Part shown: positions 1-33,583 of the stretch, one piece after another | Layout of the letters: each line of letters begins with the position of its first letter | How positions within the stretch are numbered: the stretch's first letter is position 1 | Assembly: GCA_035499655.1 (NCBI GenBank) | Contig: DATJYL010000181.1 | Span: 1 to 33,583, forward strand | DNA length: 33,583 bases | Reading direction: 5' to 3' | Source of the DNA: Pirellulales bacterium | Lineage (GTDB): Bacteria > Planctomycetota > Planctomycetia > Pirellulales > JADZDJ01 | Translations under genes and position numbers: made by a program | The notes under the pieces: model-generated | Seen by the model: only the letters and a program-made list of their open reading frames with translations | Database searches by the model: none | What the model was told of the DNA's origin: nothing

Positions 1-1
1 G

Positions 2-334
2 AGGGTGATTCGATTGATCTATTCGCCTGGCAAGTTTTTGCACGCCGATCATCCCCAGGCCAGCACGCAGAACGAAAGCATGTGGATTGGCCTGGAACAG
101 GACGAGCCGCCGTACCGCCGGTTGGTGTGCCGGCAAGTTTCCGGCATGGTAGCCCGGCGAATTGTGAACGATTTACGGCCCGGACAGGTGTTGGAACGGG
201 GAGTGAAATTTGGGATGATAAAGTTTGGCTCGCGGACCGAGTTGATTGTGCCGGCCGAGGGCTTCGAACCACAGGTTCGCGTAGGGCAGTGGATTAAAGC
301 CGGCCGCGACGTGGTGGGGAAGTACAGTAGCTAG
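2..334 (+). CDS. psd: Phosphatidylserine decarboxylase, C-terminal part (5' end outside window)
   Basis: This is the C-terminal ~110 residues of phosphatidylserine decarboxylase, which converts phosphatidylserine to phosphatidylethanolamine at the inner membrane. The reading frame is open to the left edge, so the GTG at base 5 is probably an internal codon. The segment YSPGKFLHA and the end GMIKFGSRTEL are typical of the family. The Gly-Ser pair, with Ser encoded at 230-232, is the expected self-cleavage site where Ser becomes the pyruvoyl cofactor. It has FGSR where many enzymes have LGST. The C-terminal chain after the cleavage site is short, as usual. The next gene is pssA, which makes the substrate of this enzyme, so the pair is a phosphatidylethanolamine module. 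The stop codon lies inside the first unit of an intergenic inverted repeat. Confidence 0.93.
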   Translation, partial: RVIRLIYSPGKFLHADHPQASTQNESMWIGLEQDEPPYRRLVCRQVSGMVARRIVNDLRPGQVLERGVKFGMIKFGSRTELIVPAEGFEPQVRVGQWIKAGRDVVGKYSS

Positions 335-427
335 CAATAAGCGACTAGCAATGAGCCGATCCAACGAATTGGCATTGCCGGCCATAATCAACCGCAAAAG
401 TTGCTAATTGCTAACCGCCAATCGCTA
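332..427. repeat. Intergenic imperfect inverted repeat between psd and pssA
   Basis: The words at 332-352 (units of TAGCAAT type) and 407-427 (ATTGCTA type) are reverse complements at 16 of 21 positions and could fold into a hairpin with a ~54-nt loop. Further ATTGCT words follow up to 440. The left arm begins with the TAG stop codon of psd. There is no T-run after the right arm, so it is not a canonical intrinsic terminator. Similar stop-proximal hairpins of different wording occur elsewhere in the window. Confidence 0.55.
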
Positions 428-446
428 GCTGTTAATTGCTTTCTAT

Positions 447-1331
447 ATGAAAAAAATTCGCACCGTTGCCGCTTTTCCCACTATGTTCACGCTGGGAAAT
501 TTAATTTGCGGTTTCTTTGCCATCGTGGTGGCCTCGCGAGTTGGGGCGGGTAGCCTGGATGCAAAACTCACCGCGCCTCAACTGGAAATCGGCAGCCCGG
601 CAAACTTCATCGGCGCTTTCGACCCCACCAATCCCACACATAACATAGTGCTCAGCGCGTGGCTCATTTTTCTGGCGATGGTTTTCGACGCCTTAGATGG
701 TCACGTCGCCCGGCTGGCAAAAATCACCAGCGATTTCGGCGCTCAACTCGACAGTTTGTGCGATTTAGTCACGTTTGGCGTCGCCCCGGCCTTTCTCATG
801 GTGAAAATGTGCCCCGACTTCGCGTTTTTCTATCGTGAAGAAATGTGGATTATTGCCGCCGCGTTTGTCGCCTGTGCGGCCATGCGATTGGCCCGCTTTA
901 ATGTGGAAACCGAGCAAGAAGACGATCACCTAACATTCATCGGGCTGCCCACGCCGGCCGCCGCCGGATCGATTGCCAGCTTTGCCATTTTGTTTTACAC
1001 GCTGCGGCTGGAAAACAATCACTTGCCTTATGCTCAAGATATTGATTGGTACATGCGCCGCTTTCTGCCGGCATTTACCATTGTCCTGAGCGTGCTTATG
1101 GTTTCGCGAATTCCCTATCCGCACGTGGTCAATCAATTGCTCAACGGTCAACGCAGCCTCGGGCATATCGTGGCGCTATTGTTTTCGCTGGTCGTGATTA
1201 TTGCCATTCGCGGTTACAGCGTGCCGATAATTTGCTCGCTGTTTGTGCTGGGACCTCCGCTGCGATACGCTTGGCAGCGTTGGCGAAATCGCCAGCAGCA
1301 AGAGCAAGACGAGGCCGAAACGTTGTTTTGA
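447..1331 (+). CDS. pssA: CDP-diacylglycerol-serine O-phosphatidyltransferase
   Basis: Integral-membrane enzyme that joins CDP-diacylglycerol and L-serine to give phosphatidylserine, the substrate of the decarboxylase encoded just upstream. The CDP-alcohol phosphotransferase signature DGx2ARx8Gx3Dx3D is complete: D84, G85, A88, R89, G98, D102 and D106. The N-terminus (KKIRTVAAFPTMFTLGN) is typical of the class II enzymes. Several hydrophobic helices follow, the last near residues 235-270. The C-terminus is a short basic and acidic cytoplasmic tail rich in Arg and Gln. At 294 residues it is slightly longer than many homologues; about 35 extra residues lie between the first helix and the signature. 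The ATG start is the first in frame after the repeat. There is no obvious Shine-Dalgarno sequence. Confidence 0.93.
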   Translation: MKKIRTVAAFPTMFTLGNLICGFFAIVVASRVGAGSLDAKLTAPQLEIGSPANFIGAFDPTNPTHNIVLSAWLIFLAMVFDALDGHVARLAKITSDFGAQLDSLCDLVTFGVAPAFLMVKMCPDFAFFYREEMWIIAAAFVACAAMRLARFNVETEQEDDHLTFIGLPTPAAAGSIASFAILFYTLRLENNHLPYAQDIDWYMRRFLPAFTIVLSVLMVSRIPYPHVVNQLLNGQRSLGHIVALLFSLVVIIAIRGYSVPIICSLFVLGPPLRYAWQRWRNRQQQEQDEAETLF

Positions 1332-1338
1332 GGAAGAA

Positions 1339-1453
1339 GTGGTCGGTGGTTAGTTGTAATGTCGCTACCCGAACCGCCGAATATGTTTTTCTCAAATATT
1401 TACGCCTGCATTGACCACCGATTACCGACTACTGACAACTGATCACCGACCAC
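1339..1453. repeat. Intergenic inverted repeat between pssA and ribE
   Basis: Bases 1339-1357 and 1435-1453 are reverse complements at 17 of 19 positions (GTGGTCGGTGG arm against CACCGACCAC arm), with a ~77-nt loop. The right arm sits in a short run of degenerate ACCGAC/ACCGAT/ACTGAC words from 1413 to 1459. The left arm starts seven bases after the pssA stop codon. No coding sense was found in this spacer, and no FMN riboswitch motif was seen ahead of ribE. Confidence 0.6.
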
Positions 1454-1470
1454 CGACCGCTCTCTCTGCT

Positions 1471-2124
1471 ATGTTCACTGGTCTTGTCGAAGCGCTGGCG
1501 ACGGTTGTCGAAGTTCGCCCGGAACCGCCGGGGGCGCGAATTTCCATCGAACTGCCGCAATTTACCGGCGCGGATAGAAACAATGCATATGAAAATGTCC
1601 GCATCGGCGACAGCGTGGCGCTGAACGGCTGCTGCCTGACGGTCGTCGACGCAGCCGCCAGGGCAGGGGGGCTACAGCTGGAATTTCAGGCCGGGGAAGA
1701 AACGCTCCATCGCACCAATTTGGGTCAGTTGAAATCGGGCAGCCCGATTAACGTGGAGCAATCGTTATGCTTCGGCGATCGGGTAGGCGGTCATTTCGTC
1801 ACCGGGCACATCGACGGGCGCGGCACGTTGGAATCGCGCACCGATGCCGGCCAGTGGTCCACATTTTGGTTTCGCGCTCCCGCGGAGCTGATGCGGCAAA
1901 TGGCCTCCAAGGGCTCGATAGCCATCGACGGCGTGAGCTTGACTCTGGTGGATGTCGAAGCGGAGCGATTTAGTGTGATGCTGATTCCCCATACGCTTTC
2001 TGTTACCACGTTAGGCCGTTTGCAGCCGGGCGATAGCGTGAACTTGGAAACCGACGTGCTGGCGAAATACGTACAAAAGCAGCTAGCAATAGAAGCAAAT
2101 ACCGCTAAACCGCAAGCGGATTGA
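1471..2124 (+). CDS. ribE: Riboflavin synthase, alpha chain
   Basis: Dismutates two 6,7-dimethyl-8-ribityllumazine molecules to riboflavin and a pyrimidine in the cytosol. The start is set by the invariant N-terminus MFTGLVEA; the frame is open further upstream, but only through the intergenic repeat. Two lumazine-binding repeats are visible. The first has SVALNGCCLTVVD near residues 45-60. The second has SIAIDGVSLTLVD near residues 145-160. The motif GDRVGGHFVTGHIDG lies between them. The product is 217 residues, the usual length. The last codons before the stop include the short palindrome CCGCAAGCGG (2110-2119), so the C-terminal KPQAD may derive from a repeat. No other riboflavin genes are in the window. 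Confidence 0.95.
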   Translation: MFTGLVEALATVVEVRPEPPGARISIELPQFTGADRNNAYENVRIGDSVALNGCCLTVVDAAARAGGLQLEFQAGEETLHRTNLGQLKSGSPINVEQSLCFGDRVGGHFVTGHIDGRGTLESRTDAGQWSTFWFRAPAELMRQMASKGSIAIDGVSLTLVDVEAERFSVMLIPHTLSVTTLGRLQPGDSVNLETDVLAKYVQKQLAIEANTAKPQAD

Positions 2125-2158
2125 AGACATCTCTCTCGCTCTCCGAATCTAGCCAAAA

Positions 2159-3058
2159 ATGATGTCGCACCAAACACTCGCGTTTTTGAAGCAGCGGTTC
2201 GAGCAAGTTGGTTTGCAGTTGCAAGCCCGGCATGGGCAGAATTTTTTAATCGATTTGAATTTGCTGCGGATCATCGCCGAATCCGCCCAACTTTCCCCCA
2301 ACAATGTGGTGCTGGAAGTGGGCACGGGCGTGGGCTCGCTGACGGCCTTGATGGCCCCGCACGTGGCACACGTTGTGACGGTGGAAATTGATCCGCGGCT
2401 AACTCAACTGGCAAGTGAAGAATTGATTCAGATTCCAAACATTACACTGCTCAATGTGGATGCCCTCCGACGCAAACACACCATCGAGCCGGCAGTCCTG
2501 GACGCAGTGAATCAGCATTTGGCGGCCGAGCCCGGTCGGCAGTTCAAGCTAGTGGCCAACTTGCCGTATGGCATCGCCACGCCGCTGATTTCCAACTTGC
2601 TGGAGTTAGATCGCCCGCCGGAGACGATGACCGTCACCATTCAAAAAGAATTGGCCGACCGCCTGGCGGCGCAGCCCCACACCAAAGATTATAGCGCGCT
2701 CAGTTTGTGGGTGCAGTGCCAATGCCGAGTGGAAATTTTGCGGGTGATGCCACCGGCCGTTTTTTGGCCGCGTCCCAAAGTGAACTCGGCGATTGTCAAC
2801 ATTACGCTGGAGCCGGAGCGGCGCAAGGCGATTCCGGATCGGCGATTCTTTCACGAATTTGTGCGTTCGCTGTTTTTGCACCGCCGCAAGTTTTTGCGCG
2901 GCGTGCTTGTAGCAACATACAAGGAGCAACTCGAGAAGCCAGCCATCGATCGCCTCTTGGCTGCCCTGCAATTCGGCGAAAATGCGCGGGCCGAGGAACT
3001 GACCGTGGAGCAAACGCTGGCCCTGTGCGAATCGTTTCGTCAGCTGCTTGCAGCGTGA
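2159..3058 (+). CDS. rsmA: 16S rRNA (adenine-1518/1519-N6)-dimethyltransferase
   Basis: KsgA/RsmA dimethylates two adjacent adenines in the 3'-terminal helix of 16S rRNA, a late step in small-subunit assembly, using S-adenosylmethionine. The family hallmarks are present: HGQNFLID (residues 25-32), the SAM-binding motif I VLEVGTGVGSL (51-61), the acidic end of strand 2 VEID (75-78), and the catalytic NLPY (134-137). The C-terminal helical domain contains the typical LFLHRRKFLRG segment. The product is 299 residues. Two adjacent ATGs (2159 and 2162) are possible starts. The gene is convergent with the next one, with ten bases between the stops and no room for a separate terminator. Confidence 0.96.
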   Translation: MMSHQTLAFLKQRFEQVGLQLQARHGQNFLIDLNLLRIIAESAQLSPNNVVLEVGTGVGSLTALMAPHVAHVVTVEIDPRLTQLASEELIQIPNITLLNVDALRRKHTIEPAVLDAVNQHLAAEPGRQFKLVANLPYGIATPLISNLLELDRPPETMTVTIQKELADRLAAQPHTKDYSALSLWVQCQCRVEILRVMPPAVFWPRPKVNSAIVNITLEPERRKAIPDRRFFHEFVRSLFLHRRKFLRGVLVATYKEQLEKPAIDRLLAALQFGENARAEELTVEQTLALCESFRQLLAA

Positions 3059-3068
3059 ATTTTTCTGC

Positions 3069-3785
3069 TCAACGTCCGGCCTGCAGTGCCGACAAAATCT
3101 GCAACCCCACTTCCAAGAATTGGGGTATCTCCGCCCCGGGAATCCGCTTGGACTGCTTGTAAACCAACAGCCGACTTCCGGAGCCTTCGGTGTTCCAACC
3201 CCAGTTCTGTTCGAAGAAATCCAATACGGTGTCGGTAAACAACTTGCGAACAGCCTCCACATCGTTGCCGCGGAGCAAGTAATTGCCGGAAAAAATGGGA
3301 TGCGTGTCGAACTCGATGCTTTTCTGCCCGAAGAGCGTGACAATTTTGCTCCAAACGCTTTTGGGAGCCAGCGAAAAATCGGGGAGCGCCAACGCCTCGG
3401 ATTGAAAGCTGATCACCGATTGCTTCCAGACGGTGCTACTTCGGCCCCCACCGGTGACGTACTTGTAATCGAAAATACCCACTTCAATGCTGCGCGATTT
3501 GCCGAGCATTAGATTCGTCTGTTTCTTACTGCGCCCGCGCGAAGTCAGCGGCAGGCCGTCGAGCGATGCCAGGAGCCCGGCATTGCCCGTGGGAGAGAAC
3601 TCAAAGCCCATTTGTTCGGCGGTTTGTTTGAACCCGGCGGTGCGTTTCTTTTCCTTTTGTGCAGCGAGAAGCAAAATCGTGACCAAAGGCAGAGCCACCG
3701 CCAGGATAATGACGATGGGCAACCAGGGGCCCAAATCCACACGCCCACCGGCCGCCAAAAGCATTTCAGGATGCAATAACCGCAC
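3069..3785 (-). CDS. Single-pass membrane protein of unknown function
   Basis: I do not recognise a named family. The 238-residue product has a short N-terminal segment and one strong hydrophobic helix (about residues 19-42, LPIVIILAVALPLVTILLLAA), followed by Lys/Arg-rich residues and a soluble domain of ~195 residues. This pattern suggests an inner-membrane protein with a cytoplasmic domain. The phrase GFEFSPTGNAGLLASLDGLPLTSRG and the later FDYKYVTGGG and HPIFSGNYLLRG look like a compact domain seen in bacterial membrane proteins of unknown role. The GTG start is preferred because GAGG lies 8 bases upstream on the coding strand; an ATG at 3764 is the alternative. It starts 16 bases after the stop of the large glycoside hydrolase gene, so it is probably co-transcribed with it. 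Confidence 0.7.
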   Translation of the reverse strand: MRLLHPEMLLAAGGRVDLGPWLPIVIILAVALPLVTILLLAAQKEKKRTAGFKQTAEQMGFEFSPTGNAGLLASLDGLPLTSRGRSKKQTNLMLGKSRSIEVGIFDYKYVTGGGRSSTVWKQSVISFQSEALALPDFSLAPKSVWSKIVTLFGQKSIEFDTHPIFSGNYLLRGNDVEAVRKLFTDTVLDFFEQNWGWNTEGSGSRLLVYKQSKRIPGAEIPQFLEVGLQILSALQAGR

Positions 3786-3801
3786 GACAATCGCCTCGTT
3801 G

Positions 3802-6800
3802 CTAATTCGTCTTGCCGATGGCCGGCAGTTTCGCAGTTACCCGTTGTAAACTCGGCGAACGGGCAAGTTCCTGTCCGTCAGCCCAAATAACCAATCCAAC
3901 CCCACGACCGTAATGCTGACCGCTGCGATCCCACATAATCGTTAGGTTGCGACCATGAAACGGCACGCCGTCGAGACAGAACCAGTCCCAAGCGTCGGCT
4001 GGCAACAGCGGATCGACTTCGACCGTGTCGTCTTCCCGCGGCACCAAACCGACCAGTCCGCTAATAACCAAATCATTAAACGTGGAGTGATTGTAATCGC
4101 GGCTGCGTTGGGCCTTGGGGCCGGTAATCAACCACTGGCCGGTTTTTTCGTCCAGATATTCGCCGATGTACGGCTCGCCATCCATTTGCTGAGAGCGGGC
4201 GTAGGTTTGCAGCGCAGTGAAATAATCGCGCCGGCTGACATAGGGTTGCTCCGAGTCGTGCAGCAAATTGGCCAAGCCATTTAGCGTTTGGCTGGTGGCA
4301 AACGGCCACACGGCGCCATCCCATTCGCACTTCCCCACGCCGTGGCTGCGAAATTTCGGATGCCGCTGTTCCGCCGTGGTCAACCCGCAGGGAGCTTGAA
4401 AACCAGTTGGATCGCTCAGCTGCAGCCACATCAGGGCCTGCTGCGGTTGGGCCAGATGAAACATCCAGGGAATAAAGCCGATGGCCTCGCGCGCATCGGA
4501 CCAGCCGCCGTGTTCCAACTTCACTTCAAAAAACTTAGCGTCAGGATTCCACAACTGGGCCAGCAGGTTGGCTCGCAACGATTCAAACTTAGCCGTGAAT
4601 TGGCTGGCCACTTCGGGACGTCCCGCCAGCGCAGCAATGCGGGCAATCGCCTGAGCGTTGGCGGCCATGTAACTGTTGATTGTGGGTCGGATGTTTTTCT
4701 CGTGGCGGCCGCCGCTGATCGATTCCTCCATGCCGTCGCGCACATCGTACTGCCAAAACAAGCCGCTGGGCAGACCGCGCTCCGTTTCCCAACGGCCGTA
4801 GTCGGCGATCAAGTCGTCGAGCAATGCCACCAGAAAATCACGATCCAAAGTCACCAAATATCGGTCATACAGCGCGGCTTCTGCCCAACTGCTGTACTGA
4901 TGGAAATGTTTGGCGGGGACGCCGCCCTCTCCGGAATGAAACCAGAAATTCGTGTATTCGTCCAACGGACGCTGATCGCGAAGCCAACGCCCTTCGGCCA
5001 AGTGATGTCCGTAAGCGCAGGAAATAGTGTTGTATGGTCCGGCATGTGAAACCGGTTGCAAAAATTCCGTCAGCACCAGGCCAAACGGAGTTTGTTCGAT
5101 GTGCTTGCGATAGGTCCACCAGCGGAAGTAATACGTTTCCTCAAATTGCGCGTCCGGGCAATTGAACAGTGGCGCATCGTCGCTGATCCATTGCCACGCT
5201 TGTTCGTTGGCAATGAGATAGGCATCGGAGTTGGTCCCACGCTTTTGATCCAGCGCGTTAAATTTATCGACGTGGTGCACATAGTCCGCGGGCCGAAGCA
5301 CAAACGGCTTCACGGAGCCCGCGCTGGGCAACGGTGGTCCCGTTGCAGCTGAGGTGTCGGCATTGGCAACAGCGGCGCTTTTCATCGACAAAGCCCCAGA
5401 CCGCTGATCGACTTCGTGCAGGCGTGTAATCCGCAGCGCTATGTACTGCTTGCCCGGCAATTCAATCGTCGGATGTCTCGGACAGTTGTAGCGGTACTGA
5501 CTTTCTTTGACTGCTTCGAACTCGCCTTCCACCGGCGTAATGGTCATATCCCAGGCGTTGATGATTTCGACGCGAAATTTCATCCCCGTTTGGGCCGGCT
5601 TGGTGATCGGCAACGAAAAGGTCCATTTCCGCGGCGACTCTTTGCCGAAATACACCAGATAGTATTCGTTGGGTTTGCCGGCGGTTTGCAAATCTTGCCA
5701 TTTATCAATCGGATTGATTCCCTCCGGCGGGCCGTGTTCGACAATCTGCTTCAAAAACCCAATTCGTGGTGGGCTTTGCCCGTGTAGGGCGCCGCCGCTG
5801 GACCAGGCAATTTGATCGTCCTGATTTTGATACGTTTCGCCGTGCGTAGCGTAGGTTCCGGCCATGATGGCCACCCAAAATCGATGCACCATTTCCTGCG
5901 GCATCAGATTTCCCCAACGAACCGGCAAATCGCCCTCGTACTTGATTTCGTCGTAAATAATTGGCTTGCGATACACGTCGCGCAAAATCTCAGCGCGGCC
6001 AATATCTTCCACGGCGGAACCGTTTTGAATGCTGGCATGCGTGACCAGCGGATTAGTGTTGTTGAAGATTTGGGAGCAATTGTGAATGGAGCGCAGGTGA
6101 CCGTAGGGATCGTCGTGGGCGATGATTTCAAAGAAGCGATCCCAATCGCTTTCCTTTTTTTCTTTTAGCAAATCCCACTCGTTAGCTAGCGACCACCACA
6201 CGTTGCGATACGCCGCCAAGCGTGCCACCACGTAGTGCAAATACAAATCGTCCGCCGCCGCCGGCATTCGGTCGAATCCCCAATGGCTGCTGTCATACGG
6301 ATGAAACAGGATCAAGTCGGCTTGGATGCCCAGGTCGCCCAGTTGCGCAATGCACTGCTCCAGGTGCTGGAAAAATACCGGATTAAAGCGGGTGAAGTCC
6401 CATTGATTGGGCGGCGTTCCCTCGTAGGGATATAACCCCGGCTCACGACGATTGTGATCGTACCACTTTGGAAACAAACACATCCGCAATTTGTTGAACG
6501 GGTTTTGCGCCAGCGTGGCCAGCGTTTGTTGCTGCAATGCTTCCGTTTGATGAACCCAAGCGTAGCAAGTGGTTCCAAAAGGAAAAAACGGAGTGCCGTC
6601 GGCATAGCCGAAATGGTATGTACTTCGAACCTGCACCGGCCCGTGATTATTTTTCGATGGCGCAACCACAGTGAAATTGCCACGCCTGCCGTCCAGCGCC
6701 GGGTGGTTGCTATGGGTAACGTATTCCCAAGTGCCCAGGGCATCAGGCATGAAGCGAATGCGGTAGACGCCGTCGCCGTCATAAAACCCATGAACTGTAG

Positions 6801-7053
6801 TTGGCTTCAACTGGGATTGCCCGCTCGGCTGGAAATCTGCTGACAATTGAACATCGACAAACGGATTGCCGTCAGCAGGACCGGGCAATTCGATTTCGAA
6901 AATGCCCCACTGTTCAACCGGTTTGGTAGCGACCTTTGCCTCATTCGTTTCGGCGGCAAAGGCTTGCCGAAACAGAAACAGCGCCATCAGCAACGGCAGC
7001 AAAAGCCGCCAGAAGGCACACTCAAGCCCAGCATTCGTGCGCTGTTTTCCCAT
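3802..7053 (-). CDS. Secreted two-module glycoside hydrolase (DUF5060 / clan-A-like barrel + (alpha/alpha)6 barrel)
   Basis: The 1083-residue product has an N-terminal signal peptide (basic start, then LLLPLLMALFLF, cleavage near AFA|AE). Residues ~45-130 resemble the DUF5060 beta-sandwich (VEQWGIFEIELPG...GNPF, then YDGDGVYRIRF). Residues ~140-430 look like a DUF4038/apiosidase-type TIM barrel, with a likely acid/base in SLANEWD (N291-E292) and a likely nucleophile in IIYDEIKYEG (E369). A beta domain follows to ~545, then a linker rich in Ala, Ser and Pro. Residues ~580-1040 match the (alpha/alpha)6 fold of MGH1/GH63-like enzymes (SSWAEAALYDRYL, SGLFWQYDVRDGMEES, CEWDGAVWPFATSQT, RDYNHSTFNDLV). 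The substrate is unknown; a branched plant or algal polysaccharide is a guess. ATG 7053 is preferred because it gives a normal signal peptide; a TTG at 7101 also opens the frame. bioB lies 60 bases upstream. Confidence 0.85.
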   Translation of the reverse strand: MGKQRTNAGLECAFWRLLLPLLMALFLFRQAFAAETNEAKVATKPVEQWGIFEIELPGPADGNPFVDVQLSADFQPSGQSQLKPTTVHGFYDGDGVYRIRFMPDALGTWEYVTHSNHPALDGRRGNFTVVAPSKNNHGPVQVRSTYHFGYADGTPFFPFGTTCYAWVHQTEALQQQTLATLAQNPFNKLRMCLFPKWYDHNRREPGLYPYEGTPPNQWDFTRFNPVFFQHLEQCIAQLGDLGIQADLILFHPYDSSHWGFDRMPAAADDLYLHYVVARLAAYRNVWWSLANEWDLLKEKKESDWDRFFEIIAHDDPYGHLRSIHNCSQIFNNTNPLVTHASIQNGSAVEDIGRAEILRDVYRKPIIYDEIKYEGDLPVRWGNLMPQEMVHRFWVAIMAGTYATHGETYQNQDDQIAWSSGGALHGQSPPRIGFLKQIVEHGPPEGINPIDKWQDLQTAGKPNEYYLVYFGKESPRKWTFSLPITKPAQTGMKFRVEIINAWDMTITPVEGEFEAVKESQYRYNCPRHPTIELPGKQYIALRITRLHEVDQRSGALSMKSAAVANADTSAATGPPLPSAGSVKPFVLRPADYVHHVDKFNALDQKRGTNSDAYLIANEQAWQWISDDAPLFNCPDAQFEETYYFRWWTYRKHIEQTPFGLVLTEFLQPVSHAGPYNTISCAYGHHLAEGRWLRDQRPLDEYTNFWFHSGEGGVPAKHFHQYSSWAEAALYDRYLVTLDRDFLVALLDDLIADYGRWETERGLPSGLFWQYDVRDGMEESISGGRHEKNIRPTINSYMAANAQAIARIAALAGRPEVASQFTAKFESLRANLLAQLWNPDAKFFEVKLEHGGWSDAREAIGFIPWMFHLAQPQQALMWLQLSDPTGFQAPCGLTTAEQRHPKFRSHGVGKCEWDGAVWPFATSQTLNGLANLLHDSEQPYVSRRDYFTALQTYARSQQMDGEPYIGEYLDEKTGQWLITGPKAQRSRDYNHSTFNDLVISGLVGLVPREDDTVEVDPLLPADAWDWFCLDGVPFHGRNLTIMWDRSGQHYGRGVGLVIWADGQELARSPSLQRVTAKLPAIGKTN

Positions 7054-7113
7054 GGATTTTGGCCCGTTGCCGTGGCCTGAGGAAGCCACATTCCGCCCCA
7101 ACGGTGCTGTGAA

Positions 7114-8169
7114 TTAACTCGCTGCGCATTCAGGCCTGTCGCCGGTGACCGTGAAGCCCAGCTCTTCAATCATTTTATAATCGGCTTCCGGGGCTTGCCC
7201 TCTGGTCGTTAGATAATCGCCCACAAACACGGAGTTGGCCACGTACAATCCGAGGGCCTGTAAACTGCCCAAGTGCAATTCGCGACCGCCGGCAATCCGG
7301 ATTTCGCTGGCCGGATTGACCAGCCGCAACAGGCACAGCGCTTTCAAGCAATAGCGCGGATTTAATCGCTGACTTCCCGCCAAGGGAGTGCCGTCGATCG
7401 CATTGAGAAAATTGAGCGGGATCGATTCCACCTGCATGTCGCGCAGCGCAAAAGCCATGTCGACCACGTCGGCGTCGTGCTCCCCCATGCCGATGATGCC
7501 ACCGGAGCACAGCTCCAATCCGGCGGCACGCACGGACTGCAACGTATCGACGCGGTCTTGCCAGGTGTGCGTAGTGCAAATTTCCGGATAGAAACGTTGG
7601 CTGGTGTTCAAATTGTGATTCACCTTGTCAACGCCGCACGCTTTCAATCGCAGGGCTTGCTCCGGCGTCAATAATCCCAGGCAAGCGCACACATTCAGCC
7701 CATATTGTTCCTTGATTTTCGGCACGATGTATTCCACGGCTTCCATTTCGCGCTCCGTCGGTCCCCGAGCCGAAATCACCAAACAATAGGTGCTGGCGCC
7801 CCGCTCGTGACATACCCGCGCCGCATCGAGCAGCTTGCTTTCTGAAATCAGGTTGTAAACCGGAATTTCCGCCTGCGACACTTTCGATTGCGAACAGTAG
7901 CCGCAATCTTCCGGACATAACCCGCTTTTGGCGTTCATTAAGAAGTACAGCTGCACCGTGCGGCCCCAATGACGATGGCGAATTTTGTGGCAGGCCGCAA
8001 TCAGATCGAGCAATTCGACATCGGGCGATTGCAGCACGGCCAGCGCTTCATCGCGGCTCAGTTGATGGCCGTCCAGAACTCGCTGAGCCAGCTCATGCCA
8101 GCGCGAAGGGGAGGAGGCCGAATGATGTTCGTTCTGCAGTTCGTTCGGAAACGTAGCAGGTTGTGGCAT
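7114..8169 (-). CDS. bioB: Biotin synthase (radical SAM)
   Basis: Inserts sulfur into dethiobiotin, the last step of biotin synthesis. The radical-SAM CxxxCxxC cluster site is in KSGLCPEDCGYCSQS (C85, C89, C92). The family motifs YNLISE, CACLGLLT, HNLNTS, CSGGIIGMGE, and the C-terminal IRIAGGRE and NSVFVGDYLTT also match BioB, covering both the SAM core and the residues around the second iron-sulfur cluster. The 351-residue length is normal; the first ~22 residues (HHSASSPSRW) are a non-conserved extension. ATG 8169 is the start. Upstream, the divergent spacer to the PSP1 gene carries a small hairpin, but no recognisable BirA operator was seen. No other bio genes are present. The glycoside hydrolase gene follows closely, an unrelated partner. 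Confidence 0.95.
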   Translation of the reverse strand: MPQPATFPNELQNEHHSASSPSRWHELAQRVLDGHQLSRDEALAVLQSPDVELLDLIAACHKIRHRHWGRTVQLYFLMNAKSGLCPEDCGYCSQSKVSQAEIPVYNLISESKLLDAARVCHERGASTYCLVISARGPTEREMEAVEYIVPKIKEQYGLNVCACLGLLTPEQALRLKACGVDKVNHNLNTSQRFYPEICTTHTWQDRVDTLQSVRAAGLELCSGGIIGMGEHDADVVDMAFALRDMQVESIPLNFLNAIDGTPLAGSQRLNPRYCLKALCLLRLVNPASEIRIAGGRELHLGSLQALGLYVANSVFVGDYLTTRGQAPEADYKMIEELGFTVTGDRPECAAS

Positions 8170-8200
8170 GGAAAAACTTCAGAATTTAATGTTTTAGAAA

Positions 8201-8223
8201 CGGTGCTTACACCGCGCTTGCGG
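8201..8223. repeat. Short overlapping palindromes in the bioB/PSP1 divergent spacer
   Basis: CGGTG (8201-8205) pairs with CACCG (8210-8214) over a 4-nt loop, and the overlapping CCGCGCTTGCGG (8212-8223) is also self-complementary at its ends. The second resembles the palindrome at the end of ribE (2110-2119). The role is unknown. It lies ~35 bases upstream of bioB on that gene's strand, so it could be in its leader. Confidence 0.3.
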
Positions 8224-8349
8224 CTTAGCAAAGACATACTATCCGATTGACCAGTATGCCCTGAAAATGCCGCCAGCGAAAGGTGATTGCCCCTGCGCGA
8301 GACCAAAAATCGGCTTGGCAATGGCCGCCTCGTAACCGACAATAACGAT

Positions 8350-8916
8350 ATGTCGCGGCATCACTTTGTACGAGTGGGTTTAATGGGGCACGTCGGCCGG
8401 TTCACTTCCGTCGACGCCGTCGCTTATCCCCGCGCCAGCCGCGTCGTTGTCCGCACCGGCCGGGGCTTGGAAACCGGCGAAGTGCTGGGCCCGTCCGAAG
8501 AAGCGGCAACCCATGGCAATACCGACGGTTCGATTCTCCGCGGTCTGACCGTGGAAGACGAACTGCTAGTGGCCCGGCTGGAAAAGAACCGGCAGAAAGC
8601 GCTGGAGGCATGCACGGCGCGCCTTGCGCAGCGGGGCATTACAGCCACGTTATTCGACGTGGAGCATTTGTTCGACGGCCGCTCGTTGTTCTTCTATTTT
8701 TTGGGCGAAGTGACGCCGGAAATCGAAGCCATTACCGCCGAGCTGGCCGAAGTGTATGATGCCGCCGCGGAGTTTCGTAAATTTTCCGAAACGCTGACCG
8801 CCGGTTGCGGCCCCGGCTGCGGCACAGAAGAAGGCGCCGGTCATGCCAGCGGCGGTTGCACACTGTGCGCCAAAGCCTGCGCTGTCGCTGGAGCGTGTGG
8901 AACGAAACGAAAATAA
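8350..8916 (+). CDS. PSP1-domain protein with Cys-rich C-terminal tail
   Basis: The 188-residue product carries a PSP1 domain, the family of Bacillus RicT/YaaT, which acts in a complex affecting RNA maturation and phosphorelay signalling. Diagnostic segments are FVRVGLMGHVGRF near the start, RTGRGLETGEVLG, and the C-terminal DVEHLFDGRSLFFYFLGE (residues 103-120). The final ~35 residues contain six cysteines (C153, C157, C170, C173, C177, C183) in CGPGCG and CTLCAKAC arrangements, which suggests an iron-sulfur or zinc site. The ATG at 8350 is preferred over upstream in-frame codons because the domain begins there. It is divergent from bioB and convergent with the small TPR-like gene. The exact role in planctomycetes is not known to me. 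Confidence 0.85.
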   Translation: MSRHHFVRVGLMGHVGRFTSVDAVAYPRASRVVVRTGRGLETGEVLGPSEEAATHGNTDGSILRGLTVEDELLVARLEKNRQKALEACTARLAQRGITATLFDVEHLFDGRSLFFYFLGEVTPEIEAITAELAEVYDAAAEFRKFSETLTAGCGPGCGTEEGAGHASGGCTLCAKACAVAGACGTKRK

Positions 8917-8953
8917 TCGGCTCGAATCGAAAACGGTGGGCGTGTTGCAGCCT

Positions 8954-9280
8954 TCATTCTCCTGCGCTGCCTAGCGACGCCAAAAATTCGCTCATTTCGC
9001 CCGCTGCGTGGGAATTGCTTTGGCGGCGCGCTTCGTCAATGCCGCGGCGGAGCGTTTCCCGCGCTTCTGCAATTCGGTTTAACTTTGCCAGCTGTTGCGC
9101 CGCCATAAAAAACGCAGGCACATAAGGTGCAGAATTGTTCTGCAACTCTCGCAAGTCGGAAAGGCTGCGATCGTGCTCGCCTTCCTTTTCCAACTCCATC
9201 GCCAGGCTATAGCGCAGAAATTGATCAGCCGGATCGAGTGCCAACATTTCTTCGATGCGACTGCGACGGGACGCGGGCAT
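8954..9280 (-). CDS. Small TPR-like protein
   Basis: The 108-residue product is predicted to be all-helical. Residues ~8-90 look like two to three tetratricopeptide-type helix pairs: LALDPADQFLRYSLAMELEKEGEHDRSL, then YVPAFFMAAQQLAKLNRIAEARETLRRGI. There is no signal peptide, so it is probably a cytosolic scaffold. It starts only four bases after the stop of the propeller-like gene, so it is very likely translated from the same message; no Shine-Dalgarno sequence is visible. Function cannot be assigned beyond protein-protein interaction. Confidence 0.75.
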   Translation of the reverse strand: MPASRRSRIEEMLALDPADQFLRYSLAMELEKEGEHDRSLSDLRELQNNSAPYVPAFFMAAQQLAKLNRIAEARETLRRGIDEARRQSNSHAAGEMSEFLASLGSAGE

Positions 9281-9284
9281 GGAT

Positions 9285-10400
9285 TTACAAATCGCCGGTG
9301 ATTTTTAAAAGTTTTCCTTGTTTGGCCGAGTCGTCATTCTTCGCTCCGTCGGCGGCTCCAAGGACGCTTACATAAAGCGTGTTGTCGCTGCTGAAGGCCA
9401 TGCCCGAGGGGCGCTCCAGGCCCGCTAATTTTACCGCCTTCACAGTGGCGCGATCATCCCCTTTGCCGGCATCCAGGCGATACAATCCGTCGTCGCTGGA
9501 TTTAACCGGGGAGGAACTCAAGGCGTACAAGCGGCCACTTTCCGGACTGTAAGCCAAGCTCACAACGTCCGTCAACGCCAACGGCATGCTCATGATCAAA
9601 CTGCCATTTCGCACTTGATAAAACGCCAGCGTTAATTCGCGATGTTGCTCGCCCGATTCCGCTTGAACGGCCACCAACAAACCGTGTGGGTTAACCGCAA
9701 TACTGAGCACCGCCGGCGTATTGTTCGACGCTCCGGATTTGAATAACGGATGAATGCCGTCAATCGCATCTCGGTTTTTCGCAACGTCCGCCTTATAAAC
9801 TCCGGCCTTGTCGTCGCCGCGACGGGCCGAGATCAACAGGGCGGAATAGGAAAAATCGAAACTCGCCAAGCTAATACCATAGGGCTCGGCCGCGTGGTTG
9901 GGCGAACCCGACAGAATTGTGCTGGATCGTCGATTGGCGGCGGCATAATCCAATGGCTTGTCCTCGCCTGCGGAGCCGACGGTTGGCAATTCGAACACGC
10001 TAACAATGGCTTCCTCTTTATCGTCTTTCGCCGTGGTGCTCAGGGTCGCCAATTCGTTTCGGCTTAAAAACGCCAAACCGTACAAGCTGCCAGCCGCAGA
10101 ATTTGCCGAAGGCGCCGCGGTTGGAAAGCCCACGATCGCTGGAATAGACTTCCCGGCATTGGCCGGAGCAAATTTCGCAATTTGGCCAGAACCAGCCTCG
10201 GCGACGTATACATACTCAGTCTCCGGCCGAACCGCCACGCCACACGGATGGTTTAGTCCGGAGAGAACTTTCTCAACCTTGATGTTGATTTTTCCGGCGC
10301 CAGATTCCGTTGCTTTGGGTTCATCGGCGCACGCCAGAGCGCAGCTCAGAAAGATACTCCAGGCAACCACCGAACACGGAAATAATTCTCTCGGCATCAT
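9285..10400 (-). CDS. Secreted beta-propeller-like (NHL/SMP-30-type) protein
   Basis: The 371-residue product begins with a Sec signal peptide (MMPRELFP, then VVAWSIFLSCALA, likely cleavage ACA|DE). The body has repeated phrases typical of NHL or six-bladed propeller proteins: HPCGVAVRPETEYVYVAEAGSGQIAKF, VLSIAVNPHGLLVAV, VVSLAYSPESGRLYALSSSP, and RPSGMAFSSDNTLYVSVLGA. No catalytic signature was identified. Two adjacent ATGs (10400 and 10397) could serve as start. It follows leuD by 47 bases on the same strand and precedes the small TPR gene, so it is probably read with the leu cluster, although the functions do not obviously connect. Confidence 0.75.
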   Translation of the reverse strand: MMPRELFPCSVVAWSIFLSCALACADEPKATESGAGKINIKVEKVLSGLNHPCGVAVRPETEYVYVAEAGSGQIAKFAPANAGKSIPAIVGFPTAAPSANSAAGSLYGLAFLSRNELATLSTTAKDDKEEAIVSVFELPTVGSAGEDKPLDYAAANRRSSTILSGSPNHAAEPYGISLASFDFSYSALLISARRGDDKAGVYKADVAKNRDAIDGIHPLFKSGASNNTPAVLSIAVNPHGLLVAVQAESGEQHRELTLAFYQVRNGSLIMSMPLALTDVVSLAYSPESGRLYALSSSPVKSSDDGLYRLDAGKGDDRATVKAVKLAGLERPSGMAFSSDNTLYVSVLGAADGAKNDDSAKQGKLLKITGDL

Positions 10401-10447
10401 GTCGATGTTGACCTATCGCAGAGGACGCACAAAATCGCGGAGTGTAT

Positions 10448-11056
10448 TCATTGGCCGGCGACGGGAGCCATGCCGCGCTTCTTTTCGAACGCGGCAATTT
10501 TATCGGCCTGATGCAAAGTAAGACCGATATCATCTAGTCCGTGCAACAGGCAGTGGCGGCGGAACTCTTCCACTTCGAACGGCAGCGACAGGTAATGCTT
10601 GTCGGTCAACCTGCAGGTTTCTAAATCGGCGGTGAGTTTGTATCCGGGGTTTTGGGCACATCGCGCGAACAATTCGTCGATTTCGGCATCGGGCAGCGTG
10701 ATTGGCAGCAGGCCGTTTTTGAAACAGTTGTTGTGGAAGATGTCGGCGAAGGTGGGCGCGATAATGACGCGGAAACCGTAATCGGCCAGCGCCCAAGGGG
10801 CGTGTTCGCGGCTGGAACCGCTGCCAAAATTGCGGCGGGCCAAAAGGATGCTGGCGCCACGAAATTGCGGCCGATTCAATTCGAAATCCGGATTGTCGGA
10901 TCCATCGTTGCGAAACCGCCAATCGAAAAAGAGATATTGTCCAAAGCCCGTTCGCTCGATCCGCTTGAGAAACTGCTTGGGAATGATTTGATCGGTATCG
11001 ACATTGGCCCGGTCCAGCGGAGCAACCAGTCCGGTGTGTTTGGTGAAGGGAGTCAT
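10448..11056 (-). CDS. leuD: 3-isopropylmalate dehydratase, small subunit
   Basis: LeuD forms the swivel domain of isopropylmalate isomerase, acting with LeuC to convert 2- to 3-isopropylmalate in leucine synthesis. The start is fixed by the conserved N-terminus [20 protein letters not shown] followed by [11 protein letters not shown]. Other hallmarks are [21 protein letters not shown] and [10 protein letters not shown]. The product is 202 residues, the normal length. The ATG overlaps the stop codon of orfB in an ATGA arrangement, which implies translational coupling to that unrelated gene. The partner leuC is about 1.5 kb upstream with two other genes between them, whereas leuC and leuD are usually adjacent. 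Confidence 0.96.
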
Positions 11057-12066
11057 GTAAATAAATCCATGCCTTCGCGGTTTGAGATGACAGAAGACCA
11101 ATCCAAACGAGAGCGGTAACTGAACGGTAGCATGCGATCTACTTCGATCGAAGATAACCAGCCTGTAAATCCTGTGAAAAACATCTCTTGAGCGCGTTGC
11201 TGATTCTCGTCACGTAATAGCCATGCGAGGAGTATTCGCGCGTTCTTCTGAGTTGGATCGATCCCCAATATCGTTTCACATATCCCACGGGATTCAGATA
11301 ATTCACCTACTTGCGCAAGATCATACGCGAGTCGAAGCAATGTCGCCATGCGCTCATTTTCCAGCAAATATCGGCTTGAGGCATCTAAGCCTTCAAATTT
11401 AAGGTCGCTTAACATTTTAAGCGAGAGATTGGCCACCTCTATTGCTTGCCTACGAAATCTTTCAGAATCTTGTTGAGTCACTGCGTCCGCAGCGAAAGAG
11501 AGAACATGCGCTGCACTCATCATCAACAGAGGATCGGAGTTCATCCTGGCAATCTCGAGTGCGCGGGGCACTGCATCATGTGCCTTCCCCGATGCAATCT
11601 GACTAGTCATGAACCAAACTTCATCGAGTGCTTTTCGAGGACCGAATCGTATTCTGTCCTCAAAAAATAAAAGGGCCACTTGTGGAAATCCAAGATGCAT
11701 CCACGAAACCCCTCTAATTTCTGCAACTTGGGATGGTTGAAGTAGGTGTTCATGCTCCCGAGTAAGTTCCAGCACTGTATCCCAATCAGAAGCCTCAATG
11801 GCATCTTTGAATTGATGGAGAATCTCTTGAGTCGGTTCAGTCCTTGGCTTTGACCATTCAATGCCAACTGTCCTTAAATCGGCTGCCAAGCCTTCTAAGA
11901 GCGATTGCTCGGATTCAGTGAGCCGCCACCAATAGTGCTCCATCTCACCACGAATTTCATCCGCGTTGGCACTATTCTGCTGGCCAGCCTTGAAGAGGCC
12001 ATATAGTGCAAGCTGAAGCCTGATGGCGTCGGGAAAATCAGATTGCTTACGTAAGATTGATGGCAT
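11053..12066 (-). CDS. Helical-repeat (TPR-like) protein inserted between leuC and leuD (orfB)
   Basis: I do not recognise a named family. The 337-residue product lacks a signal peptide or membrane helix and reads as alpha-helical solenoid: [68 protein letters not shown], and [45 protein letters not shown], the last close to a TPR consensus. It starts two bases after the stop of orfA, and its TGA overlaps the leuD ATG. Local base composition is lower in G+C than the flanking leu genes (about 45-53% in sampled 60-base lines, against 68% in a leuD line), suggesting later acquisition. If orfA is a toxin-like enzyme, this could be its partner; that is speculation. Confidence 0.75.
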
Positions 12067-12068
12067 GT

Positions 12069-12509
12069 CTACGTTTCATCGATTGTCCAGCTATCACGAG
12101 TCGCTGCTAACGAAGTTTGGAATGTCTCGATCGAAACTTCTTCATTCGGTTCTATGAGACCATGCAAGTCGTTATCAAGTCTTAATGACAGTTGCGCATT
12201 AATTGGTGAGTTTTCGAATGGACCCTCCCCCATCCACCAACACTTCGCTTGGTCGTTGCCACTTGCAGCACGCTTTTTCCTCAGCTCTGGTACTAAATGG
12301 CCAAGCCTCGGAGGAATCAAAAAATAGGGCAGTTCTTTCCAATTACGTGCTACAGACATTCCGCCGGATCCAGGAACCACAGCACCCTTATTGTTTAATT
12401 GTACGTCACCGTGGGGCGGCATACCAATGCGAACTCCCAGCATCAATTTCCTGTCGCCGACTTTGGGATGGTCTCCATCTGCTAACATGACTCGAAAAAA
12501 TCTTGGCAT
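12069..12509 (-). CDS. Small protein with possible Tse2-like toxin fold (orfA)
   Basis: The 146-residue product has no signal peptide. It contains GVVxPxSGG-type sequence: MPPHGDVQLNNKGAVVPGSG followed by GMSV (residues ~30-53), then a Pro-rich stretch, and near the C-terminus HGLIEPNEEVSIETFQ. This order (P-x-D-[IV]...G...P-[TS]-GG-[TM]-SV, later H-x-x-I-x-P...E...L) resembles my recollection of Pseudomonas Tse2, an ADP-ribosyltransferase-like T6SS toxin. The match is by eye only and residue identity is low. A stretch GGGCGAG lies about 8 bases upstream and may be its ribosome site. It begins 19 bases after leuC and ends two bases before orfB. Base composition is low in G+C (about 42% in one sampled 60-base line). 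Confidence 0.65.
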   Translation of the reverse strand: MPRFFRVMLADGDHPKVGDRKLMLGVRIGMPPHGDVQLNNKGAVVPGSGGMSVARNWKELPYFLIPPRLGHLVPELRKKRAASGNDQAKCWWMGEGPFENSPINAQLSLRLDNDLHGLIEPNEEVSIETFQTSLAATRDSWTIDET

Positions 12510-12528
12510 CTATTTCTCGCCCCTGACT

Positions 12529-13947
12529 CTATCCTTTGTAATCCCAGTGGCGGATGTCGACAAAGTGGCCGGCGATGGCGGCGGCGGCGGCCATGGCGGG
12601 GCTGACCAAATGCGTGCGGCCCCCTTTGCCTTGGCGGCCTTCAAAATTGCGGTTACTGGTGCTGGCGCAGCGCTGGCCGGGGGTCAGTATATCGGGATTC
12701 ATGCCCAGGCACATGCTGCAGCCGGCTTCGCGCCAATCGAAGCCCGCCTCTTTGAAAATGCGATCCAGGCCTTCGTGTTCCGCCTGTTGCTTCACTTGCC
12801 CGCTGCCGGGCACGACCATGGCATCGACCGTTTCGGCCACACGATAGCCGCGCACCACGGCGGCGGCGGCCCGCAAGTCTTCGATGCGGCTGTTGGTGCA
12901 CGAACCGATGAACACGCGATCCAGCGCCAGCGATTGCATCGGCTTGCCGGGCTCCAGCCCCATGTATTTGAGCGAATGCTCGGCGGCTTTGCGTTGATCG
13001 TCGCGCTCGAAATTCGCGGGATCGGGCACGCTTCCCAGCACCGGCACGACCTGCCCGGGATTGGTGCCCCAGGTGATTTGCGGTGCAATGTCGGCGGCAT
13101 CGTACACTTCCATCCGGTCGTACTTTGCGCCCGAATCGCTGGGAAGTTGTTGCCACCGGTCCACGGCGGCATCGAAAGCGTTTCCCTGCGGGGCGAATTC
13201 ACGACCCTTGAGATATTCGAACGTTTGATCGTCCGGCGCGATCATACCGGCCCGTGCGCCGGCTTCAATCGACATGTTGCACACGGTCATGCGCTGTTCC
13301 ATGCTGAAGCTGCGGATGATCGGGCCGGTGTATTCGATGACGTAACCGGTGCCGCCATCCGTGCCGATTTGGCCAATCAGAAACAGAATGACGTCTTTGG
13401 CCGTCACGCCGTGGCCCAGTTGGCCATCGACCCGCAGCTCAAACGTTTTCGGCTTCGATTGCAGCAGGGTTTGCGTGGCCAGCACGTGTTCCACTTCGCT
13501 GGTGCCGATGCCGAAGGCCAGCGCGCCGAACGCGCCGTGCGTGGCGGTATGACTGTCGCCGCAAACAATCGTCAGGCCCGGCTGCGTGAATCCCAGTTCC
13601 GGACCGATAACGTGCACGATGCCTTGTTGCGGACTGTCTAAATCGTACAGGCGAATGCCGAACTCGCGGCAGTTGTGGCGGAGCGTATTGATTTGCTGCT
13701 CGGAAATGAGGTCCGCAATGGGCAGCCGCCGATCGGTGGTGGGCACGTTATGGTCGGGCGTGGCGACGGTTAGTTCCGGGCGACGCACCCGGCGGTGTGC
13801 TAATCGCAATCCCTCGAACGCCTGCGGGCTGGTCACTTCGTGGACCAAATGCAGATCGATGTAGAGCAGGGTTTCCTGTCCCGGTGCGGCATGCACCACA
13901 TGTGCATCCCAGATTTTTTCGAACATGGTGCGAGGGGCGGCAGGCAT
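12529..13947 (-). CDS. leuC: 3-isopropylmalate dehydratase, large subunit
   Basis: LeuC is the aconitase-like, iron-sulfur-containing large subunit of isopropylmalate isomerase. The three cluster cysteines are C350 ([14 protein letters not shown]) and C410 and C413 ([11 protein letters not shown]). Other family motifs are [41 protein letters not shown] and [16 protein letters not shown]. The 472-residue length is normal and the C-terminus is intact ([13 protein letters not shown]). The start may be ATG 13947 ([13 protein letters not shown]) or ATG 13926 (MFEKIW). The longer form is kept because homologues have a few residues before this motif. A G-rich reiterated sequence lies just upstream. 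The partner leuD is separated by orfA and orfB. Confidence 0.95.
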
Positions 13948-13960
13948 GGCATTCAGTGGA

Positions 13961-13993
13961 GAGGGGCTTGGGGCTGGGGGCTCAGGGTTCAGA
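13961..13993. repeat. Short G-rich reiterated sequence upstream of leuC
   Basis: On the + strand this is a run of imperfect 7-8-base words (GGGGCTT, GGGGCTG, GGGGCTC, AGGGTTC). On the leuC strand it reads as C-rich words within the leader, about 14-46 bases before the start codon. It resembles the other word-like intergenic sequences of this window, but no second, inverted arm was found nearby. Confidence 0.4.
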
Positions 13994-14134
13994 ATTTAGA
14001 TTGACCAAATGACACGCGGAACGAAATACGGTTCGGCGGAGTCACGCGAACCGATCGTCGCTTCGCCTCATTCAAGTATACCGAAAGAAATGGCAGGCTG
14101 TAAGTTAATGGCAACAGCCGTCCCAAGGGCTGAA

Positions 14135-15943
14135 TTACCCCACCAGCGCGCTGTGGCTGGCGCTGTCGTGGGCCAGATCGGCTTGGGTGGCGTCGGATGA
14201 GCCGCGAGTGCGGGAGCCTTTCGAGGCGACGTCTGCGCCGGCTTCGCTGTCGTCGCCGCTGGATGGATCGGCGCCGGTGCTCGATTGAATGCCGCCGACA
14301 ACCGTATGGTCCGCTGCACCGGCCACCGTGGGCATGCCATCGCGGCTGACGCCGCCGTTGGTTTGCCACCACGCTTGCGCATCAGCGGCAGTCCACCGGC
14401 CGTGCAACGGAGTCGCGGCCAACTCCGCGCCCAATGTGGCAACATCGGGGAAACGATCGGCCGGCTTCTTCTGCAGGCAGCGCAGGACAATCTGCTCCAA
14501 TTCGGACTGAATGCCGGGTTGCAGCTTCGATGGCGGCGTCACGTTTTTGTTAGCGTGAGCGAGCAACACCTTCACCGCGTTGTCGCCTTCGAACGGCGGA
14601 TGACCCGTCAGCAAGTAGTACGCCACCGCGCCGAGCGCGTAAATATCGCTGCGGGCATCGGGTTCGCCGTCACCGGCCGCTTGCTCTGGCGCCATGAACA
14701 GCGGCGAGCCGGTGATCGAACCTTGCTGCGTAAGCGTGACATCGCCGTGGCCCGTCATCAGCGGCTTGGCTAGGCCGAAATCCAACAGCTTGGCGACATC
14801 ATAAACGCCGCCTCGCTCCGCGGCGAAAATGTTGCCCGGCTTGATGTCGCGATGCATCAGTCCCAGGCCGTGCGCTTCGGCCAGGGCACCACAGATTTGC
14901 TCCAGTAACCACACCACTCGGGCCGGAGCCATGGGCCCGTGCTGTTCGACCAGGTCGGCCAGGCTTTTGCCGGGCAGGTATTCCATGACGTAGTAAAACG
15001 TGCCGTCGTCGGTGTGGCCGTAGTCGAAGATTTCGATGGTGTTCAAATGCGTGAGCTTGGCCGTGGCCTGCACTTCGCGATGGAAGCGGGCCAACGACGT
15101 GGGATCGGCCGCGTTGCTGGGCTTGATAAGCTTGATGGCCACAGGGCGCTTCATCAGTTGATGCTCGGCCAAATGCACTTCTCCCATGCCTCCGGCGCCT
15201 AGCAGGCGCTTGAGTCGATACTGCCCCAACTGTTTGGCTTCGAACGCTTCGCGCCGCAAGCGATTGATGGTGTGAACTCCCCAAGTGCCGATGAACGCGG
15301 CTAGCGCCATGGTCATGAAAATCTTGGAAATGATGTTCGGCCCAACCATGCTCCCGTAAATGGGAAGCATGACCGCGGCTACAATGCAAATGGCTGTTGG
15401 GGTAACCGCGAACAAGCCGAGCACCCAAGCGGCGCGCCTCCAGGTGTTGGGAATGTACAGCGAGTAGGTGAGAATCAACAGCATCCACGGCGCGGTAATG
15501 CCAATTAAAAACGGATCGCCGCTGCGGATGGCCACCCATTGCATGGCAATAAAATACAGCGACGGAACGCCGAAAATGATCAACTCAGCAATCCGCAATG
15601 TGGATAGTTCATAAGTGCACTTCTGGCACAGCCGGCCACCGATCAAAAGCAGGAACAGCGACGTCAGCCCGTGAAAAAGGAGTAGGAACATTTCTTCCGG
15701 GCTATGATAATTGACCAAGAACAATTGCCGCAGAAAGAAGACCGCGAACCCGCCGCCCAATAACAACGCTGACATGCGCAGCCGACTGCGCAGCAGCGAG
15801 CGGGTTTCTTTCGACATGTGCGGGCTGCTGCCTTCGCACATGGCAACTTTGCAGCATGGGCCGGAATGCGAGTGTTCGGCAGAGCCCAACAGCGGCAAAC
15901 CGGCGGCCACAACGGTAGCATGATTGGACGAATTGGAAGACAT
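14135..15943 (-). CDS. Membrane-anchored Hanks-type Ser/Thr protein kinase
   Basis: The 602-residue product has a cytoplasmic N-terminus with several cysteines. Roughly six hydrophobic helices span residues ~57-226, and a complete eukaryotic-like kinase domain spans ~242-510. Visible kinase motifs are the glycine loop GAGGMGEV (249-256), the ATP-binding Lys in VAIKLI (K271), HRDIKPGN (364-371), DFG (388-390), SPLFMAPEQ (413-421) and SDIYALG (432-438). All catalytic residues are present, so it should be active. The C-terminal ~90 residues are low-complexity, rich in Ser, Ala, Gly and Asp. Unlike PknB-type receptors, the membrane part precedes the kinase and no extracellular sensor domain is evident. 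It is upstream of leuC on the same strand with a ~190-base gap, so a separate promoter for leuC is likely. The 256 bases upstream hold no gene that I can support. Confidence 0.92.
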   Translation of the reverse strand: MSSNSSNHATVVAAGLPLLGSAEHSHSGPCCKVAMCEGSSPHMSKETRSLLRSRLRMSALLLGGGFAVFFLRQLFLVNYHSPEEMFLLLFHGLTSLFLLLIGGRLCQKCTYELSTLRIAELIIFGVPSLYFIAMQWVAIRSGDPFLIGITAPWMLLILTYSLYIPNTWRRAAWVLGLFAVTPTAICIVAAVMLPIYGSMVGPNIISKIFMTMALAAFIGTWGVHTINRLRREAFEAKQLGQYRLKRLLGAGGMGEVHLAEHQLMKRPVAIKLIKPSNAADPTSLARFHREVQATAKLTHLNTIEIFDYGHTDDGTFYYVMEYLPGKSLADLVEQHGPMAPARVVWLLEQICGALAEAHGLGLMHRDIKPGNIFAAERGGVYDVAKLLDFGLAKPLMTGHGDVTLTQQGSITGSPLFMAPEQAAGDGEPDARSDIYALGAVAYYLLTGHPPFEGDNAVKVLLAHANKNVTPPSKLQPGIQSELEQIVLRCLQKKPADRFPDVATLGAELAATPLHGRWTAADAQAWWQTNGGVSRDGMPTVAGAADHTVVGGIQSSTGADPSSGDDSEAGADVASKGSRTRGSSDATQADLAHDSASHSALVG

Positions 15944-16199
15944 ATTCCGTGGTCCTTCGTCGATTGACCAATGTCAGTTTTCAGCCTGTGGAGCCGGACT
16001 CGTCACACTCCGGCTGCCAAGGGACATTTATCATATCCAGCCGAGAAGCGGCTGGCGACGGTCTTTCGTGGAAAACAGGAACAAAGAATTGCAAAGTGCG
16101 GCCGATTTAAGCCATGCGGCCACGCATTCGCCGTCGATTACCGAAATTGCCTGCTGGACACTTTCTAGATGGCGATGAGGTAATTCGATCCAGAGCGTT

Positions 16200-16751
16200 T
16201 TAGGCCGCCCGGCGGCGGGGGGCGGCAGTAGCCGCTAGGCGGTCGATTTCGGCACGCGAAAGAGGCGTCAGCCGCGGTTGATCGTCACACATTTCTTCCC
16301 GCAGCACGAACGCTTGCGGCGTCAACAGCCGGTTCAGCGAGAACCAAGCGCGGGCGAGAGATTCGGCATTTTGATCGGTGGAAATCAACGCCAGCTCGAT
16401 GCCGTGCAAGGTATTGGCGGCCCGCTCCAGCGCCTCGTGTGGAGACCCCGGAAAAAGATGGATTTTACTTCCGGTGGGACGCAAAAACTGATGGGCCGCT
16501 TTCAACGACAAAGGGGGCGCGGCGGCCGGTCGGGCATCGAACGGATCAATTCCGGCGAAGTGAATTTGCTCGGCCGGGTGGTACCGCTGCGCCAACGAAA
16601 TCATTCGCTGCGGCCGGACGGCGTCGCCCAGCCCCAGCAGCATGATCTTATGCGGCTTGTGTTTACGGACGAGGCGGTACAGTGTGCGGTCGCTTTTGGG
16701 GCACGACAGCCAGCACCAGCAGAAAACTTTCAGGCCACTTGCCGCGGACAC
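16200..16751 (-). CDS. Methyltransferase-like conserved protein
   Basis: The 183-residue product has a short Cys/Trp-rich start (FCWCWLSCPKSDRTLYRLVR), then HKIMLLGLGDAVRPQRMI. The latter resembles SAM-binding motif I of class I methyltransferases, with GLGD in place of the usual GxGxG. Later segments include IHFAGIDPFDAR (a strand-2 acidic position) and ELALISTDQNAESLARAWFSL. I recall similar proteins in other planctomycetes but no known substrate. The GTG at 16751 opens the frame, and the true start is uncertain; no clear ribosome site was seen. The C-terminus is a run of Ala and Arg. The nearest same-strand neighbour upstream is the epimerase, and the gap contains an inverted repeat. Confidence 0.6.
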   Translation of the reverse strand: MSAASGLKVFCWCWLSCPKSDRTLYRLVRKHKPHKIMLLGLGDAVRPQRMISLAQRYHPAEQIHFAGIDPFDARPAAAPPLSLKAAHQFLRPTGSKIHLFPGSPHEALERAANTLHGIELALISTDQNAESLARAWFSLNRLLTPQAFVLREEMCDDQPRLTPLSRAEIDRLAATAAPRRRAA

Positions 16752-16892
16752 CGGTGCCCTCCTTGGCGGATGTTCGGCGCAGAAACTCCCTGTTTCTTAG
16801 TTCGGCTAGCGGCGCCAGCAAGATTCACTTCCGGATTTTGTGAAGTTTTCTCCGCTGGCGTCAGACAAGCATGCAAAACGGCAGGGTGGGAG

Positions 16893-16946
16893 AATGACCA
16901 ATGAGGGTTTGGCAATTGGTCATTCGTGCTTGGTCATTCGTCATTT
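16893..16946. repeat. ATGACCAA-type inverted repeat overlapping the epimerase stop codon
   Basis: Bases 16893-16902 (AATGACCAAT) and 16915-16924 (ATTGGTCATT) are perfect reverse complements with a 12-nt loop, and two more GGTCATTCG/GTCATT words extend to 16946. Read on the minus strand from 16943, the first 30 bases match the repeat beginning at 20346 at 27 of 30 positions. In both copies the first three bases are the TGA stop of the preceding gene. There is no T-tract, so it is not a standard intrinsic terminator. Confidence 0.65.
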
Positions 16947-17930
16947 TGCAGCGACGGCTTTGGCGGCAGAGCTTTTTTTGGCCGACACCGGAATGAGCGA
17001 GCGATAATAATCGATCGAGCGGCGCAGCCCTTCTTCAAAATCGACTTTTGGTTCGTAGTGCAAATGCTTGCGGGCCTCAGAAATATCGGCCAGGCTTTCG
17101 CGAACGTCGCCGGGGCGTTCCTTATCATGCTTGGGCTTGACGCTGGTTCCCAGCAGCTTGTTGAGCTGCGCGATTAAATCCAGCAGCGTGACACGACGGC
17201 CCGTGGCCACGTTGAAAACACGGCCGGAAACTTGCTCCGCTTCGGCTTCGGCGGCGCGCAGATTGGCCTGCACGACATCGGCGACAAACACAAAATCGCG
17301 CGACTGCTTGCCGTCGCCGAAAATCGTGGGCGATTTTCCCGACAGCAGCGTGGTGATGAATTTCGGAATGACCGCCGAATATTCGCTATTGGGATCTTGC
17401 CGCGGACCAAACACGTTGAAATATCGCAAGGCGACCGTTTGCACTTCGCTAATCGCGGCAAACGACTGACAATAAAGTTCGCCGGCAAGCTTGGCGGCCG
17501 CGTAGGGCGAAATGGCCATCGGCAAATCGGTTTCTTGTTTGGTCGGCTTGGGCGCGTTGCCGTAAGCGCTGCTGGAGCCGGCATAAACAACCCTGCGCAC
17601 TCCGGCTTTGCGGGCGGCATCTAACAGCGTAAGGGTGGCCGTGGCGCAGGCGGCGTGGGTTTCCAACGGCTTGGTGATGCTGCGCGGAACCGAAGCAATC
17701 GCCGCCTGGTGAAAAATGCAATCCATTCCCGAGACAGCCCGGGCCACGGCCACGGGATCGGTTAAATCAGCCTCCAAAAAGTCGATTTTATTGCGTGATT
17801 GCTCCAGGTTTTCCAACCGACCGGAGGAAAGGTTATCGAGCACGCGAACCTGCAAGCCGCGTTCGACAAGTGCATCGACAATGTGCGAACCAATGAAGCC
17901 GGCGCCGCCGGTCACAAGAACTTTACGCAT
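16941..17930 (-). CDS. NAD-dependent nucleotide-sugar epimerase (GalE/UDP-GlcNAc 4-epimerase-like)
   Basis: Extended short-chain dehydrogenase that most likely inverts C4 of a UDP-hexose or UDP-N-acetylhexosamine for cell-surface polysaccharide. The Rossmann motif TGGAGFIG is at residues 7-14, followed by LDNLSSG (31-37). The catalytic triad is the SSSAYG serine region (119-124) with Y143 and K147 in SPYAAAKLAGE. RYFNVFGPRQDP and GDGKQSRDFVFVADV are typical of the WbpP/GalE subfamily. The product is 329 residues. The last ~15 residues are an Ala/Lys-rich tail (KKSSAAKAVAAK) encoded up to the repeat that supplies the stop codon. No glycosyltransferases are nearby, so the exact sugar cannot be told. 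Confidence 0.88.
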   Translation of the reverse strand: MRKVLVTGGAGFIGSHIVDALVERGLQVRVLDNLSSGRLENLEQSRNKIDFLEADLTDPVAVARAVSGMDCIFHQAAIASVPRSITKPLETHAACATATLTLLDAARKAGVRRVVYAGSSSAYGNAPKPTKQETDLPMAISPYAAAKLAGELYCQSFAAISEVQTVALRYFNVFGPRQDPNSEYSAVIPKFITTLLSGKSPTIFGDGKQSRDFVFVADVVQANLRAAEAEAEQVSGRVFNVATGRRVTLLDLIAQLNKLLGTSVKPKHDKERPGDVRESLADISEARKHLHYEPKVDFEEGLRRSIDYYRSLIPVSAKKSSAAKAVAAK

Positions 17931-18020
17931 ACAAAGTGATTGGGTGTACAGTCAGGGGTAGGGGTATATTGCCAACGCTGTAGAGAATTCTACCTTACAA
18001 CAACGGCGAGAAGCCAGACG

Positions 18021-20255
18021 CTACAGCTTGAAATGGAACGTGCGCTGTAGGAATCGCCATAAACGCCAGCCTAGCGAGTGCCAGGGACCGTCGATTTTAG
18101 CTTGCCCTTTTAGGCCTGTCAGGAAATTTAATTCGTCGTCTTCCAGTGGGGCGCGGGCTTCGTAAGCAACACTGGCCGGACGCAGGAGACCTGTTTCGTC
18201 GGGCTTGGTTTCAATACTGCCGCCGGTTTTGTTGGAAAGCGCCTTGGGAACCACCTTTAACGGTTCGTTCGAAATTTCGGTGATTTCGCTGCGGAAGGTA
18301 ACGCCCTTCATTTCGTCGAGCATGATCTTCACATGTTGCCCCGGAAACACCTGATCAATATCGGACTGATCGACCACCAGCACGGCTTCAAATTTTCCGG
18401 GGTCGCCGATTTTGCAGAACAACGTGGAGGCCTTGAGCGTGGCGCCGATGTTTTGTTTCTCCAGCGGGGTGCCGTGCCAGTTGGGCAACTTGCCATCCGA
18501 CGGCGAGTGGAGTGGCACGGACGGAGGCGGAATCACTATGCCCGCCCGATGTGCGACCAGGTGCAGGTGATCGACCTCGGTTTGTTTTTTCTTCAGTTGC
18601 TCTTCAATGGCCACCAGCGATTTTTGCACTTCGGGAATGGAATCGGCCGCCCTGCGATTTTCGTGTTCTTCCAATCGCAAGGCCTCCATTTGGGCCTCAA
18701 GCTGATTGCGTCGCCCAGTCAAATCGGCGATTGCCAATTCCAATTCGGAACTTTTTAAGTCGGCCAGCGGAGCGCCCGCCTGCACGGTGTCGCCCGGTTG
18801 GACATGCACAGTTTCGATCTCACCCGCCACGTCGACGTACACCGCATCGGCATTTTGCGGCTCGACTGTCAGATAACAAAATACATGATAGGGGAATGGC
18901 ACAAACACAATGGCGGCCAGGACTCCCAGCACGATGGCCAGCGTGGCATAAAAGCGCGGCTTCTTCACTTCATTGATCCTTCCCGGTACGTAAAAAAATT
19001 TCCCCAAGCTCCACAATGGCCGACCGATCAAGCTGGCAATGGACGCCATTGCAATGATCTGGCCTATAATTTCCAAACGATAGGGTTGAAACACCCGAAA
19101 CAGGAAAAACAAAATCGAAAACATGACCACCCAGGTGTAAATCGAGGAGGCCACGGTGTACAGCATGAACCAAAACTGATTACGCGTGGGCAGGAACGGA
19201 TCCTCCGGTTGTTCCAGCCCCAGGCACCATTCGCCTAGTTTACGGTTGAGAATCGACGTGGCCTTCTGCCGCAAGTTGGGAATTTCCAGGACATCGGACA
19301 GAATGTAATAGCCATCGTACCGCAACAACGGATTGCCGTTGAACACCACCGTGCTGACCGAGCAGACAAACATGGTGCTTAAGCAGATGTTGTTCAGCAG
19401 TCCCGGCTCGCTGAACCACCAGATGAACGTAGCAATGGAAGCAATGCATACTTCCACGTACATGCCGGCGGCGCCGATGAACGCCCGATGCCATTTATTG
19501 GGCAGCATCCAGGAGTCGGAAACGTTGCAATACAAGCAGGGGGTGAGAACCAGGAACATCACGCCCAGCTCGTGACATTCGCCGCCGAAATGCTTGCACG
19601 ACAACCCGTGGCCAAACTCGTGCAAAATTTTGGTGAATACCATCGCCGCGCCTAGCCAAATCCAATTGCTGGGACCGAAGAATTGGTGAAACCCAGGCAG
19701 CTTGGCGCGGAACGTGTCGAATTGCACCAGCACTAATGTCAAAGCTGAGGCCAACAGCAACAGGCAAAAGGACGCGGCTTGTTTGCTAAAGAACCAATCT
19801 ACCTTCGGCTGCAGCCAATTAAAAAACCGTTCCGGATCGACTCCCTTCAAGCGAATGGCCAGCAAATTGGAAACGGTGCCCCAAAATTCGCGCTTTTTGC
19901 GCTCCCACCGCAGTTTGAGCAACTGCTTGCCTTGTCCCGGCACGGCAGCAATCACCAGGGCGCTTTGATGCAGCATGCCGATCAGACGGCCTAACTCCTC
20001 CAAGGTAATTTTCTGTGGGGCGAATTCCTTTTCGAACCGCTGCCGAAGGTCATCCAGGCTTGTCTTCCCATCAAGCCAATTCAACAGCGCGAATTCCTCC
20101 TCCTGAAAACGGAAGTAATTCAAGCCCACCGGGTCTTTCACGATCCAGTATTGCCGGCCCTGGTAGCGCTGGCGGGTCACCTGCAAATCGGGGCGTTTGC
20201 GAATGGCCAGCGGCCGTGCGGAAGAGGAAACAAGACTATCGGCAAGGGTGGGCAT
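18021..20255 (-). CDS. PqqD-like / M50 metalloprotease / HlyD fusion membrane protein
   Basis: The 744-residue product has three parts. Residues ~20-105 resemble a PqqD-like winged helix (DPVGLNYFRFQEEEFALLNWLDG, then FAPQKITLEELGRLIGMLHQ). Residues ~155-455 are a polytopic M50 (site-2) protease-like region with HEFGH (212-216) and the third-ligand motif NPLLRYDG (308-315, D314). After the last helix, residues ~465-700 form a HlyD-type half: VDVAGEIETVHVQPGDTVQ, a coiled-coil hairpin (~500-565), and the second lipoyl half. All metal ligands are present, so it may be an active protease or a Zn-dependent transporter module. ATG 20255 is chosen because the upstream in-frame codons fall in an intergenic repeat. 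It is the last gene of the three-gene adaptor set; the HlyD gene is 88 bases upstream. Confidence 0.88.
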   Translation of the reverse strand: MPTLADSLVSSSARPLAIRKRPDLQVTRQRYQGRQYWIVKDPVGLNYFRFQEEEFALLNWLDGKTSLDDLRQRFEKEFAPQKITLEELGRLIGMLHQSALVIAAVPGQGKQLLKLRWERKKREFWGTVSNLLAIRLKGVDPERFFNWLQPKVDWFFSKQAASFCLLLLASALTLVLVQFDTFRAKLPGFHQFFGPSNWIWLGAAMVFTKILHEFGHGLSCKHFGGECHELGVMFLVLTPCLYCNVSDSWMLPNKWHRAFIGAAGMYVEVCIASIATFIWWFSEPGLLNNICLSTMFVCSVSTVVFNGNPLLRYDGYYILSDVLEIPNLRQKATSILNRKLGEWCLGLEQPEDPFLPTRNQFWFMLYTVASSIYTWVVMFSILFFLFRVFQPYRLEIIGQIIAMASIASLIGRPLWSLGKFFYVPGRINEVKKPRFYATLAIVLGVLAAIVFVPFPYHVFCYLTVEPQNADAVYVDVAGEIETVHVQPGDTVQAGAPLADLKSSELELAIADLTGRRNQLEAQMEALRLEEHENRRAADSIPEVQKSLVAIEEQLKKKQTEVDHLHLVAHRAGIVIPPPSVPLHSPSDGKLPNWHGTPLEKQNIGATLKASTLFCKIGDPGKFEAVLVVDQSDIDQVFPGQHVKIMLDEMKGVTFRSEITEISNEPLKVVPKALSNKTGGSIETKPDETGLLRPASVAYEARAPLEDDELNFLTGLKGQAKIDGPWHSLGWRLWRFLQRTFHFKL

Positions 20256-20260
20256 GGAAA

Positions 20261-20346
20261 ATGATAAATGGCCAATGACCAAAATCCCAATGACCAATAA
20301 TCGGCGAATATTCCCTAATTGGTCATTGGTGCTGGGTCATCCGTCA
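20261..20346. repeat. ATGACCAA-type inverted repeat between hlyD and the M50 gene
   Basis: CCAATGACCAAT (20287-20298) and ATTGGTCATTGG (20318-20329) are perfect 12-base reverse complements with a 19-nt loop. Another CCAATGACCAA occurs at 20272-20282, and a GGTCAT word at 20335-20340. On the minus strand the element begins with the TGA stop of the HlyD gene and ends ~5 bases before the M50 gene ATG. It therefore fills the whole spacer between the two genes. Its first 30 bases match the repeat at the epimerase stop at 27 of 30 positions. Confidence 0.7.
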
Positions 20347-21282
20347 TTTCAGTTGAAAGGTCATGGTGGCCGGCATGCCGGGTCGAAGCAGCCATTGTCC
20401 GTCTTCTTTGCGATTGTCGACTTCGGCCCGGACTTCGTATTCAAGCTCGCCTTGAACTTCGGGATCGACGAACACAATTCTGCCCGGGAATTGCACCTTG
20501 CGACCGCCGGCCAGTTCCACTTGCACTACAACTGAACGATCTGCAACGTCGCCAGGGCTGTATTTGGCAATATCTAGCCGGCCTTCCACTCGCAACCGAT
20601 CCATTCGAATGACGCGGACCACGATGTCGCCGGGTTTGACCCACTCGCCCAAATGGGAATAAATTCTTTGGACTACGCCGTCAATGGGCGCGGCAATCTG
20701 CCGGCGCTTGATCGATTCGTCGGCCATTTCCACTTCGGCTTGTTTGGCTTCCGCGGTGAAGCCATCGACCGTGTGCTGCTTGCGCGCCTGTTCAATGGCC
20801 AAATCGGCCTTGTGCCAGGCAAATTCTTTTTCCTTCATTTCCACGTCCGAGACCGAGCCGGCGGCCTTTTTATTGGCTTCCTGATCGCGCAAGTATTCGT
20901 ACTTGGCAACGTCGGATGTGGCGGCAGCGTACCGAATATCGATATCGCTGTTCGATTTTTCGGACGCTCCATTGAATTCGGCCAGTGCGTTTTTGCGTTG
21001 TTTTTGCGCTTGAATGTCATCGATTTGCGCCAGCAGCGCATTGAGAGGCACTTGATCTCCCTCGCGAACATTGATTTTTGTCAGCACACCCGCTTCTTGG
21101 GCAGGAACCTTGGCTTCTTCATCGAGCCTGACCTCGCAATGATCGACCGTGACGTTGGCCGATGACGCTGCGGCGCCGGCGGCGGGCGAATTAGCGGCCA
21201 CGCTGGATGCCGGCGGATATTGGCCTGAAGCGATCGTGGTCGCGGCAGCGCAAATTACGAATAGAAAAATGGATGTTCGCAT
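20344..21282 (-). CDS. Periplasmic HlyD/RND-type membrane-fusion adaptor
   Basis: The 312-residue product has an N-terminal signal sequence (MRTSIFLFVICAAATTIASG) with cleavage near SGQ, so it is exported. The first lipoyl half is at ~60-95 (AKVPAQEAGVLTKINVREGD, then LNALLAQIDD). A helical hairpin spans ~100-200, rich in Lys, Glu and Ala. The second half is QIAAPIDGVVQRIYSHLGEW, then VKPGDIVVRVIRMDRLRVEG. It should form the periplasmic tube linking an inner-membrane component to an outer-membrane channel. ATG 21282 is supported by GGAG eight to eleven bases upstream and by the signal peptide. It is the middle gene of the set; neither a pump nor a TolC-like channel is encoded next to it. Confidence 0.88.
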   Translation of the reverse strand: MRTSIFLFVICAAATTIASGQYPPASSVAANSPAAGAAASSANVTVDHCEVRLDEEAKVPAQEAGVLTKINVREGDQVPLNALLAQIDDIQAQKQRKNALAEFNGASEKSNSDIDIRYAAATSDVAKYEYLRDQEANKKAAGSVSDVEMKEKEFAWHKADLAIEQARKQHTVDGFTAEAKQAEVEMADESIKRRQIAAPIDGVVQRIYSHLGEWVKPGDIVVRVIRMDRLRVEGRLDIAKYSPGDVADRSVVVQVELAGGRKVQFPGRIVFVDPEVQGELEYEVRAEVDNRKEDGQWLLRPGMPATMTFQLK

Positions 21283-21432
21283 GGCACTTTCTCCGGGTAA
21301 ATCCGCTGTTTTTCTCGGTGAGTCCGCTGCTTGGTCGCGGTCTAGTTTGGAATCGGTAGAAACGTCTGTCCCCAAACGCCTGCAGTTTTCTCAAACAAAA
21401 CGGCTGGGGACAGCCGTCGCTGCATTTTCGCC

Positions 21433-23469
21433 TCACCAACGGAAAAGAATTTTCGATTGGATGAACTCAAATACATCGTGGAACCAAACGTAGCCCAAGC
21501 TGCGGCGGCCGCAATCGACTTTCGCCGACACGCCGGCACCTTTGATGAGCACTTCCGGGTTCAAATCGGCCTTGTTAATGGACACTAGCAACCTCACCGT
21601 ATTGCCTTCCTCCCCCTCGACTTCGGCCTTTTGCTGAATTTCCTTGACCGTGCCGTGCAACCAGACGCCCGCCTTGGAATTGAGCATGTAGGTGACGTCC
21701 AAATCTTCCTTGTGCAATTCTTTTTCGGCATGTTTGATGTGCCCCATACGGTCTTCGGGCATTAGCACTTCCAACTCCCAATCCTTGGTAGGATCGACCA
21801 CGGTCATCAGCACTTGCCCTTTTTCCACCGGGCGATTGTTCAGCAGGTCTTCCAACTTGAACGTGACCACTTTGCCGTCAATCGGACTGCGCACGGTGAG
21901 TTTTTTCTTTTCGTCTTCAAGCAATTCTCGTTGCTGCTGGTACTCGTTCCGGCTGGCACGGGCCATGGCCAGCTCGCCTTCGTTTTTGGCGCGGTCCTCG
22001 GCGGAAAGTTGTTCGTTGTAGCCTGCGTTTTCCAGCGCATGAATTTTGGCGTCGTTGGCCGCTTCCTTCCCAATCATATCGACCAGTTCCGAGTCGAGCT
22101 TGGTATTTTGCAATTCCACCAGGGGCTGATCGGCCTTAACGTCAGCACCAGACTTAACCAAAACCTGAAGGACCAGGCCGTCGACTTGAGCAAACACATC
22201 TCGCTTGACCACCGGCTCCAGCGTGCCTTTGCCGTGCAATTCAAATTCCTTCGGCACGAAAAAAAGCGAGGTGATGATGGCCACGACCGCCACCACGGCT
22301 GCCAACGTTTTAGGAAGCGTGCGGGCGGCTACGAGAAACCTGGACTTACCCAACGTGCGCCACACCGGCATTAGAAACAAACTGTTGTGCTCCATCGCGT
22401 TGGAAAGCGCCATGGAGCCGTGCTCGGCCACAACATCGATGCGGCGGCGCATGGCGGCTGGAATGCCGTCCGTATTGATCTGCTCGATAATCAGCGCGCC
22501 AATATATTCCGGCTTGTGCGGCGGCTGATTTTCCACCTCTTGCTCTTCTTTATCGTGTGGTTTGGCCAACGGCAGCACGACGACTGTTTTCGAATGCGAT
22601 TCGTCCACGTAGGCTTCAACCGTTTCTTCCACTTGCGGCGCCAAATCACGGGTATCGCCGGTGTACCACAGCGGCTCGCCGGCTCGGACGACCACCGTCG
22701 CCAACTTCCCTAGCATGGTTACGGTGTTGGATCGCTTGTCGAACGTTTCCTGTCCGCTGACGGCTTCAATGCGACTGCGACGACCTTTGTGAATGGCCAG
22801 CGAAACACGGTCGCACTCAATAAGCCGCCGGCCTTCATTGGCCAGAGTGTACGCAGTGACTCGCGGCTCCAGGCTGCTATGCGCCAGCAGCGTAAATTGT
22901 TCCAGTTGCGTCCAAATGGCCTGGCGATCGGTATACAGCCGCAACTGGCGGGTTTTCAAAAAATCTTCCGCCAAATCGCACATCTGCATCAAAAACCGCA
23001 GATAGCCTCGCTCCACGGCCGGACGCCCGCCGGTGCGCTGGAAAATTTCGACCAGCCCACGGGTTTCCTGATCGCTTTTCAAAATCCCCAGGACCAGCAG
23101 CATGTCGGTGGGGTTGGCCGAATCGTCCTCGGCATTCACGTACTTAGGCTGCACAACTGCACCTTGTCCGCCGGTGAGAATTTTGCGCAGCAGCTTGCCG
23201 TGGCGTTGTTGCTCCTCTTGGCTTTCGTGCAACCGGGTTTCAGCCAGATTGACTTGGGCGCTGAGGGTCAAACGTCCTTCTTCGTCCAACGTCCACACAG
23301 CGCCGCCAATGGCAGCCAGCGCCGCCACCACCCGGTGCAAAAAACCCTCGTAAAATTCTTCGGGCGAAACTTCGGCCCGGGCCAACCCTTCGATCTCTTG
23401 CACCAAGCCGCGGATTTGCTGCCGCGTTTGATCGACCAGCTCGGGTTGATACGATTGTTCAGTACTCAT
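21433..23469 (-). CDS. GAF-GAF-TM-HlyD adaptor protein
   Basis: The 678-residue product begins with a soluble region without signal peptide. Residues ~35-170 and ~190-360 look like two GAF-type ligand domains (the first around FLHRVVAALAAIGGAVWTLDEEGRL, the second around IECDRVSLAIHKGRRSRIEAVSGQ and GALIIEQ). A single membrane helix lies at ~386-405 (TLPKTLAAVVAVVAIITSLFF). Residues ~410-660 are a HlyD-type adaptor (LEPVVKRDVFAQVDGLVLQVL, a coiled-coil hairpin with KNEGELAMARASRNEYQQQRE, and KKLTVRSPIDGKVVTFKLEDLL). The layout places a possible cytoplasmic sensor and a periplasmic adaptor in one chain. It is the first gene of the set, so a promoter is expected in the 297-base spacer upstream. 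GAF ligand and transported substrate are unknown. Confidence 0.87.
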   Translation of the reverse strand: MSTEQSYQPELVDQTRQQIRGLVQEIEGLARAEVSPEEFYEGFLHRVVAALAAIGGAVWTLDEEGRLTLSAQVNLAETRLHESQEEQQRHGKLLRKILTGGQGAVVQPKYVNAEDDSANPTDMLLVLGILKSDQETRGLVEIFQRTGGRPAVERGYLRFLMQMCDLAEDFLKTRQLRLYTDRQAIWTQLEQFTLLAHSSLEPRVTAYTLANEGRRLIECDRVSLAIHKGRRSRIEAVSGQETFDKRSNTVTMLGKLATVVVRAGEPLWYTGDTRDLAPQVEETVEAYVDESHSKTVVVLPLAKPHDKEEQEVENQPPHKPEYIGALIIEQINTDGIPAAMRRRIDVVAEHGSMALSNAMEHNSLFLMPVWRTLGKSRFLVAARTLPKTLAAVVAVVAIITSLFFVPKEFELHGKGTLEPVVKRDVFAQVDGLVLQVLVKSGADVKADQPLVELQNTKLDSELVDMIGKEAANDAKIHALENAGYNEQLSAEDRAKNEGELAMARASRNEYQQQRELLEDEKKKLTVRSPIDGKVVTFKLEDLLNNRPVEKGQVLMTVVDPTKDWELEVLMPEDRMGHIKHAEKELHKEDLDVTYMLNSKAGVWLHGTVKEIQQKAEVEGEEGNTVRLLVSINKADLNPEVLIKGAGVSAKVDCGRRSLGYVWFHDVFEFIQSKILFRW

Positions 23470-23680
23470 TCGGCGCTGCCGCCAGGAGTCGTTGGTCAGA
23501 GTTTAACGGCACGAATGCATCCAAGGGCACATGAACCCACCTGGATGCCGCCGATCGCATTCGGCAGTCCGCCTTTTTTTAGTATCCGTTGGTTTGGCTG
23601 GAGACGCAAGGTCTTAAATGCCAATACAATCGGCACAATCGGCAGGCTATGGCAAACTACCGTGGGCCTGGAAACAATTA

Positions 23681-23709
23681 CGGCCCGAACTGCCGGACAG
23701 ATCGGGCCG
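23681..23709 (-). terminator. Possible terminator hairpin downstream of the BBP7-like gene
   Basis: CGGCCCGA (23681-23688) and TCGGGCCG (23702-23709) form a perfect 8-bp G/C-rich stem with a 13-nt loop. It lies ~58 bases past the stop of the outer-membrane barrel gene. On the minus strand the stem is followed by TAATTGTTT, a weak T-rich tail. It may end that transcript before the adaptor operon begins. The same spacer holds a separate TGCCG/CGGCA hairpin (23546-23566) followed on the + strand by seven T (23574-23580), but no + strand gene precedes it. Confidence 0.45.
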
Positions 23710-23766
23710 AGAAGACGCTGTTTTTCGGAAGCTGCGGCAAATGGGTCTGGCCGCTGTCTGCGGGCG

Positions 23767-25593
23767 CTACCACACGACAGTGATGCCAGTATTGATGCCC
23801 TGCAGCACAATGTCGCCGTGATTGTTCACCTGCGTGCCGCCGTCGCTCGTCAGACCGAAGCTATTAAAGTCGTATTGATCAGGGGCCAGTGCCGCACGAT
23901 CGATGAAATACACATTGTACCCGGCGTGGAAGCTCACTGAGGAGCCTAGCGGAATTACTCCTTGGATTCCCAGTTCGGTCACGTAAGCCACACGGGTTTT
24001 CGAGCCGCTGGCCGGGCCAATGAACTGATCGACAGGGTCAAACGCAATCTGGTTCTCATGCGCGGCATTGGCCATGACGCCGAATTTGGCGTCGAAATCG
24101 AAATCGAGGAGACCGAACATTTGCCACCGGCCCAAAATGCCGATTTGGCCGCCGTTCATGTTATTCAACGAATTGGCGTCGTAGAAGCCGTTTCCCGTGG
24201 CTAGCGAATTCGTTAAGTATTGCGCGTGTTCATCAATTTCCATGTAACGATATCCGGCGAGTATCTCGAAGCTGCCAAACGGAAAGATCAAGTTAAACTC
24301 GCCGGTTTGAATAGCACTGAGATATCGAAATGTCACGGCATCCACGTCGAAGAACCCGGCCGGGAACGCGCTGGAAAAACCGCCCAACTCGCCAGGCAGA
24401 ACCAGGTCGGCGTTACCGGAGTTTGGACTTCCGACACTTTGCTGTGCGGCAAACGTGGCAATCTTTGTGTAGGTGCCCTGGTAGGTGATGCCGCTGGGCC
24501 CAATCAACTCCAAATGTGCACGGCCACCGTAATCCCAATCGAAAGTCACATCTCTGGAATTAAGGAGTGGCGTGAACGTGCCGTCGAAGTTATCGAATAA
24601 CACAAGCGTCCGGCTGGTTCCGGCATTTCGCGTCATGGCCAAATTGTCGTAGCCGGCGTTCCAGCAGTAACCTAATTTTCCGGGAAACATGGACCCGTGG
24701 CACAGGCCACACAGCCAACCGAAACAACCGGGGCCACAATCCTGGCACTGATCGCCATCGCATTGGCACTGGCCATTTCCTTGGCTTGCATCCTGTGTAC
24801 CTGCGCCGCCATTGCCCATGGGCATTCCTGCACCTTGCGGATTAGAACCCGGCGTCAACACGCTGGAAGGGGAGCCCATCCCGTTTTCCGCCCCGGCTTG
24901 ATACGACGCCATGCGGTACGGGTTATTCGATGCAGTTCCCATCGGGAACTGTTGGTAATTAACGTCGGCATGGGCGCTCCCCTTGTAGTAAAGCAAACCG
25001 TTTTCGCAGGTCACGCCCGGCGGCAGTTTCATCGGAGGCGGCGAGGCCTTGGCGATTTGCCCCTGGGGACCATGATATTCTTTATCTTGCGGCGCCGATT
25101 GCGTCGGATTCGACGCCTGATTCGCCCCGCCGGACATCCCTGAATGATTTTGGCCAGCAGGCGGGTACATTCCCTGAGACATTGCATTGGGCCCGTAAGC
25201 GCCAGCATAACCCTGGCCAGATCCGGCATTGGTATACCCTGCGTTGTAGCCAGTGCCGGAATACATGCCATTGCCGGGCAAGCTCGGATACATTCCGCCA
25301 GCGGGCATTGCGCCGTAGTTATAACCAGCCGGCAGGACGGGATATCCGCCGCCGGTATTCGGGCCATACCCGTATCCATACGTGCCTGGCGGCATTCCGG
25401 GCTGCGCGTAGGCTGCCGGCGGCATCATCGGCTGAGCGTAACCGGCCTGAGACATCGACCCCGGGGCGTATGCTGCCTGTGGGTTTGGGCCGGTGCCATA
25501 CATTGGGTACGGCTGAGGATACGACTGCGCACTGGCGATCGTCGCCATTAGGGCGGACAAAAATCCAACCAGAGCCAGAGGTAATCGTGTCAT
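23767..25593 (-). CDS. BBP7-like outer-membrane beta-barrel protein with low-complexity N-terminal region and Cys cluster
   Basis: The 608-residue product has a Sec signal peptide (MTRLPLALVGFLSALMATIASAQ). Residues ~24-180 are rich in Pro, Gly, Tyr, Met and Gln with near-repeats such as AYAQPGMPPG and GYAQPMMPPA. A Cys cluster spans residues 276-310 (C276, C278, C283, C286, C290, C295, C298, C310; CQDCGPGCFGWLCGLCHG). The C-terminal ~280 residues look like an outer-membrane barrel, with alternating strands (SFEILAGYRYMEIDEHAQYL, then VSFHAGYNVYFIDR) as in planctomycete BBP7 proteins. ATG 25593 is supported by GGAG about eight bases upstream. Likely role is outer-membrane pore or structural surface protein; substrate is unknown. 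It lies directly upstream of the adaptor operon on the same strand, but a hairpin separates them. Confidence 0.72.
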   Translation of the reverse strand: MTRLPLALVGFLSALMATIASAQSYPQPYPMYGTGPNPQAAYAPGSMSQAGYAQPMMPPAAYAQPGMPPGTYGYGYGPNTGGGYPVLPAGYNYGAMPAGGMYPSLPGNGMYSGTGYNAGYTNAGSGQGYAGAYGPNAMSQGMYPPAGQNHSGMSGGANQASNPTQSAPQDKEYHGPQGQIAKASPPPMKLPPGVTCENGLLYYKGSAHADVNYQQFPMGTASNNPYRMASYQAGAENGMGSPSSVLTPGSNPQGAGMPMGNGGAGTQDASQGNGQCQCDGDQCQDCGPGCFGWLCGLCHGSMFPGKLGYCWNAGYDNLAMTRNAGTSRTLVLFDNFDGTFTPLLNSRDVTFDWDYGGRAHLELIGPSGITYQGTYTKIATFAAQQSVGSPNSGNADLVLPGELGGFSSAFPAGFFDVDAVTFRYLSAIQTGEFNLIFPFGSFEILAGYRYMEIDEHAQYLTNSLATGNGFYDANSLNNMNGGQIGILGRWQMFGLLDFDFDAKFGVMANAAHENQIAFDPVDQFIGPASGSKTRVAYVTELGIQGVIPLGSSVSFHAGYNVYFIDRAALAPDQYDFNSFGLTSDGGTQVNNHGDIVLQGINTGITVVW

Positions 25594-26026
25594 CGGTGAT
25601 CTCCACCCCTTACAACGGGCAATGTGCCCGCTCCGCCATGCATTGGGCATGGGTTGGGCTTTCTAACTGGGACAGGAGGCACCGACAAAGCACTGCGGCA
25701 GCGCTCGGCGAGCCCCCTTATAACCGGTTTCATCGGAACAACCGGCCATTCAACTCAATTGGAAAATGTCATACCGACGTCAAAGACGGCAAAGTCAGGG
25801 TGTTTCAGGTATGTTTTGGGTAGCCTGGGAAAAGTTTGACAGCAAATCTGCATGGCCCTTGCTAGCTGTCCGGCCTGGTGCCTGGCACACAGTGGTTCGG
25901 GTAGAATGACCGAGTTAGGATGATTTCCTAAGCTGATTTGCCAGACTCTGTGGCAAAGCGGTCTGACTCTGCTTCAAGACACCAAATTATTCATCACTTC
26001 GACCGCACGCATGGGAGAATGCCGCT
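25594..26026. other. Divergent intergenic region, no gene seen
   Basis: This 433-base spacer separates the barrel gene (-) from the small conserved protein (+) and must hold both promoters, but no convincing -35/-10 pair was found. It contains the perfect 11-base palindrome GTGCCTGGCAC (25878-25888). I recall GTGCC-TGGCAC-like words recurring between genes in planctomycetes, which would make this a dispersed repeat. The short reading frames in it show no protein-like features. Confidence 0.4.
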
Positions 26027-26284
26027 ATGCCGTCTCATTCGAAAGCAGCTGATGTATTTGAATGCGAGTTCTTGCAACTTCGCGCCCAATTGCTCCAAGC
26101 GGCAGCACAGTTAGATCGGATCGACCGGGCTACCGGCACTGTGGCCAACGATCCGCGAATGCGCGGCGTCCATCAGGCGATCGAAGTTTTATCTGGCTCA
26201 GGTCCGCGCCGGGCGGAAAAGGTGCAGATGATTTTCTCCCGTCCCTACGACGCAGATTGGAAAGAAACGCTGGGAGTAGAATAA
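26027..26284 (+). CDS. Small conserved hypothetical protein
   Basis: The 85-residue product is unrecognised by name. It is probably helical (FECEFLQLRAQLLQAAAQLDRIDR) with a C-terminal stretch GPRRAEKVQMIFSRPYDADW, which I recall from similar small planctomycete proteins. There is no signal peptide. The ATG is preceded by GGGAGA at about ten bases, a good ribosome site. It lies 83 bases upstream of the TatD-like gene on the same strand and may share its message. The composition matches its neighbours. Function unknown. Confidence 0.7.
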   Translation: MPSHSKAADVFECEFLQLRAQLLQAAAQLDRIDRATGTVANDPRMRGVHQAIEVLSGSGPRRAEKVQMIFSRPYDADWKETLGVE

Positions 26285-26367
26285 GCATAAACAACCGCTC
26301 CGCACTGCAACGCGATGAAACCTGCTCGGGACTTACTCACCACTCACTCCTTCACCTTTCCGCCGCC

Positions 26368-27264
26368 ATGGATTACATCGACCCGCACATTCACATGGTT
26401 TCGCGGACGACCGACGACTACGAGTTGCTGGCCAAAATGGGCTGCGTCGGTTTGAGCGAGCCGGCGTTTTGGGCCGGGTTTGATCGGGGCAGCGTGGACG
26501 GGTTCCGCGATTATTTTCGGCAGCTCACGGAGTTCGAGCCCAAGCGGGCCGCCTGGTATGGCTTGGCGCATTTCACATGGTTGTGCATCAATGCCAAGGA
26601 GGCCGAGAACGTCAAGCTGGCCCGTGAGGTCATCGCTATGATTCCCGAGTATTTGTCACTGCCCGGCGTGCTGGGAATTGGCGAAATCGGCCTGAACAAA
26701 AACACCCGGAACGAAGCCATTGTATTTTTGGAACACGTGCAACTGGCCCAGCGGCTGGGGGAGCAAATCCTCATTCACACGCCGCACCTGGAAGATAAGT
26801 ACCAAGGGACGCGGATGATTTTAGACATGCTGGCCGATTTTCCCCAGTTGGACACAGGCCGCGTGCTGGTCGATCACACCGAAGAACACACGATTCGCCT
26901 GGTGCTGGATCGCGGCTATTGGGCCGGCATGACGCTGTACCCGGTGAGTAAATGCACGCCGGATCGGGCTGTCGACATGGTCGAAATGCACGGGCCAGAG
27001 CGGCTACTGGTGAATTCCGCGGGCGATTGGGGACCGTCCAAGCCCACCGCCGTGCCCGATTTTATTTTGGCCATGCGGCGGCGCGGGCATGAAGAGTCGC
27101 TGGTCCGCCAGATTGTGTACGACAACCCGCTGCGGTTTTTCCGCCAGAGCCGGAATTTTTCGTTTGCGGAGCGGGAAACGAAACCTGAAACTGGCCCGCT
27201 TGATAACCGCCACCAAGATTCGCCAAACTCGCGCGAAAAAGTCGCCGCCAGCACACCGCGTTAA
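26368..27264 (+). CDS. TatD-family metal-dependent hydrolase, EboB-like
   Basis: The 298-residue product is a TIM-barrel amidohydrolase of the TatD group. Likely metal ligands are H7 and H9 (DPHIHM), E106 (GIGEIGLN), H137 (ILIHTPH), H170 (VLVDHTEEHT) and D220 (NSAGDWG). The start MDYIDPHIHMVSRTTDDYE, the EPAFWAGF segment and the ending of the core resemble EboB of the cyanobacterial and algal ebo (eustigmatophyte bacterial operon) cluster more than classical TatD nucleases (recollection, by eye). The usual ebo partners are not in the window. The last ~35 residues are a polar tail. ATG 26368 is chosen because the conserved core begins there, although the frame is open upstream. Just before it is a CTCACCACTCACTCC-like reiterated stretch. 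The gene converges on the S53 peptidase gene with 30 bases between. Confidence 0.85.
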   Translation: MDYIDPHIHMVSRTTDDYELLAKMGCVGLSEPAFWAGFDRGSVDGFRDYFRQLTEFEPKRAAWYGLAHFTWLCINAKEAENVKLAREVIAMIPEYLSLPGVLGIGEIGLNKNTRNEAIVFLEHVQLAQRLGEQILIHTPHLEDKYQGTRMILDMLADFPQLDTGRVLVDHTEEHTIRLVLDRGYWAGMTLYPVSKCTPDRAVDMVEMHGPERLLVNSAGDWGPSKPTAVPDFILAMRRRGHEESLVRQIVYDNPLRFFRQSRNFSFAERETKPETGPLDNRHQDSPNSREKVAASTPR

Positions 27265-27294
27265 ACCGGCAACGAACTAATCCGAGCCAGTCGT

Positions 27295-29034
27295 TTAAAC
27301 AGTTGCGAAGAAATCATCCAGCACGGCGCTGGAACTGTCTGCATCGGCGTCATACATTCCGTGGAAGTGGCGCGACAAATACGTGCCGTCATCGTGGGAA
27401 TCGGAAGCGAGCTGCAGCGACGCGGTGTCGTCATAACGGAGGGATCCGGCTGTTGACGCCGAGGAAACGAGATTGCTATCGGGATTCGTAAACTGATCCA
27501 ACGAAGAAGCATCTCTGGAGATGGATGCACCGTCGTCCACATCAGTGTCAGCAGTTAAGGCTGAGCCCCCGTCTTCAGAATCGCTATAGGCCGTTGCTTT
27601 GGTTGGCGATTTGCCAAAAAAGTACCACGATCCATTGCTGCCACCGACGATCGTGCGGGTCATGGGCGACACAAAGGTTGAACCATTAAAGGATACCAAA
27701 TCTCGAATTACGAGGTTGGCTAATGGCGTGCCGCGGCCCGAAGCCAAATCGTAGCCGGGGCCCGCCGCGTTTCCGGTTATTCCCAAATTATAGCCCTGGC
27801 CAGGAAATATCGTGCCATAAAAATTGTTATTGCCTATGGTAATATCGTGGAAATCGGCGCTGGGCAATTTATAGATGATGGATTGAACGTTGGCCAATGA
27901 CGTCTTTCCTTGAAGTGCTCGGCCCTGATCAGCGATGGCAATCAATGCAGACCATTGAGGCGCGCCGGCGCTGGTGCCACCAATTTCTTCCCAGCCTCCA
28001 AACGCATAGGACGAGTACACCGCGTAGCCCGTAGCAGGATCGCCATCATAAGATACGTCCGGTGTTCCTCGTCCCGTGAGGCCAAGTCCTGCCTGATAGC
28101 TTGGCACATTCTCCGCAGGTATCGACAAAGAAAATGCACCAGTAAGAAGATCTTGCGTGAGTAGCCCGCTCTGCCCACCACCGCCCGCGCCGCTTAAATT
28201 ATTCCAGACCGTTTCGCCGGAGTAATTGTTAGAAGGTGTTAAGATCAAAGAAGTGCCGCCGACGCTGAGAACATTGGGAGAAACCGAGGGATACGCGGCA
28301 GGCCCACCTGTATCGCCGGCCGAAAAGACGAAGGACACATTGGCATGACCGCTTGGCGTGGTGTAGACATTATCCCCTGCGCTTTCGGTCAACGTATATT
28401 CTTGTCCGCCGTAACTATTCGATACCACCACCACCCCGGCAACTTGCTTCGCATAATTAACGGCAATTTCGAGATTGCTAAGGCCCAAGAAAGGAAGGCT
28501 GTTGTCGGTTGCCTCGACTAATAAAATATTGGCCGCCGGAGCAATGGCATGTGCCCATTCCACGTCTAGAGCAATTTCTCCCGCCCAGTCGGTGTTGTTG
28601 GTTGGCAACAATGTCGAACCGTGCTCGTTGACAATTTTGAAACTCGGCGGAGCGGGCAAACCAAATGTGGTATCAAATGTGTTCAAATCGCTCACAATCG
28701 TTGGATTATTAAACGCGTCAACAATGGCAATGGTGGTTCCCTTGCCATTGGCCTGAATCCCACCTGGAAATGCAATGCTGTTAAACCCATAAGCTTGACG
28801 AATTTGAGTCGGGGTAAAGCCCTCGGGGGTGAGCGGAGCCAAATTGGGCTTTGCTGACGGAAGGATGACGATATCCGGCGTCGCCACGGGTTCGGTGGAT
28901 ACTGATGCAGCACTCAGCACTTGCCGAATTTCGAGGTGCTCAAACCGGCACAGCCGCCAGCGGTAAAAGCGCCGGCGTCCAACTCGGCCATTGGAAGTTG
29001 CCCCCGAAGTAGATGTGCTTGTGAAATGCGCCAT
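27295..29034 (-). CDS. Secreted S53 (sedolisin/kumamolisin-type) serine peptidase
   Basis: The 579-residue product starts with an Arg-rich leader and a planctomycete-type exoprotein signal around HLEIRQVLSA (residues 33-42). The catalytic domain follows from ~residue 68 (LTPEGFTPTQIRQAYGF). Sedolisin catalytic residues are visible: E153 and D157 (GEIALD), D241 (FSAGDTGG) and S355 (GGTSAGAPQW). The calcium-site segment is AGPGYDLASGRGTPL. The ~180-residue N-terminal propeptide usual for this family is missing. After ~residue 470 a ~110-residue tail rich in Asp and Ser follows (DADADSSSAVLDD at the end), which may be a surface-retention segment. ATG 29034 starts the leader; upstream in-frame codons are not protein-like. 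It is divergent from the giant exoprotein gene, so both may be controlled from the shared 687-base spacer. Confidence 0.9.
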   Translation of the reverse strand: MAHFTSTSTSGATSNGRVGRRRFYRWRLCRFEHLEIRQVLSAASVSTEPVATPDIVILPSAKPNLAPLTPEGFTPTQIRQAYGFNSIAFPGGIQANGKGTTIAIVDAFNNPTIVSDLNTFDTTFGLPAPPSFKIVNEHGSTLLPTNNTDWAGEIALDVEWAHAIAPAANILLVEATDNSLPFLGLSNLEIAVNYAKQVAGVVVVSNSYGGQEYTLTESAGDNVYTTPSGHANVSFVFSAGDTGGPAAYPSVSPNVLSVGGTSLILTPSNNYSGETVWNNLSGAGGGGQSGLLTQDLLTGAFSLSIPAENVPSYQAGLGLTGRGTPDVSYDGDPATGYAVYSSYAFGGWEEIGGTSAGAPQWSALIAIADQGRALQGKTSLANVQSIIYKLPSADFHDITIGNNNFYGTIFPGQGYNLGITGNAAGPGYDLASGRGTPLANLVIRDLVSFNGSTFVSPMTRTIVGGSNGSWYFFGKSPTKATAYSDSEDGGSALTADTDVDDGASISRDASSLDQFTNPDSNLVSSASTAGSLRYDDTASLQLASDSHDDGTYLSRHFHGMYDADADSSSAVLDDFFATV

Positions 29035-29721
29035 GTTGCTCTCTGCTCTGGTAAGATGCCAATCAGATGTGCGCTGCCGCCCAACGACAAAGCCCCCCAC
29101 GGCCCTAATCAAAATGCCAACCATTGGTTGTACTTACGATAATCTTCCAGGTCAACATTTTCCGTAGAGAATTCCAGGAGTGTCGATTTTCTATCTGCCA
29201 AATTGACGACGGCGACTCGCTCCGGCGTCAAGGCGCTGGGCTGATCTTAAGACGGTGCTGATCTCAAACAGACCACTACTGATTTCAAAAAAGCAAGTCA
29301 AAACGGAACTACTGGCAGTGGCCGGGGTTTGAAAAAGGGGAATTGGATGGAAGTCTGCGCAGGATGCAGTCGCCGGGTTGATGTGGGGTTCGAAATGCCC
29401 CTTTCAAACTTGGTTTTTGCCGGTTGGCCCTGGGTGGCATCCATCCAAACACACGGTTGCAATTAACTTGACATTGCTGCAAGTGTTGACGACACTAGAA
29501 GCTTATGCGTGGCCTCAGGGGCGCTACGCATCAGGCAACCGATTTGCAAACTTTGGTGAAAATAGCTTCGTGGGGTGGCTTTCTGCGCCTTGGATCGCGA
29601 AACCATCGGCAGCAAACATCACCGGAGTTGGAAGAGGCATTGGACCGCAAATCGCGGCTGGCGGCAGGCGCTTTAGATTCACCCCTTTGAAGTTTCCATC
29701 TTTCTCGACAGGCAGAAAACC
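29035..29721. other. Divergent intergenic region between two exoprotein genes
   Basis: This spacer separates the S53 peptidase (-) from the giant exoprotein (+). No convincing gene is present. A TTGACA hexamer lies at 29468-29473, but the matching -10 (GACACT) is poor. Three CTGATYTYAA words occur at 29241-29288. A 61-codon frame at 29505-29690 contains IASWGGFLRLG, which faintly recalls the C-terminus of some DDE transposases; it is too short to call. Confidence 0.4.
29241..29288. repeat. Three direct copies of CTGATYTYAA
   Basis: CTGATCTTAA (29241-29250), CTGATCTCAA (29258-29267) and CTGATTTCAA (29279-29288) lie in one orientation with spacings of 17 and 21 bases. They sit ~210-250 bases upstream of the peptidase start and ~430 bases upstream of the giant gene. 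Regular spacing near two helical turns is compatible with a regulator-binding array, but chance is not excluded. Confidence 0.35.
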
Positions 29722-32700
29722 ATGCTCCCGGAACAGCGCGGTTTGTTGGCATCGTGGTTTAATCGTTTTCGCACTTCGCGGCGCGCTCGCCGCAAGGGCA
29801 GGGGCCGTCTACAAGGCTTCACGCGACTGGCTCAAGTCGAATCGCTTGAAGACCGCCGCCTGCTGACGAATACCGTCTTCGTTGACTTCGGCACGCGGCT
29901 TAACACAGTTACTATGCCTGAAGATACCGTTGGAAACGCAGGCGGCTGGGATACGTGGGGATATGTACCCCCGAACAATGGCGTCAATTGGGTGTTTGGG
30001 CCCGAATTTAACGTGGCAGGGAACCCAAACATTACCTACACGCCGTTAAGAACGCTGTTCGCCAACAAGGGGGTTAGTTTCAATCTGAGCCAGATGCAAA
30101 CGGATTTCCCGTGGGAGTATCAAACCGGCACGCAAACGCCGTTGTCGCAATTGGACCTCCTGGAAGGTTCAATTATGAACATGCTTACGCAAATGTTTTT
30201 GCCGTTTAATATCACGGTGGAGGAAGTCACATCAACACATTTTGGTTCAGTCAACGTGACAGGGGCCGTGAACGATCCGGCAGATTTTTTAGGCGAAAAT
30301 AATCCGCTATACGATCCGAATACGTACGATCCGACGGCGATGCCACCGACGATCAATCGCGGACCGCTTTTCAACCCCATGCAGACAAACCCTACCACGA
30401 TGGCGCCTGACCAATATCAGGACGTGTACATTTTGGTGGGCGGCTTTACAATCGGCGGAACTCAAATTGGAAATAGCGCGTCGGATCCGGCGAATCCTGG
30501 AATTTTGGGCGTTTTTGGCGCAACCTCATACGATATCGACAGTGACACATTACAGCTTTCCACCAACCCTGCGCAGCGCTTCGTGGATCCCATGTATATG
30601 GATCCTAGCGACCCATCGGGCAACGGGCTTTTGCGATATTCGGACGGCGGAGTCGCGGTGAATGCCGACACCATCTTCGATCATTGGTTAGCGCAGCAAG
30701 CCAATCCGGCGGTCACTCCAATTAATTTGAATGTCACCATTGCGCAAGTTGCGGCTCAGGGTGCGGCAGAAACCTGGGGACTCTCTACGACCAGCGATGG
30801 ACAGCCGAAGCCATGGAACTCGTTTTTCGATACGAACATCGACATGCTGAACAGTTCCGACGTCATGCGCCAGGGCCCCTACACGGGGAACGAATATCCG
30901 ACTGATTTCAACATGCCGTTTTTCGAAAATTTCTATACGATGGTGGGCAGTTTGAACGAAGACCCAACGGATGTTCAAAATGCGTATGAACAGTTTGTAA
31001 ATGATCCGGACATTGGGCCGAGCGTTTACGCGTACATTACGGGGACAGGAGCGTACGACAAAATCGATATCACCGCCGATGCCGCAGATCCTACTATGGC
31101 GGATGTCACGATATCGCCATACTCCGACGCTTCCTTTGCCGATTCGTCGTTCATTTCGTCGTTTGCATACGATGCCGCGAATCCCACTGGTTACATGACG
31201 AGCGCGGCTAGTCCATATAGCTACACGGTTGATCTTTCGAGCGGTATTTTACTGATTGATGCCGGAAACAATGCGGATCAAATTTCCATTGATCCCGCAA
31301 TTTTTAACAATCTATTTGAGGTCTTTGTTTTTGGCGGAGAAGGTTTGACGAATGGACAAGTTGATAATTTGTCCATGGCCGGTGATGGTACGCAATCCGT
31401 CGCCGTAGCGCCGTCTAACATGAATCTGCAAACCTACAATTTCGCTATTAGTTACGAAACGGACATGGAGATTGTGGGGCCGACCTCCGTTACCCTCCTT
31501 GTGGCATCCGAGTTCGAAGACAATAGCACCATTCATCTGGAGAACTTCAACAGTCTGACCTACACCATGCCAGAATTCATGGGCGATGATTTCACGATCA
31601 CAGGCCAAAACGGTTCGAATCTGGTTTTGCCGCCTTCCGTCGGAGAAACCGACATGGTGATCGACGGTACCGCAGGCCCGACAACCTTATCACCGATCCC
31701 GGTTGGTGTAAGTAACGTTGAATTTACAAACATCGGCACGGTAACCGTTCAAGACCCGCTTGGTGCGACAGACGACTCAGTCGCGATTGATTCAACTGCT
31801 GGCTATGCTGACGGACTGCAAAACCTGGCCATTATTCTCGGGCCAGGCAACGATTCGCTCACGATCAATGGCCCGATCGATTTAACGCCGGGTGTGATGG
31901 GGGGCACGCTCACCTACGACGGTGGCCCGGGAACCAACACTTTGACCGTCAGCGACGATACCAACTGGGCCTTGACCGACAGCAGCTTGACCGACGGACT
32001 GGGCAATACGATTCAGTTTATCGGGGGCGTCAGCATCGCCGACATCACCGGGGGAATCGATCCGCATACGTTTTCGGTCGAAAATTGGTCCGGCGATGCC
32101 TTCCTTACCGCATTGGCAGGCGGCGATACCTTCAATATCGGCGACACGGCCCCCGTGGTCGGCAACGTGAGCATTGATGCCAGCGGGTTCGTCGGCGACC
32201 TGTTCAACGTCAAAAGTTTCACGGGCACTGGGAATTTCGATTTCACCGGTAGTTTTGGTGCCAATGTTTTCAACGTCAACACCACCGACATCACTTTATC
32301 TTTGCCGGCTATCGGTTCCGGCTCGGCGTCGGGCTACGCCGGTTCGGCCGTCAACTTGGCGACCACCAGCGGCAGCAAAACCGCTAAGCTGAACAGCACT
32401 GCCGGACTGTTTGTCGGCGAGGCAGTTGTGGGGCCCGATATTGCCACCGGCACGACAATTGCCGCCATTGTCAACACCACGACGATTACGCTTTCGACGG
32501 TAGCCACCGGCAGCGGGGTTAATGCAACGCTTATTGGGACGATTGGCGCCAACATTGTGCCTGTAACCTATACCACAACCAGTGGCAGCACCGACGTTAC
32601 CGTTTCTACCGTGGCGGGCATATCGGTTGGACAATCGATCGTCGGTACGAATATTCCCACAGGCACAACCATTAGTGGCATTAGCAATATGACGTTTGTC

Positions 32701-33583
32701 GGCGGCGATGGAGGCAATACGTTCAATATTACCGCTTGGAACGGAAACGGCTCGATCACCGGCGGCGCAGGAAATGACAACTTCTACATCGCCGCTTGGA
32801 CCGGCACCGGTCCGTTAATTGGTGGCGCGGGGGATGATGATTTCGTCTTCGGCACGCTTTCGATTATTAGCCCGTCAGGCAATGGCAATATCGATGCCAT
32901 TACTGATCCGCACACGATCATCGGCGGCAACGGCAACGACACGTTGACGCTGGACGATTCCGGCACCAACGGAGCCAAGAACTACACCATTGGCGCAACG
33001 TCGGTCAGCGACTCGTCCACGTTTGGCGGCGTCAATTTCGACAGCACGCTCGATAACATCGTGGTGATCGGCAGCCAGGGAGCCAACACGTTCCTCGTCA
33101 CGCCCAACAGCAAGGCTGCCATCACGATTGATGGCCAGCTCCCCACGACAATTCCGGGAGACACTCTTAACGTTGATCTGACGGGCACCAAGGGAGCGAA
33201 ACTAACGCCCAACGGACCATTCGGCGGCACCTTGACCTTTACGAGCGGTCAGAGACCAATCACGTATTCGAATATCGAAACCACGGTTCCAGATTTGACG
33301 CAAGTTGCCCAGCAACAGCAACAGAGTCAGCAGCAACAGCAAATGAATACTTTGCTGGGTGAACTCGAAAATGATCCGTTGCTCGTTGAAGCCGCCGACC
33401 CCGGCACCGCCAGCGCGCCTCTGGTGAAGCTGTACGACGTGAAAACGAATACCGTGTTGTTCAGCTTCGATGCTTACGAGACAACTTTCAAAGGCGGCGT
33501 CAGAGCGGAAATCGTGCCCGATGTCACCGGCGACGGCGTTCCTGACATCGTGGTTGCACCGGGTTCGGGACGGCTGGGCGAGG
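29722..33583 (+). CDS. Giant exported surface protein, 3' end outside window
   Basis: The frame runs open from ATG 29722 to the right edge (over 1280 residues). An Arg-rich leader ends in the planctomycete exoprotein motif SLEDRRLLT (residues ~41-49). Residues ~50-400 resemble a secreted metzincin-type domain (VFVDFGTRL near its start; LPFNITVEEV), but the expected HExxH position reads QGAAE (346-350, followed by TWGLS), so it seems catalytically dead. Beta-rich repeats follow. Two TTSGS...TGTTI modules start near residues 881 and 952. RTX-like GGxGxD segments are encoded at 32761-32790, 32821-32850 and 32923-32950. A Gln-rich stretch is at ~33310-33345. An FG-GAP-like VPDVTGDGVPDIVVAPG comes at the end of the window. 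Likely a cell-surface adhesin or matrix protein. AGG twelve bases upstream may be the ribosome site. Confidence 0.85.
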   Translation, partial: MLPEQRGLLASWFNRFRTSRRARRKGRGRLQGFTRLAQVESLEDRRLLTNTVFVDFGTRLNTVTMPEDTVGNAGGWDTWGYVPPNNGVNWVFGPEFNVAGNPNITYTPLRTLFANKGVSFNLSQMQTDFPWEYQTGTQTPLSQLDLLEGSIMNMLTQMFLPFNITVEEVTSTHFGSVNVTGAVNDPADFLGENNPLYDPNTYDPTAMPPTINRGPLFNPMQTNPTTMAPDQYQDVYILVGGFTIGGTQIGNSASDPANPGILGVFGATSYDIDSDTLQLSTNPAQRFVDPMYMDPSDPSGNGLLRYSDGGVAVNADTIFDHWLAQQANPAVTPINLNVTIAQVAAQGAAETWGLSTTSDGQPKPWNSFFDTNIDMLNSSDVMRQGPYTGNEYPTDFNMPFFENFYTMVGSLNEDPTDVQNAYEQFVNDPDIGPSVYAYITGTGAYDKIDITADAADPTMADVTISPYSDASFADSSFISSFAYDAANPTGYMTSAASPYSYTVDLSSGILLIDAGNNADQISIDPAIFNNLFEVFVFGGEGLTNGQVDNLSMAGDGTQSVAVAPSNMNLQTYNFAISYETDMEIVGPTSVTLLVASEFEDNSTIHLENFNSLTYTMPEFMGDDFTITGQNGSNLVLPPSVGETDMVIDGTAGPTTLSPIPVGVSNVEFTNIGTVTVQDPLGATDDSVAIDSTAGYADGLQNLAIILGPGNDSLTINGPIDLTPGVMGGTLTYDGGPGTNTLTVSDDTNWALTDSSLTDGLGNTIQFIGGVSIADITGGIDPHTFSVENWSGDAFLTALAGGDTFNIGDTAPVVGNVSIDASGFVGDLFNVKSFTGTGNFDFTGSFGANVFNVNTTDITLSLPAIGSGSASGYAGSAVNLATTSGSKTAKLNSTAGLFVGEAVVGPDIATGTTIAAIVNTTTITLSTVATGSGVNATLIGTIGANIVPVTYTTTSGSTDVTVSTVAGISVGQSIVGTNIPTGTTISGISNMTFVGGDGGNTFNITAWNGNGSITGGAGNDNFYIAAWTGTGPLIGGAGDDDFVFGTLSIISPSGNGNIDAITDPHTIIGGNGNDTLTLDDSGTNGAKNYTIGATSVSDSSTFGGVNFDSTLDNIVVIGSQGANTFLVTPNSKAAITIDGQLPTTIPGDTLNVDLTGTKGAKLTPNGPFGGTLTFTSGQRPITYSNIETTVPDLTQVAQQQQQSQQQQQMNTLLGELENDPLLVEAADPGTASAPLVKLYDVKTNTVLFSFDAYETTFKGGVRAEIVPDVTGDGVPDIVVAPGSGRLGE
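32362..32691 (+). repeat. Tandem protein-level repeat within the giant exoprotein
   Basis: Two segments share the pattern TTSGSxxxxxxTAGxxVGxxVxGxxIxTGTTIxxI, beginning at 32362 and 32575, 213 bases apart. The first is followed by TTTITLSTVATGSGVNATL. The pattern recalls a short beta module seen in phage tail and bacterial surface proteins. The two DNA copies have diverged, so this is an old duplication. Confidence 0.6.

Follow-up and report, generated by a model that had tools for sequence, protein, structure and literature searches.

What do three adjacent genes for HlyD-type adaptors do when no pump is encoded beside them? The question is raised by positions 18021–23469 of a 33,583-nucleotide stretch of a Pirellulales genome (the window, as we call the whole stretch analysed), where three minus-strand genes specify a GAF-GAF-HlyD protein, a HlyD protein and a PqqD-like/M50/HlyD protein, and where no ABC, RND or TolC gene adjoins this triad. 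On the basis of what can be observed directly, namely the domain make-up of the proteins, their conservation, the gene set of this genome and the tendency of LEPR-type genes to co-occur with it and to lie close by, we consider it likely that the triad makes up the inner-membrane and periplasmic portion of a secondary-SecA/HlyD/M50 secretion module, the substrates of which are mainly LEPR-XLL-tagged, often giant proteins devoid of a Sec signal peptide. The module itself was already published in 2015; what is new here is its likely substrate.

Architecture of the HlyD triad

All features described in this section lie on the minus strand. The three open reading frames were found as described by an earlier reading made from the sequence alone (hereafter the sequence-only reading), and HlyD-type domains pass the Pfam cut-offs in all three proteins of the triad, whereas the M50 and GAF scores of the window proteins are slightly under the cut-off, these domains being matched in most or many relatives. 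The GAF-GAF-TM-HlyD protein (21433–23469) contains GAF-like regions at about 22975–23367 and 22486–22860; neither reaches the threshold in the window protein, yet PF01590 is matched by 14 of 25 relatives and PF13492 by 10 of 25, which bears out the claim of two GAF-like domains in one protein. The stand-alone HlyD/RND_mfp-like periplasmic adaptor (20344–21282, in a frame open to 21375) has a signal-peptide-like start, and its RND_mfp-like match (90.6 bits) is just short of the 94.9 cut-off. The last gene (18021–20255, in a frame open to 20297) encodes a fusion of an RRE (PqqD-like) domain, an M50 site-2 protease and a MacA-like adaptor. As judged by close relatives, its start codon is the ATG at 20255, codon 15 of a 758-aa ORF, rather than the upstream TTG, which gives a protein of 744 aa; the residue numbers used below are those of the 758-aa ORF.

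Modelled with AlphaFold from 59 relatives, the M50 protein has a mean pLDDT of 90.4. Its residues 30–117 (19947–20210) form an RRE/PqqD-like domain, the best fold matches of which are RREs solved with a leader peptide, namely 5v1v_A (TbiB1 with leader; Z 10.1, 84 residues aligned, rmsd 2.7), followed by 6jx3_B (Z 10.0). At the sequence level, the window M50 protein taken alone matches neither PF05402 (PqqD) nor anything in a PDB sequence search, but PF05402 is matched by 11 of 23 relatives, and the family profile retrieves PqqD (3g2b, E 0.0018) as well as adaptors. The PqqD-like domain proposed from the sequence, for which a match to PF05402 had been suggested as a check, is thus recovered in the fold and in the family, though not by the Pfam model in the window protein itself.

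Residues 156–465 (18903–19832) constitute the membrane-embedded protease region, which displays hydrophobic segments and a SpoIVFB-like fold (residues 156–340 of the model match 8vjl_A with Z 9.0). The protease site of this region is intact and comprises the HEFGH zinc-site motif (residues 226–230; 19608–19622) and the NPLLRYDG motif with the Asp that is the third zinc ligand (residues 322–329; 19311–19334), the same motifs that had been numbered 212–216 and 308–315 from the ATG at codon 15. The protein has the features of an M50 site-2 protease, with HExxH and the distal Asp ligand in membrane helices of an S2P-like fold. The catalytic residues H226, E227, H230 and D328 are invariant among the 59 diverse relatives, which argues for a working protease rather than for a scaffold only. 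Finally, residues 466–750 (18048–18902) form a MacA-like periplasmic adaptor region (9qgy_G, Z 17.2, 227 residues aligned).

A SecA-like motor in the gene neighbourhoods

M50-HlyD homologues are present in 67 of 294 Planctomycetota genomes, in agreement with the recurrence in planctomycetes that the sequence-only reading had stated, and a wider scan, of 84,980 species genomes, gave 80 loci distributed among Planctomycetota, Verrucomicrobiota, Alpha-, Beta- and Gammaproteobacteria, Desulfobacterota and Nitrospirota. Methylobacterium extorquens AM1 likewise carries the module (META1p2399–2402). Clustering of the ORFs in 40 neighbourhoods of 20 kb yielded two further recurrent families, a SecA-like ATPase and a TolC-family protein. 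Neighbours were then counted within 8 kb at 102 homologous loci with a well-scoring M50 gene; the counts are lower bounds because many loci end at contig edges. The GAF-HlyD family is found at at least 81 of these loci, the stand-alone HlyD family at 63, a SecA-family gene (the SecA-like motor) at 40, a TolC-family OMF gene at 30 and DUF3467 at 10. The gene set as such recurs across Planctomycetota, Verrucomicrobiota, Proteobacteria and Nitrospirota. Linked pumps of the conventional types were sought and turned out to be rare, with an RND pump at three loci and an ABC-like ATPase (Walker A plus signature pattern) at two; the motor that is linked to the module is a different one.

The idea of an ATPase-free export system was given up once the SecA-like genes had emerged from the neighbourhood clustering, the recurring ATPase partner being a truncated secondary SecA that was published in 2015 and is present in this genome. 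The DEAD, PPXD and P-loop domains are present in all seven secondary SecAs tested, and SecA_SW (the wing/scaffold) is absent from all seven; SecA_SW is present in the canonical SecA of the window's genome.

This assembly of genes matches a module centred on 'secondary SecA_DEAD' proteins that was reported in 2015 by Kamneva, Poudel and Ward (PMC4452313), with the same three adaptor proteins, the same truncated SecA paralogue, an occasional TolC (OEP) and, in some genomes, a SecA encoded apart from its partners. These authors proposed that the M50 protein forms the membrane pore and stated that the biological role of the module was unknown. The PqqD/RRE domain and DUF3467 do not figure in the main text of their paper, nor does LEPR-XLL in its main-text passages (PMC4452313).

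The window triad is a member of this module with dispersed parts. M50-HlyD, HlyD and GAF-HlyD stand together in the window, and the same genome encodes, unlinked to them, the secondary SecA_DEAD on contig C185 (58% identity) and a system-type OMF (TolC-like, the OEP of the module) on contig C90 (E 4e-169); DUF3467 is found on contig C144. The triad is consequently 'without a pump' only locally, since the motor and the outer-membrane channel sit on other contigs; the sequence-only reading was correct about the immediate surroundings of the triad. As a counterpoint, a cluster of three genes with no SecA beside it might have been put to a different use.

DUF3467 is the only recurrent small gene near the module, and it is not precursor-like. 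It co-occurs with the module in 41 of 61 genomes and is also present in genomes without the module. Small DUF3467 proteins (about 100–130 aa, sometimes in tandem) are encoded directly beside the module at 8074–8430 in locus L033, 6271–7004 in L068, 7807–8112 in L112 and 7885–8178 in L129. We do not claim a role as a SecB-like chaperone for DUF3467 (model with a mean pLDDT of 78.5), given that the fold matches listed score low and point to unrelated proteins (at best Z 5.4, COMMD); SecB does not figure among these listed matches, which is no argument against such a role.

LEPR-XLL proteins as candidate cargo

Large ORFs near the module frequently start with a basic N-terminal stretch followed by LExR-x-(L/V/M)-(L/F), that is, by the LEPR-XLL motif (NCBIfam NF012209). 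LEPR-XLL proteins are often thousands of residues long, with open frames of up to about 18,000 residues, and a signal-peptide-like hydrophobic stretch is absent from 27 of 30 LEPR N-termini. Among the 294 planctomycete genomes, 36 have a LEPR-8K match at E <=0.05, and 33 of these 36 have M50-HlyD, compared with 67 of 294 overall (p 1e-21; this p-value and the following ones assume independent genomes, kinship being corrected in part, by family-level collapse only). At E <=0.01, M50-HlyD is present in 25 of 26 carrier genomes. After the collapse to families, it is present in 20 of 21 LEPR carriers versus 30 of 93 (p 5e-12), and in an independent gammaproteobacterial order in 18 of 19 LEPR genomes versus 48 of 195 overall (p 1e-11). 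Co-occurrence is accompanied by proximity: LEPR matches located within 5 kb of M50-HlyD number 15 of 83 in 41 genomes picked by M50 alone (0.37 expected), 9 of 22 in the gammaproteobacterial order (0.09 expected) and 5 of 116 in the planctomycete phylum sample (0.51 expected). A giant same-strand LEPR ORF immediately follows the M50 gene at four loci (L087, L109, L111 and L113).

Altogether, judging by the genes that surround it in several phyla, the module seems to export very large surface proteins bearing a short N-terminal 'LExR-x-LL' tag. The small RiPP-like or lipid cargo envisaged by the sequence-only reading is at odds with the associated genes, which encode large LEPR-XLL-type proteins, but its more general proposal, an envelope-spanning peptide or protein exporter in which a PqqD-type recognition domain is coupled to M50 and HlyD adaptors, is supported. 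The literature searched, which was mostly open-access, so that an earlier notice may exist elsewhere, contained no link between LEPR-XLL and the secondary SecA module and gave no export route for LEPR-XLL proteins.

In the window's genome, the gene directly downstream of the secondary SecA encodes a 921-aa LEPR-like Kelch-repeat protein (L076, 6759–9524, minus strand). About eleven LEPR-like N-termini were found in this genome at E <0.02 with a motif profile (A5, which included both LEPR-like sequences of the window), the scores of four of them being inflated because the profile was trained on those four. The two window genes lie 4–6 kb upstream of the triad. One candidate substrate (27295–29034, minus strand, in a frame open to 29124) has a basic N-terminus with LEIRQVL at 28915–28935; the other (29722–33583, plus strand, cut by the contig end) has a basic N-terminus with LEDRRLL at 29845–29865 and a repetitive body. 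Both motifs are variants, and NF012209 matches neither protein at E <=5. Note that the former product looks S53-sedolisin-like by eye, owing to a GGTSAGAP motif, and has no Pfam match at E <=1. Elsewhere in the same genome, a 2760-aa protein (L165, 9590–17872, plus strand) displays a LEPRLML N-terminus together with transglutaminase-like, DUF11 and FixG_C-like domains.

LEPR-8K remains unmatched in 34 of the 67 planctomycete M50-HlyD genomes, partly because variants like those of the window escape the model. Moreover, the gammaproteobacterial order of G313 contains a second, lower-scoring M50-HlyD subtype (e.g. in G369, G463 and G505), for which LEPR partners number 2 of 23 versus 16 of 25. 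Some M50-HlyD copies must therefore carry other cargo; other leaders probably exist, and the second subtype perhaps uses one of them. The same observations would fit a module that exports proteins by a different signal, LEPR-XLL proteins being only frequent passengers (e.g. of surface-protein islands). We regard this explanation as improbable: in two gene sets, LEPR genes lie near M50-HlyD 40 to 100 times as often as expected, many carrier proteobacteria possess no more than one or two of them, often within the operon, and the motif sits at the N-terminus and resembles a leader, which is what an RRE would require.

A possible export route and its alternatives

If LEPR-XLL proteins are the substrates of the module, a plausible route can be drawn. 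On the cytosolic side, the LEPR tag would be bound by the RRE/PqqD domain that the M50 protein carries, as the RRE structures suggest, and the truncated SecA would feed the unfolded chain, in keeping with its co-occurrence and with known SecA chemistry. The M50 protein would be the point where the chain passes the inner membrane; it may form or border the passage and, given its invariant catalytic site, may also clip off the LEPR tag. The three adaptors and the TolC-family protein would, judging from their folds, provide a conduit to the cell surface, with the GAF domains possibly gating or sensing; the order of these steps and the independence from SecYEG are presumed. We are somewhat inclined to view this as a distinct pathway, in which an RRE recognises the N-terminal LEPR-XLL leader and the fused site-2 protease cuts it, while a SecA paralogue without wing/scaffold drives the chain through a HlyD/TolC conduit, so that giant proteins would be exported from Gram-negative bacteria with no need for an ABC transporter and perhaps not even for SecYEG. 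If so, this export route would join a SecA motor with T1SS-type parts, and the RRE, a domain hitherto associated with small natural products, would have a part in exporting giant surface proteins of planctomycetes, verrucomicrobia and proteobacteria. Linking the secondary-SecA module, known since 2015, with the LEPR-XLL proteins gives each of them a testable explanation.

Alternatively, the triad could export small ribosomal peptides of the RiPP type, with the M50/RRE protein acting as a leader peptidase, as in daptide and epipeptide pathways, and with no dedicated ATPase. The M50 protein indeed combines an RRE fold with M50, like the RiPP intramembrane proteases of these families; it matches NCBIfam daptide_HExxH (NF041824; 2e-53, 181.9 bits, aligned over residues 43–421) and YydH/LiaK (7e-12), and EpeP, the M50 protease that acts in the epipeptide pathway, has been proposed to export its own peptide as well as to cleave it (PMC10885120). 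However, both family cut-offs are widely missed (the curated one for daptide_HExxH is 300 bits), the window protein is fused to an adaptor and RiPP tailoring genes are lacking. Neighbourhood clustering revealed no recurrent radical-SAM, methyltransferase or short precursor gene; the recurrent neighbours are SecA, OMF and giant ORFs instead, and we deem a RiPP exporter unlikely.

The proposed secretion module resembles type I secretion systems (HlyB-HlyD-TolC) in its HlyD/MacA-type adaptors, TolC-type channel and large repetitive cargo, but differs from them by a SecA-like ATPase and a site-2 protease in place of the ABC transporter and by a proposed signal that is N-terminal. Neither the ABC transporter that accompanies the adaptor in type I secretion nor the RND pump that does so in tripartite RND efflux is encoded in the window. 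That the triad supplies adaptors and regulation for the efflux of small molecules or lipids, sharing RND or ABC pumps encoded elsewhere, is very unlikely: the MacA-like region (Z 17), the RND_mfp-like HlyD gene (90.6 bits for a cut-off of 94.9) and GAF domains that could be ligand sensors are compatible with it, but linkage to ABC (2/102) or RND (3/102) genes is far scarcer than linkage to the SecA-like motor (40/102), and an RRE and a protease are both unexpected in an efflux pump. In accessory Sec (SecA2) systems, a second SecA serves a subset of substrates, as it would here; unlike SecA2, the secondary SecA is linked to HlyD, M50 and TolC rather than to SecY2, and lacks SecA_SW.

Some neighbouring genes and one locus deserve mention in their own right. 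Just upstream of the triad, 23767–25650 (minus strand) encodes a BBP7-like outer-membrane barrel protein with a Gly/Tyr/Pro/Met-rich N-terminal half (PF07585, 20.5 bits, under the 26-bit cut-off); it was considered as the outer-membrane partner and rejected, its relatives being absent from the 40 homologous loci searched. A contig labelled Saprospiraceae (L100, JAJCYI010000090.1) carries the M50-HlyD, GAF-HlyD, OMF and DUF3467 genes of the module, which reflects either horizontal transfer or a mis-binned contig. Finally, a PknB-like Ser/Thr kinase is encoded downstream of the triad (14135–15943, minus strand), and kinases of the same cluster are found near the module in L050, L067 and L071.
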